Source: Paracoccus fistulariae (GTDB taxonomy: Bacteria > Pseudomonadota > Alphaproteobacteria > Rhodobacterales > Rhodobacteraceae). From it: a stretch of DNA of 64,000 nt. The notes below the pieces were generated by a model, which was not told the origin of the DNA, did no database searches, and saw only the letters and a list, made by a program, of their open reading frames with translations. Of this stretch, positions 1 to 64,000 are shown piece by piece. Every line of letters starts with the position of its first letter. Within the stretch, counting starts at the first letter, position 1. The DNA lies in contig NZ_CP067136.1 in the NCBI RefSeq assembly GCF_028553785.1, positions 2,602,501 through 2,666,500 of the forward strand, read 5' to 3'. Position numbers and translations under genes: made by a program.

Positions 1-106
1 TCAGCGCCATGGCCCCGAAAGGCAGGATGAAGAAGATTAGCGTCCAGATCAGCGCCGGCGCAACCAGCGCCGCCGCCTGCCGTCTTGCCGGGGCCTCGAT
101 GCTCAT
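1..106 (-). CDS. ABC transporter permease, N-terminal fragment (cut by window edge)
   Basis: Only the first 35 codons are visible; the gene runs off the left edge. The start is the ATG at 106-104. The N-terminus has a short polar stretch (MSIEAPARRQ) followed by a hydrophobic segment from about residue 13, which looks like the first membrane helix of a binding-protein-dependent permease. It begins 7 nt downstream of the stop of a periplasmic binding-protein gene on the same strand, so the two are almost certainly one operon, and the class (polyamine/PotB-like) is inferred from that neighbour. The fragment is too short for a family assignment on its own. Confidence 0.6.
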   Translation of the reverse strand, partial: MSIEAPARRQAAALVAPALIWTLIFFILPFGAMAL

Positions 107-113
107 GCCGATC

Positions 114-1163
114 TCAGTTCTGCAGCATATCGGTCCAAAGGTCCTGCATCGCCGCATCCGTATCACCATCGGGGACCGGGTAAAGCTGGGCGCGCGACAG
201 GTAGTTGGGCTGATCATCCCACCGCAGGATCGCCTTTTGCGCGTCGCTCAAGACGTCGCCTGCGGCCTTGTTCGCGGGCATGCCCCAATAACAGGACGAG
301 GTCGCAAGCCGGGCCTGACCCTCGGGCGAGGTGATATATCTGATGAATTCCAGCGCCAGTTCCGGCTTTTCGGTGCCCTCGACAATGGCCAGCGATTGCG
401 CCCATAACAGGCCGCCCTGCTGCGGCAGGGTCCAGGTCAGGTCGGGGTTTTCGGCATTCAGCACGGCGGTCAGCCATTCGCCGCCGCCGATCAGGATATC
501 CACCTCTCCGGTGGCAAGGGCGGTCTGGCTGCCGACCACATCGGACACCTGCTTGGACGCCGATTTCAGCTTCATCAGCGGGCCGCGCAGATCCGTCAGC
601 GCCTCTGCATTCAGATCTTTGGTCGCCACCCCGGCCTGAAGCCCGACAAGCCCCAGAACCGGCAGGTAGTAATCATAGATCGCGATGCGGCCGTCATATT
701 TTCCCGACCACAGGGTCGAAAGATCATCCATATCCGCCGGATCGACCGCCGCCTTGTTGAAGGCCACGGTGTTATAGCCGAATTTCTCGGTCACGGCATA
801 GGTCTTGCCATCGACGGTGGTGTGATCGGCCAGCACGGCCTCGGGGAAGAAATCATCGGTCGAAATCGCGCCTTCGGGCAGCGGCTGCAGCAGCCCGCGT
901 TCCACCGCACGGCCGACATCCACAGCATCGATCACCATGACGTCCCAATCGCCGGGGCGCGACTGTTCCAGCAGGGTCAGCCCGGCGGCCGTGCCCTCGT
1001 ATTCCTTGACGTTGACGCGGACATCATTCGCCGTCTCGAACGGCTCCAGCAATTCCCGATCCGCATGGTCACACCAGATCAGGGCATTAAGGTCTTCGGC
1101 CTGAACCGCAGGGGCGAAGCCTGTCAGAAAAGCTGCGACGGCGCAGCCATGCTTGAAGGTCAT
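114..1163 (-). CDS. ABC transporter periplasmic substrate-binding protein, spermidine/putrescine (PotD/PotF) type
   Basis: 349 residues. A Sec signal peptide is visible: MTFKHGCAVAAFLTGFAPAV then QAED, with cleavage probably after residue 22. The mature protein opens with a short strand followed by Asp/His/Glu and has the type-2 periplasmic fold pattern typical of polyamine-binding proteins (WDVMVID near residues 72-78, GRIAIYDYY near 153). An AGGAGAG ribosome site sits just before the ATG. It is the first gene of an importer operon whose permease starts 7 nt downstream. A TetR-family gene is divergent across a short intergenic region with a palindrome. Ligand is not determined: polyamine, amino acid derivative or other cation are all possible. 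Confidence 0.8.
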   Translation of the reverse strand: MTFKHGCAVAAFLTGFAPAVQAEDLNALIWCDHADRELLEPFETANDVRVNVKEYEGTAAGLTLLEQSRPGDWDVMVIDAVDVGRAVERGLLQPLPEGAISTDDFFPEAVLADHTTVDGKTYAVTEKFGYNTVAFNKAAVDPADMDDLSTLWSGKYDGRIAIYDYYLPVLGLVGLQAGVATKDLNAEALTDLRGPLMKLKSASKQVSDVVGSQTALATGEVDILIGGGEWLTAVLNAENPDLTWTLPQQGGLLWAQSLAIVEGTEKPELALEFIRYITSPEGQARLATSSCYWGMPANKAAGDVLSDAQKAILRWDDQPNYLSRAQLYPVPDGDTDAAMQDLWTDMLQN

Positions 1164-1215
1164 AAGTCTCTCCTGTCGTGTTTGAGCGCGTTTTTCCGCT
1201 TCGTATTAAAAAAAC

Positions 1216-1229
1216 TTGAATGCGTTCAA
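1216..1229. promoter_or_regulatory. Putative TetR operator in divergent promoter region
   Basis: TTGAATGCGTTCAA, a near-perfect 14-bp palindrome (12 of 14 positions symmetric), lies in the 108-nt AT-rich gap between the divergent importer operon and the TetR gene. Position and symmetry fit an operator for the adjacent TetR protein controlling both directions. This is inference; no binding motif is known for this regulator. Confidence 0.4.
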
Positions 1230-1271
1230 TTTTAAAGTCAATAATAATATTAGAGTTGCTTTGGGGCGTAT

Positions 1272-1916
1272 ATGGCCGGACTCCGGGAAAAGCAGAAAGC
1301 AAGGCGCAACCGCGCGATTATCCAGGCTGGCAGCGCGCTGCTGAAACAGTCCGGTTATGAAGCCGCGCGAATCGAGACGATTGCCGAAATGGCCGAAGTC
1401 TCGGTCGGGACTTTCTACAATTACTTTGAAAGCAAGGCGGATCTGCTGCTTGCCATCGTCTCGATGGAGGTCGAAGAGGTGCTGCATCAGGGCGAGGCTG
1501 TGCTGACCGCGCGCTTCGACACCGCCGCCGAGGCGATCCGTCAGCTTGTCTTCACCTATTACGATCATTCGCTGGTCTATCTGACCAAAGAGATGTGGCG
1601 TACCGCGATGTCACTGACGATCCGCGGGCCTGACACGCCCTTTTCGCGTCGCTATCGCGCCTTGGATGCGGCGCTGTCCAATCAGGTCGTGGCCCTTGTC
1701 AATCGGTTGGCAAGGGAAGGGCTGCTGCCCAGGGATATCGATTCGAAAAGCCTTGGACAGGTGATCTTCCTGACCCTGAACGGTCTTTTTGTCGAATTCA
1801 CGACCGATGAGGCCATGACCTCGGAAGAGCTGAATGAAAAGGCCTCGGCCTGCGTGGATGTCCTGGCGCCCCCCGCCAGATCGAGGGCCAGACGGCAGGC
1901 AGCCTCCGGGGCGTGA
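1272..1916 (+). CDS. TetR/AcrR family transcriptional regulator
   Basis: 214 residues. The N-terminal TetR helix-turn-helix spans about residues 8-55: RRNRAIIQAGSALLKQSGYE, then IETIAEMAEVSVGTFYNYFE, the hallmark recognition-helix sequence with the SVGTFYNYF signature, followed by SKADLL. The C-terminal ligand-binding half is unassigned, as is normal for the family. The start is preceded only by a weak GGGG element. Divergent orientation to the polyamine-type ABC operon, with a palindrome between them, suggests it represses that operon in response to a ligand. The C-terminus is basic and Ala/Arg-rich. Confidence 0.88.
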   Translation: MAGLREKQKARRNRAIIQAGSALLKQSGYEAARIETIAEMAEVSVGTFYNYFESKADLLLAIVSMEVEEVLHQGEAVLTARFDTAAEAIRQLVFTYYDHSLVYLTKEMWRTAMSLTIRGPDTPFSRRYRALDAALSNQVVALVNRLAREGLLPRDIDSKSLGQVIFLTLNGLFVEFTTDEAMTSEELNEKASACVDVLAPPARSRARRQAASGA

Positions 1917-2025
1917 CGGGGCGGGGGGTTTTCGTATCCGGGGCAGGTTTCCCATCGCCCTGCTCTCCGGTCGGGGAGGCCGGGATCACCAGCGCCGTCT
2001 GCCCCGCCCGTCTGACGCCGCCCGG

Positions 2026-2874
2026 TTACAGATCCAGATCGACCAGCGTTTGCCGCATGATCTGGGGATCGACGTCAACACCGGTCCACAGCTTGATCGC
2101 GATCACGCCCTGATTGACCAGCATCCCCAGCCCATCTGCCGTCTGGCATCCGGCCTGCTGCGCGGCGCGCAGGAATTTTGTCAGCGGCGGGTTTGGAATC
2201 CCATCGGCCACCACCATCCCGTCCTGCAGGGTCGAAAACTCGATATCGGGCATGTCGTCAACATTCGGAAACAGCCCGATAGAGGTCGCGTTGATCACGA
2301 TATCCGTGCCCTCGGGGATCGCATATGTGCCGTTCCAGCGGTGATAATCCGCGCGGGCGGGCGTCTGATCCGTGATCAGGCGGGCCAGATCCTCTCCCCG
2401 CTGGGCCGAGCGGTTGACGACCGTGATCTGCGCAGCGCCTGCCAGCGCCATCTCGACCCCAACAGCACGGGCTGCACCGCCCGCGCCCAGCAGGACGACG
2501 CGCTTTCCCTGCGGATCGGTGATCCGCTGCAGCGCGGTGACAAAGCCCTTGCCGTCGGTATTCTCTCCGATCAGCTTGTCGCCTTGCCGTCGCACGGTAT
2601 TCACCGCGCCGATGATCCGCGCGGAATCGGCCAGCCCATCCAGATGCGCGATCACCGCGACCTTATGCGGGATCGAGCAGTTGAACCCCGCCCAGTTCAT
2701 CGCCCGCGCGCCCTGCACGGCCGCGCCCAGATCATCCGGGGCGACCTCGCAATTGATATAGCGCCAATGCAGGCCATGATGGCGATAGGCGGCCTCGACC
2801 ATGGCGACGGTCGGGTTTTCGGCCGCCGGCTGTGCGAACGAACCGGTCAGGCGGGGAAGGAAGTCATGGGCCAT
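2026..2874 (-). CDS. Shikimate/quinate dehydrogenase-family protein (AroE-like)
   Basis: 282 residues from the ATG at 2874, chosen over the ATG 15 nt upstream because AGGAGAG sits directly before it. Family hallmarks are present: CSIPHK with the catalytic-type Lys, GAVNTV, NTDGKGF with the paired Asp, and a Rossmann motif LLGAGGAARAVG. The usual N-terminal SxS motif that binds the substrate carboxylate (HSxSP in AroE) is replaced by TGSFAQPAAENPT, so the substrate may not be shikimate. It lies 11 nt after a GMC oxidoreductase gene in an operon facing an AraC regulator, which suggests catabolism of a polyol or hydroaromatic acid rather than the housekeeping shikimate pathway. Confidence 0.8.
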   Translation of the reverse strand: MAHDFLPRLTGSFAQPAAENPTVAMVEAAYRHHGLHWRYINCEVAPDDLGAAVQGARAMNWAGFNCSIPHKVAVIAHLDGLADSARIIGAVNTVRRQGDKLIGENTDGKGFVTALQRITDPQGKRVVLLGAGGAARAVGVEMALAGAAQITVVNRSAQRGEDLARLITDQTPARADYHRWNGTYAIPEGTDIVINATSIGLFPNVDDMPDIEFSTLQDGMVVADGIPNPPLTKFLRAAQQAGCQTADGLGMLVNQGVIAIKLWTGVDVDPQIMRQTLVDLDL

Positions 2875-2885
2875 GGTCTCTCCTG

Positions 2886-4397
2886 TCATGGGGCTGTCTG
2901 GTCATGCCGCCAGGCGTCGCGCAGATGCGCGCCGACCCGCAGCGCCTGCGCGCAGACGGTCAGGGCGGGATTGAGCGCGGCAGAGGACGGGAAAAACCCC
3001 GCATCCACCACGTAAAGATTCGGATGATCATGCGCGCGGCACATCGCGTTCAGGGCCGAGCTGTCAGGATCCTGACCCATCCGCACGGTGCCGCATTGAT
3101 GCGATGGCGCCTCGATCCCGAAATCATGGCGCAGCACCAGGGGGAAGATCCGCCGCAGCCGCGTGCGGACGTGGCGGACAAAGCGGTCATGGGCCGGGCG
3201 GGCACCGGGGCGATAGTCGATCCGGACGCCGCCATCGTGCAGGGCGGTGACCCGGCTGTCGCGGTTCGGCAGATCCTCGGACATGCACAGCCAGTCGACA
3301 CTGTGCCGCGCCAGCAGATTGGCCAGCGGGCGGGGCATGACGGGATAGGCGGCGCGGATCATCGGGCCCTGGATCTTGCCCAGCATCTGGATATTGCCGC
3401 GCGCGCCGCTATCCTGCGGCAGCCCGTGGTAGAAGTCATTGACCGACAGTGTCTTGGGGAATTTCGTGTCATTCCTGCCGGGCATCAGGCCCATCAGCCC
3501 AGTCAGGTGGTGGTTCATCAGATGGCGCCCCACCACGCCGGACCGGTTCGCCAGACCCTGCGGATGCGCCGCATCGGCGGATCGCAGCAGGATCAGCGCC
3601 GAATTGATCGCGCCCGCCGAGAGCACGAAAGTCCTTGCCGAGACGCGCAGACGCTGATCGCCCCGCTGCAGTTCCACCGCCGTGATCCGGCCACCCTCGC
3701 CCGCGATCAGCCGCGTGACCCGCGCATTGGTCCACAGGGTCACATCGGGATGGTTCAGCACGGGCCGGATCAGCCGGGTTTCGCCATCGCCCTTGGCGCC
3801 GAAGCGGCAGATGAAGGCGTCGCAGGTGCCGCAACGGCGGCAGCTGCCGCCTGGACCGTAATCCACCGCAGAGGGCATGTGAAAGGGGCGCAAACCCTGC
3901 CTGCGCAGGGCATCTGCCATCCGCGCGATGACCGGCTCATGCGGGATTGGCGGATGCGGATAGGCGTCGCGCGGCGGATCGGTCGGGTCGTGCCCGGCCT
4001 GTCCGCGCACGCCAAAGATACGCTCTGCCTCGGCATAAAAGGGTGCGAGATCGCCGTAAGAGATCGGCCAGGCGGGCGCCGTGCCATCCTCGCGCCCCCG
4101 GAAATCGCTTTCACGAAAGCGGAACATGGCGGTGCCGTAGAATTTCGTATGCCCGCCGACATAGTAATATTGCCCCGGACGATAGCGGCGGCCGGTGGGG
4201 TCCTGATATTCCTCGGTGGTCTTGTAGCGGGCTTGCACGAAAACCGCCTCGGCATCGGCGTTTTGCGGCTCTTCGGGCAGGAAATCCCCGCGTTCAAGGA
4301 TCAGAATGCGCGCGCCCGTGCCCGCAAGCTGCCGGGCAATCGTGCCGCCTCCGACGCCTGATCCGATGATCACCACATCGGGATTGAGTGTTTCCAT
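2886..4397 (-). CDS. GMC family FAD-dependent oxidoreductase
   Basis: 503 residues. The N-terminal dinucleotide-binding motif GSGVGGGTIARQLAGTGA is followed by LILERG (residues about 12-38). Further GMC features are GGHTKFYGTAMFR near residue 80, and near the C-terminus HQCGTVRMG and VDAGFFPSSAALNPALT, which carries the conserved His and Asn region of the active site. A Cys cluster, SCRRCGTCDAFICRFG, falls around residues 183-200 and is found in a subgroup of alcohol- and sugar-oxidising GMC proteins. No signal peptide, so cytoplasmic. The AroE-like gene follows immediately. Divergent from an AraC activator. Substrate unknown; an alcohol, polyol or sugar is likely. Confidence 0.88.
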   Translation of the reverse strand: METLNPDVVIIGSGVGGGTIARQLAGTGARILILERGDFLPEEPQNADAEAVFVQARYKTTEEYQDPTGRRYRPGQYYYVGGHTKFYGTAMFRFRESDFRGREDGTAPAWPISYGDLAPFYAEAERIFGVRGQAGHDPTDPPRDAYPHPPIPHEPVIARMADALRRQGLRPFHMPSAVDYGPGGSCRRCGTCDAFICRFGAKGDGETRLIRPVLNHPDVTLWTNARVTRLIAGEGGRITAVELQRGDQRLRVSARTFVLSAGAINSALILLRSADAAHPQGLANRSGVVGRHLMNHHLTGLMGLMPGRNDTKFPKTLSVNDFYHGLPQDSGARGNIQMLGKIQGPMIRAAYPVMPRPLANLLARHSVDWLCMSEDLPNRDSRVTALHDGGVRIDYRPGARPAHDRFVRHVRTRLRRIFPLVLRHDFGIEAPSHQCGTVRMGQDPDSSALNAMCRAHDHPNLYVVDAGFFPSSAALNPALTVCAQALRVGAHLRDAWRHDQTAP

Positions 4398-4511
4398 CGC
4401 GCAATGTCCCTGCTGTTCGTCGGATCAGCATATCGGCGAGCGTCGGTTTCCTCATTCTCAGAAGCCGCATCTTCTTGTATGATTGCCGCATCCTTCAGGC
4501 GATATCAGCAG

Positions 4512-5411
4512 ATGCAACCCTGGTTCGAGACCGTTTCCATCCCCGCCGACCGATCCTGGCTGCTGTTTGACCGGCAATTGCCGGAATTCCCCTTCAACTG
4601 GCATTATCACCCGGAATTCGAACTGACCCTGACCGTCAACAGCCGTGGCATGCGGGTGGTGGGCGATCATGTCGAACAATATGGCGATGGCGATCTGGTG
4701 CTGTTGGGGCCTGACCTGCCCCATGCCTGGCAATCGCGCGAATTGCTGGGGCCGGGCCTGCATCGCGCCATCGTCTGCTGGTTCACGCGCGATTGGGCCG
4801 AGGCGCTGTTGGCGCTGATCCCGGAATTTTCTCCGGTCGGGACTTTGCTGGCAGAATCGGGGCGCGGGCTGGTTTTTGACCGCGAGACGGTCGCGCAGCT
4901 GCGACCGAAGATGCTGGCGCTTGGCACGCTGCCCCCGGCACGGCAGGCGCTGCAGTTGCAGATGATCCTGCTGGATCTGGCCGGGGCCGCGCACAGGCCG
5001 CTATCCTCGGGTCAGGTGGCTGTCAGCGGCATGCCCCGCGATCAGGCGCGGATGCGGCGGGTGCTGGACTGGCTGCACGCGCATTACGATCAGCCCCTGC
5101 GACTGGCGCCGCTTTGCGCGCGGGCGCATCTGACGGCCAGCCAGTTGCAGCGTGTGTTCAAGCGCAGCACCGGCATGTCGATCAGCCGGTATGTGCTGCA
5201 TTTGCGGATCGGCAGGGCGTGCCAGATGCTGGCCCAGACGGATCTGCCGCTGACCCGGATCGCGGTTGACTGCGGCTTCAGCGATGCCGCGCATTTTTCG
5301 CGTCAGTTCCGGGCGGTGCGCGGGATGCCTCCGTCACGGTTTCGAAGCGGTTTCCGGGGAATCAACGATCCTGCAGACGCGCAGGGCAGGGCCCATCGGG
5401 AAAATAAGTGA
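4512..5411 (+). CDS. AraC family transcriptional regulator with N-terminal cupin domain
   Basis: 299 residues from the ATG at 4512. The frame is open from 4404, but that start would leave only 6 nt to the divergent GMC gene, and the cupin domain begins right after Met-4512. The N-terminal sensor has the cupin pattern FNWHYHPEFELTL then GDGDLVLLGPDLPHAW (residues about 25-75). The C-terminal pair of helix-turn-helix motifs covers the last 100 residues, with LTASQLQRVFKRSTGMSISRY and IAVDCGFSDAAHFSRQFRA as the signature. It is divergent from the GMC/AroE-like operon and is the likely activator of it. Confidence 0.87.
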   Translation: MQPWFETVSIPADRSWLLFDRQLPEFPFNWHYHPEFELTLTVNSRGMRVVGDHVEQYGDGDLVLLGPDLPHAWQSRELLGPGLHRAIVCWFTRDWAEALLALIPEFSPVGTLLAESGRGLVFDRETVAQLRPKMLALGTLPPARQALQLQMILLDLAGAAHRPLSSGQVAVSGMPRDQARMRRVLDWLHAHYDQPLRLAPLCARAHLTASQLQRVFKRSTGMSISRYVLHLRIGRACQMLAQTDLPLTRIAVDCGFSDAAHFSRQFRAVRGMPPSRFRSGFRGINDPADAQGRAHRENK

Positions 5412-5484
5412 AGCTAATAAATTTCTGTCGCAATTGCGGCCGAAACATGAGGATCGCAAAAAATGCTACATCGGCGACAATTGC

Positions 5485-5502
5485 ACGGCGGCCAAGCGCC
5501 GT
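5485..5502. terminator. Weak stem-loop between convergent regulator genes
   Basis: ACGGCG GCCAAG CGCCGT forms a 6-bp stem followed by TTTG on the + strand, in the 149-nt gap between two convergent AraC-type genes. It may serve as a terminator but is short; nothing else is recognisable in this gap. Confidence 0.3.
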
Positions 5503-5560
5503 TTGCGACTGAAAGCTGATTAAGGAAGCGTTAATGATTCCATGTTCCCAGAAGGAACAA

Positions 5561-6544
5561 TCACTTTGCCCTGTCGGCAATAGCCCCCGGACGCAGCAGC
5601 GAGTTGCGATAATCTGAGGGGCTCTGGTTGTATTTCTTGCGGAACGCTTTCGAAAAATGCGCCGCATTCTGAAAGCCCCAGCCATAGGCGATATCCGCGA
5701 TTCCCTGAAAGCGCCCCTCTTGCGACGCAAGCTCCGAGGCGCAGTTCTGCAGCCGCAGAGACTGGATGGTCTCGTGCACGCTTTCACCGTTCTGCTGAAA
5801 GATCCGGTCCAGATAGCGCCGCGAGATGCCCAGATGGTCGGCGACAAGCTCCGAGGACAGGTCCGAATCCGCGACATGCCTGTCAATGAAGGTCAGGGCG
5901 CGGGCATAGATCCCGCCAATATGGCCCGCCGCCGTGCCACTGCGGTTTTCCGCCATGTCCGAGACATGGCCGTTGAAGAGATCGAAGGCATTGTCGATGG
6001 CGCGCTCCAGCTGCGCGGGGGGCATTTCATTGGCAAGACCGGCCATCGCGCGAATATTGGCGCCCAGCAGCCGGGTCATCGGATCGGTGCCGGCTTTCAG
6101 GTGGAAAGAGCCCCTTTGTTCCAGCGACTGCCAGCGATCGCGCAGCTTATAGCGAGGCACGCGAATTGCGATATGGTTGAAATGGGATTCGAAGATCAGC
6201 TGATGGTTCTGCCGACCGTCATAGATATACAGGTCATTCGGCTGCAGTTCGAATTCGGTGTCGTTGAAACTGACGCCCATCGGGCCTTCCAGCTGATAGA
6301 ACAGGACGAAGAAATCGTCGCCATGCTCTCGTCTGGCCTTTTCGGTGCGGATCGCGCGATGGCGGCTGCCGGACAGGCGGGCAATGATGTGATCCTCGGT
6401 CCGGTTGGCGACCAGGCGGGCATTGAAGGGCGTTTCATCCGGGCAGCGACAGGTGATCCCGTTCAGATTCCGGCAGACGGCATCGCGCCAATAGCTCAGA
6501 CGATCCTTGGCGCGCAGGTGCGAGGTTTCGAATTTTTCGTGCAT
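5561..6544 (-). CDS. AraC family transcriptional regulator (AraC_binding_2/FeaR-like)
   Basis: 327 residues from the ATG at 6544, chosen because GAGG lies 6-9 nt upstream; the frame extends further but the extra residues are hydrophobic and unlike the family. The N-terminal two-thirds match the sensor domain found in FeaR-like regulators: LSYWRDAVCRNL near residue 12, and FVLFYQLEGPMGVSFND around residue 85. The C-terminal DNA-binding domain shows LVADHLGISRRYLDRIFQQN and IADIAYGWGFQNAAHFSKAF, ending NQSPSDYR. No catabolic gene is directly linked. It is divergent from a MarR gene, and a 9-bp inverted repeat lies between them. Confidence 0.86.
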   Translation of the reverse strand: MHEKFETSHLRAKDRLSYWRDAVCRNLNGITCRCPDETPFNARLVANRTEDHIIARLSGSRHRAIRTEKARREHGDDFFVLFYQLEGPMGVSFNDTEFELQPNDLYIYDGRQNHQLIFESHFNHIAIRVPRYKLRDRWQSLEQRGSFHLKAGTDPMTRLLGANIRAMAGLANEMPPAQLERAIDNAFDLFNGHVSDMAENRSGTAAGHIGGIYARALTFIDRHVADSDLSSELVADHLGISRRYLDRIFQQNGESVHETIQSLRLQNCASELASQEGRFQGIADIAYGWGFQNAAHFSKAFRKKYNQSPSDYRNSLLRPGAIADRAK

Positions 6545-6630
6545 TTCTGCCTCTTCGAACAGGTTTTTTGCCCAGAATAACAAGCATAACAGGAAAAACC
6601 CCACCGACATTATATGCTTCCGGGGCAATG

Positions 6631-6671
6631 TCATGTAAAGCAGAACCCGGTAGTTCACTTTTTTTACATGA
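6631..6671. promoter_or_regulatory. Long-spaced 9-bp inverted repeat in AraC/MarR intergenic region
   Basis: TCATGTAAA at 6631-6639 and TTTACATGA at 6663-6671 are perfect inverse copies separated by 23 nt, in the 204-nt divergent promoter region. Arms at this spacing could bind a dimer on two faces or form a looped operator. Which regulator would bind is unknown. Confidence 0.3.
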
Positions 6672-6706
6672 GGGTGCAGATTCGTGATTGCCCTGCCAGA
6701 GGTACG

Positions 6707-6722
6707 GCAAAATTGATTTTGC
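6707..6722. promoter_or_regulatory. Putative MarR operator
   Basis: GCAAAATTGATTTTGC is a 16-bp palindrome (6-bp perfect arms, 4-nt centre) located 27 nt before the MarR start codon. Size, AT-rich centre and position are typical of autoregulatory MarR sites. Inference only. Confidence 0.45.
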
Positions 6723-6748
6723 GGCTTTCTGCCCCCAAGGAATTTTCG

Positions 6749-7225
6749 ATGACGAAATTATTTAATTACCCCGCTCATTTGATCCGCCGCCTTCACCAGA
6801 TTTCAGTCGCCATTTTTGCGGCCGAAGCGCGGGCAACGGGATGTGATCTGACCCCGGTGCAATATGGCGTGCTGGTCACCCTGCGCGAACATCCGGGCGT
6901 CGATCAGGCAACGCTGGCAGGGCTGATCTCGCATGATCGGGTCACCATCGGCGGGGTCGTGGCGCGGCTGGAGGCGCGCGGATATGTGCGGCGCAAGGTT
7001 CGGGCCGATGACCGCCGCGCCCGCAGCCTGACCCTGACCAAGGCCGGCGAGGCGTTGCTGCAGAATGTCGAACCGGTGGTGATCTCGGCGCAGGATCGGC
7101 TGATGTCGCCCCTTGACGATGCCGATCAGCAAGAGTTCCTGCGCATGATCCGGATCATGACAGAGACCAGCGACAAATTCGGGCGCGGCGCGTTGCACCA
7201 GCAGATGCTGAGGGCCGAGGACTAA
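6749..7225 (+). CDS. MarR family transcriptional regulator
   Basis: 158 residues from the ATG at 6749, which has AAGG 8-11 nt upstream; the frame is open further 5' but that part does not resemble the family. The winged helix is clear: LTPVQYGVLVTLREHPGVDQ, LAGLISHDRVTIGGVVARLE and the wing RRKVRADDRRARSLTLTKAG (residues about 34-115). MarR proteins bind palindromes as dimers and usually release DNA on binding phenolic ligands. The stop codon overlaps that of the convergent DUF1850 gene of the TRAP operon. An intradiol dioxygenase is nearby, so an aromatic ligand is a reasonable guess. Confidence 0.88.
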   Translation: MTKLFNYPAHLIRRLHQISVAIFAAEARATGCDLTPVQYGVLVTLREHPGVDQATLAGLISHDRVTIGGVVARLEARGYVRRKVRADDRRARSLTLTKAGEALLQNVEPVVISAQDRLMSPLDDADQQEFLRMIRIMTETSDKFGRGALHQQMLRAED

Positions 7226-7599
7226 GGGCGCGCGGACGATCCGGGGCAGGGTTTCAGGATGACCGGCTGCCCTGCCCGGGCCGCCAATGTCACGCATTCC
7301 GTGCCGCATAGCCGCCAGCCGTCTCCGGTCGCGCCGGATGCGGCCAGAACCAGCTCTGGTATCGGCGGCAGTTGCGGTTCCCAGACCAGCCAGCCATCGA
7401 CCAGCCTTGCATCCGGTCCCGGCTCCATCCCCGCGCCGGATCCCCTGACCGCCGCACCGGTCAATTGCAGCCCCTGCGGGGTCAGTTCCCAGCTTTCATG
7501 CCAGCCGATCTTTTCGACCGAATGGGTCCATGTCAGCGCGAAATCCTGGCCCGGGCCAAGCGCGATGGCCAGTGCCCCGGCCATCAGGCAACCGCTCAT
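7222..7599 (-). CDS. DUF1850 domain-containing protein of TRAP transporter operon
   Basis: 125 residues from the ATG at 7599, which overlaps the stop of the TRAP permease (ATGA), implying translational coupling. The frame stays open far upstream but only this part is a gene. Small protein starting with a hydrophobic stretch (MSGCLMAGALAIALG) that may be a short signal or anchor. DUF1850 motifs: WTHSVEKIGWHESWEL near residue 24, followed by RGSGAGMEP and DGWLVWEP. DUF1850 genes are regularly placed next to TAXI-type TRAP permeases, but their role is not established. Its stop overlaps that of the convergent MarR gene. Confidence 0.78.
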   Translation of the reverse strand: MSGCLMAGALAIALGPGQDFALTWTHSVEKIGWHESWELTPQGLQLTGAAVRGSGAGMEPGPDARLVDGWLVWEPQLPPIPELVLAASGATGDGWRLCGTECVTLAARAGQPVILKPCPGSSARP

Positions 7600-9689
7600 G
7601 CCTGGACCTGCGTGCGGCGGAACCACAGCACGGCGGCAAAGGCGGCAAAGAGGGCAAAGCCGATCTGATCGGTCATCGGCATGGCAACGACCAGCGTGAA
7701 GGCCGCGATCATCGCCAGCGCCCGTTCCCAGATCGCCAATGGCCGCCCCATCCAGCCAATCACCGCTGCGCCCCACAGCGACAATGCGATCAGCGCCTTG
7801 GTCACGATGTAGATCACCGCGGGAATATAGCCGATGGCGCCGGCCAATGGCCCGCCATCCTGCAGCATCAGCGCGGGCGTATAGACCGCCATGAAGGGCA
7901 CCACAAAGCCCGCCGCCGCAACCTTGACCGCCTCGAAGCTGATCTTCAGGCCGCTTTCCTTCGCGATCGGGGCGGCCGCGAAACAGGCCAGCGCGACGGG
8001 CGGTGTCAGATCGGCGAGAATGCCGAAATAGAAGACGAACATATGGCTGACGATCAGCGGCACGCCCAGCGACAGCAGCGCCGGACCGGCAATGGATGAG
8101 GTGATGATATAGTTCGGGATCGTCGGTATCCCCATGCCCAGAACGATGCAGGTGATCATGGTCAGGACCAGCGACAGGAACAGGCTGTTCTGGCCCACGC
8201 CGACGATATACTGGCCGAAGGTATTGGCGATGCCGGTCAGGGTCATCACGCCGATGATCACGCCGACAAGGGCACAGGCGATACCGACGGGCAGCGCAGT
8301 GCGCGCGCCCTCGGCCAGGCTGTCGCGACAGATGGCCAGCGTGGCGCGCCCGCCCTGCGACAGGGCGCAGATCACCACCAGCACGATCAGCGCCGCCGCG
8401 ATGACGCCGATCCCGTAGCGAAAGAAGGCGGCTGCGACGAAGCCCAGAATGATCCAGAAAATCGTGCGAATGACGCCGGACGGCAGGCCCAGCACGACCG
8501 AACTGCCCAGAATCAGCAGGACCGTCAGCGCCAGCCCCACGGTTCCCGCGAAAAGCGGCGTGTAGCCGGTGAACAGCAGATAGACCAGCACCGCCAACGG
8601 CAGCAGCAGATACCAACCCTGCTTCAGGGCCGCCCGGGCCGAGGGAAGCTGATCGCGGTCCAGACCGCGCAGGCCGCGTTTACCGGCCTCCAGATGGACC
8701 ATCCAGAAGACACCCAGGAAATACAGCACCGCAGGGATGGCCGCAGCCTTGATCACTTCGGCATATTCGACATTCAGGGTCTCGGCCATGATGAAGGCCA
8801 CGGCCCCCATGATCGGCGGCATGATCTGCCCGCCCATGGATGAGGTCGCCTCGACCCCGCCGGCAAAAGCCGGACGATAGCCGAAGCGCTTCATCAGCGG
8901 GATGGTCAGCTGCCCGGTCGTCACCACATTGGCCACGCCCGATCCCGAAATCGTGCCCATCATCCCCGAGGACAGCACCGACACCTTTGCCGCACCGCCG
9001 GTGAAGTGGCCGACCAATCGCAACGAGACATCTGTGAACAGGCGGATCATCCCGGCCTGTTCCAGGAACGAACCGAACAGGATGAACAGAAAGATATAGG
9101 TCGATGAGACATAGATCGGGATGCCATAGATCCCCTCGGTCCCATAGGTGATATGCTCGATCACCTGCGAAAAATCATAGCCTCGGTGATTGAAGGGCGA
9201 TGGCAGGTACTGACCGAACAGCGCATAGGCCAGAAACAGCCCCGACAGGATCGGCAGGGCCGGACCCATCAGCATCCAGGCGGCGGCAAAGACACCGATC
9301 AGCGCGATGACGCCAAAGACGATATCGCGCGGCAGCGGCTCGCCCGCCCGCAAGAGCAGATCGTAATACTCGATCCACTGATAGGCCGCGACGGCCACGC
9401 CCCCGGCCGCCAGCGCCAGCGCCAATGCGCGACCAAGAGGCCCCATCCGCCGGGCATAGGCCAAGAGCGGAAAGCCCAGCGCCATCAGAAAGCCCACATG
9501 TACCGCCCGCGCGACCTGGCTGGGCAGGCTGATCAGATGCGCGGCCAGCGCGATCTGAAAGACCGAAAAGGCGACGGCCAGCCAGAACAGGAAGCGACCC
9601 CATTGGCCGGGTGGAAAGCCCGCGCCAAGCGGATCGTGCATATCCGGCGCGGCCGGGGCAGTGCGGGTGGTTTCTGCGGTCTCTGTCAT
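7596..9689 (-). CDS. TRAP transporter fused permease (4TM/12TM, DctQM fusion)
   Basis: 697 residues from the ATG at 9689, which is preceded by AAGGGG; an ATG 15 nt further upstream lacks a site. Highly hydrophobic throughout. The N-terminal roughly 200 residues correspond to the small DctQ-like part, the rest to the large DctM channel. DctM signatures include SSGMMGTISGSGVANVVTTG, GGQIMPPIMGAVAFIMAE, GMGIPTIPNYIITSSIAGPA and DLTPPVALACFAAAPIAK. Acts with the upstream TAXI binding protein as a Na+- or H+-driven importer of a small organic acid. The operon order is binding protein, permease, DUF1850 protein. Confidence 0.92.
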   Translation of the reverse strand: MTETAETTRTAPAAPDMHDPLGAGFPPGQWGRFLFWLAVAFSVFQIALAAHLISLPSQVARAVHVGFLMALGFPLLAYARRMGPLGRALALALAAGGVAVAAYQWIEYYDLLLRAGEPLPRDIVFGVIALIGVFAAAWMLMGPALPILSGLFLAYALFGQYLPSPFNHRGYDFSQVIEHITYGTEGIYGIPIYVSSTYIFLFILFGSFLEQAGMIRLFTDVSLRLVGHFTGGAAKVSVLSSGMMGTISGSGVANVVTTGQLTIPLMKRFGYRPAFAGGVEATSSMGGQIMPPIMGAVAFIMAETLNVEYAEVIKAAAIPAVLYFLGVFWMVHLEAGKRGLRGLDRDQLPSARAALKQGWYLLLPLAVLVYLLFTGYTPLFAGTVGLALTVLLILGSSVVLGLPSGVIRTIFWIILGFVAAAFFRYGIGVIAAALIVLVVICALSQGGRATLAICRDSLAEGARTALPVGIACALVGVIIGVMTLTGIANTFGQYIVGVGQNSLFLSLVLTMITCIVLGMGIPTIPNYIITSSIAGPALLSLGVPLIVSHMFVFYFGILADLTPPVALACFAAAPIAKESGLKISFEAVKVAAAGFVVPFMAVYTPALMLQDGGPLAGAIGYIPAVIYIVTKALIALSLWGAAVIGWMGRPLAIWERALAMIAAFTLVVAMPMTDQIGFALFAAFAAVLWFRRTQVQA

Positions 9690-9747
9690 GGTCGCCCCTT
9701 GCATAAGGTCAGCGCGCGGCCCGGATGCCGGACCGCGCCATGTCTGA

Positions 9748-10701
9748 TTATTCGCTCAGCATGCCCTGCTCGCGATAGTATTTTTCTGCGCCGGGATGCA
9801 GCGGGACCGGCGAATCCTTGGCCGCGTTTTCCAGCTTGATATCAGCGGCGGCGCTGTGGGCGGCACGCAATGTGTCGAGGTTTTCGAAGATCAGCCTGGT
9901 CATCTGATAGGCTGTCTCGTCCGAGACATCCTCATGCGTGACCAGGAAATTGACCACGGCTGCGGTCGGCACATCCTTGTCCTGCCCCTTATAGGTGCCT
10001 GCCGGGATCACCCCTGCGATATAGGGCGCGCCAAGTCCCGTGACCACATCTTCCGGCACCGAGACGATGGTGATGTCCTGCGAGGATGCCAGATCCTTGA
10101 TCGCGGCATTGCCCAGGCCAGAGGATTGCAGCGTCACCTCCAACTGGCGGTTCTTCATCAGTTCGACGGATTCGGCGAAGGGCAGATATTCGACCTTGCC
10201 CAGATCCTCATAGCTCAGGCCGACACCGCCCAGAATCGCGCGGGCGTTCAGTTCGGTCCCCGATTTCGGCGCGCCAACCGACAGCGATTTGCCCGCCAGA
10301 TCCGCGGCAGTGGTCACGCCCGCTTCGGACAGCGCGGCGATCTGGACATAGTTGGGGTAGATCGCGGCAATCGCGCGCAGCTTGTCCAGCGGCTTTTTAA
10401 AGCCGACCTCTTCATTGCCTTCCCACGCATATTGCACGGAATCGCCCAGGGCAAAGCCCAGTTCGCCCTTGCCCTGCTGCAGCAGGTTCAGGTTCTCGAC
10501 CGAGGCCTTGGTGGATTGCACCTGAACGCGGGCGCCTTCGATATTCTGGCCATAGATCTCGGACAGTGCGACGCCCATCGGGTAATAGACGCCCGAGGTG
10601 CCGCCGGTCAGGATGTTGATGAATTCCTGCGCCTTGGCGACAGGGGCTGCAAACACCATCGCACCGGCAATCGCCGCCGCACAGGTAAAGCGGATGGTCA
10701 T
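9748..10701 (-). CDS. TAXI family TRAP transporter solute-binding protein
   Basis: 317 residues from the ATG at 10701, with GGAGGAGA upstream; the open frame continues 5' but without family similarity. Signal peptide MTIRFTCAAAIAGAMVFAAP ending around AKA-QE. The mature N-terminus INILTGGTSGVYYPMGVALS is diagnostic of the TAXI subfamily, as are VQSTKASVENLNLLQQGKGE and DLAGKSLSVGAPKSGTELNA. It captures the solute in the periplasm for the fused permease 58 nt downstream. Divergent from an intradiol dioxygenase across 185 nt, so a carboxylated or aromatic substrate is possible but unproven. Confidence 0.92.
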   Translation of the reverse strand: MTIRFTCAAAIAGAMVFAAPVAKAQEFINILTGGTSGVYYPMGVALSEIYGQNIEGARVQVQSTKASVENLNLLQQGKGELGFALGDSVQYAWEGNEEVGFKKPLDKLRAIAAIYPNYVQIAALSEAGVTTAADLAGKSLSVGAPKSGTELNARAILGGVGLSYEDLGKVEYLPFAESVELMKNRQLEVTLQSSGLGNAAIKDLASSQDITIVSVPEDVVTGLGAPYIAGVIPAGTYKGQDKDVPTAAVVNFLVTHEDVSDETAYQMTRLIFENLDTLRAAHSAAADIKLENAAKDSPVPLHPGAEKYYREQGMLSE

Positions 10702-10886
10702 GGGGTCTCCTCCGTTGTTTATACCCACATCATGGCAGGTCTGTGGCGATACTGTCGCAAGTTTCACAGCGACGACAACCTCCATCACAACGATCTTGCG
10801 GAAATTACGCCGATATCCGGGCCGCGACAGGCATGGCAGGAACCCCGGCCTGCGGGCCGCGTTATCACCGCGATTAAGAAAGGTTA

Positions 10887-11798
10887 ATGATGCAGAAATT
10901 TTCCGACAAAGCCGCGGCGGTGCAGCCGGACGGGACTGCCGGTCGTCGCGCGCTGCTGAAGGCGCTGGTTGCCGCGCCTGTCGCCTTGCCTGCGCTGACC
11001 ACCGGCGCCGCCCGGGCCGGGGCCGAGATTTCCCCCGATCTTGCGCTTGCCGCAGCAAGCATGGGCCTGATCAGCAGCAATGTCTGTGCCGTGATGCCCG
11101 AAACGACCGAGGGGCCCTATTATCTGGATCCCGAGCTGGTGCGGCAGGATATTACCGAGGGCAAGCCGGGCATTCCCTTGCGGATGCAGATCCAGGTCGT
11201 GACCGCCGATTGCCGCCCGGTGGGCGGTGCGCGCGTCGATCTGTGGCAATGCGATGCGCAGGGCGATTATTCGGGCTATGCGAATATGGGCTCTGACCGC
11301 GATGGCAATACGGTCGGGCAGACCTTTTTGCGCGGCACGCAAATGGCCGATGAAAACGGGGTCGTCACCTTCGACACGATCTATCCCGGCTGGTATCGCG
11401 GCCGCACGACCCATATCCATTACAAGGTCTTTCTTGATGACAGTACCGTGCTGACCAGCCAGACCTTCCTGCCCGACGCGCTCAGCGAATATGTCTATCT
11501 GCGCCACCCGGCCTATACCCGAGAAGGTCAGCGCGACACGGTGAACAGCGTCGATGGCATTGCTGCGCAGGCGGGCGAGGGCGCCTTTGCCGCGATCCGC
11601 GAACAGAAAGATCGCTACGTCGCCGCGCTGGTCGTCGGCGTCGATCCCGAGGCCGAATGGGACGAGGCCGGTCAAGGCATGGGCCGCCCGCCACGCCGCG
11701 ACGGGCAAGAGGGTGGCCCGCCACCCCAAGGCGGCCCCAACGCCCAACGCGACGCCGATCCCGCGATGTTCCCCGGCCCGGCCGCGCCGACCGAATAA
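10887..11798 (+). CDS. Exported intradiol ring-cleavage dioxygenase-family protein
   Basis: 303 residues (a second ATG follows at 10890). The N-terminus carries a twin-arginine-like signal, GRRALLKALVAAPVALPALT at residues 19-38, suggesting Tat export of a folded Fe(III) enzyme. The catalytic domain shows GPYYLD near residue 77 and the non-haem iron ligand pattern: Tyr128 in GDYSGY, Tyr170 in YPGWYRGR, and His176/His178 in THIHYKV. This is the intradiol dioxygenase set of two Tyr and two His. The C-terminal 50 residues are Gly/Pro/Arg-rich and look disordered. Substrate unknown; many exported members are uncharacterised. Divergent from a TRAP importer. Confidence 0.85.
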   Translation: MMQKFSDKAAAVQPDGTAGRRALLKALVAAPVALPALTTGAARAGAEISPDLALAAASMGLISSNVCAVMPETTEGPYYLDPELVRQDITEGKPGIPLRMQIQVVTADCRPVGGARVDLWQCDAQGDYSGYANMGSDRDGNTVGQTFLRGTQMADENGVVTFDTIYPGWYRGRTTHIHYKVFLDDSTVLTSQTFLPDALSEYVYLRHPAYTREGQRDTVNSVDGIAAQAGEGAFAAIREQKDRYVAALVVGVDPEAEWDEAGQGMGRPPRRDGQEGGPPPQGGPNAQRDADPAMFPGPAAPTE

Positions 11799-11811
11799 TC
11801 CGATCAGCCCC

Positions 11812-11833
11812 CGCCGCGATCCCTGTCGCGGCG
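11812..11833 (+). terminator. Stem-loop after intradiol dioxygenase
   Basis: CGCCGCGA and TCGCGGCG form an 8-bp stem around a 6-nt loop, 13 nt after the dioxygenase stop codon. The downstream T tract is poor (GATTTC), so it may terminate only partly or protect the 3' end. Confidence 0.45.
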
Positions 11834-12205
11834 AGGGTGATTTCGGCGCGGATGCCTGTCCTGCAGGGCTGGTTGTCTGATCGAAGGCTGTGATGGCTGG
11901 TGCTTTCCCATGAATGGACACAAGCCCCCGTGGAGTAAGTTCGTCACGGCATCGCAACGACGACGCATGCCGACAGAAAGACAGCCCGGGAATTCCTCCA
12001 GCACATGCTTGAAGCCCTGTCCCGTCAAGCCTGCAACTTGCCGGTGACACTGAGATCCGGTTCGTAGAGCAACCGCGGAACCGTAGTACAGCCCGCTCCC
12101 GCCCAATGCGCTTCGAGATGATCTGCAAGGCAAACGGGTCCTGACCCAGGTAAATATATGGCTTGTTTGGTTAAACACAGAAGAAGATTGACCGGTCCTG
12201 AATGT
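11834..12205. other. Unexplained 370-nt intergenic region
   Basis: This gap between the dioxygenase and thiQ holds no convincing gene. Frames of 62 to 124 codons exist on the minus strand but are Arg/Ser/Cys-rich, lack ribosome sites and resemble no family I know. The part near 12,150-12,180 is more AT-rich than its surroundings (GTAAATATATGG, TTTGGTTAAACA). It could be a decayed gene or mobile-element remnant. Confidence 0.35.
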
Positions 12206-12907
12206 TCACTCACCCAATCCCAGATAGGCCTTCAAACCGGCCGGAGGGTTCTGCAGCAGTAACTCTGTGGCAACCGGCTGATGGGCGACCCCTTTGTCTA
12301 TCAGGATCGTACCTGGTGTCAGCGCGCGGGCGTCGTCGGGGTCATGGGTGACCATGAGAACCGTCGTCCCCATATCGTCTGCGATCTGGTGAAGCAGGGC
12401 CAGCATTTCTGATTTCAGGGCGGGGCCAAGTGCGGCGAAGGGCTCATCCAGCAATAACAGCGGACGGGCGCGCAGAAGCACCCTGGCCAGCGCGACGCGG
12501 CTTTGTTGACCGCCGGAAAGATTGGCGGGCCTCCGATCGGACAATCCGTCGAGTCCGACTTGTGACAGAACCTTCGCCACCCGCTCCTGCTGCAGATCGT
12601 CCAGCCGCAGGTCGGGTCTGAGTCCCAACCCGACATTCTGGGACGCGGTGAGGTGCGGAAACAGGTTCTGATCCTGAAACAGGATCGAGATCGGCCGCTT
12701 GCCGGGTGCGATATCGGTCAGATCGACGCCATTCCAAAGCACTCGGCCCGCTTTCGGGGCAAGGAACCCGGCGATGACGGATAGAAGCGTCGATTTTCCT
12801 GATCCCGATGCGCCGATAACAGCGTTGCGGGTGCCTGCTTCGACGGTGAGGTTGGCCTGGAGGGAAAAATCGCCTCGGGTGACCTGGATATTGCGAAGCT
12901 CAAGCAA
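12206..12907 (-). CDS. thiQ: Thiamine ABC transporter ATP-binding protein
   Basis: 233 residues. The start is a TTG at 12907 with AGGAGG ideally spaced 5 nt upstream, inside the end of thiP (8-nt overlap). ABC ATPase motifs in order: Walker A GASGSGKST near residue 33, Q-loop FQDQNLFP near 77, signature LSGGQQSRVALARVLL near 129, Walker B LLLLDEPF near 150, and the switch His in VTHD. The short length and the ThiQ-type sequence around PGKRPISILFQDQNLFPHLT agree with ThiQ. It powers thiamine/TPP import by ThiB and ThiP. Last gene of the thiBPQ operon under a TPP riboswitch. Confidence 0.93.
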   Translation of the reverse strand: MLELRNIQVTRGDFSLQANLTVEAGTRNAVIGASGSGKSTLLSVIAGFLAPKAGRVLWNGVDLTDIAPGKRPISILFQDQNLFPHLTASQNVGLGLRPDLRLDDLQQERVAKVLSQVGLDGLSDRRPANLSGGQQSRVALARVLLRARPLLLLDEPFAALGPALKSEMLALLHQIADDMGTTVLMVTHDPDDARALTPGTILIDKGVAHQPVATELLLQNPPAGLKAYLGLGE

Positions 12908-14444
12908 GGCGGCCTCCTCGGTCGAACAGCCAGAACAGCCCGAAGCTGAGCGCCATCAGCAGAACGGCACAGGCCGAAGCATCGGCGATCCGGTAAGAAT
13001 TCATCAATTGGTACAGCTTCAGTGGCAAGGTGGGAATGTCGGTGGGGAAAAGCGCGATCACGCCCAGATCGCCCATCGCCAGCGCGGCGGATAATCCCGC
13101 GGCAAAGCCCAGCGGACGGGCCAGTTGCGGCAGGATCAGAAGGCGCAGCCGTGCCGTTCCGTGCATGTCCAGTGAATCTGCCAGCCGACCGTAGTTCTGG
13201 CGAAGGTCGCGGGCGGCGGGGATCAGCGCGCGAAGGCCGAAAGGCAGCGCCATGATCGCGTTGATTGCGACGGTGACCGGCAGGGCCATTGCCTGCGGGC
13301 TGACGCTGCCGCGTAGCAGGATGAACAGGCCGGTGCCCAGAACCAGGGGGGACGCGACCAGGGGCAGCATGCCCGCGATCTCGATCAGCCGAGACCGGTT
13401 GGCCGCGATGCTCAGCGCCAGGGTCAGTGACAGCGTGACTGCCAGACAGGCGGAAATCAACGCCATGATGATCGAGCGCAGGGCCGCTGACCAGACCTCG
13501 GCGGGCAGTTGCGGGATCTGTGGCAGGCCGCGCAAGGTGACGGCCAGCATCGGCCACAGCAGAAACAGCGCCGCCAGGATGATTGCCGCATTATCCAGCA
13601 TCCGCCGCCAGCCCGGCGGACCTGAAATCTGTCGGCCAAGGTCCAGACCCGATCCGAATTCCGAGGGGATCGCGATCCAGCGCGACAACAGCATCGCCAG
13701 AACACAGATCGCGATCTGCACCATGCCCAGTGTCGCCGCGCGCCCCAGATCGAAATCGAAGCGAAACGCCTGATAGATCGCAAGCTCGACCGTCGTGGCC
13801 TTCGGCCCGCCGCCAAGCGCCAGCGCGACGGTAAAGGATGTCAGGCAGATCAGGAAAACCGCCAGCCACGCACCGGGCAGGACCGCGCGCAGCATGGGCC
13901 GTTCCAGATGGCGGGCGATATCGCGGGGCCCGAAATCAAGGCTTTCGGCCAACCGGAACCGCTCGGCCGGGATGGATTGCCAGCCCTGCAGGATCAGGCG
14001 CACCGAGAGCGGCAGGTTGAAGAACACATGCGCCAGAATCACCCCTTGCCAGCCATAGATCGACAATTCCGGCAGGCCCAGGGCGCGGATCGCCTCATTC
14101 AGCAGACCATTGCGGCCAAAGACCGAGATCAGACCCATGATGGCAACGATCACCGGCAGGATAAAGGGCGCACCCAGCAGCGTGACCAGCAGCGCCCGGC
14201 CCGGAAAGCGCCGACGGGCCAGCGCGCGGGCCACCGGCACGGCCAGCAGCGCCGACAGGCTGGCCGAGACGATGGCCTGCCAGATCGTGAACCAGATCGC
14301 GCGCAAATCCCAGGGGCTCAGCGCCGAAAAGCCGCGCGCCTGCCAGGCGACGGCGGCCAATGTGCCAAGGATCAGCACAGCCAGCGCGGCGGCGATCAGC
14401 GCGCCGCCCGCCCCGCGCCTTATTGCGAGAACGCCCGCAGCCAT
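12900..14444 (-). CDS. thiP: Thiamine/thiamine pyrophosphate ABC transporter permease
   Basis: 514 residues, the length expected for ThiP, which is a fused two-half permease. Each half carries an EAA-like loop: RLAESLDFGPRDIARHLERP in the first half and RLADSLDMHGTARLRLLILP in the second. About 12 hydrophobic segments are visible. Its first 25 nt overlap the 3' end of thiB and its end overlaps thiQ, so the three are translationally coupled. Imports thiamine or its phosphates across the inner membrane. Confidence 0.93.
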   Translation of the reverse strand: MAAGVLAIRRGAGGALIAAALAVLILGTLAAVAWQARGFSALSPWDLRAIWFTIWQAIVSASLSALLAVPVARALARRRFPGRALLVTLLGAPFILPVIVAIMGLISVFGRNGLLNEAIRALGLPELSIYGWQGVILAHVFFNLPLSVRLILQGWQSIPAERFRLAESLDFGPRDIARHLERPMLRAVLPGAWLAVFLICLTSFTVALALGGGPKATTVELAIYQAFRFDFDLGRAATLGMVQIAICVLAMLLSRWIAIPSEFGSGLDLGRQISGPPGWRRMLDNAAIILAALFLLWPMLAVTLRGLPQIPQLPAEVWSAALRSIIMALISACLAVTLSLTLALSIAANRSRLIEIAGMLPLVASPLVLGTGLFILLRGSVSPQAMALPVTVAINAIMALPFGLRALIPAARDLRQNYGRLADSLDMHGTARLRLLILPQLARPLGFAAGLSAALAMGDLGVIALFPTDIPTLPLKLYQLMNSYRIADASACAVLLMALSFGLFWLFDRGGRLA

Positions 14445-15403
14445 TCGTCCAGCGCCGGTTGCCGCATCGCTTCGGCCTCATCCTCGGAATAGAACAGGGT
14501 CTTTTCGGGACGCGGCAGATCGCGCATGACCTGCGGCCAGTCCTCCTGCGGCAGATTGGCGGGCAGGGACCAGTTGGCCAGCGGGATCACCTGCTGGAAA
14601 TCCGGCGTCAGCACCCAATCCATGAAGCTTTGCGCCAGCTCTGGCTGGTCGGTCGATGCGACCTGCGCGACCAGTTCGGCCATGAAATAGTGACCCTCAG
14701 GGAAAATCGCGGCCTTCTTGGTTTCATCACCCTCGGCGGCGATGTGGTAGGCGGGTGAGGTGGTGTAGGACAACACCATATCGGCCTCGCCCTCGGTGAA
14801 CATGCCATAGGCTTCTGACCAGCCCTTCGTCACCGTCAGGACTTTCGGCGCCAAACGGGCCCAGGCTTCCGGCGCGTCGTCCCCGAAGGCCGCCTTGACC
14901 CACAGCAGCATGGCCAGACCCGACACCGAAGAGCGCGGATCCTGAATCACGATTTTCAGATCCTCGGGCGCGTCCAAGAGCGCCTGAAAGCTGTCGGGCG
15001 GGTTTTCCAGCCGGGTCGTGTCATAGACGAAGGCGGTTTCGCCCCAGTTATAGGGCAGGAAAATCTCATCATCCCAGCTTATCGGCAGCGAGAGGCCGGA
15101 TGTATCCTGTCCATGCGGCGCGAACAGGCCCGAGGCGCGGGCCCGCGCCGTCACGTCCGTGTTCAGGCCAAGGACGATATCGGCCTGCGTGCCCGATCCC
15201 TCCATCAGGATGCGCGGCAGCAGATCGCCGGTCACGAATTGCAGATCGCAATTGCAGAAGGCCTCGAACCCCTCTTCGATCCGGGGGCCGGGGCCCCATT
15301 CGCTGGTCACGGAATCGCCCGCATAGACGGTCAGGACGGGCTTGTCCTGCGCCAGTGCGGGCGTGGCGGCCAGACAGGCCAGCGCAAACAGGCGGAATTT
15401 CAT
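14420..15403 (-). CDS. thiB: Thiamine ABC transporter periplasmic binding protein
   Basis: 327 residues. Signal peptide MKFRLFALACLAATPALA with cleavage before QDKP. The mature start LTVYAGDSVTSEWGPGPRIE matches ThiB (TVYTYDSFxxxWGPGP pattern), as do the Cys pair FCNCDLQF, DIVLGLNTD, WDDEIFLPYNWGETAFVYD and LVLSYTTSPAYH-like residues. First gene of thiBPQ. A TPP riboswitch lies 48 to 125 nt upstream of its start, so expression should fall when TPP is plentiful. Confidence 0.94.
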   Translation of the reverse strand: MKFRLFALACLAATPALAQDKPVLTVYAGDSVTSEWGPGPRIEEGFEAFCNCDLQFVTGDLLPRILMEGSGTQADIVLGLNTDVTARARASGLFAPHGQDTSGLSLPISWDDEIFLPYNWGETAFVYDTTRLENPPDSFQALLDAPEDLKIVIQDPRSSVSGLAMLLWVKAAFGDDAPEAWARLAPKVLTVTKGWSEAYGMFTEGEADMVLSYTTSPAYHIAAEGDETKKAAIFPEGHYFMAELVAQVASTDQPELAQSFMDWVLTPDFQQVIPLANWSLPANLPQEDWPQVMRDLPRPEKTLFYSEDEAEAMRQPALDEWLRAFSQ

Positions 15404-15450
15404 CGCTGCGGCTCCTTTCTGTTGGGTTTCGAAAGAAAGGACAGCGAAAC

Positions 15451-15527
15451 CTTCCCTCCGCCGGGATCAACCGGTTCAGGTTCAACGGGTCCGCTTGCGC
15501 GTCTCAGCCCGGCTGGGCACCCCGAGG
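15451..15527 (-). ncRNA. TPP riboswitch (THI element)
   Basis: Read on the minus strand, the sequence contains CGGGGTGCCC, then GGCTGAGA, then ACCCGTTGAACCTGAACCGG and GTTGATCCCGGCGGAGGGA. These are the conserved THI-box blocks (GGGGTGC, CTGAGA, ACCC..GAACCTGA, CGNAGGGA) in the right order and spacing. It ends about 47 nt before the thiB ATG, consistent with control of translation or premature termination of thiBPQ by thiamine pyrophosphate. Confidence 0.95.
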
Positions 15528-15634
15528 TAAGGGGAAACATAATCCCCCTGCCGCCCGCTGCAAGAAGAAACCGAGGTTTCCAAGGCGCGCGCGGGCCGCT
15601 AGAACTGCCGCTGCAGGACAGGCGAAGGACAGGC

Positions 15635-18271
15635 ATGAGCGATCAGCCCACACCGATGATGGCGCAGTATCTGGCGATCCGGGATGCGAATCCGGGGGCG
15701 CTGCTGTTCTATCGTATGGGCGATTTCTACGAGATGTTCTTTGACGATGCGGTGCAGGCCGCCGCCGCGCTGGATATCGCGCTGACCAAGCGCGGAACGC
15801 ATCAGGGCCAGCCGATCCCGATGTGCGGTGTGCCGGTCCATGCCGCCGAAAGCTATCTGCTGACGCTGATCCGCAAGGGGTTTCGCGTCGCCATTGCCGA
15901 GCAGATGGAAGATCCGGCCGAGGCCAGGAAACGCGGGTCGAAATCCGTGGTTGCCCGCGATGTGGTGCGGCTGGTCACCCCCGGCACGCTGACGGAAGAG
16001 GCGCTGCTGGAGGCGCGGCGGCACAATTTTCTGGCCGCCTTTGCGCAGGTTCGCGACGACGGGGCGCTGGCCTGGGTCGATATCTCGACCGGGGTGTTTC
16101 AGGTGATGGACTGTTCCGCCACGCGGCTGGCACCGGAACTGGCGCGTCTGGCACCGCGCGAATTGCTGGCGGTCGATGGATCCGGGCTGGACGATCTGGC
16201 GCTGGATGCGGGCACGGCGCTGACCGATCTGCCGCCCGGCGCCTTTGACAGTGGCGCGGGCGCACGACGTCTGGCCGTGCTTTACGGTGTGGAAACGCTG
16301 GACGGGTTCGGCAGTTTCACCCGGGCCGAGCTGTCGGCCATGGGCGCGATCGTCGATTATCTGGAACTGACCCAGAAGGGCAAACTGCCCCTGCTGCGCC
16401 CGCCGATGCGCGAACGCGCTGGCGGCGCGATGCAGATCGATGCCGCGACGCGGCGCAATCTGGAACTGACGCAGGCCCTGTCTGGTGGGCGAGAGGGCAG
16501 CCTGCTGGCCGCGATTGACCGCACGGTGACGGCGGCGGGTGCGCGCCTGCTGGAACGCCGGATCAGCGCGCCCTCCCGCGATCTTGAGGTGATCAAGGCC
16601 CGTCAGGACGCCGTCGCCCTGCTGGTCGAGGATCCGCGTCTGGCCGCCGATCTGCGCGAGGCTTTGGCCCGCGTGCCCGACATGGATCGCGCCTTGTCGC
16701 GGCTGGCGCTGGACCGTGGCGGGCCGCGCGATCTGGCCGCGATCCGGGCCGGGCTGACCCAAGGCGCCGCGATTGCCGAACGCCTGCCGCAGGATGCGCC
16801 CGCCGTGCTGCGCGACGCGGCGCGCGATCTGAACGGGCACGAGGATCTGATCGACCTGCTGGATCTGGCGCTGGTGGCAGAGCCGCCTTTGCTGGCGCGC
16901 GATGGCGGCTTTGTCGCGCCCGATTACGATGGCGATCTGGACGATACCCGTCGCCTGCGCGACGAAGGCCGGGGCGTGATAGCCGGCATGCAGGCCGATT
17001 ATGCCGCCCGTGCCGGTGTGCAAAGCCTGAAGATCAAGCATAACAATGTGCTGGGCTATTTCATCGAAACCACGGCCACCCATGCCGAAAAGATGATGGC
17101 CCCGCCCCTGTCCGAGGTCTTTATCCATCGTCAGACCACGGCAAACCAGATCCGCTTTACCACGGTCGAACTGTCGGAACTGGAAACCCGGATCCTGAAT
17201 GCCCGCGACCGCGCGCTGGAGATCGAGCGTGGGATCTTTGACCGCCTGCGCGCTGCGGTTCTGGACCATGCGGCGCCCATCGGGCAGGCCGCCCGCGCAT
17301 TGGCCGAGATCGATCTGGCCAGCGCCTTTGCCGATATCGCCACGGGCGAAGGCTGGACCCGGCCCCGTGTCGATGCCAGCCGCGCCTTTCAGATCACCGG
17401 AGGCCGCCACCCGGTGGTAGAGCGCGCCCTGAAACGCAAATCCGAAGCTTTCGTCGCCAATGATTGCGACCTGACCAGCGGCGATACCCCGGCAATCTGG
17501 CTGCTGACCGGTCCGAATATGGCGGGGAAATCGACCTTTCTGCGCCAGAACGCCCTGATTGCCGTGCTGGCGCAGGCCGGGGCATTCGTTCCTGCGGCGT
17601 CGGCCCATATCGGCATGGTCAGCCAATTGTTCAGCCGTGTCGGTGCCGCCGACGATCTGGCGCGAGGCCGCTCGACCTTCATGGTCGAGATGGTGGAAAC
17701 CGCAGCGATCCTCAATCAGGCCGACGATCACGCGCTGGTCATTCTGGACGAGATCGGGCGCGGCACGGCGACCTGGGACGGCCTGTCCATCGCCTGGGCG
17801 GTGATGGAGCATCTGCACGGCGTGAATCGCTGCCGCGCCCTCTTTGCCACGCATTATCACGAAATGACTGCGCTGACGGCCAAGCTGGACGGGGTAGACA
17901 ATGCCACCGTCGCCGTGCGCGAATGGGAAGGCGACGTGATCTTTCTGCACGAGGTCCGCAAAGGTGCCGCAGATCGCAGCTATGGTGTGCAGGTGGCGCG
18001 TCTGGCCGGTCTGCCCGCCAGCGTCGTGGATCGCGCGCGCGCCGTTCTGGAAGCGCTGGAATCGGGCGAACGCGAGGGCGCCAGCCGCCCAGCCGCCCTG
18101 ATCGACGATCTGCCGCTGTTTCGCGCAGTGCCGCCTGCGCCCGCGCCCGCCAAGCCACGCGACAGCGCGCTGGACCTGCGGATGAAAGACGTGCATCCCG
18201 ATACCATGTCCCCGCGTGAGGCGCTGGACCTGATCTATGAATTGAAATCCCTGACCGGAGATCCCGCATGA
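15635..18271 (+). CDS. mutS: DNA mismatch repair protein MutS
   Basis: 878 residues from the ATG at 15635. The N-terminal mismatch-recognition domain has [14 protein letters not shown] near residue 27, with the Phe-x-Glu mismatch wedge. The C-terminal ATPase has Walker [11 protein letters not shown] near residue 626, Walker [10 protein letters not shown] and the FATHYHEM switch region. Length is normal for alphaproteobacterial MutS. It recognises base-base mismatches and small loops after replication. It overlaps aroC by 4 nt (ATGA), forming a coupled pair. It is divergent from the thi operon, whose riboswitch lies between them. Confidence 0.97.
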
Positions 18272-19368
18272 GCTATAACACCTTTGGCCGCGAATTCCGG
18301 TTCACCACCTGGGGCGAAAGTCACGGTCCGGCCCTTGGCGCCACCGTAGACGGCGTCCCCCCCGGTGTGCCGCTGGACGAGGCATTTATCCAGCAATTCC
18401 TGGACCGTCGCCGTCCGGGCACCAGCAAGCACACCACGCAGCGGCGCGAGGCGGATCAGGTTCGCATCCTGTCGGGCGTGTTCGAGGGCAAGACCACCGG
18501 CACCCCGATCCAGCTGATGATCGAAAATACCGATCAGCGCAGCAAGGATTATGGCGAGATCGCCCACAGCTTTCGTCCGGGCCATGCCGATATCACCTAT
18601 CACCTGAAATACGGCATCCGCGATTATCGCGGCGGCGGGCGCTCCAGCGCGCGTGAAACCGCGGCGCGGGTGGCGGCGGGCGGCGTGGCGCTGGCCGTGC
18701 TGAACCATCTGGTGCCCGATCTGCGCATCCTCAGCTATATGGTGCAGATGGGGCAGATGCATCTGGACCGCGCGCGGTTCGACAGTTCGGCCATCGCTGA
18801 AAACCCGTTCTTCCTGCCCGATGCGGGGGCGGTAGACGCCTGGTCGGATTATCTGGATGGCATCCGCAAGGATCAGAACAGCGTCGGCGCCGCGCTGGAG
18901 GTGCTGATCGAGGGCTGCCCGCCCGGTCTGGGCGCGCCGGTCTATGCCAAGCTGGACACCGATCTGGCCGCCGCGATGATGTCGATCAATGCCGTGAAGG
19001 GGGTCGAGATCGGCGAAGGCATGGCCGCCGCCGCCCTGACCGGCACGGAAAATGCCGATGAGATGCGGATGGGCAATGACGGGCCGATCTACAGCTCGAA
19101 CCATGCCGGCGGAATTCTGGGCGGGATCTCGACCGGGCAGCCGATCGTGGTGCGTTTTTCGGTCAAGCCGACCAGTTCGATCACCACGCCGCGCAAGACC
19201 ATCAATCAGATGGGGCAGGAGATCGACCTGATCACCAAGGGCCGTCACGACCCCTGCGTGGGCATTCGCGCCGTTCCCGTGGCCGAGGCGATGGCCGCCT
19301 GTGTCATCCTTGACCATCTGCTGATGGACCGCGCGCAGACCGGCGGCCTGCGCGGAAAAATCGGTTAG
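18268..19368 (+). CDS. aroC: Chorismate synthase
   Basis: 366 residues, usual length. Signatures: [20 protein letters not shown] at residues about 11-30, [20 protein letters not shown] with [15 protein letters not shown] near residue 108, and [17 protein letters not shown] near the C-terminus. Converts EPSP to chorismate with reduced FMN, the last common step to the aromatic amino acids. The start codon overlaps the mutS stop (ATGA), so translation is coupled to a gene with no metabolic link. Confidence 0.97.
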
Positions 19369-19475
19369 GCAATCAAAACACACATAATTTTGAACCAAAA
19401 CCGCGCCCGATCTGTTGGCTTACCGTGATCGGGTGACGCAACGTCATCTCGTGGTCTGAACAACCAGGGGGCAAA

Positions 19476-21062
<1,587 letters not shown>

Positions 21063-21092
21063 CCGTCACAAAAGCGGGTTTTTCCTGGGCGG

Positions 21093-21117
21093 GGGCCGTG
21101 CGATTGCGCGGCCCTTT
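21093..21117 (+). terminator. Rho-independent terminator after BCCT transporter
   Basis: GGGCCGTGC GATT GCGCGGCCC forms a 9-bp stem (one G-T pair) with a 4-nt loop followed by TTT, 30 nt after the BCCT stop codon. It separates this gene from the Pho-regulated pst operon. Confidence 0.75.
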
Positions 21118-21151
21118 CGCATATCCTGACGCTTTTTCAGGCGCTTGCGCA

Positions 21152-21170
21152 CTGTCACAAAACCGTCGCA
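21152..21170 (+). promoter_or_regulatory. PHO box upstream of pstS
   Basis: CTGTCACAAAACCGTCGCA matches the PhoB box of two 11-bp direct repeats (CTGTCACAAAA, CCGTCGCATAA). It begins 99 nt before the pstS start codon. A third, degenerate repeat, GTGTCACCTGA, occurs in register two units further on (21185-21195). PhoB encoded at the end of this operon would bind here under phosphate starvation. Confidence 0.85.
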
Positions 21171-21250
21171 TAAATTTTGCATTGGTGTCACCTGATCCGT
21201 CTAGGTCTGCGGCAGCCCCCAGAGGGAACAGACCGACTCAGGAGAGATCC

Positions 21251-22279
21251 ATGACCACTGTGAAATTTACCGTCTCGGCCCTTGCCATGATCGCCGCCAC
21301 GGCCACTGCCGCTGCCGCCCGCGATCAGATCCAGGTGTCGGGCTCTTCGACCGTGTTGCCCTATGCCACCATCGTTGCCGAACTTTTCGGTGAAAACATG
21401 GACTTCCCCACGCCGGTGGTGGAATCGGGCGGATCATCGGCCGGATTGCAGAAATTCTGCGAAGGTGTCGGCGAAAACACCATCGACATCGCCAATGCCA
21501 GCCGCGCCATCAAGGACAGCGAGCGCGAGGCCTGCAACGCCGCAGGCGTCAGTGAGATCATCGAGGTCCGCATCGGTTACGACGGCATCGTTTTCGCCAA
21601 TGCCGCCAGCGGCCCGGATTTCGTCTTTACCCCCGCCGACTGGTTCAACGCGCTGGCCGCCAAGGTCGTCAAGGACGGCAAGATGGCCGATAACACGGCG
21701 ATGAACTGGACCGAGGTCAATGCCGACCTGCCCGACCAGGAAATCCTGGCCTTCATCCCGGGCACCAAGCATGGCACCCGCGAAGTGTTCGAGGAAAAGG
21801 TGATCCTGGCGGGATGCGAGGAATCGGGCGCGATGGAGGTGTTCAAGGCCGAACTGGGCGATGAAGATGCCGCCGAAGAGGCCTGCATGACCCTGCGTAC
21901 CGACGGCAAGGCGGTCGATATCGACGGCGATTACACCGAAACGCTGGCCCGTATCGAAAGCGCGCCCAATGGCATCGGCGTCTTTGGTCTGTCCTTCTAT
22001 GAAAACAATACCGACAAGCTGAAGGTCGGCACGATGAGCGGTGTCACCCCCTCGACCGAGACCATCGCCTCGGGCGAATACCCGGTGTCGCGCCCGCTGT
22101 TTTTCTATGTGAAGAAAGCGCATATCGGCCAGATCGACGGGCTGAAGGAATTCGTTGAATTCTTCGTCTCGGACGAACTGGCAGGCCCGGGCGGCCCGCT
22201 GGCGGAATACGGTCTGGTCTCGGATCCCGAACTGGCCTCGACGCAAGAGGCCGTCGCCAACGAAACCACCATGCAATAA
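21251..22279 (+). CDS. pstS: Phosphate ABC transporter substrate-binding protein
   Basis: 342 residues from the ATG at 21251, with GGAGAG 5 nt upstream; the open frame continues 5' but without signal or similarity. Signal peptide MTTVKFTVSALAMIAATATA up to about AAA-RD. The mature start IQVSGSSTVLPYATIVAE contains the phosphate-binding SGSST loop, and ESGGSSAGLQKFC plus GTKHGTREVFEEKV complete the binding site. First gene of pstSCAB-phoU-phoB under a PHO box. A strong hairpin after the stop may set a higher level of pstS than of the downstream genes. Confidence 0.95.
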   Translation: MTTVKFTVSALAMIAATATAAAARDQIQVSGSSTVLPYATIVAELFGENMDFPTPVVESGGSSAGLQKFCEGVGENTIDIANASRAIKDSEREACNAAGVSEIIEVRIGYDGIVFANAASGPDFVFTPADWFNALAAKVVKDGKMADNTAMNWTEVNADLPDQEILAFIPGTKHGTREVFEEKVILAGCEESGAMEVFKAELGDEDAAEEACMTLRTDGKAVDIDGDYTETLARIESAPNGIGVFGLSFYENNTDKLKVGTMSGVTPSTETIASGEYPVSRPLFFYVKKAHIGQIDGLKEFVEFFVSDELAGPGGPLAEYGLVSDPELASTQEAVANETTMQ

Positions 22280-22288
22280 CGCCGGATC

Positions 22289-22313
22289 GGGCGGCGCGCC
22301 GGTCGTGCCGCCC
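22289..22313 (+). other. Intercistronic stem-loop between pstS and pstC
   Basis: A 10-bp stem (GGGCGGCGCG / CGTGCCGCCC, one G-T pair) with a 5-nt loop starts 10 nt after the pstS stop. No T run follows, so it fits an mRNA-stabilising or processing element more than a terminator. This is common after binding-protein genes. Confidence 0.5.
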
Positions 22314-22350
22314 GTCACCTGTTCGCCCTTTCCCGATGGAAGGAAGCTTC

Positions 22351-23556
22351 ATGCCGCTGTCCTGGGCCTTTTTCGCCAGTATCCTGCTTGCCCTTGCGGG
22401 CTATCTTCTGGGCCGCAGCCGCGCCCTTGCCGCCGCGGGGTCCGACATTCGCCAATTGCACAGCCGCCCGATCTATCACGGCGCGATGGTGGGGCTGTCA
22501 GCCCTTCTGCCCGCGCTTCTGGTGATCATTCTGGCCTCGTTCCTGCGGATGACGGGCGCGATCCCGGCCGAGGCGGGGCCTGTCATCGGTCTGATCGCAT
22601 TGGGCGCGGCCGTGGCCGGTCTTGGCTGGGCCGTGACCCGGATCGAGACCGGATATCAGGCCCGCAATATGGTCGAGCGGATCGTCATGGGGCTGCTGAT
22701 CCTCTGTTCGCTGATCGCCATCGCCACCACCGCCGGGATCGTGCTGTCGATGCTGTTCGAAAGCGGGCGTTTCTTTCAGATGTATGACTGGACGCGCTTC
22801 TTCTTTGGCACCGAATGGACGCCGCGCTTTCAGGGGAATTCCGAACTGGGCATTCTGCCGCTGCTGTGGGGCACGCTTTATATCTCTTTGATCGCGCTGC
22901 TGGTTTCGGTTCCTATCGGCCTTTATGCCGCGATCTACATGTCGGAATATGCGGGCAAGCGCCTGCGCAGCATCGCCAAACCCGCCATCGAGATCCTGGC
23001 AGGCATCCCGACCATCGTTTACGGCCTTTTCGCGCTGGTGACGGTGGGGCCGATGCTGCGGGATTATTTTGCGCAGCCGATGGGGCTGGGCAATTCGGGA
23101 TCCTCGGTGCTGACCGCCGGGCTGGTCATGGGCATCATGCTGATCCCCTTTGTCAGCTCGCTGTCCGATGACATTATCAACGCGGTGCCGCAAAGCCTGC
23201 GCGACGGTGCGCTTGGGCTGGGTTCGACGCAATCGGAGACCATTCGCAAGGTGGTCCTGCCCGCCGCGCTTCCCGGGATTGTCGGTGCGGTCCTGCTGGC
23301 CGCCAGCCGTGCCATCGGAGAGACGATGATCGTGGTTCTGGGCGCGGGCGCGGCTGCGCGCATGGGGCTGAACCCGTTCGAGGCGATGACCACCATCACC
23401 GTCAAGATCGTCAGCCAGTTGACCGGCGACAGCGATTTCAACTCTCCGGAAACGCTGGTTGCCTTTGCCCTTGGGCTGACGCTGTTCGTTATTACCCTGG
23501 GCCTGAATGTGGTCGCGCTCTACATCGTGCGCAAATATCGCGAGCAATACGAATGA
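22351..23556 (+). CDS. pstC: Phosphate ABC transporter permease PstC
   Basis: 401 residues from the ATG at 22351, preferred over one 15 nt upstream because GGAAGGAAG sits just before it. About 100 residues with extra hydrophobic segments precede the usual permease core, a feature of alphaproteobacterial PstC. The core has GIPTIVYGLFALVTVGPML, PFVSSLSDDIINAVPQSLRD and the EAA-type loop GALGLGSTQSETIRKVVLPA. Forms the channel with PstA. Its stop overlaps the pstA start (ATGA). Confidence 0.95.
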   Translation: MPLSWAFFASILLALAGYLLGRSRALAAAGSDIRQLHSRPIYHGAMVGLSALLPALLVIILASFLRMTGAIPAEAGPVIGLIALGAAVAGLGWAVTRIETGYQARNMVERIVMGLLILCSLIAIATTAGIVLSMLFESGRFFQMYDWTRFFFGTEWTPRFQGNSELGILPLLWGTLYISLIALLVSVPIGLYAAIYMSEYAGKRLRSIAKPAIEILAGIPTIVYGLFALVTVGPMLRDYFAQPMGLGNSGSSVLTAGLVMGIMLIPFVSSLSDDIINAVPQSLRDGALGLGSTQSETIRKVVLPAALPGIVGAVLLAASRAIGETMIVVLGAGAAARMGLNPFEAMTTITVKIVSQLTGDSDFNSPETLVAFALGLTLFVITLGLNVVALYIVRKYREQYE

Positions 23557-24899
23557 CCGATATGCCCCTGTCTCAATCCAATGCCGCGGCATCCTCGCTG
23601 CTGGTCGTGGATGAACATACCCGCCGCCGCAACGCCGCCGAGAAACGCTTTCGCCTCTATGGGGCGACGGCCATCGGGATTGCGCTGCTGGCGCTTGTGG
23701 TGCTGTTGTTCACCATCATCCGCGACGGATCGGGCGCCTTTCGCCAGACCTATCTGGCCATTCCCGTCGAACTGAACGCCCAGACGCTGGATCCCAAGGG
23801 CAACCGTAATCCAGAGGAAATGGCCAAGGTTCTGACCCTGTCCTATGGCAAGGTGCTGGACGCCGCCATCGCCGAAACCGTCGCGCGCGAGGATATCCGG
23901 ATCGAGGGGCTGGAGGATGACGATATCGCGGGCCTCGTCTCTCGCGAGGCCTCGGCGCAGGTGCGCGACCGCGTGCTGGCCAGACCGGATCTGATCGGCC
24001 AGACCATTCAGGTAGACGTGCTGGCGAATGGCCGGGTGGATGGCTATTTCAAGGGCCGCGTCACCATGGACAGCGCGGCGAATGACAAGAATACCTCGCC
24101 CCAGCAATTGCAACTGGCCGAGGCGCTTCGTGACCGTGGCCTGCTGGTGACGCGGTTCAACTGGAAATTCCTGACCAATCCGGATGCATCCGACCAGCGC
24201 CCGGAAGCTGCCGGGGTCGGAATCGCGATCCTTGGTTCGCTGTACATGATGCTGGTGGTGCTGTTTCTGGCCGTGCCCATCGGCGTCGCCGCCAGCATCT
24301 ATCTGGAAGAATTCGCCCCCAAGAACAAATGGACCGATATCATCGAGGTGAATATCTCGAACCTTGCGGCGGTGCCGTCGATCGTCTTCGGCATCCTTGG
24401 TCTGGCCGCCTTCATCAACTTTGCGGGCCTGCCGCAATCGGCGCCGATTGTCGGCGGTCTGGTGCTGACGCTGATGACCCTGCCGACGATCATCATCTCG
24501 ACCCGCGCGGCGCTGAAGGCGGTGCCGCCCTCGATCCGCGATGCGGCGCTTGGGGTGGGGGCGTCACGGATGCAATCGGTCTTTCACCACGTGCTGCCGC
24601 TGGCCATGCCGGGGATCCTGACGGGCACGATCATCGGTCTGGCGCAGGCCCTGGGTGAAACCGCGCCGCTGCTGTTGATCGGCATGGTCGCATTCGTGAA
24701 AAACTACCCGGCCGCCCCGCCCGAGGGTCTGTTCGATCCGGCCTCGGCCCTGCCGGTCCAGATCTACAACTGGACGCAGCGTTCCGACCCCGCCTTTATC
24801 GAGCGCGCCTCGGGGGCGATCATCGTGCTGCTGATCTTTCTGTTCTGCATGAACCTGCTGGCCATCTTCCTGCGCCGCAAGTTCGAGCGCCGCTGGTAA
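23553..24899 (+). CDS. pstA: Phosphate ABC transporter permease PstA
   Basis: 448 residues, well over the roughly 300 of E. coli PstA. The extra length is an N-terminal DUF3333-type region: a cytoplasmic lead, one helix at residues about 38-58, and a periplasmic stretch to about residue 210. The permease core follows, with [40 protein letters not shown] and [18 protein letters not shown]. It overlaps pstC by 4 nt. The extended form is usual in alphaproteobacteria; the role of the extra domain is unknown. Confidence 0.95.
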
Positions 24900-24919
24900 T
24901 CCGGCCCAAGGAGGCCAAG

Positions 24920-25717
24920 ATGTACGATATGAATGTAGTGGAGAACGCCGTGACCCAAGGTGACATCAAGATCTCGGCCCGGGATGTTCAGGTCTATTAC
25001 GGCGAAAAACATGCGATCAAGGATGTCAGCGTCGATATTCTGGACAAGACCGTGACCGCCTTTATCGGGCCGTCGGGCTGCGGAAAATCGACCTTCCTGC
25101 GTTGTATCAACCGGATGAACGACACCATTCCGATTGCCCGGATCGAAGGCGATATCCGGCTGGATGGCGACGATATCTATGATCGCCGCGTCGATCCGGT
25201 CCAACTGCGGGCCAAGGTCGGCATGGTGTTCCAAAAGCCGAACCCCTTCCCCAAATCCATCTATGACAATGTGGCCTATGGGCCGCGTATTCACGGGCTG
25301 ACCCGCAACCGGGCCGAGCTGGATGAGATCGTCGAAAAGGCGCTGCAGGGCGCTGCGCTTTGGAATGAGGTCAAGGACCGCCTGCACGAACCCGGCACCG
25401 GCCTGTCGGGCGGGCAGCAACAGCGCCTGTGCATCGCCCGCGCCGTCGCGACCGAGCCAGAGGTTCTGTTGATGGACGAACCCTGCTCGGCGCTGGACCC
25501 CATTGCCACCAGCCAGGTCGAGGAACTGATCGACCAGCTGCGCACCAATTATTCCGTGGTCATCGTGACCCATTCAATGCAGCAGGCCGCCCGCGTCAGC
25601 CAGAAGACCGCCTTCTTCCATCTGGGCAATCTGGTCGAATATGGTGAAACCGAGGATATCTTTACCAAGCCGCAGGACAGCCGCACGGAAGCCTATATCT
25701 CGGGCCGTATCGGCTGA
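24920..25717 (+). CDS. pstB: Phosphate ABC transporter ATP-binding protein
   Basis: 265 residues. AAGGAGG lies 6 nt before the ATG. Walker [10 protein letters not shown] near residue 51, the PstB-specific [14 protein letters not shown]-loop [20 protein letters not shown], signature [20 protein letters not shown] near 156, Walker [14 protein letters not shown], and [20 protein letters not shown]. Energises PstCA and, with PhoU, takes part in phosphate signalling to the Pho sensor. Confidence 0.97.
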
Positions 25718-25740
25718 CGATCCACGCAAGGAGTTGGACA

Positions 25741-26463
25741 GTGAACCGCGACAAACATATTGCATCGGCCTTTGACCGCGACCTTGAGACGATTCAGGCG
25801 CAGGTGGTGAAGATGGGCGGCATGGTCGAAACCGCGATTACAGATGCCGCCGCCGCGCTGGAAGGCCGGGACGAGGAGCTGGCCGAACAGGTGCGCCGCG
25901 GCGACAAGGCGATTGACGCGCTGGAGGCGCAGATCAACGAAGAGGCCGCCCGGCTGATCGCCCTGCGTGCGCCCACCGCGACCGATCTGCGCATGGTTCT
26001 GGCGGTGATGAAAATCGCGGCCTCTCTGGAACGGGTGGGCGATTACGCCAAGAATCTGGCCAAGCGCACCTCGGTCCTGTCGCAATTGCCGCAGATCAAC
26101 GGATCCGGCATGGCGCTGCGGCGCATGGCGCAGGCGGTCAGCAAGATGCTGCAGGATGCGCTGGACAGCTATATCCGCCGCGACGCCGATCTGGCCGAGG
26201 ATGTGCGTCAGCGCGATCTTGAAGTGGATCAGATGTATAACGCGCTGTTCCGCGAATTCCTGACCTTCATGATGGAGGATCCGCGCAATATCACCTCTTG
26301 CATGCATCTGCATTTCATCGCCAAGAATATCGAACGGATGGGCGATCACGCGACGACCATTGCCGAACAGGTGATCTATCTGGTGACCGGCGACATCCCC
26401 GACGATCCCCGACCGAAATCCAGCAGCGTTCAGGCCGAAGCCGACCTGACCGCAGGAGGGTAA
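25741..26463 (+). CDS. phoU: Phosphate transport/signalling regulator PhoU
   Basis: 240 residues with a GTG start at 25741 preceded by AAGGAG. All-helical protein made of two related three-helix bundles. The first has TDLRMVLAVMKIAASLERVG DYA-type sequence near residue 80-103, the second has NITSCMHLHFIAKNIERMGD HAT-type sequence near 185-206; these E/D-containing motifs bind metal ions in PhoU proteins. It couples the Pst transporter to the Pho two-component system and represses it when phosphate is sufficient. It precedes phoB by 3 nt. Confidence 0.95.
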   Translation: MNRDKHIASAFDRDLETIQAQVVKMGGMVETAITDAAAALEGRDEELAEQVRRGDKAIDALEAQINEEAARLIALRAPTATDLRMVLAVMKIAASLERVGDYAKNLAKRTSVLSQLPQINGSGMALRRMAQAVSKMLQDALDSYIRRDADLAEDVRQRDLEVDQMYNALFREFLTFMMEDPRNITSCMHLHFIAKNIERMGDHATTIAEQVIYLVTGDIPDDPRPKSSSVQAEADLTAGG

Positions 26464-26466
26464 GTC

Positions 26467-27156
26467 ATGGTGCATCAGGCCCCTTGCGTTCTGGTCGTCG
26501 AGGATGAGGGCGCGCAGCGCGAGGTTCTGCAATATAACCTTGAGGCCGAGGGCTTTACGGTCGTGGTCGCGGATAATGGCGAAGACGCCCTGCTGCTGGT
26601 GCAGGAAGAGCAGCCCGATCTGCTGGTACTGGACTGGATGCTGCCCAAGGTTTCCGGGATCGAGGTGTGCCGTCAGGTGAAATCCGATCCGGCCACGCGG
26701 TCGATCCCGATCATCATGCTGTCGGCCCGCAGCGAAGAGGGCGACCGCGTGCGCGGCTTGGAAACCGGGGCGGATGATTACGTCGTCAAACCCTATTCCG
26801 TGGTCGAATTGATGGCGCGACTGCGCACGCAGCTGCGCCGGACCCGGCCCGCCACGATGGGCGAGCGGCTGAGCTTTGAGGATATCATCCTTGACGCCGC
26901 CGAACATCGCGTCTTTCGCGGCGGCCATCCGCTGCATCTGGGTCCGACCGAGTTCCGGCTGCTGTCGACGCTGATGGAAAAGCCGGGCCGCGTCTGGACC
27001 CGCGAACAGCTTCTGGACCGGGTCTGGGGGCGCGATATCTATGTGGATACGCGGACCATCGACGTCCATGTGGGCCGTTTGCGCAAGGCGCTGATGCAGC
27101 ATGGCGGCGATAATCCCGTGCGCACCGTGCGCGGAACGGGCTACGCTCTGGGCTAA
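26467..27156 (+). CDS. phoB: Phosphate regulon response regulator PhoB
   Basis: 229 residues; AGGAGGG precedes the ATG. The receiver domain has VVEDEGAQREVLQYNLEAEG at the N-terminus, the phospho-acceptor Asp in LLVLDWMLPKVSG (about residue 56), and MLSARSEEGDRVRGLETGAD DYVVKPY. The C-terminal winged helix has LHLGPTEFRLLSTLMEKPGR VWTREQLLDRVWG and DVHVGRLRKAL. It is the last gene of the pst operon and probably acts on the PHO box at 21152. No histidine kinase phoR is in the window, so the partner is encoded elsewhere. Confidence 0.95.
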   Translation: MVHQAPCVLVVEDEGAQREVLQYNLEAEGFTVVVADNGEDALLLVQEEQPDLLVLDWMLPKVSGIEVCRQVKSDPATRSIPIIMLSARSEEGDRVRGLETGADDYVVKPYSVVELMARLRTQLRRTRPATMGERLSFEDIILDAAEHRVFRGGHPLHLGPTEFRLLSTLMEKPGRVWTREQLLDRVWGRDIYVDTRTIDVHVGRLRKALMQHGGDNPVRTVRGTGYALG

Positions 27157-27162
27157 GGTGGA

Positions 27163-28038
27163 TCAGGCCTGTTTGGCCAGAAAGCCGACAACCTCTTCCA
27201 GCATCGGGATGGCATCGCTGGCGCCATAGCGTGTCACCTGCAACGCGGCCGCGCCTGCCGCCAGACGCAGCGCATCTGGGATGGTATCGCCACGATCCAA
27301 CGCGGCGGCGAAATAGCCCGCGAAGGTATCGCCCGCGCCGGTCGTATCAACCGCGCGAACCGGAAAGGCGGGCTGGCGATAGGTCTGACCCGTGCGCAGG
27401 TCGCGATATTCGGCCCCTTCGCCGCCCAGCGTGATCAGCAGACCCTCGACCGGAAGATCGCCGGGGATTTCCGCGAAAAGCTGCGCAGCCTCGCCCGCAT
27501 TCATCGCCAGGATATCGGCATGGGGCATGATGGCGCGCAGCGGGCCTATCTCGAAAGGCGCGGCGGAATAGATCACCCGCGCGCCAACCCGTTTGGCGGC
27601 CTTGGCGGCCTCGACCTGACAATTGGTCTCGTTCTGGATCAGCAGGCTGTCCTGCGGCTTGATCCGGTCAAAACAGCTTTGCAGCGCCGCCTTGGTCAGC
27701 ATCCGGTTGGCGCCCGGATGGATGATGATCGAGTTTTCGCCCTGCGCATCCAGCAGGATGATCGCATGGCCGGTCGCGGTCCGATCCAGCCGCAGGATAT
27801 TTCCGGTGCAGATGCCAGAGGCGGCCAGCCGATCGATCACCCATTGATCGCCCGTTCCCATCGCGCCCAGATGGCAGGTCTGGGCGCCCGCGCGGGCCGT
27901 GGCGACGGATTGATTGGCCCCCTTGCCGCCCAGCCCCTGCGTGACCTCTTGTGCGCTGATGGTTTCGCCCGCATCCGGCAGATGATCCAGCCGGTAGATG
28001 TGGTCAATATTGATCGAGCCCAGATTCCAGATCGCCAT
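27163..28038 (-). CDS. PfkB family carbohydrate kinase (ribokinase-like)
   Basis: 291 residues. Starts NLGSINIDHIYRLDHLPDAG ETI and carries the first PfkB signature GGKGANQSVATARAGAQ near residue 33. The second, DTTGAGDTFAGYFAAALD near residue 237, has the catalytic Asp and anion hole. Phosphorylates a sugar or nucleoside with ATP; ribokinase is the closest known type, but no sugar transporter or regulator is linked to fix the substrate. It is convergent with phoB, with 6 nt between the stop codons. Confidence 0.85.
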   Translation of the reverse strand: MAIWNLGSINIDHIYRLDHLPDAGETISAQEVTQGLGGKGANQSVATARAGAQTCHLGAMGTGDQWVIDRLAASGICTGNILRLDRTATGHAIILLDAQGENSIIIHPGANRMLTKAALQSCFDRIKPQDSLLIQNETNCQVEAAKAAKRVGARVIYSAAPFEIGPLRAIMPHADILAMNAGEAAQLFAEIPGDLPVEGLLITLGGEGAEYRDLRTGQTYRQPAFPVRAVDTTGAGDTFAGYFAAALDRGDTIPDALRLAAGAAALQVTRYGASDAIPMLEEVVGFLAKQA

Positions 28039-28111
28039 GATGCCCCCGTCTTTACCCGGATTGTGCAGCGCCCGTCGGAATTGTCCAGCAACTGCCGCAA
28101 GCCGGAATGCA

Positions 28112-28135
28112 AAACGCGCCCCGGAGGGCGCGTTT
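28112..28135 (-). terminator. Rho-independent terminator of the petABC operon
   Basis: AAACGCGCCC and GGGCGCGTTT pair in a 10-bp stem with a 4-nt loop, starting 23 nt past the cytochrome c1 stop on the minus strand and followed there by TTTTGC. The A/T-rich base of the stem makes it usable in both directions. Confidence 0.8.
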
Positions 28136-28157
28136 CAAAGCCATTGGCAGGTCCGGA

Positions 28158-29516
28158 TCACTGCTTGTGAAGATCCTTGCCCTTATAGGGCGCCCACAAC
28201 CGCTTGTTGGTGTAGTAGAGCAGACCGCTCAGCACCAGCAGCATCAGAACCGAGACGAAGCCAACTTTCTTGCGTGCCATCATCTTCGGTTCGGCGGTCC
28301 ACATCAGGAAGGCAGACAGATCGGTCGCCATCTGATCGACGGTCGCCTCGGTGCCATCCTCATAGGTGACCAGATCATCCGACAGCGGCGCCGGCATCGA
28401 GATCTTGCCGCCCGAGAATGCCGTATTCACGTAAAGGAAAGAGCCGGCCTGTTCGACCTCTTCCCCGGTATAGCTGGTCAGGATCGCATGGATATATTCC
28501 GGGCCGCCGATGCCGTTGATCAGCTGGCTGATCCCGGTGCCCACGGGACCGTGGAAGCCGGCACGCGCCTTGGCCATCAGCGACAGATCCGGGCCCATGC
28601 CTTCGCCGCTGACCGCCGGGAAGTGGTCGGTCGGAAGGCGCGGACGCTCTTCTCCGGTCTCGGGATCCACGACCGGGGCCAGATTGGCCGCATAGGCGCG
28701 GACCTGATCTTCGGGCAGGCCGGGGCCGCCGTCATCCGCCAGCGTGCGGATCGGCACGTAGCGCAGGCCGTGGCAGGCCGAGCAGACCTCGGTATAGACC
28801 TGCAGACCGCGCTGCAGCTGGAACTGGTCAAAGGTGCCAAAGGGGCCTTCGAAGCTGAAATCGACATCTTCGATATGGCCGTAGCCGCCTTCTTCTTCCT
28901 CGCCCTCTGCTTCGGCTTCAGCTTCGGGATCGCCTGCGGCGGCCTGTTCTTCCAGCGCCTCTTCGGGCGTGCCCTCGATCACGGTGACTTCGGGCGCGGC
29001 TTCGGCCTGAACGGCGGTTTCTTCCGCAGCATCGGCGGGCGCTGCCTGTTCGGCCTCGCTTTCCTCCACGGCGCTCTCCGCGGGTTCCGGCGTTGCCTGT
29101 TCGTCCAGCACTTCCTCGGTCGCGGTTTCAGCGGCCGGATCGTCCTGCGGCGTCGCATCCGATGCCGGAGCATCGGTCGCGGTTTCACCTTCGGCGGCGT
29201 CTTCGGCCACAGTCTCGGTCTCGGCTGCCGGATCGGTATCGGCGGCATCCGTGGCCGTGTCTACCGCGTCAGCCACCGCATCCTGGGCATCCTGCGCCGC
29301 GCCTTCCAGCGCGGCACCGGCATCCTCTGCCGCCTCTTCGACTGCCTCGGCGGCAGAGGATGCCGCTTCGGAAGCGCTGTCGGCTGCGGGGGCTTCCTGT
29401 GCCTGGACGGGCTGTTCGGCCTCGGCCTCTGGCGCGGCGGTTTGTGCGAAGGCAAAGCCTGCGGCAGAGATCGTCAGGGCCGCAACAGCCGTGAGCGTCT
29501 TGGTTCTCAGGGTCAT
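28158..29516 (-). CDS. petC: Cytochrome c1 with long acidic N-terminal insertion
   Basis: 452 residues against about 250-280 for ordinary cytochrome c1. After a signal peptide ([24 protein letters not shown]) comes a region of about 200 residues made almost entirely of Ala, Glu, Asp, Pro and Thr. The conserved protein then begins at [20 protein letters not shown]. The haem site is [11 protein letters not shown] near residue 254 and the axial Met lies in [12 protein letters not shown]-terminal helix ([15 protein letters not shown]) anchors it. Paracoccus cytochrome c1 is known for such an acidic insertion, proposed to guide cytochrome c. Third gene of petABC. Confidence 0.95.
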
Positions 29517-29528
29517 TGATGGCTCTCC

Positions 29529-30860
29529 TTACTCGGCCGGATGCGCTTTTGCGCCGTAGTGCTCGTTGAAGTCTTCCTCGATGGTCTCGGGCATCGGCAG
29601 CGGCTTCTCGATCACGCCCAGCAGCGGCAGGATCACCAGGAAATAGCCGAACCAATAAGCTGTCGCGGCCAGCGAAATGGCGGGGACATAGCCGTTGAGG
29701 TCATCGGGGGCCAGACCGCCGGTCCACATCAGGATCATGAAGTCCAGCGCCAGCAACCAGAACCACCACTTGAACTGCGGACGGTACTTGCCCGAACGCA
29801 CGCGCGAGGTGTCAAGCCAGGGCACAAGCGCCATGACCAGAATGGCGCCGAACATGGCCAGCACGCCGAAGAACTTGGCGTCGATGATGCCGAAGGACAG
29901 CCATTCCACCACCATCACGATCCACACATCGGAGGTGAAGGCGCGCAGGATCGCGTAGAAGGGCAGGAAGTACCATTCCGGAACGATATGCGCGGGCGTC
30001 ACCAGCGGGTTTGCTTCGATATAGTTGTCGGGGTGGCCCATATAGTTGGGCATGAAGCCGACCACGGCAAAGAAGACCACCAGAATCACGGCCAGCGCGA
30101 ACAGGTCCTTGATCACGAAATAGGGCCAGAAGGGCAGGGTGTCTTTCTGGGCCTCTTCCTTGCTTGTGCGGCGCACCTCGATCCCGGTCGGGTTGTTGTT
30201 GCCGGTGGTGTGGAAGGCCCAGATATGGACGATCACGAGCGCCGCGATGATGAAGGGCAGCAGATAGTGCAGCGAGAAGAAGCGGTTCAGCGTCGGGTTG
30301 CCGACCGCCGGGCCGCCCAGCAGCCAGGTCTGGATCGATTCGCCGATGCCGGGAATCGCGCCGAACAGGCCGGTGATCACGGTCGCGCCCCAGAAGGACA
30401 TCTGACCCCAGGGCAGAACATAGCCCATGAAGGCCGTCGCCATCATCGCCAGATAGATCAGCATGCCGATGATCCAGGTCACCTCACGCGGGGCCTTGTA
30501 GCTGCCGTAATACAACCCGCGGAAGATGTGCAGATAGACGGCAAAGAAGAACAGCGACGCGCCGTTCGCGTGCAGATAGCGCAGCATATAGCCGCCATTC
30601 ACGTTGCGCATGATATGTTCGACGCTGGCAAAGGCCATGTCGACATGCGGCGTGTAATGCATCACCAGAACGATGCCGGTGACGATCTGCAGCGCCAGGC
30701 AGAATGCCAGAACGATGCCCCAGATCCACATCCAGTTCAGGTTCTTTGGCGTGGGGATCATCAGCGTGTCATAGATGATGCTGACCACCGGAAGACGGCG
30801 GTCAAGCCACTTTTCGAAGCCCGTCTTGGGCTCGTAATGGTCGTGCGGAATACCGGCCAT
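29529..30860 (-). CDS. petB: Cytochrome b of the bc1 complex
   Basis: 443 residues from the ATG at 30860; the frame continues upstream through the Rieske gene in another reading frame and is not coding there. Eight-helix protein with paired haem b ligands in [20 protein letters not shown] and [20 protein letters not shown], and the Qo-site motif [14 protein letters not shown]. Catalyses quinol oxidation and proton translocation with the Rieske protein and cytochrome c1. It lies 14 nt after petA and 12 nt before petC. Confidence 0.97.
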
Positions 30861-30874
30861 GTGCGAAGCCCTCC

Positions 30875-31435
30875 TCAGCCCAGCTTGATGGTGTTGTCGT
30901 CGACGAAGACGGCGACGGGAATATGCAGGTTTTGCGGTGCGGGACCGCGGCGGATACGCCCCGCCGTGTCGTAATGCGAACCGTGACAGGGGCAGAACCA
31001 GCCGCCGAAATCTCCGGCGCCATCGCCGATCGGCACGCAGCCCAGATGGGTGCAGACGCCGACCATGACCAGCCATTCACCGGCTTCGTCCAGCGTGCGG
31101 TTTTCATCGGTGGCGGGCTCACCCGGAATATTCTGGTTTTCGGCGTCCTGGTCGATCAGCTCGTTCAGCTGAACGGCGCGGCCTGCCTCGATCTCTTCGG
31201 CGGTCCGGCGGCGGATGAAGACCGGCTTGCCCAGCCATTGCACGGTCAGCTGCGTCCCGACCGTGACGCCGCTGATATCGACCCGGATCGAGGACAGCGC
31301 CTGAACGTCGGCCGAAGGGTTCATCTGGTTCACAAGCGTCCAGCCGGCGGCTCCGGCGGCCACCGCACCGGCGCCCGCTGTGGCGTAATAGAGGAAATCC
31401 CTCCGGGTGCCTACGTGATCATCTGCGTGGGACAC
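30875..31435 (-). CDS. petA: Ubiquinol-cytochrome c reductase Rieske iron-sulfur protein
   Basis: 186 residues with a GTG start at 31435 and GGAG upstream. The N-terminus has a twin-arginine signal-anchor, [20 protein letters not shown] at residues 10-29, typical of Rieske proteins, which cross by Tat and stay tethered. Cluster ligands are Cys128 and His130 in CTHLGC, and Cys148 and His151 in CPCHGSHYD; Cys133 and Cys150 form the usual disulfide. First gene of petABC. Confidence 0.97.
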
Positions 31436-31749
31436 GGGTCATACTCCAATTCAGGCCGAAAACTCGGCCGATACGACATTTCGGGCCGCGTTCCGCAACG
31501 CAGCCATGTGTCGCGGTTCTAGCGTTCAATTATCTGTCAGTCCAGACGATATGCCTTTGATGCAAGATGCAAGCCCCGAACGCTGTTGGATTTATGTCGC
31601 GCGCGTGCCATCCGGCGGCAGGTTCCCGGACCGGCGCAGGCTTGTTGCTGGCTGGCAAGGGGGCAAATGCCGCCCAATTGCGACCTTCCGTCGCAGGTAA
31701 AGATGAAAATGGGTGCCTTGCGGTCCTGGATCGGGCGCTGAGGGTCGCT
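31436..31749. other. Intergenic region upstream of petABC and downstream of radC
   Basis: 314 nt between petA (reading left) and the 3' end of radC. It should contain the petABC promoter on the minus strand, but I could not pick one box with confidence. Two plus-strand frames of about 65 codons occur here; they overlap each other, have no ribosome site and resemble nothing known, so they are not annotated. Confidence 0.4.
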
Positions 31750-32523
31750 TTACAGCAGCCCTTCTGACCTGAAACTAAGCTCTCGCGATTTCCCGATGAT
31801 CAGGTGATCGTGAACCGTGATTCCCATGCAATCCGCCGCCTGCGTGATCCGCGCCGTCATCGTGATGTCCGAATCCGAGGGTGTGGGATCGCCGGACGGA
31901 TGGTTATGGACCAGAATCAGGGCCGAGGCGTTCAGTTCAAGCGCGCGGCGAATGATCTCTCGCGGATAGACGGGCACGTGATCCACCGTGCCGCGGGCCT
32001 GTTCCTCATCCGCGATCAGCACGTTCTTGCGATCCAGATAGAGCACGCGGAACTGTTCGATTTCGCGATGCGCCATGCTGGTATGGCAGTAATCCAGCAG
32101 ATCCTGCCAGCCCGACAGCGCCGGTCGGTGCAGCACCTTGGCGCGGGCCATGCGCTGTGCCGCCGCCTCGACGATCTTCAATTCCTGAACGACGGCTGGG
32201 CCCGCGCCCTTGACCTGCTGCAGGCGGGCGGGCGGGGCGGCCAAGACACGGTTGAAATCGCCAAAAGCCTCGATCAGCCGCCGTGCCAGCGGTTTGACAT
32301 CCTGCCGGGGGATCGCGCGGAACAGCACCAGTTCCAGCAATTCATAATCCGGCATCGCGGTCGCCCCGCCCTGCATGAAACGGTCGCGCAGCCGTGCCCG
32401 GTGATCGGCCAGATAAGACGGGATGGCGCCTTTCCGAGGTGAGGGCAGCGGCGCAACGACATCATCAGCCGCAGGCTGAAATAGCGGCATGGGCATTTCG
32501 TTGAAGGCGCGATTCCGGTCCAT
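31750..32523 (-). CDS. radC: RadC family (JAB/MPN domain) protein
   Basis: 257 residues from 32523; a second ATG at 32496 is also possible. The N-terminal helical part has a helix-hairpin-helix-like element around LLELVLFRAIPRQDVKPLAR and QQVKGAGPAVVQELKIVEAA. The C-terminal JAB domain has EQARGTVDHVPVYPREIIRR and the metal-binding HNHPSGDPTPSDSD near residue 206. Historically named a DNA repair protein, but that role is not supported for RadC in E. coli; the biochemical activity is unknown. Single gene, after the dnaKJ terminator. Confidence 0.9.
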   Translation of the reverse strand: MDRNRAFNEMPMPLFQPAADDVVAPLPSPRKGAIPSYLADHRARLRDRFMQGGATAMPDYELLELVLFRAIPRQDVKPLARRLIEAFGDFNRVLAAPPARLQQVKGAGPAVVQELKIVEAAAQRMARAKVLHRPALSGWQDLLDYCHTSMAHREIEQFRVLYLDRKNVLIADEEQARGTVDHVPVYPREIIRRALELNASALILVHNHPSGDPTPSDSDITMTARITQAADCMGITVHDHLIIGKSRELSFRSEGLL

Positions 32524-32552
32524 GCGGCCAGCATGACAAAAAAGGAATGAAC

Positions 32553-32585
32553 AAAAAATTAAGCGCCGCCCGAATTGGACGGCGC
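32553..32585 (-). terminator. Rho-independent terminator after dnaJ
   Basis: On the minus strand GCGCCGTCC AATTC GGGCGGCGC (9-bp stem, one G-T pair) is followed by TTAATTTTTT. It starts 23 nt after the dnaJ stop and separates dnaKJ from radC. Confidence 0.85.
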
Positions 32586-32607
32586 CTGATCAGAAATCCG
32601 CCATTGA

Positions 32608-33774
32608 TCAGCTGGTCATGTCATCCCAGAAGGATTTGACCTTGCGGAAGAAACTGGTGGATTGCGGACTGTTATCGACCTTTTCGGCGGCAAATTCCTG
32701 CAACAGCTCTTTCTGGCGCGCGGTCAGGTTGACCGGCGTTTCGACGCTGAGTTCGATCAGCATATCGCCGTAATCGCCGGACGCCCCGGGACCGTGGCGC
32801 AGCGGCGGCATGCCCTTGCCGCGCAGACGCATCTGGCGGCCCGACTGGCTGCCTGCCGGAACCTTGACCCGGGCGCGGCCGCCGTCGATGGTCGGCACCT
32901 CGACCTCTCCGCCAAGCGCGGCCGAGGCCATGCTGACGGGCACCTGACAGGCCAGCATCTTGCCGTCGCGCAGGAAAATCTCGTGCTCCTTGACCTCGAC
33001 GAAGATATAAAGATCGCCCGCAGGACCGCCGCGCATCCCGGCCTCACCCTCGCCCGCAAGGCGGATCCGGGTGCCGGTTTCGACGCCTGCCGGAATGTTC
33101 ACCGACAGGGTGCGCTCGCGCTCCATCCGTCCGGCGCCGTGGCAGGATTTGCAGGGATTCTTGACGATCTGGCCCTGACCGCCACAGGTCGGGCAGGTGC
33201 GTTCCACGGTGAAAAAGCCCTGCTGCGCGCGGACCTTGCCCATGCCCGCACAGGTCGGGCAGTTCGACGGCTGCGCCGCCCCTTCGGCACCGGTGCCCTG
33301 ACATTCCTCGCAGGCGACAGAGCCGGGCACCTTTATGGTCTTTTGCTGGCCGCTATAGGCCTCTTCCAGAGAGACGCGCAGATTATAGCGCAGGTCCTGA
33401 CCGCGTTGGGCGCGGGACCGGGGGCCTCCGCCGCCACCGCGACGGCCCATCATATCGCCGAAAAGATCTTCGAAAACATCAGCAAAGGTTGCGCCGAAAT
33501 CGCCCGATTGCCCGCCGCGACCGCCGCCGAAACCGCCCATTCCGCCGTCAAAGGCCGCATGCCCGAAGCGGTCATAGGCCGCTTTCTTCTGATCGTCCTT
33601 CAGGCAGTCATAGGCTTCGTTGACTTCCTTGAAGCGCGATTCGGCGCTGGCGTCATTCTTGTTGCGGTCGGGATGAAGCTCTTTCGCCTTCTGGCGATAG
33701 CTTTTCTTGATTTCATCCGGGGAAGCGCCGCGGGAAATCCCCAGAACTTCGTAGTAACAACGCTTTGCCATCAT
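32608..33774 (-). CDS. dnaJ: Chaperone protein DnaJ
   Basis: 388 residues (two adjacent ATGs; 33774 is taken). The J domain at residues 5-70 has [16 protein letters not shown] with the HPD motif. A Gly/Phe-rich linker ([19 protein letters not shown]) follows. Four zinc-finger CxxCxGxG repeats are complete: [24 protein letters not shown] and CKSCHGAG. The C-terminal substrate-binding part is intact. Co-chaperone stimulating DnaK ATPase. It follows dnaK by 82 nt with a stem-loop between them. Confidence 0.97.
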
Positions 33775-33799
33775 CGTAGTACCTGTTCAATTTCCCCCC

Positions 33800-33840
33800 A
33801 AAAGCAGTGGCCGACCCGCAGGTTATCGCGAGCCGGCCAC
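33800..33840 (-). terminator. Attenuator-like stem-loop between dnaK and dnaJ
   Basis: On the minus strand GTGGCCG pairs with CGGCCAC, and inside it CTCGC pairs with GCGGG (one G-T pair), giving an interrupted 12-bp stem followed by TGCTTTT. Placed 16 nt after the dnaK stop, it may stop part of the transcripts and so make less DnaJ than DnaK. Confidence 0.6.
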
Positions 33841-33856
33841 AGGGGTACGGCTTCGC

Positions 33857-35776
33857 TTAGCCGCGTTTTTTGTCGTCGCCGAGATCTTCGAAATCGGCGT
33901 CCACGATATCGTCATCGACATCGCGCGGGGCATCGGCATCATCGCTGCCGCCGTCATCCGAGCCTTCCTGCTGCGATTTGTAGATCGCTTCGCCCAGCTT
34001 CATGGAGGCGTCCATGACGTTCTGGATGCCGGAACGGATCTTGCCCGCATCGTCGGATTTCAGCGCCTCTTCCAGGGCACCGATCGACAGTTCGATCGCC
34101 TCGACGGTCGAGCCGTCGACCTTGTCGCCATGTTCCTCCAGCGACTTCTTGGTCGAGTGGATCAGGCTTTCGCCCTGGTTCTTGGCCTCGATCACCTCGC
34201 GGCGCGCCTTGTCGGCATCGGCATTGGCTTCGGCATCCTTCACCATCCGGTCGATATCCTCGTCCGACAGACCGCCCGAGGCCTGAATGGTGATGTTCTG
34301 CTCTTTCCCGGTGCCCTTGTCCTTGGCGCTGACCGACACGATGCCGTTGGCGTCGATGTCGAAAGTCACCTCGATCTGCGGCAGGCCGCGCGGGGCCGGC
34401 GGGATGTCTTCAAGATTGAACTGGCCCAGCATCTTGTTATCTGCGGCCATTTCACGCTCGCCCTGGAAGACGCGGATGGTCACGGCGTTCTGATTGTCTT
34501 CCGCGGTCGAGAAGATCTGCGACTTCTTGGTCGGGATCGTCGTGTTGCGGTCGATCAGGCGGGTGAAGACACCGCCCAGCGTTTCGATGCCCAGCGACAG
34601 CGGGGTCACATCCAGCAGAACCACGTCCTTCACGTCGCCCTGCAGCACGCCGCCCTGAACCGCAGCACCCAGTGCCACGACTTCATCGGGGTTCACGCCC
34701 TTATGCGGCTCTTTGCCGAAGAATTTGGTGACTTCCTCGACCACCATGGGCATGCGGGTCTGACCGCCGACCAGGATAACCTCGTCGATTTCGTCCTTGG
34801 ACACGCCGGCGTCTTTCAGGGCGTCCTGGCAGGGCTTCATGGTGCGCTTGACCAGATCGCCGACCAGGCTTTCCAGCTTGGCGCGGGTCAGCTTCATGAC
34901 CATGTGCAGCGGGGTGCCGCTGTCCTTGTCCATGCTGATGAACGGCTGGTTGATCTCGGTCTGCGAGGACGAGGACAGCTCGATCTTGGCCTTTTCAGCG
35001 GCTTCCTTCAGGCGCTGCAGGGCCATCTTGTCCTTGGTCAGGTCGACACCGTTTTCCTTTTTGAACTCCTCGGCGAGGTAGTTCACGATGCGCATGTCGA
35101 AATCTTCGCCACCCAGGAAGGTGTCGCCATTGGTCGATTTGACCTCGAACAATCCGTCGTCGATTTCCAGAATGGTAATGTCGAAGGTGCCGCCGCCAAG
35201 GTCATAGACCGCGATGGTTTTCGATTCCTTCTTGTCCAGACCATAGGCCAGTGCGGCTGCGGTCGGCTCGTTGATGATGCGCAGGACTTCCAGACCGGCG
35301 ATCTTGCCGGCGTCCTTGGTGGCCTGACGCTGGGCGTCGTTGAAATAGGCCGGAACCGTGATGACGGCCTGCGTCACCTCTTCGCCCAGATAGCTTTCCG
35401 CGGTTTCCTTCATCTTGCCAAGGATCATCGCGCTGATCTGAGCGGGGGAATAGTTTTCGCCACGCGCTTCGACCCAGGCATCGCCATTGCCGCCATCGAC
35501 AATGGAATAGGGGACCAGCTTCTTGTCCTTTTCGACCTCGGGGTCGGTCAGGCGGCGGCCGATCAGGCGCTTGACGGCAAAAATGGTGTTGGTGGGGTTG
35601 GTCACGGCCTGACGCTTGGCGGGCTGCCCGACCAGACGCTCATTCTCGGTGAAGGCCACGATCGAGGGCGTGGTGCGCGCACCCTCGCTGTTTTCGACGA
35701 CCTTCGGCTGGCTGCCATCCATCAGCGCAATACAGCTGTTGGTGGTGCCGAGGTCGATTCCGATGACTTTTGACAT
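33857..35776 (-). CDS. dnaK: Chaperone protein DnaK (Hsp70)
   Basis: 639 residues from the ATG at 35776 with AAGAAGGG upstream; the open frame extends 23 codons further but without similarity. ATPase signatures: [17 protein letters not shown] at the N-terminus, [17 protein letters not shown] near residue 193, and [13 protein letters not shown] near 339. The substrate-binding domain ([20 protein letters not shown]) and lid follow, ending with an acidic tail [13 protein letters not shown]-driven folding chaperone acting with DnaJ and GrpE. A heat-shock promoter lies about 115 nt upstream. Confidence 0.98.
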
Positions 35777-35889
35777 AGATAAACCCTTCTTAAGGCGATT
35801 TTTCAGGGCGACGGGTCCGTTATGGCCCCCGCAGCCAGATCCCATATCTTATTGACCGCCCCGGACAAAGCCGGGTGCTTCGAGGGTGT

Positions 35890-35917
35890 ATATAGGGATG
35901 GTTTTCGGGGTCGCAAG
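35890..35917 (-). promoter_or_regulatory. Sigma-32 heat-shock promoter of dnaK
   Basis: On the minus strand CTTG (35917-35914) and CCTATAT (35896-35890) are separated by exactly 17 nt. This matches the alphaproteobacterial RpoH consensus CTTG-N17-CYTATNT. Transcription would start near 35,880, giving an untranslated leader of about 100 nt before dnaK. Confidence 0.8.
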
Positions 35918-35967
35918 CGCCCTGGCACCGCAATTTTGACGGCATCGGCACGGTTTTGCGACGAAAT

Positions 35968-36789
35968 CTATTCGCTGGCCGTCCAGCTGATCGATTCGTA
36001 TTTCCTTGTGGTGAAGTTGATCAGCAGCCCCACCACCATCATCGCCAGCGAGAACCAGAGCGCATAGTAGGGATCGGTCTTGTGCGGGCTGTAATTGATG
36101 AAGACGAAACCACGCATCTGATCGATGATATGGAACAGCGGGTTCCACAGGAACCATGCGATGAAGGCATTGGGGATCAGGTTGGCGACGAACATCTTGC
36201 CCGAGCCGAACATATTGATCCGCTGGAAGATCGTGGTCAGCAGCTTCGATCCGCGCGGGCTCCACGGGCGGATGCCCAGAAAGATCAGCCCCATGCACAT
36301 GCCCGAAAACCAGGCCATCAGATACATGGCCAGCACCCCCGGCCAGCTTTCGATGCTGACCGGCGAGACCAACACGTGATAAAGCCACAGGATCGCGATG
36401 TAACTGATCGTCTGGCGATACAGCACCGCCAGCGCGGATGAGGCGATCAGGATCGCCGGGCTCAGTGGCTGATGCTTGTTCAGTGCGCCGCTGATGGAAT
36501 GGCTGCCCGAGACCGCACCCGCCGTCTGCACATGGACCATGAACAGGAAGATCCCGCTCATCATATACAGCATGAAATCGCCGCGAATGGGCGAGTTTCG
36601 GATGCCAATGATGAAATAGATCAGCAGGAAGGCCATCAGGAAAATGGCCGTTTGCAGGATCGTCAGCAACAGACCGACAATCGGATTGCGATGCTCTGTT
36701 CGCAAATTATAGACGGTTTGGTGATAGATCAGCGACAGCGTGGCGCCGGCGGCCTGAACAAAATTCCGATTTTGGCGTTGATCGAACAA
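35968..36789 (-). CDS. ABC-2 type transporter permease, polysaccharide export (KpsM/Wzm-like)
   Basis: 273 residues with a TTG start at 36789 (GGAG 10 nt upstream); no ATG lies in a suitable place. Six hydrophobic segments follow an N-terminal amphipathic stretch, the layout of ABC-2 permeases for capsule or O-antigen export. Matching ATPase and KpsE-like genes are not in the window. The divergent neighbours cysQ and kdsB and the downstream polysaccharide genes support a role in surface glycan export. Drug or other lipid-linked substrates cannot be excluded. Confidence 0.78.
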   Translation of the reverse strand: MFDQRQNRNFVQAAGATLSLIYHQTVYNLRTEHRNPIVGLLLTILQTAIFLMAFLLIYFIIGIRNSPIRGDFMLYMMSGIFLFMVHVQTAGAVSGSHSISGALNKHQPLSPAILIASSALAVLYRQTISYIAILWLYHVLVSPVSIESWPGVLAMYLMAWFSGMCMGLIFLGIRPWSPRGSKLLTTIFQRINMFGSGKMFVANLIPNAFIAWFLWNPLFHIIDQMRGFVFINYSPHKTDPYYALWFSLAMMVVGLLINFTTRKYESISWTASE

Positions 36790-36918
36790 ATGCCACGGCT
36801 CCGTGCGGGTTTCGCGGTCGGGTTCTTGCCGTCGCCGCTTTGCCCTAGCATAAAAGACCGAAATCTGTGCGACAATCGCGGTGATGCGACCTGGGGCCTG
36901 CGATGAAGGGAAAACTAG

Positions 36919-37716
36919 ATGGAATTTGATCGATTGACCACCGAGATGCGCCGCCTGGCGTTGCAGGCCGGTGCGAAAATCATGGAGATTTACGAGGCCG
37001 ACGATTTCGACGTCCGCTCAAAATCCGACGATTCTCCGGTCACCGCCGCAGATGAGGCCGCCGATGCGCTGATCTCTGCCGGTCTGCGCGCGGCGTTTCC
37101 CGATGTGACGCTGGTGACGGAAGAGCAATCGGCCACCCATGACATGACGGCCAGCACCTTTCTGATCGTGGATCCGCTGGACGGGACCAAGGAATTCGTT
37201 CAGCGCCGTGGCGATTTCACCGTGAATATCGCCTATGTCGAGGATGGCGTGCCGCTGCGTGGCGTCGTTTACGCGCCTGCCAAGGGTCGGCTGTTCTACA
37301 CCACCGCCGATGGCCGCTCGGTCGAGGAAAAGGGGCCGTTTGGCGATCAGCCGGGCGAAACCAGCCCTATCGGCGTCAATCCGATGCCCGACAATCGCGG
37401 GCTGATGGTGGTGGCCTCGAAATCGCATCGTGATGCGGCGACCGACGATTATATCGGCCGCTATGCCGCGCGCGACATGACCAGTGCGGGCTCGTCGCTG
37501 AAATTCTGCCTGGTCGCGACGGGCGAGGCCGATCTTTATCCGCGCCTTGGCCGCACGATGGAATGGGACACGGCCGCGGGCGACGCGGTGCTGCGTGGCG
37601 CGGGGGGCGAGGTCGTTCGTTTCGACGATCACACGACCCTGAAATATGGCAAGCCCGGCTATGAAAACCCGTTCTTCATCGCCTTTGCGCCGGGCGTGCT
37701 GCTGGTGAAGAACTAG
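36919..37716 (+). CDS. cysQ: 3'(2'),5'-bisphosphate nucleotidase CysQ
   Basis: 265 residues. Inositol-monophosphatase fold with KSDDSPVTAADEAAD (residues about 35-49), LVTEEQSA, the metal-binding DPLDGTKEF near residue 90, and the second motif RLGRTMEWDTAAGDAVLRGA near 214. The GTKEF sequence is typical of CysQ rather than SuhB. Hydrolyses PAP (3'-phosphoadenosine 5'-phosphate) to AMP, clearing the by-product of sulfate assimilation and of PAPS-dependent sulfotransferases. A sulfotransferase-like gene lies 7 kb downstream on the same strand. One nt before kdsB. Confidence 0.93.
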   Translation: MEFDRLTTEMRRLALQAGAKIMEIYEADDFDVRSKSDDSPVTAADEAADALISAGLRAAFPDVTLVTEEQSATHDMTASTFLIVDPLDGTKEFVQRRGDFTVNIAYVEDGVPLRGVVYAPAKGRLFYTTADGRSVEEKGPFGDQPGETSPIGVNPMPDNRGLMVVASKSHRDAATDDYIGRYAARDMTSAGSSLKFCLVATGEADLYPRLGRTMEWDTAAGDAVLRGAGGEVVRFDDHTTLKYGKPGYENPFFIAFAPGVLLVKN

Positions 37717-37717
37717 G

Positions 37718-38518
37718 ATGTCGGTGCTGATCGCCATTCCCGCCCGCTTTGCCTCGACCCGCTATCCTGGCAAGCCGCTGGTGGAACTGCGCGGCGCCTC
37801 GGGTCAGGCGCTCAGCCTGATCCGGCGCAGTTGGGAGGCCGCAATGGCCGTCAAGGGCGCCGATCGCGTGGTGGTGGCAACCGATGACGACCGCATCCGC
37901 CAGCATGCCGAAGCCTTCGGGGCCGAGGTCGTGATGACCAGTCCCGAATGCCGCAATGGCACCGAACGCTGCGCCGAAACCGTGGCAAATCTGGGCATTA
38001 CGCCGGAAATCGTGGTGAACCTGCAGGGCGACGCCCCACTGACCCCCGCCTGGTTTGTCGAGGATCTGGTGGCCGGTCTGCGCGCCGCACCGCAGGCCGA
38101 GGTCGCAACCCCGGTGCTGCGCTGCTCGGGCCGGATGCGGGCAGATCTGATCGCGGATCGCCGTGCGGGCCGCGTCGGCGGAACGACGGCGGTCTTTGGC
38201 CATGACAGGCAGGGGCTCTATTTCTCGAAAGAGGTGATCCCCTATGCGGCGGGCGATTATGCCGATGATGAACCAAGCCCGGTCTTTCACCATGTCGGTG
38301 TCTACGCCTATCGCCCCGACGCGCTGGCCGCCTATCCGACATGGCCGGAAGGCGTGCTGGAAAAGCTGGAGGGGCTGGAGCAGTTGCGCTTTCTGGAACG
38401 CGGCCGCCAGATCCTGTGTGTCGAGGTCGAATCACGGGGCCGCCAGTTCTGGGAATTGAATAATCCCGAGGATGTTCCCCGGCTTGAGGCCATGATGAAG
38501 CAGATGAATCTGGACTGA
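37718..38518 (+). CDS. kdsB: 3-deoxy-manno-octulosonate cytidylyltransferase
   Basis: 266 residues, starting one nt after the cysQ stop. Signatures: VLIAIPARFASTRYPGKPLV at the N-terminus, VVATDDDRI, MTSPECRNGTERCAE, VNLQGDAPLTPAWFV and HVGVYAYRPDAL. Activates Kdo as CMP-Kdo for LPS core or for Kdo-containing capsules. It lacks the usual Kdo-synthesis partners here. The sequence around residues 100-107 (QGDAPL in place of QGDEPL) departs slightly from housekeeping KdsB, which hints at a capsule-type or related sugar acid enzyme. Confidence 0.88.
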   Translation: MSVLIAIPARFASTRYPGKPLVELRGASGQALSLIRRSWEAAMAVKGADRVVVATDDDRIRQHAEAFGAEVVMTSPECRNGTERCAETVANLGITPEIVVNLQGDAPLTPAWFVEDLVAGLRAAPQAEVATPVLRCSGRMRADLIADRRAGRVGGTTAVFGHDRQGLYFSKEVIPYAAGDYADDEPSPVFHHVGVYAYRPDALAAYPTWPEGVLEKLEGLEQLRFLERGRQILCVEVESRGRQFWELNNPEDVPRLEAMMKQMNLD

Positions 38519-38523
38519 GGATG

Positions 38524-38564
38524 GCGCAAAAAGCGGCTTAATTCTGCTTTTTGTGCGCATTTTT
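38524..38564 (+). terminator. Rho-independent terminator after kdsB
   Basis: GCGCAAAAAGC and GCTTTTTGTGCGC form a long stem with a 2-nt bulge and an 11-nt loop, ending in ATTTTT, just after the kdsB stop. It separates cysQ-kdsB from galU. Confidence 0.7.
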
Positions 38565-38715
38565 AGGCGAATCTATTGCTTGGGGTTGGCGTGAACTTGC
38601 TGATCGCGGTATTTTATCCGCGAAACAATGCGGCTAAACCGCCACAGAAGAGTTAAGCCGTAACGATGCGAAGACGCGTCGTGTTTGTGATGTTGAACGA
38701 AAAGGTGTCTGCGAA

Positions 38716-39612
38716 ATGACTCGTAAGGTGACTAAGGCCATTTTCCCGGTGGCCGGCTTGGGGACGCGCTTCCTTCCCGCGACCAAAAGTATTCCCAAGG
38801 AAATCATGACTCTCGTTGATCGTCCGCTGATCCAGTACGCGATTGACGAAGCACGGGCAGCCGGGATCACCGAGTTCATCTTCGTCACCTCTCGCGGCAA
38901 GGGTGCGCTGGAAGATTACTTCGATCATGCGCATGAACTGGAAGCCAGCCTGAAAAGGACCGGCAAGACCGAGCTTCTGGAAACGCTTCGCGGCACCAAT
39001 ATGGAATCCGGCGCCATCGCCTATATCCGTCAGCACAAGGCGCTGGGTCTGGGCCATGCCGTCTGGTGTGCCCGTCGCCTGCTGGCCGATGATGAGCCCT
39101 TCGCGGTCATCCTGACCGATGACGTCATCAAGGGCGAGCCGCCCTGCCTGCAACAGATGATCGAAGCGCATGCCGAAACCGGCGGCAGCATGGTCGCCAC
39201 GATGGAAGTATCGCCGGAAAAGGCCTCGGCCTATGGTGTTCTGGACGTGGCCGAGGATATGGGCGCCGTGGTCAAGGCCAAGGGCATGGTCGAAAAGCCC
39301 GCCCCGGGGACCGAGCCGTCCAACCTGGCCGTGATCGGCCGCTATATCCTTGCGCCGACGGTGATGCAGAACCTGAACAAGCTGCGTGCCGGTTCGGGCG
39401 GGGAAATCCAGCTGACCGACGCGATTGCCGACGACATCGCGGCGGGTCAGAACGTGTTTGGCCTGCGCTTCCGTGGCCAGCGCTTTGATTGCGGTTCGAA
39501 AGCGGGCTTCCTGCAGGCCACCGTGGCCTTTGGTCTGGACCGTCCGGAACTGTCGCAGGAATTCGGCGACTATCTGCATAATCTGATGGCGGTGCCCCGG
39601 GCGGCTGAATAA
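38716..39612 (+). CDS. galU: UTP-glucose-1-phosphate uridylyltransferase
   Basis: 298 residues. Signatures: FPVAGLGTRFLPATKSIPKE at the N-terminus, LIQYAIDEARAAGI, FIFVTSRGKGALEDYFD, LGLGHAVWCARRLL, VILTDDVI, VEKPAPG and RFRGQRFDCGSKAGF near the end. Makes UDP-glucose from UTP and glucose-1-phosphate, feeding GalE and surface-glycan synthesis. galE starts 3 nt downstream. The 197-nt gap upstream carries the kdsB terminator and probably the promoter of the glycan operon. Confidence 0.96.
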   Translation: MTRKVTKAIFPVAGLGTRFLPATKSIPKEIMTLVDRPLIQYAIDEARAAGITEFIFVTSRGKGALEDYFDHAHELEASLKRTGKTELLETLRGTNMESGAIAYIRQHKALGLGHAVWCARRLLADDEPFAVILTDDVIKGEPPCLQQMIEAHAETGGSMVATMEVSPEKASAYGVLDVAEDMGAVVKAKGMVEKPAPGTEPSNLAVIGRYILAPTVMQNLNKLRAGSGGEIQLTDAIADDIAAGQNVFGLRFRGQRFDCGSKAGFLQATVAFGLDRPELSQEFGDYLHNLMAVPRAAE

Positions 39613-39615
39613 TCC

Positions 39616-40602
39616 ATGACGGATAAGGTTCTGGTGACAGGCGGCGCGGGCTATATCGGCTCGCATGCCTGCAAGGCGCTGGCGGCTGCCGGTTATATCC
39701 CGGTAACGCTGGACAATCTGTCGACAGGCTGGCGCGATGCGGTCAAGTTCGGTCCTCTGGTGCAGGCCGATCTGCTGGACCGCGCGGCGCTGGACGCTGC
39801 ATTTGCAGAGCATAAGCCGGTTGCCGTTCTGCATTTCGCCGCGCTGAGCCAGGTGGGTGAGGCGATGGCCGAACCCGGCAAATACTGGCGCAACAATGTC
39901 AGCGGCTCGCTGAACCTGATCGAGGCGGCGATCGATGCGGGCTGCCTGAATTTCGTCTTCAGCTCGACCTGCGCGACCTATGGCGACCGCGATGGCGAGG
40001 TGCTGGACGAAGACACGCCGCAGGCGCCGCTGAACGCCTATGGCGCCAGCAAGCGCGCCATCGAGGATATGCTGACCGATTTCCGCGCCTCGCACGGGCT
40101 GAACAGCGTGATCTTTCGCTATTTCAACGTGGCGGGCGCCGATCCCGAAGCTGAGGTCGGGGAATTCCATCGTCCCGAAACGCATCTGATCCCGCTGATT
40201 CTGGATGCCGTGGATGGCAAGCGCGCGGCGCTGACGATTCACGGCACCGATTACCCGACCCCGGACGGCACCTGCATCCGCGATTATGTCCATGTGATGG
40301 ATCTGGTCGATGCCCATGTTAAGGGGCTGGAATGGCTGCGCGCGGATAAGGGCAGCTGCGTCTTTTGCCTTGGCACCGGGGATGGATTCTCGGTCCGCGA
40401 GGTGGTGGATGCCACCCGCTATGTCACCAATCGCGAAGTCCCGATGGAGGATGGGCCGCGCCGCGGTGGCGATGCGGTCAAGCTGGTCTGCGGCAGCACC
40501 CGCGCCAAGGCCGAACTGGGCTGGACGCCGGATCGTTCGACCATGAAGCAGATGATCGGCGACGCCTGGCGCTGGCATCAGAACGGCCATTATCAGGCGT
40601 GA
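39616..40602 (+). CDS. galE: UDP-glucose 4-epimerase
   Basis: 328 residues. The NAD-binding motif VTGGAGYIGSHACKAL is at the N-terminus, FSSTCATYGD contains the catalytic Ser/Thr region, and YGASKRAIEDML holds the catalytic Tyr-xxx-Lys near residue 146. FRYFNVAGADPE and DGTCIRDYVHVMDL are typical of GalE. Interconverts UDP-glucose and UDP-galactose. Its stop overlaps the GTG start of the next gene (GTGA). Confidence 0.96.
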   Translation: MTDKVLVTGGAGYIGSHACKALAAAGYIPVTLDNLSTGWRDAVKFGPLVQADLLDRAALDAAFAEHKPVAVLHFAALSQVGEAMAEPGKYWRNNVSGSLNLIEAAIDAGCLNFVFSSTCATYGDRDGEVLDEDTPQAPLNAYGASKRAIEDMLTDFRASHGLNSVIFRYFNVAGADPEAEVGEFHRPETHLIPLILDAVDGKRAALTIHGTDYPTPDGTCIRDYVHVMDLVDAHVKGLEWLRADKGSCVFCLGTGDGFSVREVVDATRYVTNREVPMEDGPRRGGDAVKLVCGSTRAKAELGWTPDRSTMKQMIGDAWRWHQNGHYQA

Positions 40603-41657
40603 GCCGGGGGCGCGACTGGCGGCAAAGCCCGGCAGGGCGCCTGTGGCTTGGCTATCGCCTGCGCTGGAAACGGCGAGAGCTTTTGTGGCGGGGCATCCGC
40701 GCCGGTCGCGCCATGTCGGCCCTGATCGACCGGACCGCCGCAATCGGGCCGAAATCGATCCTGTGTTTCGCGGTGGTTCGGAACGAACGGGCGTTGCTGC
40801 CTGCCTTTCTGGACCATTATCGCGGCCTTGGCGTCGATCATTTCCTGATCGTTGATAATGACAGCGAGGATGGTTCTGCCGAATTCATGGGCCAGCAGCC
40901 CGATCTGTCCCTGTGGCACCGGCCGGGCTGTTATCGCGATGCGCGCTTTGGCATGGACTGGCTGACTTTCCTGCAGATGCGCTATGGCCACGGGCATTGG
41001 TGCGTCACCGTCGATGCGGATGAGTTCCTGATCTATCCCGATTGGGACCGGCGCGGGTTGTGGGATCTGACCCGCTATCTGGACGGGAAGGGGATCGACG
41101 GCATGGGCGCGCTGATGCTGGACCTGTATCCCAAGGGGCCATTGGATCAGCCCGAGGCGCCCGAGGATGCGCCGATCACCACAAGACTGCCCTGGTTTGA
41201 CGCAGGCCCCTATCGCAGCCGGACCATTGCACCGCGCCGGAACCGCCTGGTTCAGGGCGGCGTGCGGGAACGGGTGTTCTTTCAGGATGATCCGGCGCGC
41301 GGTCCGACCCTGAACAAGCTGCCGCTGATCCGATGGAACTGGCGGCATGTCTATGTGAACTCGACCCATTCCATGCTGCCGCCCGCGATGAACGATCTGT
41401 ATGACGGTCCGGGTGACCCGCGCCTGTCCGGCGTGTTGCTGCATGCCAAATTCCTGCCGCAGATCGTCGCCCGTTCAGCCGATGAACTGTCGCGCCGACA
41501 GCATTTCAACGATCCGGACGCCTATCGCGATTATCACGAACGGCTGATGCGCGCGCCGGTTCTGTGGCATTCGCAGTCGCAGCGATATGAGGGTTGGCAG
41601 CAGCTGTGCAATCTGAAGTTGATGTTTGGCGGAGATTGGCTTGCAGATTCCGCGTGA
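40599..41657 (+). CDS. Glycosyltransferase family 2-like protein (Glyco_tranf_2_4 type), copy 1
   Basis: 352 residues from a GTG at 40599 that overlaps the galE stop. This start is supported because the paralogous next gene aligns from the same N-terminal region (GYRLRWKRRELLWRGIRAGR then IGPKSILCFAVVRNERALLP). Motifs: FAVVRNERALLPAFLDHYRG near residue 58, HFLIVDNDSEDGS, the metal-binding VTVDADEFLIYP near 140, and ALMLDLYPKG. No membrane helix. Probably transfers a sugar onto a surface glycan. Donor and acceptor unknown. Confidence 0.85.
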   Translation: MSRGRDWRQSPAGRLWLGYRLRWKRRELLWRGIRAGRAMSALIDRTAAIGPKSILCFAVVRNERALLPAFLDHYRGLGVDHFLIVDNDSEDGSAEFMGQQPDLSLWHRPGCYRDARFGMDWLTFLQMRYGHGHWCVTVDADEFLIYPDWDRRGLWDLTRYLDGKGIDGMGALMLDLYPKGPLDQPEAPEDAPITTRLPWFDAGPYRSRTIAPRRNRLVQGGVRERVFFQDDPARGPTLNKLPLIRWNWRHVYVNSTHSMLPPAMNDLYDGPGDPRLSGVLLHAKFLPQIVARSADELSRRQHFNDPDAYRDYHERLMRAPVLWHSQSQRYEGWQQLCNLKLMFGGDWLADSA

Positions 41658-41746
41658 TCTGTGTGATTGTAAGGAAAACCCATAGCAGGCAACGTTCGTG
41701 ACACGATGATGGAAATGCCGGTCGCCTGGCCAGATGCGGGTTGCCA

Positions 41747-42775
41747 ATGCTGGGATTGAACCGCCTGCACTGGCCCGCTCAGATCCGCCGCCGGGCCATC
41801 CGGCAATGGCTGATCGGACGTGCGATCCGTCGGCGCAGGCTGTTGCGCGCGGTCGTCGACCGGACATCCGTGATCGGCAAGCGCGATATCCTGTGCTTCG
41901 TGACCCTGCGAAACGAGCGGGATCGGCTGCCCTTTTTCCTGGAATATTACCGCGAGCTGGGCGTCGATCATTTCCTGATGGTCGATAATGACAGCGATGA
42001 TGGCAGCAGCAGCTTTCTGGCCCGGCAGGACGATGTTTCACTGTGGCACACCACGGCCAGTTACAAGAAATCGCGCTATGGGATGGATTGGCTGAACTGG
42101 CTGCTGTTCCGCTATGGGAACCGGCACTGGTGCCTGACGGTCGATCCTGATGAGTTTCTGATCTATCCGCATTGGGATACGCGACCGCTGCCCGCGCTGA
42201 CGAAATGGCTGCATGCAACCGGAAAGCGATCTGTGCCTGCCATGCTGCTGGACATGTATCCACGCGGCGCGATCGAGGATCAGACCTATCGCGAGGGACA
42301 GAACCCGTTCGAGGTCGCCCGCTGGTTCGATCCCGCAAATTACATCATCCGGAAGAACCCCTTCTGGGGCAATCTGTGGATTCAGGGCGGGCCGCGCACG
42401 CGGGCTTTCTTCAGCGACAATCCGGTGAAAAGCCCGGCCCTGAACAAGATCCCGCTGGTCAAGTGGAGCAGGCGTTTCGCCTATGCCAGTTCAACCCATA
42501 TGCTGCTGCCGCGCGGTCTGAATCAGGTCTATGACGAGGATGGGGGCGAGACGTTTTCAGGCTGCCTTCTGCATGCCAAGTTCCTGCCCGGCTTCGTCGA
42601 GAAATCGGCCGAGGAACTGGACCGGAAACAGCATTATGCCAACAGTCAGGAATACCGCGCCTATCACGCCTCGATGCGGACAGGCACGCAGCTGTGGTGC
42701 GATGAATCGCGGGAATATCGCGACTGGCGCCAATTGGAGGAACTTGGCCTTATCGCGCGGGGGAACTGGGCATGA
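41747..42775 (+). CDS. Glycosyltransferase family 2-like protein (Glyco_tranf_2_4 type), copy 2
   Basis: 342 residues from the ATG at 41747 (a TTG two codons upstream is also open). Collinear with the preceding gene over its whole length: FVTLRNERDRLPFFLEYYRE, HFLMVDNDSDDGS, YGMDWLNWLLFRYGNRHWCL with VDPDEFLIYP, LLDMYPRG, LNKIPLVKW and HAKFLPGFVEKSAEELDRKQ. A clear tandem duplication that has diverged. The 89-nt gap between the copies holds no gene. Its stop overlaps the next start (ATGA). Confidence 0.85.
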   Translation: MLGLNRLHWPAQIRRRAIRQWLIGRAIRRRRLLRAVVDRTSVIGKRDILCFVTLRNERDRLPFFLEYYRELGVDHFLMVDNDSDDGSSSFLARQDDVSLWHTTASYKKSRYGMDWLNWLLFRYGNRHWCLTVDPDEFLIYPHWDTRPLPALTKWLHATGKRSVPAMLLDMYPRGAIEDQTYREGQNPFEVARWFDPANYIIRKNPFWGNLWIQGGPRTRAFFSDNPVKSPALNKIPLVKWSRRFAYASSTHMLLPRGLNQVYDEDGGETFSGCLLHAKFLPGFVEKSAEELDRKQHYANSQEYRAYHASMRTGTQLWCDESREYRDWRQLEELGLIARGNWA

Positions 42776-44460
42776 GCGGTCAGGTCCGGCTGGGCGTCAT
42801 CCTTTTGTGCCATTCCGAACTGGACATGGCGGCCCGCATGGCCCGCATCTGGGCCGAAGGCGGCGCGCGGGTGGCGATCCATGTGGATGCCAAGGTCTCG
42901 GGCAAGCTGATGAACCAGTTCAAGGCCGGGCTGGGTGATCTGGACGAGGTCATCTTTGCCCCGCGCACGCGTTGTTCCTGGGGACGTTTCAGTCTGGTCA
43001 AGGCGACGCAGGATGCGGCGACGGTGCTGCTGCAGAAATTTCCCGATCTGACCCATGTCTATCTGTGCTCGGGAACCTGCCTTCCCTTGCGCCCGATCTC
43101 GGACCTGCGCGCCTATCTGGCGCTGGATCCGGATTGCGATCACATCGAAAGCGTGACGGCCAGCGATGTCGGCTGGACGGTTGGGGGGCTGAACGAAGAG
43201 CGGTTCACCCTGTATTTCCCCTTTGACTGGCGCAAGCGCCGGAAGCTGTTTGACCGCTTTACCGCGCTGCAGCGGCGCTACAATGTCAATCGCAGGATCC
43301 CCAAGGGTGTCTGGCCGCATCTGGGATCGCAATGGTGGTGCCTGACGGCGCGCACGCTTCGCGCGATCCTTCAGGATCCGCGCAGGAAAGAGTTCGACCG
43401 CTATTTCCGGCTGAGCTGGATCCCCGATGAAAGCTATTTCCAGACGCTGGTGCGGCGGCATTCGACCCGGATCGAAAGCCGGTCGCTGACCCTGTCCCGC
43501 TTTGACCACCGGGGCCGACCCTATCAGCTTTACGACGATCATATTGCGGTCCTGACCAGCACCTACAGCTTTGTCGCGCGCAAGGTCTGGCCCGGCGCCA
43601 CGAAGCTGCTGGCGCATTTCCCGCGCCCGGCTTCCGATCGGGTCGATCTCAGCGCGCCGCAAAGCAATCGCTTTGATGCGATGATCAATCGCGTGGTCAC
43701 GCGCCGGACGCTGGGCCGACCGGGGCTGTATATGCAAAGCCGCTTTCCGCGCAAGGACGCCGAAAACGGCAAGACCTCTGACCCTTATGTGGTCTTTCAG
43801 GGGCTTGGCGACATCTATCCCCGCTTTGAAAGCTGGCTGGCCGATCATGTCCACGGCGATATTCACGGCCATCTTCTGGGGCCTGAACTGGTCGAGTTTC
43901 AGGGGCGGCCGAAGGTCGGTCCGGGCGGCTGGCCGGCGAACGCGCTGGTCCGCGATCTGGATACCAAGGGGTTTCTGGCCTCGCTGATCCGCATCACCGA
44001 CCGGACACAGATCTTCCAATATGGTCCGCGCGACAACCAGTCGCTGAACTGGTTCATGGCGACAGATCCGAATGCCCGCATGCTGGTGGTGACAGGCGCC
44101 TGGGCGCTGCCGCTGCTGCATTCGGGCATGCCCTTCGACGATATCCGCCGCATCTTTGCCATGCTGCAGAGGACGGAACTGGCGCAGCTTTCCGTGTTGA
44201 ACTCGGTCTGGGTCAAGGCGCAGGTCGAGATGTATGATCTGGGAGAGTTTCTGGTCAGCCCGCGCTCGATCCTGAATGATTTTCTCCGCCACATCGACCC
44301 GCAGGCGCGCCCCGCGATCAATCTGCCGGAAATGCGCAGCCTCAGCGGGCTGGCCGAACTGTTGCGCGAATTGCGCGATTCCGGTCTGCTGCCGCGTCTG
44401 ACGGGCGATAATCTGCCCCCGGCCGAGGAATTCCAGATCACAAGGACCGCCGCCGAATGA
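42772..44460 (+). CDS. Core-2/I-branching (GT14-like) glycosyltransferase with large C-terminal domain
   Basis: 562 residues. The N-terminal half matches the Core-2/I-branching beta-1,6-N-acetylglucosaminyltransferase family: GVILLCHSELDMAARMARIW, VAIHVDAKVSG, CSWGRFSLVKATQDAATVLL, YLCSGTCLPLRPISDLRAYL and LGSQWWCLTARTLRAIL, ending near residue 290 with PDESYFQTLV. The C-terminal 270 residues are a separate soluble domain of a kind I know only attached to such proteins in Rhodobacterales; its function is unknown. No signal peptide. Overlaps its neighbours on both sides by 4 nt. Confidence 0.82.
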   Translation: MSGQVRLGVILLCHSELDMAARMARIWAEGGARVAIHVDAKVSGKLMNQFKAGLGDLDEVIFAPRTRCSWGRFSLVKATQDAATVLLQKFPDLTHVYLCSGTCLPLRPISDLRAYLALDPDCDHIESVTASDVGWTVGGLNEERFTLYFPFDWRKRRKLFDRFTALQRRYNVNRRIPKGVWPHLGSQWWCLTARTLRAILQDPRRKEFDRYFRLSWIPDESYFQTLVRRHSTRIESRSLTLSRFDHRGRPYQLYDDHIAVLTSTYSFVARKVWPGATKLLAHFPRPASDRVDLSAPQSNRFDAMINRVVTRRTLGRPGLYMQSRFPRKDAENGKTSDPYVVFQGLGDIYPRFESWLADHVHGDIHGHLLGPELVEFQGRPKVGPGGWPANALVRDLDTKGFLASLIRITDRTQIFQYGPRDNQSLNWFMATDPNARMLVVTGAWALPLLHSGMPFDDIRRIFAMLQRTELAQLSVLNSVWVKAQVEMYDLGEFLVSPRSILNDFLRHIDPQARPAINLPEMRSLSGLAELLRELRDSGLLPRLTGDNLPPAEEFQITRTAAE

Positions 44461-45854
44461 CCCCCGATTTCCGCAGTTTCGTCATTTTTGCCGAAATGCG
44501 TACCGGTTCGAACCTGCTGGAGGCGACGCTGAACGCGATCAAGCGCGTCACCTGTTTCGGTGAGGCGTTCAACCCCTATATGATGGGCTGGCCCAATACC
44601 GATGCCCTGCTGGGCGTCACCCAGGAGGAACGCGAGGCCGATCCCCTGCCGCTGTTGGAAAAGCTGACCGGCAAGGAAAACCATCTGCCCGGCTTTCGCT
44701 ATTTCCACGACCATGATCCGCGGGTGTTGGAGGCGATCATGGCCAATCGCAGCTGTGCCAAGATCATCCTGACGCGGAACCCGCTGGAAAGCTATGTCTC
44801 GACCCGTCTGGCATGGGAAACGAACCAGTGGAAGCTGAACGAATCCGAGGTGCCGATCCAGACGCAGATTACCTATGATTCCGCCGAGTTTCGCGAAAAC
44901 CTGTTCGCGACGCAGGAATTTCAGCAGCGCGTGGTGCATCAGTTGCAGGTCAGCGGGCAAAGCTATTTCGCGATCACCTATCAGGATCTGCGCGATGCCG
45001 ATGTGCTGACGGGCCTGCTGCACTGGCTGGGCCGGACGGATCTGGAGCGCGTCGAGCCAGCCACCGATCAGGTGCCGCAGAATCCGCAGGACATGGCGCA
45101 GAAGGTCCGGAATTTTGACGAGATGCAGGCCGATCTGCATCAGCTGGACCCGTTCCTGCTGCATCACCTGCCCAATTTCGAGCCCCGCCGGGGTCCTGCC
45201 GTGCCGGGCTTTTCTGCCTCGGGTGCGGGGCGGGGGCTGATCCACATGCCGCTGCGGGGCGGGCCGGTCGCGGCGGTGCAGGACTGGTTGCAGCAGCTTG
45301 GCGCGGTGCAGGGCGATTTCACCCAATCCAGCCTGCGGCAATGGAAGCGCGCGCATCCCGGCCATCGCAGCTTTACCGTGCTGCGCCATCCGCTGCACCG
45401 TGCCTGGGACGCCTTCCGGCATCTGCTGACCGGCGCCCCGGAAGAGCAGCGGCGCCTGCTGCGACAGGTGCATCGGCTTGATCTGCCGCCCGTGGCCCAG
45501 GCGGCGGGGCTGACACCGGATCAAACCGCCGATCTGTTCCGCGATTTCCTGCAATTCCTGCGCCGCAATCTGAACGGCCAGACGACCCTGCCCACCCATC
45601 CCAACTGGGCCACGCAATCGGCGGTGGTGGCGGGCTTCGCGCGCTTTTCCTCGCCCGATCTTCTGGTGAGAGAGGACCAACTGGCCGAGGATCTGGATTT
45701 CCTCTGCCGCGCGGCAGGTGTGGAAAGCCCGCAGCTTCAGGCGCCCGGCCAGGCGCAATGGCCCGATCTGCTGTCGGACAAGAAGCTGCAACAGGCGGCG
45801 CAGGCCGCCTATCAGCGCGACTATATCGCCTTTGGTTTCGACCGGGCGCCGTGA
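44457..45854 (+). CDS. Two-domain sulfotransferase-like protein (NodH-like N-terminal half)
   Basis: 465 residues. The N-terminal half has the PAPS 5'-phosphosulfate loop FAEMRTGSNLLEATL (residues 11-25), then CFGEAFNP and the 3'-phosphate motif IILTRNPLESYVS (104-115), as in NodH/Stf0-type sulfotransferases. The C-terminal half repeats the logic in altered form: LIHMPLRGGPVAAVQDWL (261-278) resembles the IPKTGGTSL loop but lacks its Lys and Thr, and FTVLRHPLHRAWDAF (306-320) resembles a 3'-phosphate motif. So one half looks active and the other degenerate. Likely sulfates the local polysaccharide. Coupled to the GT14-like gene. Confidence 0.78.
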   Translation: MTPDFRSFVIFAEMRTGSNLLEATLNAIKRVTCFGEAFNPYMMGWPNTDALLGVTQEEREADPLPLLEKLTGKENHLPGFRYFHDHDPRVLEAIMANRSCAKIILTRNPLESYVSTRLAWETNQWKLNESEVPIQTQITYDSAEFRENLFATQEFQQRVVHQLQVSGQSYFAITYQDLRDADVLTGLLHWLGRTDLERVEPATDQVPQNPQDMAQKVRNFDEMQADLHQLDPFLLHHLPNFEPRRGPAVPGFSASGAGRGLIHMPLRGGPVAAVQDWLQQLGAVQGDFTQSSLRQWKRAHPGHRSFTVLRHPLHRAWDAFRHLLTGAPEEQRRLLRQVHRLDLPPVAQAAGLTPDQTADLFRDFLQFLRRNLNGQTTLPTHPNWATQSAVVAGFARFSSPDLLVREDQLAEDLDFLCRAAGVESPQLQAPGQAQWPDLLSDKKLQQAAQAAYQRDYIAFGFDRAP

Positions 45855-45864
45855 CGCCCGACCC

Positions 45865-47253
45865 TTAGCCCTGCAGCAGCGCGGCCAGTTCCGCCTGCTT
45901 TTCCTGCACCAGCGCCGCATCGCCGCGCGATTCGACATTCAGACGCACCAGCGGCTCGGTATTCGATTTGCGCAGGTTGAAGCGCCAGTCGTCGAAGCTG
46001 AGCGAAACCCCGTCCAGATCGTCGCGCTCATTGGCCTGACCGGCATAGGCGTCAACGACCCGCGCGATGGCGGCATCGGCATCCTCGATCACGTAATTCT
46101 TTTCGCCCGAGGACGGGTAAAGCCGGATCCGCTCGGACAGCAGTTCGGCCAGTGTCTGCCCCTTGCGGGACAGAAGCTCGACCATCAGCAGCCAGGGGAT
46201 CATGCCGCTGTCGCAGAAATAGAAATCGCGGAAATAGTGATGCGCCGACATCTCGCCGCCATAGATCGCGCCGGAATCGCGCATCTTGCGCTTGATGAAG
46301 GCATGGCCGGTCTTGCTGACGACGGCCTCGCCCCCCGCCTCGGCAATCATCGCGCGGGTGTTCAGCACGACACGCGGATCGTGGACGATCTTTTCGCCGG
46401 GGGCCTTTTCCAGAAAGGCAGCGGCCAGCAGGCCGACGATATATTCGCCCGGAATGAAACGGCCATCCGCATCAAAGAAGAAGCAGCGGTCGAAATCGCC
46501 ATCCCAGGCGATGCCAAGGGCGGCCTGTTCCTGTTGGACCCGCTGCGCGGTCACGGGCTGGTTTTCGTCCAGCAGCGGATTCGGGATACCATTGGGAAAG
46601 GTGGAATCGACCTGATGATGCATGCGGATAAAGGTCAGCGGCGCCCCGCGTTTGTCCAGTTCGGCGGCAATGGCATCAAAGGTCGGACCCGCCGTGCCAT
46701 TCCCGGCATTCACCACGATCTTCATCGGGCGCAGTGCGCCGATATCGATGAAATCGGCCATCGCGGCGGCGTATTCCGCCCGCCCGTGGCTGAAATCGGT
46801 GATCTTGCCCTTGCTGGCCGGGGCGAAATCGCCCGATTCCGCCAGCGCAAGGATCGGCGGCACCTCGGTCGCAGGATCCAGCGGGGCAGAGCCCGCGCCG
46901 ACGATCTTCATGCCATTGTAATTGATCGGATTATGCGAGGCGGTGACCTCGATCCCGCCATCGGTGCCCTGTTTGCCGGTGTGGAAATAGACCTCTTCCG
47001 TGCCCGCCAGACCCAGATCCAGAACATCGGCGCCGCCATCGGTCAGCCCCTCGATCAGCGCCGCCGCCAGCGCCGGAGAGCTGGCCCGGCTGTCGCGACC
47101 GACCACCACCGATTTCGCGGCCCGTGTCTGTGCAAAGGCGCGGCCGATGCGATAGGCGATGTCGGGATCAAGGTTCTTGTCCAGCTCTCCGCGCACGTCA
47201 TAGGCCTTGAAGCAGGTGATGTCGCGATGGCCAAGCTGATCTGATCTGTTCAT
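45865..47253 (-). CDS. Phosphomannomutase/phosphoglucomutase
   Basis: 462 residues from the ATG at 47253, with AAAGGAAC upstream; the frame extends 45 codons more without similarity. Signatures: CFKAYDVRGELD near the N-terminus, GRDSRASSPALAAALIEGL, the phosphoserine loop VTASHNPINYNGMKIV near residue 107, the metal site WDGDFDRCFFFDADGRF near 246, and GGEMSAHHYFRDFYFCDSGM. Interconverts hexose 1- and 6-phosphates, feeding GDP-mannose or UDP-glucose pathways. Convergent with the sulfotransferase-like gene and a natural part of the glycan region. Confidence 0.92.
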   Translation of the reverse strand: MNRSDQLGHRDITCFKAYDVRGELDKNLDPDIAYRIGRAFAQTRAAKSVVVGRDSRASSPALAAALIEGLTDGGADVLDLGLAGTEEVYFHTGKQGTDGGIEVTASHNPINYNGMKIVGAGSAPLDPATEVPPILALAESGDFAPASKGKITDFSHGRAEYAAAMADFIDIGALRPMKIVVNAGNGTAGPTFDAIAAELDKRGAPLTFIRMHHQVDSTFPNGIPNPLLDENQPVTAQRVQQEQAALGIAWDGDFDRCFFFDADGRFIPGEYIVGLLAAAFLEKAPGEKIVHDPRVVLNTRAMIAEAGGEAVVSKTGHAFIKRKMRDSGAIYGGEMSAHHYFRDFYFCDSGMIPWLLMVELLSRKGQTLAELLSERIRLYPSSGEKNYVIEDADAAIARVVDAYAGQANERDDLDGVSLSFDDWRFNLRKSNTEPLVRLNVESRGDAALVQEKQAELAALLQG

Positions 47254-47449
47254 CGGCCGTTCCTTTCTGGGCTGATTGTGCCGTAGCGCTATCAATTTCC
47301 CGCGAAAATACAACCTTTGCCGCCATGACCATTGCGGAACCGGCGAAATTGCGAAAATCAGGATCGAAAGATGCGATTTCCGCGTCAAATTTACGATTTC
47401 ATAAGTGATTTGGCTTTATTTGGGGGCGAAACGGTCCATATTTTGGGGT

Positions 47450-47872
47450 ATGCTATACGTTACAGACAACATCGCTATTGAGGAGTGGGAGCTTTCCGAA
47501 CAATTCACCCGCGCTCAGGGGCCGGGCGGGCAGAATGTGAACAAGGTCTCGTCGGCTGTGGAATTGCGCTTCGAGGCGGCGCGTTCCCCCAATCTGGCAG
47601 AGCCGGTGAAACGCCGCTTGCAGCGGTTGGCAGGACGGCGCTGGACCAGTGATGGGGCCATTGTAATCCTGTCGCAGGAAACGCGCAGTCAGGCCCGCAA
47701 CCGCGAAATTGCGCGGGAAAGGCTGGCGGATCTGATCAGGCGGGCATCCGTGGCCCCCAAACGGCGCATTGCGACGCGCCCGACATTGGGAAGCCAGCGC
47801 CGAAGACTGAAGGCAAAAACAATACGCGGCGAAGTGAAGGCGCGAAGAGGCAGAGTGGAAGCCGAGGAATGA
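47450..47872 (+). CDS. arfB: Peptidyl-tRNA hydrolase ArfB (ribosome rescue factor)
   Basis: 140 residues from the ATG at 47450, preceded by GGGG. The release-factor GGQ motif lies in TRAQGPGGQNVNKVSSAVEL (residues about 20-39). The C-terminal tail is rich in Lys and Arg (PKRRIATRPTLGSQRRRLKA), as needed to enter the mRNA channel of stalled ribosomes. Length and layout match ArfB/YaeJ. Releases nascent chains from ribosomes lacking a stop codon. The stop overlaps the NUDIX start (ATGA). Confidence 0.93.
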   Translation: MLYVTDNIAIEEWELSEQFTRAQGPGGQNVNKVSSAVELRFEAARSPNLAEPVKRRLQRLAGRRWTSDGAIVILSQETRSQARNREIARERLADLIRRASVAPKRRIATRPTLGSQRRRLKAKTIRGEVKARRGRVEAEE

Positions 47873-48381
47873 AGGCGTTTTACAGACTTGTCGGGATGCT
47901 GCTGGGGCGGCGCCCGATTTCATTACAGGTCGCGGCGCTGTGCCTTGACGAGCGGACGGGCAAGGTGCTGCTGATCACCAGCCGCGGCACCGGTCGCTGG
48001 GTGATCCCGAAAGGCTGGCCCATGGGCGGGCGCACGCTGGCCGGCGCGGCCGAGCAAGAGGCCTGGGAAGAGGCCGGCGCCAGGGGCCGTATCAGCCATG
48101 AAGAACTGGGGCGCTATCGCTATGACAAGGATCAGGACAGCGGCTTTTCCGTGCCGGTTGAGGTGCGGGTTTTCGCGCTGACTGTCGATTCCCTGGAAAA
48201 TGCCTTTCCCGAAGATACGGAACGCAGCCGCGCGTGGTTTTCTCCGGAAGAGGCCGCCGCCCGTGTGCACGAGCGCGGATTGAAGAAGATCCTGCTGAAC
48301 CTGCCCCGGCATCAATCCGGCAGAGCAGAGCCTTTGCCTCCGCTGCCCGACGCACATCAGGTCAGTCGCTCGACCGCCTGA
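47869..48381 (+). CDS. NUDIX hydrolase
   Basis: 170 residues. Single NUDIX domain with WVIPKGWPMGGRTLAGAAEQ followed by EAWEEAGARG (residues about 43-72). The usual RE..EE catalytic set reads QE..EE here, with Gln in place of Arg, while the Glu residues that bind Mg are kept. The WVIPKG sequence resembles diphosphoinositol-polyphosphate or diadenosine-polyphosphate hydrolases. Substrate not assignable. Translationally coupled to arfB. The C-terminal 25 residues look disordered. Confidence 0.87.
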   Translation: MKAFYRLVGMLLGRRPISLQVAALCLDERTGKVLLITSRGTGRWVIPKGWPMGGRTLAGAAEQEAWEEAGARGRISHEELGRYRYDKDQDSGFSVPVEVRVFALTVDSLENAFPEDTERSRAWFSPEEAAARVHERGLKKILLNLPRHQSGRAEPLPPLPDAHQVSRSTA

Positions 48382-48391
48382 AGGGCATGCC

Positions 48392-49828
48392 ATGGTAAGC
48401 AGACAACGCAGCTATCACACGCTGGACAAGGATCTGGGACGCATCACGCATACCGAGGTCGCCCAGGCCCATGCTTTCCGTCCTGTTCGCTGGCTGGGGT
48501 TGGCGGTGCTGGCTGTGGTGGTATTGCTGATCCTGGTCATTCCGCTGACCGGACATGAGATGCGCTATACGGCATTGGGCGCGGGGCTGGTCGTGGCCGC
48601 ATGGCTGGGCATCTCGATCGGCTCGAACGATGTCGCAAATTCCTTGGGGCCGGCGGTCGGCGCAGGGGCGATCGGCATGTTGCCGGGCCTGCTGCTGGTC
48701 GGTGCGGCGCAGATTGCCGGCGCGTCGCTGGCCGGTGGCGTCGTGACCGAACGTCTTGCCAGCGGGATCTTTGATCCTGCCCTGCTGGCATCCGGTGTCC
48801 GGGCGCAGTTCGTCATGCTGTCGGCGCTTCTGGCGGCGGCCGTCTGGATCACCATGGCAACCGGGATCGGCCTGCCCGTTTCGACCTCGCATTCCATCGT
48901 GGGCGGCATTGCAGGGGCGGGCCTTGCCGCGCTTGGCGCCGGCGCGATCCATTGGGACACGCTGTCGCTGATCGCGGTGACCTGGGTGATCACGCCCTTT
49001 GTCTCGGGCGCTTTGGCCGGTGCGATCCTGATTTTCCTGCGCCTGCGCGTGCTGGAGGCCGAGGATCGCGCGCGCGCGGCACGCCGCTGGTTGCCGCTGA
49101 TGGTGGGGCTGATGACGGGCGCCTTTGCCGCCTATCTGGCGCTGCTGGCGCGGTCGCATCTGCATGGCGCAGCGGCGTTTCCGCTTGTGGCGCTCGCGGC
49201 CTTGCTGGGCGGGTGGTTCACCCTGATCCGTCTGCGCGAAGAGCTTGACGAGGATGCCAGCAAGGTCAGCACGAAAAAGATCCTGCGCCCGGCACTGGTC
49301 ATATCGGCTGTGATGCTGGGATTTGCGCATGGGGCCAATGATGTCGCCAATGTCGCCGGTCCGTTTTCCGTCATTCTGGGCAATGCCACGCCCGATGCCC
49401 CCGCCACGGTGCCTCTGATCGCGCTGCTTGGCGCGGGCAGCGCGATTGCCCTGGGCACCGTGCTGTTCGGGCGGCGTCTGGTGCGGATGGTGGGCAGCGG
49501 CATCACCCGGCTGAACCCCGGACGGGCCTTCTGCGTCTCGCTTGCCACGGCGGGGACGGTGTTGCTGACGACCTGGTTCGGTCTTCCCGTCTCGACCACG
49601 CATGTCGCGATCGGGGGGATCTTCGGGGTCGGTTTTACCCGTGAATGGCTGGATCGCAGGCGGGCAAAGCAACGCGCGGCGCTGCCTGCCGATGAAACCC
49701 GCCGCCGCATCCTGATCCGGCGCAGCCATGTTGTCACGATCACCACGGCCTGGCTGGTGACGGTGCCTGCGACGGCGCTGATCGGGATGGCGATCTGCCT
49801 TGGGATCCTGGGTCTGACCGGGGTCTGA
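48392..49828 (+). CDS. Inorganic phosphate transporter, PiT (PHO4) family
   Basis: 478 residues, about 10-11 membrane helices. The two inverted PHO4 signatures are present: ISIGSNDVANSLGPAVGAGA near residue 70 and FAHGANDVANVAGPFSVILG near 310, with GLPVSTSHSIVGGI and GLPVSTTHVAIGGI in matching positions. Low-affinity phosphate (metal-phosphate) symporter that complements the high-affinity Pst system encoded 22 kb away. The N-terminal 40 residues are cytoplasmic and charged. Ribosome site AAGGGC. Convergent with pncB. Confidence 0.92.
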   Translation: MVSRQRSYHTLDKDLGRITHTEVAQAHAFRPVRWLGLAVLAVVVLLILVIPLTGHEMRYTALGAGLVVAAWLGISIGSNDVANSLGPAVGAGAIGMLPGLLLVGAAQIAGASLAGGVVTERLASGIFDPALLASGVRAQFVMLSALLAAAVWITMATGIGLPVSTSHSIVGGIAGAGLAALGAGAIHWDTLSLIAVTWVITPFVSGALAGAILIFLRLRVLEAEDRARAARRWLPLMVGLMTGAFAAYLALLARSHLHGAAAFPLVALAALLGGWFTLIRLREELDEDASKVSTKKILRPALVISAVMLGFAHGANDVANVAGPFSVILGNATPDAPATVPLIALLGAGSAIALGTVLFGRRLVRMVGSGITRLNPGRAFCVSLATAGTVLLTTWFGLPVSTTHVAIGGIFGVGFTREWLDRRRAKQRAALPADETRRRILIRRSHVVTITTAWLVTVPATALIGMAICLGILGLTGV

Positions 49829-49834
49829 GGGGCC

Positions 49835-51127
49835 TTAGACGACGACCTTCTGGGCCACCTGCTCTCCGACATCGAAGACGCGTTTATAACGCTCGATCTC
49901 GGCTGCGGGGCCGGTGGCCTTGCTGGGATTGTCCGAGAGTTTGACGGTCGGACGGCCATTCGCGGCCACGGCCTTGCAGACAAGGCTGAACGGCGCCAGC
50001 CCGTTATCGGGCACCAGATCGCGGAAATCATTGGTCAGCAGCGTGCCCCAGCCAAAGCTGACCTTCACCCGGCCGTGGAACTGGTGATACAGTGAGACGA
50101 TCTTGTCCACATCAAGCCCGTCCGAGAAGATGATCAGCTTGCGGCGCGGATCCTCGCCCCGGTCCTGCCACCATTTGATGGCCAGTTCCGCGCCTGCCGC
50201 CGGATCGCCGCTGTCGATGCGGATGCCGGTCCAGCCGGCCAGCCAGTCGGGCGCCTGTTCCAGAAAGCCCTTGCTGCCATAGGTGTCGGGCAGGATGACG
50301 CGCAGATTGCCCTCGTGCTCCTCATGCCAGTCGGCCAGCACCTCGTAGGGGGCTTCGCGCAGGTCCGCGTCATTCTCGGCCAGCGCGGCATAGACCATGG
50401 GCAGTTCATGCGCATTTGTGCCGATGGCCTCGATATCGCGGCGCATGGCGATCAGACAGTTCGAGGTGCCGATGAAGCGATCGCCCAGCCCCTCGATCAT
50501 GGCCTGCACGCACCAATCCTGCCACAGAAAACTGTGCCGCCGACGGGTGCCGAAATCGGCGATCCGCAGATCGGGCAATTGCCGAAGGACCTGGATCTTT
50601 TCCCACAGACGGGTCATGGCGCGGGCGTAAAGCACCTGCAATTCGAACCGGCCCATATCCCGCAATACGGCGCGGGACCGCAATTCCATCAGAATTGTCA
50701 GGGCAGGGATTTCCCACAGCATCACCTCGGGCCATTTGCCTTCAAAGGTCAGCTCGTACTGGCCGTCACGCTTTTCCAGATGGTAGGCGGGCAGCCGCAT
50801 CCCTTCCAGAAATTCCATGAAATCGGGCCGGAACATCTGGCGCTTGCCATAAAAGGTATTGCCGCGCAGCCAGGTGCTTTCCCCGCGCGACAGCGACAGC
50901 CCGCGCACATGGTCCAGCTGTTCGCGCAATTCGCCCTCATCGATCAGATCGGCAAGGCGAATGTCTTTCGAGCGGTTGATCAGGCTGAAAGTGACGGTGG
51001 TGTCGGGCCGGTTGCGAAACACCGACTGGCACATCAGCAGCTTGTAGAAATCGGTGTCGATCAGGGACCGCACGATCGGGTCGATTTTCCATTTGTGATT
51101 ATAGACGCGCGTGGCGATATCGACCAT
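49835..51127 (-). CDS. pncB: Nicotinate phosphoribosyltransferase
   Basis: 430 residues. N-terminal [32 protein letters not shown], then [20 protein letters not shown] near residue 192, [10 protein letters not shown] with the modified-His-region context, and [20 protein letters not shown] near 301. Makes nicotinate mononucleotide from nicotinate and PRPP in the NAD salvage route. Its ribosome site (TGGAGTGA) is made from the last codons of pncA, 6 nt upstream, so the two are one unit covering nicotinamide to NaMN. Confidence 0.95.
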
Positions 51128-51133
51128 GGGTTG

Positions 51134-51730
51134 TCACTCCAGTTGAACACCGGCGGCGCGCATATCGGCGCGCGCCCGGTCGCGGCTGCCATCAAGATCA
51201 ATGGCGCGGGTCGCCTCTTCGATCACGGTGGCGGTAAAGCCCTGCCGGGCCGCGTCCATCGCACTCCAGGCGACGCAGAAATCATGGGCCAGCCCCACGA
51301 AGGTCAGATCGTCAAGCCCGCGGTCGCGCAGATAGCCTGCCAGCCCGGTCGATGTCTTGTGATCGTTTTCGAAAAAGGCGGAATAGCTGTCGATCTGCGG
51401 GTTGAAGCCCTTGCGGATCACCATATCGGCGCGGGTCAGGTCCAGCCCGGCGTGAAAATGTGCGCCTTCGCTGCCGATCACGCAATGGGCGGGCCACAGC
51501 ACCTGCGGGCCATAGGGCATCTGCGTCATGCTTAAGGGCTGGGCGCCCGGATGGTTGTCGGCAAAGCTGGCATGATCGGCGGGGTGCCAGTCCTGCGTCA
51601 GGATCACCGCGTCGAATTGTGTCATCAGCCGATTGATCGGCTGGACGATCTGATCGCCACCCTCGACGGCCAGCGCCCCGCCGGGACAAAAATCGTTCTG
51701 CATGTCGATGACGATCAGCGCGCGGCTCAT
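51134..51730 (-). CDS. pncA: Nicotinamidase
   Basis: 198 residues. Isochorismatase-fold hydrolase with VIDMQNDFCPGGALAVEGGD (catalytic Asp8), the metal-binding TQDWHPADHASF near residue 50, and VIRKGFNPQIDSYSAFFEND with the catalytic Lys. The nucleophile is in VGLAHDFCVAWSAMDAARQG near residue 150. Deamidates nicotinamide to nicotinate, the substrate of PncB encoded directly downstream. Confidence 0.94.
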   Translation of the reverse strand: MSRALIVIDMQNDFCPGGALAVEGGDQIVQPINRLMTQFDAVILTQDWHPADHASFADNHPGAQPLSMTQMPYGPQVLWPAHCVIGSEGAHFHAGLDLTRADMVIRKGFNPQIDSYSAFFENDHKTSTGLAGYLRDRGLDDLTFVGLAHDFCVAWSAMDAARQGFTATVIEEATRAIDLDGSRDRARADMRAAGVQLE

Positions 51731-51897
51731 GTCTGGCTCCGTAGCAAGTTCATCAATGGGTAGAAAGTGCAGGGGCCGGGGTCAATGCCTGTGGCTATTT
51801 CATGTGCAATTTCCGCCGTGGTGCTTTCGCGGGCGGCAGTCTAACCTGCCAGTATCGTAAAGGTTGAACGCATTGTCATTTTTCAAAGAGAGTCCGC

Positions 51898-53490
51898 ATG
51901 GATCTGAACGACGATTTTCATCAACAAGGAGAACTGGCCGAGGAAGAGCTGAACCGCTCTGCCCGGGCGATCTGGGGCTTTCGCGCCTTGGGTGTCGTCG
52001 TGGCCCTGCTGGTCTGGCTGCTGCTGGGCGGATCCGAGGGGCTGTCGGCTGACGCGCGGGTCGTGGCCGCCATCGGGTCGCTGATGGCGATCTGGTGGAT
52101 GACCGAGGCGATCCCGCTATCGGCGACCTCGCTTCTGCCCATCGTGCTGCTGCCCGCCCTGACCGAGCGCACCGTCTCCGAGGCAACGGCGCCCTATGCA
52201 AGCTCTATCGTCTTTCTGTTCCTGGGCGGTTTCCTGATCGCCATCGCGATGGAGAAATGGAACCTGCACCGCCGGATCGCGCTGCTGACGCTGCACCGCG
52301 TGGGGGTCCAGCCCAAGCGGATCGTGCTGGGCATGATGCTGGCCACGGGTTTTCTGTCGATGTGGGTGTCGAACACCGCCACCACGCTGATGATGCTGCC
52401 CATCGGCCTGTCGATCCTGACCCTGGTGATCGAGCGCAGCCACCACACCGATCAGGGCGCCGAGGTGGGCGAGCAGATCGCCGCAGGCGGTCGCATCAGC
52501 GATCTGGTCGAGGATCCCAATATCAGCAAGTTCGGCGTCTGTCTGGTGCTGGCCATCGCCTGGTCGGCCACGATCGGCGGTCTTGGCACGCTGCTGGGCA
52601 GCCCGCCCAATGCCATCGTCGCGGGATATGTCGCGGATGAGCTGGGCCGCGATATCGGCTTTCTGCAATGGATGATGATCGGCCTGCCGCTTGCCATCGT
52701 CTTCGTGCTGATCGCGTGGTTCCTGCTGGTCAACCTGCTGTTCCGCTTTGATCTGGACGAGGTTCCGGGCGGCAAGGCGATGATCGAGGATGAGATCGCC
52801 TCGCTTGGCCCGGTCAGTCAGGGAGAGCGGATGGTGATGATCGTCTTCATCTCGGCCGCCTTCCTGTGGGTGGTGCCGGGGCTGTTCACCAGCCTCAGCG
52901 GCATGTCGCTGGGCCCGCTGGACAAGCTGAACGATACCGCGATTGCGATTGCGGCGGGGGTGATCCTGTTCATCCTGCCGGGCAAGGGCAAGACGCAGAT
53001 GGTGCTGAACTGGAAGGACGCGGAAGAGGGGCTGCCCTGGGGGGTGCTGCTGCTGTTCGGTGGCGGCCTCAGCCTTGCGGGCGCGGTTGCGGCCAGCGGG
53101 CTGGATCAGTGGTTCGGCCAGCAGGTGCAGGGTCTGGGTGCGCTGACGCCGATCCTGCTGATCGCGGCGGTGACCACGATCATCCTGTTCCTGACCGAAG
53201 TCACTTCGAACACCGCGACGGCCGCGACCTTCATCCCGATTCTGGGCGGGGTGGCCGTGGGCATCGGTGTCGATCCGATGGCGCTGCTGATCCCGGCGGC
53301 CTTTGCCGCGACCTGCGCCTTCATGCTGCCGGTGGGCACGCCCCCCAACGCCATCGTCTTCGGCACCGGCGCCGTGACCATCCGCCAGATGGCCCGGGGC
53401 GGCTTTGTCCTGAACGTGGTGGGCATTATCCTGATCACGATGTTCGTCTATCTTCTGGGCGGCATCGCGCTTGGGATCACATTCGGCTGA
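51898..53490 (+). CDS. SLC13/DASS family anion transporter
   Basis: 530 residues with about 12 helices after a charged cytoplasmic N-terminus of 35 residues. The repeated SNT Na+/substrate motifs are clear: WVSNTATTLMMLPIGLSILT near residue 158 and TEVTSNTATAATFIPILGGV near 437. Two matching re-entrant loops are TLLGSPPNAIVAGY and LPVGTPPNAIVFGTGAV. Imports a di- or tricarboxylate (succinate, malate, citrate) or sulfate with Na+. Single gene; substrate not determinable from context. Confidence 0.92.
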   Translation: MDLNDDFHQQGELAEEELNRSARAIWGFRALGVVVALLVWLLLGGSEGLSADARVVAAIGSLMAIWWMTEAIPLSATSLLPIVLLPALTERTVSEATAPYASSIVFLFLGGFLIAIAMEKWNLHRRIALLTLHRVGVQPKRIVLGMMLATGFLSMWVSNTATTLMMLPIGLSILTLVIERSHHTDQGAEVGEQIAAGGRISDLVEDPNISKFGVCLVLAIAWSATIGGLGTLLGSPPNAIVAGYVADELGRDIGFLQWMMIGLPLAIVFVLIAWFLLVNLLFRFDLDEVPGGKAMIEDEIASLGPVSQGERMVMIVFISAAFLWVVPGLFTSLSGMSLGPLDKLNDTAIAIAAGVILFILPGKGKTQMVLNWKDAEEGLPWGVLLLFGGGLSLAGAVAASGLDQWFGQQVQGLGALTPILLIAAVTTIILFLTEVTSNTATAATFIPILGGVAVGIGVDPMALLIPAAFAATCAFMLPVGTPPNAIVFGTGAVTIRQMARGGFVLNVVGIILITMFVYLLGGIALGITFG

Positions 53491-53652
53491 TTGCACCGGA
53501 TGCCCGGCCATTCATGGCCCTTTTCGCCGCGACATCCTGACGGGGTCGCGGCGTTTCCGGTTGAATCCGCCCCGTCGCATCTTGCGTCCTGCCCGCGCTT
53601 GGCTATAACCCCGGACGATTTACCTGCCGCCAGCCGCCCGAAGGATCGCACC

Positions 53653-56600
53653 ATGCCCAAAAGAACCGATATCAAATCCATTCTGATCATCGGGGCAGGG
53701 CCTATCGTGATCGGGCAAGCCTGCGAATTCGATTACTCCGGCGCGCAGGCCTGCAAGGCCCTGCGGGAAGAGGGGTATCGCGTCATTCTGGTCAACTCGA
53801 ACCCGGCGACGATCATGACCGACCCGGAAATGGCCGACGCCACCTATATCGAGCCGATCACCCCCGAAATCGTCGAAAAGATCATCGCCAAGGAACGCCC
53901 CGACGCGCTGTTGCCGACCATGGGCGGGCAGACCGGGCTGAACACGGCGCTGGCGCTGGCTGATGCGGGCGTGCTGAACCGCTATGGTGTGGAACTGATC
54001 GGCGCGCAGCGCAGCGCCATCGAGATGGCCGAGGATCGCAAGCTGTTCCGCGAGGCGATGGACCGGATCGGGCTGGAAAACCCGCGCGCGACCATCGTGT
54101 CGGCACCGAAACATGCCAATGGCAAATATGACGTCTCGGCCGGGGTCGCGCTGGCGATGGAGGCGCTTGAGGATATCGGCCTGCCCGCCATCATCCGCCC
54201 CGCCTTCACCCTGGGCGGCACCGGCGGCGGCGTGGCCTATAACCGCGACGATTACGAACGGATCGTCCGCTCGGGTCTGGATGCATCACCGGTCGCGCAG
54301 GTGCTGGTCGATGAAAGCCTTCTGGGCTGGAAGGAATACGAGATGGAGGTCGTGCGCGACCGCGCCGACAATGCGATCATCGTCTGCTCCATCGAAAACG
54401 TCGATCCGATGGGCGTGCATACGGGCGATTCGATCACCGTCGCCCCGGCCCTGACCCTGACCGATCGCGAATATCAGATCATGCGCAATGGCAGCATCGC
54501 CGTGCTGCGCGAGATCGGCGTGGAAACCGGCGGCTCGAACGTGCAATGGGCGATTAACCCCGCCGATGGCCGCATGGTCGTGATCGAGATGAACCCGCGT
54601 GTGTCGCGCTCCTCGGCGCTGGCCTCGAAAGCGACGGGCTTCCCGATCGCCAAGATCGCCGCGAAACTGGCCGTCGGCTATACGCTGGACGAGTTGGACA
54701 ATGACATCACCAAGGTGACGCCCGCCAGTTTCGAACCCAGCATCGACTATGTCGTCACCAAGATCCCGCGCTTTGCCTTCGAGAAATTCCCCGGCTCCAA
54801 GCCCGAACTGACCACCGCGATGAAATCCGTGGGCGAGGTCATGGCCATCGGCCGCAGCTTCCATGAATCGCTGCAAAAGGCGCTGACCAGCATGGAAAAC
54901 GGCCTGACGGGCCTGGACGAGATCGCCATTCCCGGTGCCGCGGATGAGGGCAAGCCTGCCGTCATCAAGGCGCTGTCCAAGGCAACGCCCGACCGGCTGC
55001 GCGTCATTGCCGAGGCGATGCGCTTTGGCCTTTCCGACGATGAGATCCAGCGCATCACCCATTTCGACCCCTGGTTCCTGTCGCGCCTGCGCGAGATCGT
55101 CGATGCCGAGATGCAGGTCCGCGACGCGGGCCTGCCCCTCGATGCCGAGGGCCTGCGCCGCCTGAAGATGATGGGCTTCACCGATGCTCGTCTGGCCCAT
55201 CTGACGGGGCAAGAGGAAACCGCGATCCGCGCCGCCCGCCGCGCCCATGACCTGCACCCGGTCTTCAAGCGCATCGACACCTGCGCCGCCGAATTCGAGG
55301 CGCAGACCCCCTATATGTATTCCACCTATGAAGCCCCCGCGATGGGCGAGGTCGAATGCGAAGCCCGGCCCAGCAATGCGAAAAAGGTCGTCATTCTGGG
55401 CGGTGGTCCGAACCGGATCGGGCAGGGGATCGAGTTCGATTACTGCTGTTGCCACGCCTGCTTTGCCCTGACCGAGGCGGGCTATGAAACCATCATGGTC
55501 AACTGCAACCCCGAAACGGTAAGCACCGATTACGACACCTCGGATCGCCTCTATTTCGAGCCGCTGACGCTGGAACATGTGCTGGAGATCCTGCGGGTCG
55601 AGAAGGAAAACGGCACGCTTCATGGGGTGATCGTGCAATTCGGCGGCCAGACGCCCCTGAAACTGGCCAACGCGCTGGAGGAAGAGGGCATCCCGATCCT
55701 GGGCACCACCCCCGATGCCATCGACCTGGCCGAGGATCGCGAGCGGTTCCAGAAGTTGCTCAATGATCTGGGTCTGAAGCAGCCGATCAACGGCATCGCC
55801 CATAGCGACGATCAGGCCATCGCGATTGCCGAGAAAATCGGCTTCCCGCTGGTCATTCGCCCCTCCTACGTGCTGGGCGGCCGCGCGATGGAGATCGTGC
55901 GCGACATGGACCATCTGCGCCGCTACATCACCGAGGCCGTCAGCGTCTCGGGCAAGAACCCGGTGCTGCTGGACAGCTATCTGACCGGCGCGATCGAGGT
56001 TGATGTCGATGCGCTCTGCGATGGCGAAACCGTCCATGTCGCGGGCATCATGGAACATATCGAGGAGGCCGGCGTCCATTCCGGCGACAGCGCCTGTTCC
56101 CTGCCGCCGCATACGCTGGACGCGGCCACCATCACCGAATTGAAGCGCCAGACCGAGGCCATGGCCCGCGCCCTGCAGGTCAAGGGGCTGATGAATGTGC
56201 AATTCGCGCTGAAAGACGGCGCCATCTATGTGCTGGAGGTCAATCCGCGTGCCAGCCGCACCGTGCCCTTCGTCGCCAAGGCCACCGACAGCGCCATCGC
56301 CTCGATCGCCGCGCGGCTGATGGCGGGCGAACCGATGGCGAATTTCCCTGCCCGCGACCCCTATCCCGAAGGCGTCGGCCCCGAGGATGACCTGCCCTTC
56401 GCCGATCCGCTGACACTGGCCGATCCGAACACGCCCTGGTTCTCGGTCAAGGAGGCGGTGATGCCCTTCGCCCGCTTCCCGGGCGTCGATACGCTGCTGG
56501 GACCCGAGATGCGCTCGACCGGAGAGGTCATGGGCTGGGACCGCAACTTCCCCCGCGCCTTCCTAAAAGCGCAGCTGGGCGCGGGCACCAATCTGCCGCA

Positions 56601-56991
56601 TGAGGGCCGGGTCTTCATCTCAATCAAGGATATGGACAAGACGGCCGAAATGGCGGCTGCCGCCCGCGATCTGGTGCAGATGGGGTTCCAGATCGTCGCC
56701 ACCAGCGGCACGGCTGATTTCCTGTCAGGCGCGGGCGTCGGGTCCGAGCGTGTGAACAAGGTCTATGAGGGCCGCCCGAATATCGTCGACCGCCTGAAAA
56801 ACGGTGAAATCGCGATGGTTCTGAACACGACCGAAGGCGCACAGGCCATCACCGACTCGCGCGAGATCCGGGCGGTGGCGCTGTATGACAAGATCCCCTA
56901 TTTCACCACCGCCGCAGGCAGCATTGCTGCGGTTGCGGCGATCAAGTCGCGGGAAGAGGGTGAGGTCGGGGTCCGCAGCCTGCAAGCCTGA
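53653..56991 (+). CDS. carB: Carbamoyl-phosphate synthase large subunit
   Basis: 1112 residues from the ATG at 53653; the open frame extends upstream but without similarity. Two ATP-grasp halves: the first starts [23 protein letters not shown], the second [23 protein letters not shown] near residue 580, each with [19 protein letters not shown] loops and [10 protein letters not shown] or [10 protein letters not shown] metal sites. The C-terminal allosteric domain ([15 protein letters not shown]) is present. It is about 40 residues longer than E. coli CarB, mostly between the halves. Makes carbamoyl phosphate for arginine and pyrimidines. carA is not adjacent. Confidence 0.97.
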
Positions 56992-57013
56992 ACGAACGAT
57001 CGGCGAAGCGTCT

Positions 57014-57088
57014 GTAGGGTGCGTGCTTGCACGCACCTTTCGCAAAGCTGGTTCCGCGCGCCAAGGTGCGTGTGAACACGCACCCTAC
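57014..57088. repeat. Nested palindromic repeat (two hairpins inside an inverted repeat)
   Basis: Two hairpins, GGTGCGTGCTTGCACGCACC (57018-57037) and GGTGCGTGTGAACACGCACC (57065-57084), each have perfect 9-bp arms and a 2-nt loop. They are framed by GTAGGGTGCGTG at 57014 and CACGCACCCTAC ending at 57088, so the whole 75-nt unit is also an inverted repeat. The structure is like a REP/BIME-type intergenic repeat. It sits 23 nt after the carB stop and may end or stabilise that transcript. Confidence 0.75.
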
Positions 57089-57114
57089 GGGTTGGGTCGG
57101 ATTGGCCATCGAAA

Positions 57115-57150
57115 AACCCCTCCGCGGCCGGGTATGGCTGCGGAGGGGTT
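57115..57150 (-). terminator. Rho-independent terminator of the msrB-msrA operon
   Basis: AACCCCTCCGC pairs with GCGGAGGGGTT in a perfect 11-bp stem with a 14-nt loop. On the minus strand the stem runs into TTTTTC, 25 nt beyond the msrA stop. It may also block read-through from carB in the other direction. Confidence 0.8.
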
Positions 57151-57174
57151 GGTTGTCCTGTGAATTTCTGCCTG

Positions 57175-57684
57175 TCAGGTCGTCACTTCACGCTTTGGCA
57201 GCACCCAGTCGGGGCGGGGGAAGTGGCAGGTGTAGCCATTCGGAAAGCGCTCCAGATAATCCTGATGCTCGGGCTCGGCCTCCCAGAAATCGCCCACAGG
57301 CTCCAGTTCGGTGACCACACGGCCCGGCCAGATGCCTGATGCGTTCACATCCGCGATCGTGTCCTCGGCCACCTGCTTCTGCTCGTCATCGACATAGTAG
57401 ATGGCCGAGCGATAGCTGGCGCCGCGGTCGTTGCCTTGTCGGTTCAGCGTTGTCGGATCGTGGATCTGGAAGAAGAACTCCAGCAGTTTCCGATAGCTGA
57501 TGATCGCTGGATCATAATTGATCTCGATGGCCTCGGCATGGTTGCCGTGATTGCGATAGGTCGCATTGGGGTGGCTGTCATCGCCGGAATAGCCGACGCG
57601 GGTCGAACTCACACCCGGCAGGCGCCGGATCAGATCCTGCATGCCCCAGAAACATCCGCCGGCCAGTACTGCACGATGGGTCAT
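57175..57684 (-). CDS. msrA: Peptide-methionine (S)-S-oxide reductase
   Basis: 169 residues from the ATG at 57684. The catalytic Cys is in [13 protein letters not shown] (residue about 11), followed by [13 protein letters not shown], the substrate-pocket [11 protein letters not shown], and [20 protein letters not shown] with SYRSAIYY. No signal peptide. Reduces the S-epimer of methionine sulfoxide. It starts one nt after the msrB stop, so the pair is one operon handling both epimers. The C-terminus lacks an obvious pair of resolving Cys. Confidence 0.95.
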
Positions 57685-57685
57685 C

Positions 57686-58126
57686 TTAGGCTCCTTCCAC
57701 CTGATCGATATAATCGCCATAGCCCTCGGCCTGCATCTGGTCCAAAGGCACGAAGCGCAGCGAGGCCGAGTTGATGCAATAGCGCAGGCCGCCCGCATCC
57801 GCAGGCCCGTCCGGGAAGACATGGCCCAGATGGCTGTCGCCATGTTTCGAGCGGACCTCGGTGCGCACCATGCCGAACGAGGCGTCACGATGCTCGGTCA
57901 CATTACCGTCGATGGGCTTGGTAAAGGCGGGCCAGCCGCAGCCGGAATTATACTTTGCCGAAGAGGCGAACAGAGGCTCGCCCGAGACGATATCGACATA
58001 GAGTCCCGGCTCGAAATGGTGGTCATATTCGCCGGTAAAGGCGCGCTCGGTGCCGTTTTCCTGCGTGACGCGGAACTGTTCGGGCGTCAGCCGGTCAAGG
58101 GCATCCTGCGATTTCTGATAGGCCAT
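57686..58126 (-). CDS. msrB: Peptide-methionine (R)-S-oxide reductase (zinc-free type)
   Basis: 146 residues from the ATG at 58126, which has GGAGAAG upstream. Conserved [17 protein letters not shown] near residue 60, [14 protein letters not shown] near 101, and the catalytic Cys in [14 protein letters not shown] near 120. The two CxxC zinc motifs of many MsrB proteins are absent ([11 protein letters not shown] and RSKHGDSH at those positions), while a Cys in SGCGWP can act in recycling. This is the non-zinc subtype. Repairs the R-epimer of methionine sulfoxide. Confidence 0.95.
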
Positions 58127-58188
58127 GATCTTCTCCACTTGTCGGATCGTCACGGCCTATATGGGGATGCGGATGCCCGGCGAAAAGG

Positions 58189-59157
58189 TCACCCGAGGTC
58201 AAGCCTTTCGCGCGCGGCCGCATATTCATCAGCCAGTTGATCGATGCGTTCGGCCGCCGGGGTGATGCCCTTGACCGCGCCGATGCCCTGACCCGATCCC
58301 CAGATCGTGCTCCAGGCCTTGGGCTTTGACGATCCCTGGCCGAAATTCATGCTGCTGGCATCGGCTGTGGCCAGTTGATCGGGGTCAAGCCCGGCATTGC
58401 GGATCGAGGGCGCCAGATAATTGCCCGACACACCGGTGAACAGCGACGAGGTCACGATATCCATGGCGTCGGAATCGACGATCATCTGCTTGTAATCCTG
58501 CGGCGCATTCGCCTCGGCCGTGGCGATGAAGGGGCTGCCGATATAGGCCAGATCCGCCCCCATTGCCTGCGCCGCCAGAACCGCGCCGCCGGTGGCGATA
58601 GAGCCTGACAGCAGCAGCGGGCCATCGAACCATTCGCGGATCTCCTGCACCAGTGCGAAGGGGGATTGCGGACCGGCATGGCCGCCGGCACCGGCTGCGA
58701 CGGCGATCAGGCCATCGGCGCCTTTCTCGATCGCCTTTCTGGCAAAGACATTGTTGATGATGTCATGCAGCGCGATCCCGCCGCAATCATGGGCAGCGGC
58801 ATTCACCTCGGTCCGCGCGCCCAGCGAGGTGATCCAGATCGGAACCTTGTGGCGGTGGCAGATCTCAAGATCCCGTTCCAGACGGGCATTGCTGCGGTGA
58901 ACGATCTGGTTGACGGCGAAAGGCGCTGCCGGCCGGTCGGGATTTTCCTGATTATGGCGGTCCAGCTCTTCGTTGATGCGGGTCAGCCAGGCTTCCAGCT
59001 GGATCGGCTCACCATCCTTTTCGCGGGCGTTCAGGGCCGGAAAGCTGCCCACGATCCCGGCCTTGCACTGGGCGATGACCAGTTCGGGGCCCGAGACGAT
59101 GAACATGGGCGAGGCCATGACGGGAATACGCAGATTTTGCAGAATTGGCGGCAGCAT
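58189..59157 (-). CDS. NAD(P)H-dependent flavin oxidoreductase / nitronate monooxygenase family
   Basis: 322 residues. FMN-binding TIM barrel with IPVMASPMFIVSGPELVIAQ at the N-terminus, GIVGSFPALNAR, APFAVNQIVHRSNARLERDL, GADGLIAVAAGAGGHAGPQS near residue 150 (the phosphate-binding glycine region with the His), and LLSGSIATGGAVLAAQAMGA near 196. Oxidises alkyl nitronates or reduces quinone-like substrates in characterised relatives; the exact activity here is open. Single gene, 62 nt after the msrB start in the same orientation, so possibly co-transcribed. Confidence 0.87.
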   Translation of the reverse strand: MLPPILQNLRIPVMASPMFIVSGPELVIAQCKAGIVGSFPALNAREKDGEPIQLEAWLTRINEELDRHNQENPDRPAAPFAVNQIVHRSNARLERDLEICHRHKVPIWITSLGARTEVNAAAHDCGGIALHDIINNVFARKAIEKGADGLIAVAAGAGGHAGPQSPFALVQEIREWFDGPLLLSGSIATGGAVLAAQAMGADLAYIGSPFIATAEANAPQDYKQMIVDSDAMDIVTSSLFTGVSGNYLAPSIRNAGLDPDQLATADASSMNFGQGSSKPKAWSTIWGSGQGIGAVKGITPAAERIDQLADEYAAARERLDLG

Positions 59158-59286
59158 GAGTGGTTCCTCCCTTTAGGCGTTAACCGAATATGCGGAGCGC
59201 GTCCTGATGGGGCAAGTACTGACGCGGGGGCATTGCATCGCCGGAAATGCCGGGTAACGTAGGGTCATTATCCCACATCGGAGAGA

Positions 59287-60192
59287 ATGATGACCGCCGC
59301 CCGCCTGTTGACCATGTCCGCCAGTCTGTCCCTGATCGCGCTGAGCGCCAGCGCCGAAGAGGCCTCGCGCATCGCCGTGATGTCGGCCTTTCCGCCCGAA
59401 TGGGTCAGCCTGCAGCAGGATCTGCAGGGCGCCGAGACGCAAAAGATCAACGGGGTCGAATTCATCACCGGCGAGTTGGGCGGCAAGGATGTGGTGCTGT
59501 TCCTGTCCGGTGTGTCGATGGTGAATGCGGCCATGACGACGCAGCTTGCGCTGGATCATTTCAAGATCGACTCCATCGTCTTTTCCGGCATCGCAGGCGG
59601 GGTCGATCCGTCGCTGAATATCGGCGATGTGGTCGTGGCCCAGCAATGGGGCCAGTATCTGGAAACCGTCATGGGACGCGAGACGGATGAGGGCTTTGTC
59701 ATTCCCGGCTTTCTGGAATCGCCCTTTCAGAATTACGGCATGATCTTCACCCGGGCCAGCACGGTGGCCTCGGACCGGGGCGATGCGGAAACCCATTTCT
59801 GGTTCCAGTCGGATCCGAAGCTGCTTGAGGTGGCGAAAGACGTCGCCGCCGAGGTCAAGCTGGCCGAATGCAATGCCGAAAATTCCTGCCTCTCAAAGCC
59901 GCCGCAGATCCGCGTCGGCGGCAATGGCGTTTCGGGATCCTCCTTCGTCGATAACGCCGGCCTGCGCGAATGGATATTCGACACGTTCGAAGCTCAGGTC
60001 GTCGACATGGAATCGGCAGGCGTTGCGCAGGTGGCCTGGGCCAATCAGGTGCCCTTCATTGCCTTCCGGTCGCTGTCCGATCTGGCCGGGGGCGGGGATG
60101 GCGAGAATGAGATGGGCGTCTTCATGTCGCTGGCCTCGACCAATTCGGCCGAGGTGGTCAAGGCCTTTCTGGCCGCGCTGCCCGAGGAATAG
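59287..60192 (+). CDS. Exported 5'-methylthioadenosine/S-adenosylhomocysteine nucleosidase-like protein
   Basis: 301 residues. The N-terminus is a Sec signal peptide, TAARLLTMSASLSLIALSAS before AEEAS, so the enzyme acts in the periplasm, unlike the usual cytosolic MtnN. Nucleosidase features follow: RIAVMSAFPPEW, VVLFLSGVSMVNAAMTTQLA, FSGIAGGVDPSLNIGDVVVA, GNGVSGSSFVDN, VVDMESAGVAQVAW with the catalytic Glu, and AFRSLSDLAGG with the Asp. About 70 residues longer than E. coli MTAN, partly an insert with two Cys (ECNAENSCLS). Convergent with the DUF692 gene. Confidence 0.87.
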   Translation: MMTAARLLTMSASLSLIALSASAEEASRIAVMSAFPPEWVSLQQDLQGAETQKINGVEFITGELGGKDVVLFLSGVSMVNAAMTTQLALDHFKIDSIVFSGIAGGVDPSLNIGDVVVAQQWGQYLETVMGRETDEGFVIPGFLESPFQNYGMIFTRASTVASDRGDAETHFWFQSDPKLLEVAKDVAAEVKLAECNAENSCLSKPPQIRVGGNGVSGSSFVDNAGLREWIFDTFEAQVVDMESAGVAQVAWANQVPFIAFRSLSDLAGGGDGENEMGVFMSLASTNSAEVVKAFLAALPEE

Positions 60193-60195
60193 GGT

Positions 60196-61653
60196 CTAGC
60201 TTGCCCGGGGTCCGGGGGTGAAATCCGATGGGCTGAAACTGTCGGGCAGCAACTCGATCTCCCAGGCAGGGGGGCCGGGGAACGCATCGGGCATCGTGGC
60301 TATGGCAAGGGCCTCGAAGACCGGGGTCGGATTGCCGGGGAAGCTGACGACCTGCGGCTTCCCCTGACGCACGATCCGCATGAAGGCCAGATCGTAGCTG
60401 ACAAGCGACAGCAGCCAGGGATCGTCCTCGCCCTGCCGGATCAGGTAATCGGCGAAACTTTCGGCCTCCAGCGGCGCGAAAAGCCGGGGCGCCTCTGCGG
60501 TGTGGAACTGCGACAGCAGCCCGTCCACGCTTTCCCCGTCGCGCAACAGCAGATAGCGTAGCGTGCGCGGCATCGCGCGCACCAGGATCGAGCCGCGAAA
60601 GCTGCGGGCCAGACGGGCATAAAGCTTTAGCGCCGGGGCATCCTTGGGCCAGGGGTGCTGCGCAGGGTCATCCTGCCAGACCGCGCGGGTGGCGCCGTCT
60701 TCCCATTCCGCAGGGGTCTGCGCGGGTTCCGGCCGGGGCCGGTCCGGCACGTCCCGCAGCGGCGGGGCGTCCGAGAGGCTTCGGCCCGCCTGCTGCCAGA
60801 TCTCTCGCAGGGCATCCACGGTGCGGTCCAGATCTTCGGCGGGCATGCGTTCCAGAAAGGTGTCATAGACCTCGAAATTCAGCGCGCCCAGATTGGGCAG
60901 GCTCTGCACGATTTCGCGCGACATCGCGGCCAGATCCTCGGGCATCGTGCCGGAATGGGAATCCAGCCAGTAGCCATCCATCTCTTGTCCGCCCGCAAGA
61001 TGGATTTCCCAGACATGGTCCAGCGGGATCTGGGACAGGAAATCAGACATGCTGATCCGCCCGTTCCTGTCATTGCAATAGATGTTATGCAGATCCAGCA
61101 GGATGCCGCATCCCGTCTGCCGGACGATCTGCGCGACGAACTCTCCGTCGGGCATTTCAAAGTGCTTGCGGGCGAAATAGGCAACGCCGGTTTCAATCGC
61201 GACCGGGCGGCCGACGCCCTTTGCGAAACGGCGGATATTGTCGCAGACGACTGCCACGCCCTCGTCGGTTTGCAGCGGCGGCAGCAGGAAACCGGCCGCC
61301 TTATGCGGCGTGCCCGCGACCGACAGATGTTCGCTGACCCAAGGGCTGTCCAGCCGCCGCGCCACATCCTGCAGCAGCGCCAGTTGCGCCGGATGGGGCT
61401 TGCGCGTGCCGCCGATGGGCATGCCGACCGAATGGACCAGCTTGCGCTGCGGCAGATCGGCGAACATCTGAATCGCCGGGCTATATTCGAAATAAGGGCC
61501 ATCGAAGGGATCGTCGGCCAGCCACAGGGTCTGCGGCTCTATCTCCAGCACATCAAGGGCATCGGGACGGCGCTTGAGAAAGGGCCCAAGCGCCGTCGAA
61601 AAGATCATGCCGATCCCAAGCTTCGGAGCCTGGAAAGCGGCCGTATCAGCCAC
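60196..61653 (-). CDS. DUF692 (MNIO) enzyme fused to a partner-like C-terminal domain
   Basis: 485 residues with a GTG start at 61653 that overlaps the end of the upstream gene by 8 nt (GTGGCTGA). Residues about 10-290 are the DUF692 TIM barrel (relatives: MbnB, TglH, BufB). Candidate metal ligands are His74 in VHSVG, Glu108-His109 in WVSEHL, Glu154 in IETGVAYF, Asp187/His189/Asn190 in LLDLHN, His218 in EIHLAG, Asp231/His233 in DSHS, and Glu261 in NFEVYD. A Pro-rich linker (300-340) leads to residues 340-485. There LYARLARSFRG and FADYLIRQGEDDPWLLSLVS resemble the BufC/MbnC-type partner usually encoded separately. Probably modifies the coupled Cys-rich protein. Confidence 0.82.
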   Translation of the reverse strand: MADTAAFQAPKLGIGMIFSTALGPFLKRRPDALDVLEIEPQTLWLADDPFDGPYFEYSPAIQMFADLPQRKLVHSVGMPIGGTRKPHPAQLALLQDVARRLDSPWVSEHLSVAGTPHKAAGFLLPPLQTDEGVAVVCDNIRRFAKGVGRPVAIETGVAYFARKHFEMPDGEFVAQIVRQTGCGILLDLHNIYCNDRNGRISMSDFLSQIPLDHVWEIHLAGGQEMDGYWLDSHSGTMPEDLAAMSREIVQSLPNLGALNFEVYDTFLERMPAEDLDRTVDALREIWQQAGRSLSDAPPLRDVPDRPRPEPAQTPAEWEDGATRAVWQDDPAQHPWPKDAPALKLYARLARSFRGSILVRAMPRTLRYLLLRDGESVDGLLSQFHTAEAPRLFAPLEAESFADYLIRQGEDDPWLLSLVSYDLAFMRIVRQGKPQVVSFPGNPTPVFEALAIATMPDAFPGPPAWEIELLPDSFSPSDFTPGPRAS

Positions 61654-62086
61654 GGAGTCCGACGCCTTCGCGAATGGATCCCATCATTTCGTTGATCTTC
61701 AGCCTTTCATCCAGAACCAGCACCCGTTCCAGCCGGAAGCGGAAATCGCAACCCGTCGCGCAGGCGGTATGGCCGGTCAATCTCGCGACCCTGTCGATGG
61801 CGTCAAAGACATTGTCCAGCTTGCCAGCGCTGTCGGGGTTGAGATCGACCTCGACCACCTTGCGGCCCTTGCCGATCCCCTTGGATGGCACGGCGAAATC
61901 GCTGCGGAAATCCTTCTGGAAGACGATTTCGCGCTGCAATTCGAACAGGATATCGTGGCCCGAACAGCAGGCCTGACAGCCCAGATGTTCCAGAACGCTG
62001 CCGACTGCTTTCTTGAGACTTCCAATATCGGCCGCAACACTTGCCGGAAGGGAAACCCGAACCGGGTTATTCTCCTTATTAATCAT
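61646..62086 (-). CDS. Duplicated Cys/His-motif protein, candidate substrate of the DUF692 enzyme
   Basis: 146 residues; AGGAGG sits 7 nt before the ATG at 62086. No family recognised. Residues 11-60 and 80-129 align without gaps (14 of 50 identical by eye). Each copy has a short motif: GCQACCSGHD (36-45) and GHTACATGCD (105-114), followed by F-x-L-x-R. The outer Cys and His are swapped between copies, so each offers C/H-x2-C-x3-H/C. Five Cys and three His in total, no signal peptide. The gene overlaps the DUF692 start, which suggests it is the modified substrate or a metal-binding partner. A stand-alone regulatory or metal-sensing role is an alternative. Confidence 0.75.
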   Translation of the reverse strand: MINKENNPVRVSLPASVAADIGSLKKAVGSVLEHLGCQACCSGHDILFELQREIVFQKDFRSDFAVPSKGIGKGRKVVEVDLNPDSAGKLDNVFDAIDRVARLTGHTACATGCDFRFRLERVLVLDERLKINEMMGSIREGVGLRG

Positions 62087-62134
62087 AACAAGACCTCCTG
62101 AGTCGTATGAGGGAAGCGAAAGGAAGTCTCTTTC

Positions 62135-62162
62135 TTATAACATGCCTCTCTTGTTCGAACAA
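62135..62162 (-). promoter_or_regulatory. Putative promoter with palindrome before the DUF692 operon
   Basis: On the minus strand TTGTTC and TTATAA are separated by 16 nt, about 50 nt before the ATG at 62086. The -35-like box is half of a perfect 12-bp palindrome, TTGTTCGAACAA (62151-62162), which could be an operator. The region is clearly more AT-rich than its surroundings. Box assignment is by eye. Confidence 0.45.
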
Positions 62163-62200
62163 TTTAGTTCGTTATGGGCCTGCATCGCGCAATAAAAGAA

Positions 62201-62224
62201 AAAGCCCCGGCGGACCGGGGCTTT
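62201..62224 (-). terminator. Rho-independent terminator of clpB
   Basis: AAAGCCCCGG CGGA CCGGGGCTTT is a perfect 10-bp stem with a 4-nt loop. On the minus strand it follows the clpB stop by 24 nt and ends in TTTTTCTTTT. Confidence 0.9.
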
Positions 62225-62248
62225 CGTGACCTGTGTAGAGATGGCTGA

Positions 62249-64000
<1,752 letters not shown>

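Follow-up and report, generated by a model that had tools for sequence, protein, structure and literature searches.

A gene for a small Cys/His protein and a gene for a fused MNIO enzyme form a genuine, reciprocal module that crosses bacterial phyla, and together they constitute an enzyme-substrate candidate. The pair studied here lies in a stretch of 64,000 nucleotides from Paracoccus fistulariae (hereafter the window). We consider it probable that this is a two-gene protein-modification module, in which the small protein would serve as substrate and the fused enzyme would oxidise a Cys loop of a folded intracellular protein. The features are as follows, in window coordinates and all on the minus strand:

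61646 to 62086, minus strand: small two-domain Cys/His protein, 146 aa, likely the MNIO substrate (ORF, homologues, purifying selection, linkage, literature)
61910 to 62083, minus strand: domain 1 with the canonical Cys loop (single-domain profile match, E 1.6e-17, coordinates converted from the genome; alignment)
61673 to 61861, minus strand: domain 2 with an altered loop (single-domain profile match, E 7.8e-6, coordinates converted from the genome)
61952 to 61978, minus strand: loop 1, C37-Q-A-C40-C41-S42-G43-H44-D45 (CQACCSGHD; canonical pattern counts)
61745 to 61771, minus strand: loop 2, H106-T-A-C109-A-T-G112-C113-D114 (HTACATGCD; two alignments, variant list)
61646 to 61653, minus strand: 8-nt gene overlap GTGGCTGA (ORF coordinates), putative site of translational coupling
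60196 to 61653, minus strand: fused MNIO enzyme, 485 aa, GTG start (PF05114, E 9.5e-43; AF2 pLDDT 92.5, pTM 0.90)
60781 to 61623, minus strand: MNIO TIM barrel, about residues 11-291, with the iron-ligand residues
60244 to 60714, minus strand: C-terminal helical partner-like domain, about residues 314-470, probably DUF2063-related (hhalign, AF2 secondary structure)

The small-protein ORF is not a chance ORF, as its homologues and purifying selection demonstrate. At E <= 1e-3, homology searches found 61 proteins, among them one with 98% identity to the window protein, and a profile of six one-domain relatives gave 1202 matches, the best 120 of which were examined. Over seven pairs, dN/dS ranged from 0.037 to 0.302 (0.037-0.046 among three close relatives, higher in wider pairs), similar to the range for the enzyme (0.039-0.314). 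Because the profile of single-domain relatives from other bacteria matches each half of the 146-aa protein, at the E values listed above, the protein is a true duplication of one domain. The initial annotation, which had described it as built from two domains, is thus right about the duplication, while the two-domain build itself is not essential, one-domain forms of 71-86 aa being present in Actinomycetota, Bacteroidota and Gammaproteobacteria. Sequence searches against Pfam, NCBIfam, PADLOC and PDB returned no usable family for the small protein and no DUF2282 above cut-off; matches to Pfam WH2 (E 0.086) and SapC (E 0.27) were read as chance. As had been claimed, no signal peptide is apparent: the 12-residue stretch of highest hydropathy within the first 40 aa has a mean Kyte-Doolittle value of 1.25, and none of 182 proteins (the window's plus 181 fetched) exceeds 2.2 in this N-terminal stretch, a crude hydropathy proxy being used here in place of a signal-peptide predictor. 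The EGKCG motif is likewise absent from the sequence, and judged in this way the small protein is probably intracellular.

The enzyme is a member of the MNIO (DUF692, PF05114) superfamily, for PF05114 (MbnB_TglH_ChrH) matches residues 72-254 with 146.8 bits against a cut-off of 25, the fold is a TIM barrel and the iron ligands are conserved. Together with the ORF coordinates, the Pfam match confirms the earlier description of a GTG-started DUF692 gene that overlaps the end of the 146-residue protein by 8 nt. Eight predicted iron ligands are intact (H74, H109, E154, D187, N190, H218, D231 and H233) and E261 is a probable ninth, taken from its invariance; E258 of TglH lies at the end of a partial sequence and allows no single-residue mapping. 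The residues after about 292 form a separate, mostly helical domain that AF2 models confidently, in agreement with the fused enzyme first proposed. This C-terminal extension is probably related to the DUF2063 partner of BufB-type MNIOs, a likeness that is weak but above the permutation null: hhalign gave a score of 30.8 (E 5.5e-4, probability 30%) where 150 permuted profiles reached 22.6 at most, in a test that only partly controls for shared ancestry, and a comparison of smaller sets, superseded by the larger ones, gave a probability of 7% and E 0.0049. Pfam DUF2063 matched one of 16 members (E 0.11), a PDB search with the profile of the C-terminal domain gave a best E of 0.71, regarded as chance, and the fold search with the full model was uninformative for this domain, as its matches were filled by the barrel. 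From the resemblance to the DUF2063 partner, enzyme and partner appear to be fused. The extension may be an MNIO partner protein of type 2 (PME-2), DUF2063-like in fold but lacking the Pfam signature.

All NCBIfam scores of the enzyme lie far under their cut-offs (BufB 131.5 of 310 bits, HvfB 86.6 of 360, ApyH 85.5 of 400, ChrH 58.6 of 600, MbnB 25.2 of 325), BufB being the best. In an IQ-TREE of 111 MNIO domains, 25 of 25 fused enzymes formed one clade (UFBoot 100), so that the separate DUF692 clade envisaged at the outset was recovered, and five ChrH-like sequences formed a clade of their own (UFBoot 100). The fused enzymes, the ChrH-like sequences and a partial TglH, 31 in all, grouped together (UFBoot 98) and separately from the BufB-like and remaining MNIOs sampled, with a support of 50 for the branching order among the three. 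ChrH-like and fused enzymes came together without TglH in an IQ-TREE of 30 sequences (UFBoot 99), and FastTree likewise placed the ChrH-like sequences with the fused clade (support 0.776); none of the trees includes MbnB or ApyH. The placement of TglH shifts between trees; that the fused clade lies near the ChrH-like enzymes is likely. Elsewhere in the window's genome, a second MNIO (C1:2208491-2209583, PF05114 353 bits) and the DUF2063 gene that follows it make up a pair of bufferin type.

The window's small protein contains five Cys in all (37, 40, 41, 109 and 113). Its two C/H-x2-C-x3-H/C motifs, noted in the initial annotation, were located as C37-x2-C40-x3-H44 in domain 1 and H106-x2-C109-x3-C113 in domain 2, the latter domain being without two of the three loop Cys. 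Counted over the 181 fetched proteins, there are 205 instances of the canonical C..CCSG.D; position 3 is Ala in 182 of these and position 2 is Pro in 71. The counts are biased, since both the search patterns and the word search select for the canonical loop and no more than the 120 best of the 1202 matches entered. Among 118 two-loop proteins, both loops are canonical in 25, one is canonical and the other altered in 92, and neither is strictly canonical in one. The third Cys is replaced even in one-domain forms (CRGCTSG at locus L042, CGGCTSG at L115, CPTCYSG at L093), which reduces the core of every system seen to Cys 1, Cys 4 and Gly 7; this core is kept in at least one domain of each protein. 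At the Bacteroidota locus L093 (3900 bases), two small-domain ORFs (reverse complement, 648-986 and 1144-1413) lie upstream of the fused enzyme, one with the loop CPTCYSG and the other with YPDGYAG, which holds no loop Cys. The copy that lacks loop Cys may be a paralogue serving for binding only, and on its account the small-protein domain may do more than offer Cys.

These features invite two other readings of the small protein. It might be a dedicated subunit, or a partner delivering iron or electrons, while the enzyme modifies something else, which we regard as rather unlikely. The Cys-less paralogue would suit such a role, as would the conservation of the domain outside the loop in the alignments and the alteration of one of two loops in most two-domain proteins, whereas against it stand the occurrence of C..C.[ST]G in all 181 proteins fetched, a set with a bias towards canonical loops, and a gene order like that of bufferin clusters, where the MNIO gene follows the substrate gene (PMC12452194). 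The partner-like domain already fused to the enzyme also counts against this role, and at the same time, given that the enzyme carries such a domain, the small protein could be another subunit. Alternatively, the modified loop could be a protein-built cofactor, that is, the active site of a small protein that is itself an enzyme or sensor; the strictness of C..CCSG.D over its 205 occurrences suggests a precise site, and we nevertheless give this reading little credence.

The link between the two genes is consistent from both sides. An enzyme gene lies next door in all 20 confirmed small-protein loci (the window, 17 loci from a scan of species genomes, and L041 and L042 from the order of the Acrocarpospora locus), as expected if the homologues always neighbour DUF692 genes. 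In the species-genome scan 43 stretches matched a pattern and 17 of them were confirmed as relatives, with the DUF692 enzyme directly downstream in 17 of 17. Homologues without any DUF692 gene, which according to the initial annotation would speak against the pairing, do not occur among the 20 confirmed loci, a set that leaves most metagenome homologues outside. L024 and L025, weak matches of the phylum search, proved spurious on reading their ORFs and stand outside this count. Starting from the enzyme, a small protein was found upstream in six of six MNIOs with a C-terminal extension versus none of 83 without it, among 90 loci (L045-L134, 89 with an MNIO) taken from MNIO or DUF2063 model searches plus four plasmid matches, most of these stretches reaching only about 1.5 kb per side and 36 of the 90 being bound to be BufBC-like because they were picked via a DUF2063 gene. 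Three of the six extension-bearing loci (L100, L116, L118) are from genomes already in the small-protein set, and three (L093, L114, L115) are new. Furthermore, small-protein and enzyme distances correlate over 16 loci (Mantel r 0.91, with 0 of 2000 permutations as high), a test that only partly controls for shared ancestry. The genes overlap in 10 of 16 other loci by 4-14 nt (4 nt in six distant loci, 8 nt in three, 14 nt in one), and the remaining six, all of Rhodobacteraceae type, have a gap of 0-3 nt. In Paracoccus amoyensis (L006, 6401-7857) the enzyme is split into two ORFs of 192 and 284 aa beside an intact small protein, which may reflect a sequencing error or decay.

The module is sporadic, being present in three of 295 genomes of the window's family (centre genome counted). 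The one-domain profile matched three of 398 genomes in the window's phylum (the window's own and two judged spurious), three of 249 in the order of the Acrocarpospora locus (centre genome counted) and, in the phylum of the Synechococcaceae locus, one of 244, the centre itself. We take the member loci to belong to Rhodobacteraceae and other Alphaproteobacteria, Gammaproteobacteria, Actinomycetota, Bacteroidota and Cyanobacteria. None of 355 plasmid records with an MNIO match covers 80% of the enzyme at one place, and on plasmid records the small protein had no match at E <= 1e-3.

Across distant loci no gene family recurs beside the pair. The slot common to the window and P. amoyensis comprises clpB, small protein, enzyme, nitronate monooxygenase, msrB and msrA; of the genes around the pair, the L007 stretch has only the nitronate monooxygenase in common. 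In the window, a phosphorylase-family gene stands between enzyme and nitronate monooxygenase. This PNP_UDP_1 (phosphorylase superfamily) gene (59287-60192, plus strand) lies downstream of the enzyme on the opposite strand and has, by eye, a signal-like N-terminus; tblastn found no match to it in L006-L022 at E <= 1e-15. The msrA, msrB and nitronate monooxygenase genes are adjacent at 57175-59157 and syntenic with P. amoyensis, beside the module. Histidine-biosynthesis genes lie near the pair in four Rhodobacteraceae loci (cluster F2, named from two members). Upstream of the operon, a perfect 12-bp palindrome TTGTTCGAACAA at 62151-62162 was considered as an operator and rejected, occurring in none of 18 other upstream regions, and a sigma-70 scan found no promoter. 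By eye, L008, L009 and L011 have in common GCGAAAGTAAGGA followed by GACTACC upstream of the small gene, and a similar GCAAAAGTAAGG is seen in L019, which is of another class.

The neighbourhood bears on two further explanations. One is a classical RiPP precursor, from which a host protease would free a modified peptide for export. One-domain forms of 71-86 aa are within the RiPP precursor size range; however, the loop is internal with conserved sequence on both flanks, the loci show no recurring protease or exporter family, and the two-domain form with its conserved post-loop residues fits a short core poorly, making this explanation very unlikely in our view. The other is a cytoplasmic, bufferin-like metal buffer, in which the MNIO would make thiooxazole-type groups and the small protein would sequester Cu(I) or another soft metal. 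Copper binding via Cys-derived groups is a property of the largest known MNIO product families (PMC12452194, PMC13097082), Cys and His abound in the loop, and BufB is the best-scoring NCBIfam model. Against this stand the lack of an apparent signal peptide (by the proxy) and of EGKCG, the position of the fused clade apart from BufB-like enzymes, and a BufB score far below 310 bits. Among 20 neighbour ORFs from 13 loci, moreover, there are no DoxX, sigma-factor or copper-transport families; nine of these ORFs are without a Pfam match, the rest are various, with single cases of DsbD, cytochrome c, histidine kinase and methyltransferase, and some are not real genes given the greedy longest-ORF gene calls. 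We therefore regard a metal buffer as unlikely, though deserving some weight.

In the modification module that we prefer, the small protein and the enzyme would be made together through translational coupling, and the small protein would be the substrate. The enzyme would consist of an MNIO barrel, with an iron site as in TglH, and, at the C-terminus, a DUF2063-like partner domain on which the substrate docks. In the cytoplasm it would oxidise the folded protein's Cys loop, C-x-A-C-x-S-G (in domain 1, C37-G43). Given that no protease, exporter or signal peptide is seen with the module, the modified product would stay an intact intracellular protein. The single most likely product would be a C37-C40 cross-link (about -4 Da), favoured because the two Cys and the Gly are spaced as in CPxCGxG, the ChrA/DybA motif; as specific chemistry this is a tentative guess by analogy, and a thiooxazole-type ring would come next. 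More speculatively, and on balance improbably, the module could be a horizontally spread cassette in which an MNIO with a built-in partner cross-links the Cys of C-x-A-C-x-S-G to give an embedded metal, redox or catalytic site. This would amount to ChrH/DybH-type chemistry moved from a peptide tail to a loop of a folded intracellular protein, with no secreted peptide.

MNIO enzymes perform unusual Cys-based chemistry that has mostly been studied on peptides, and the module offers a minimal two-protein system, without a separate partner gene, for mass spectrometry and structures. It would bear on MNIO modification of loops inside folded proteins, and on C-x-x-C-x-x-G as a recognition code common to MNIO clades.

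Comparing the module with known systems, the small-protein family is almost certainly adjamnio-IV, as judged by the published description. The initial annotation had not recognised the pairing as described, but a description of adjamnio-IV that lists the same features appeared in July 2025 (Antoine et al. 2025, Microb Genom, PMC12452194), giving 10 sequences of 119-146 aa with 5-6 Cys and CxxCC beside an MNIO. The likeness extends to size, Cys count, CxxCC, absence of a Sec signal, a gene just before the MNIO and no separate partner gene, and the window protein agrees throughout (146 aa, five Cys, C37-x2-C40-C41, preceding the MNIO, no separate partner gene). The sentence, table row and footnote given to it there describe no duplication, one-domain forms, fused partner domain or mechanism. 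New here are the one-domain forms, the fused partner-like domain, the reciprocity and the likeness to the ChrA motif; with them, what had been a brief catalogue listing becomes a defined family that spans phyla and has a core motif open to testing. In the open-licence literature we found no functional study of adjamnio-IV, and the term 'adjamnio' only in PMC12452194.

BufABC/HvfABC (bufferin/captophorin) systems resemble the module in having a Cys substrate gene, an MNIO and a DUF2063 partner function, and differ by EGKCG or DUF2282 substrates, Sec signals and a separate partner gene (PMC12452194, PMC13097082). The enzyme stays below the BufB equivalog cut-off, the small protein is not a Sec-exported DUF2282, Buf2 or EGKCG substrate, and in place of a separate DUF2063-RRE partner gene, absent at the window locus, a probably related domain is fused to the enzyme. 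TglHI of 3-thiaglutamate biosynthesis provides the closest solved fold with the same iron ligands, and its RRE partner TglI has a helical N-terminal domain; in contrast to the module, TglHI works on a Cys appended to the C-terminus of a scaffold peptide, and its partner is a separate protein (PMC10880893).

The motif of ChrH/DybH substrates is CPxCGxG, whose two Cys are linked by DybH into a macrocycle beside a hydantoin, with a loss of 4 Da; one relative has a 34-kDa protein as its substrate, and for another the motif is an embedded one (PMC12636315, a preprint). Shared with the module are a C-terminal helical bundle, the lack of a separate partner gene in most ChrH/DybH clusters, a two-Cys motif with Gly at equal spacing (CPACGMG versus CPACCSG) and the fact that some substrates are whole proteins, whereas the motif there is usually C-terminal, an embedded CPACGMMM being known (PMC12636315), and here internal. 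Positions 5 and 6 are Gly and Met or Leu in ChrH-family substrates, and Cys and Ser here, so that the small protein has C-x-A-C-x-S-G, with x mostly Cys, and not CPxCGxG. The fused enzymes fall outside the ChrH-like clade, and by hhalign the ChrH C-terminal bundle (three ChrH-like sequences) scored 9.7 against the fused extension, with a null mean of 10.7. The window's enzyme is also far below the ChrH cut-off, as are ChrH-like enzymes with CPACGMG precursors (L086, L087). We read the motif likeness to ChrH/DybH, by analogy, as a possible lead to the chemistry of the module rather than as membership.
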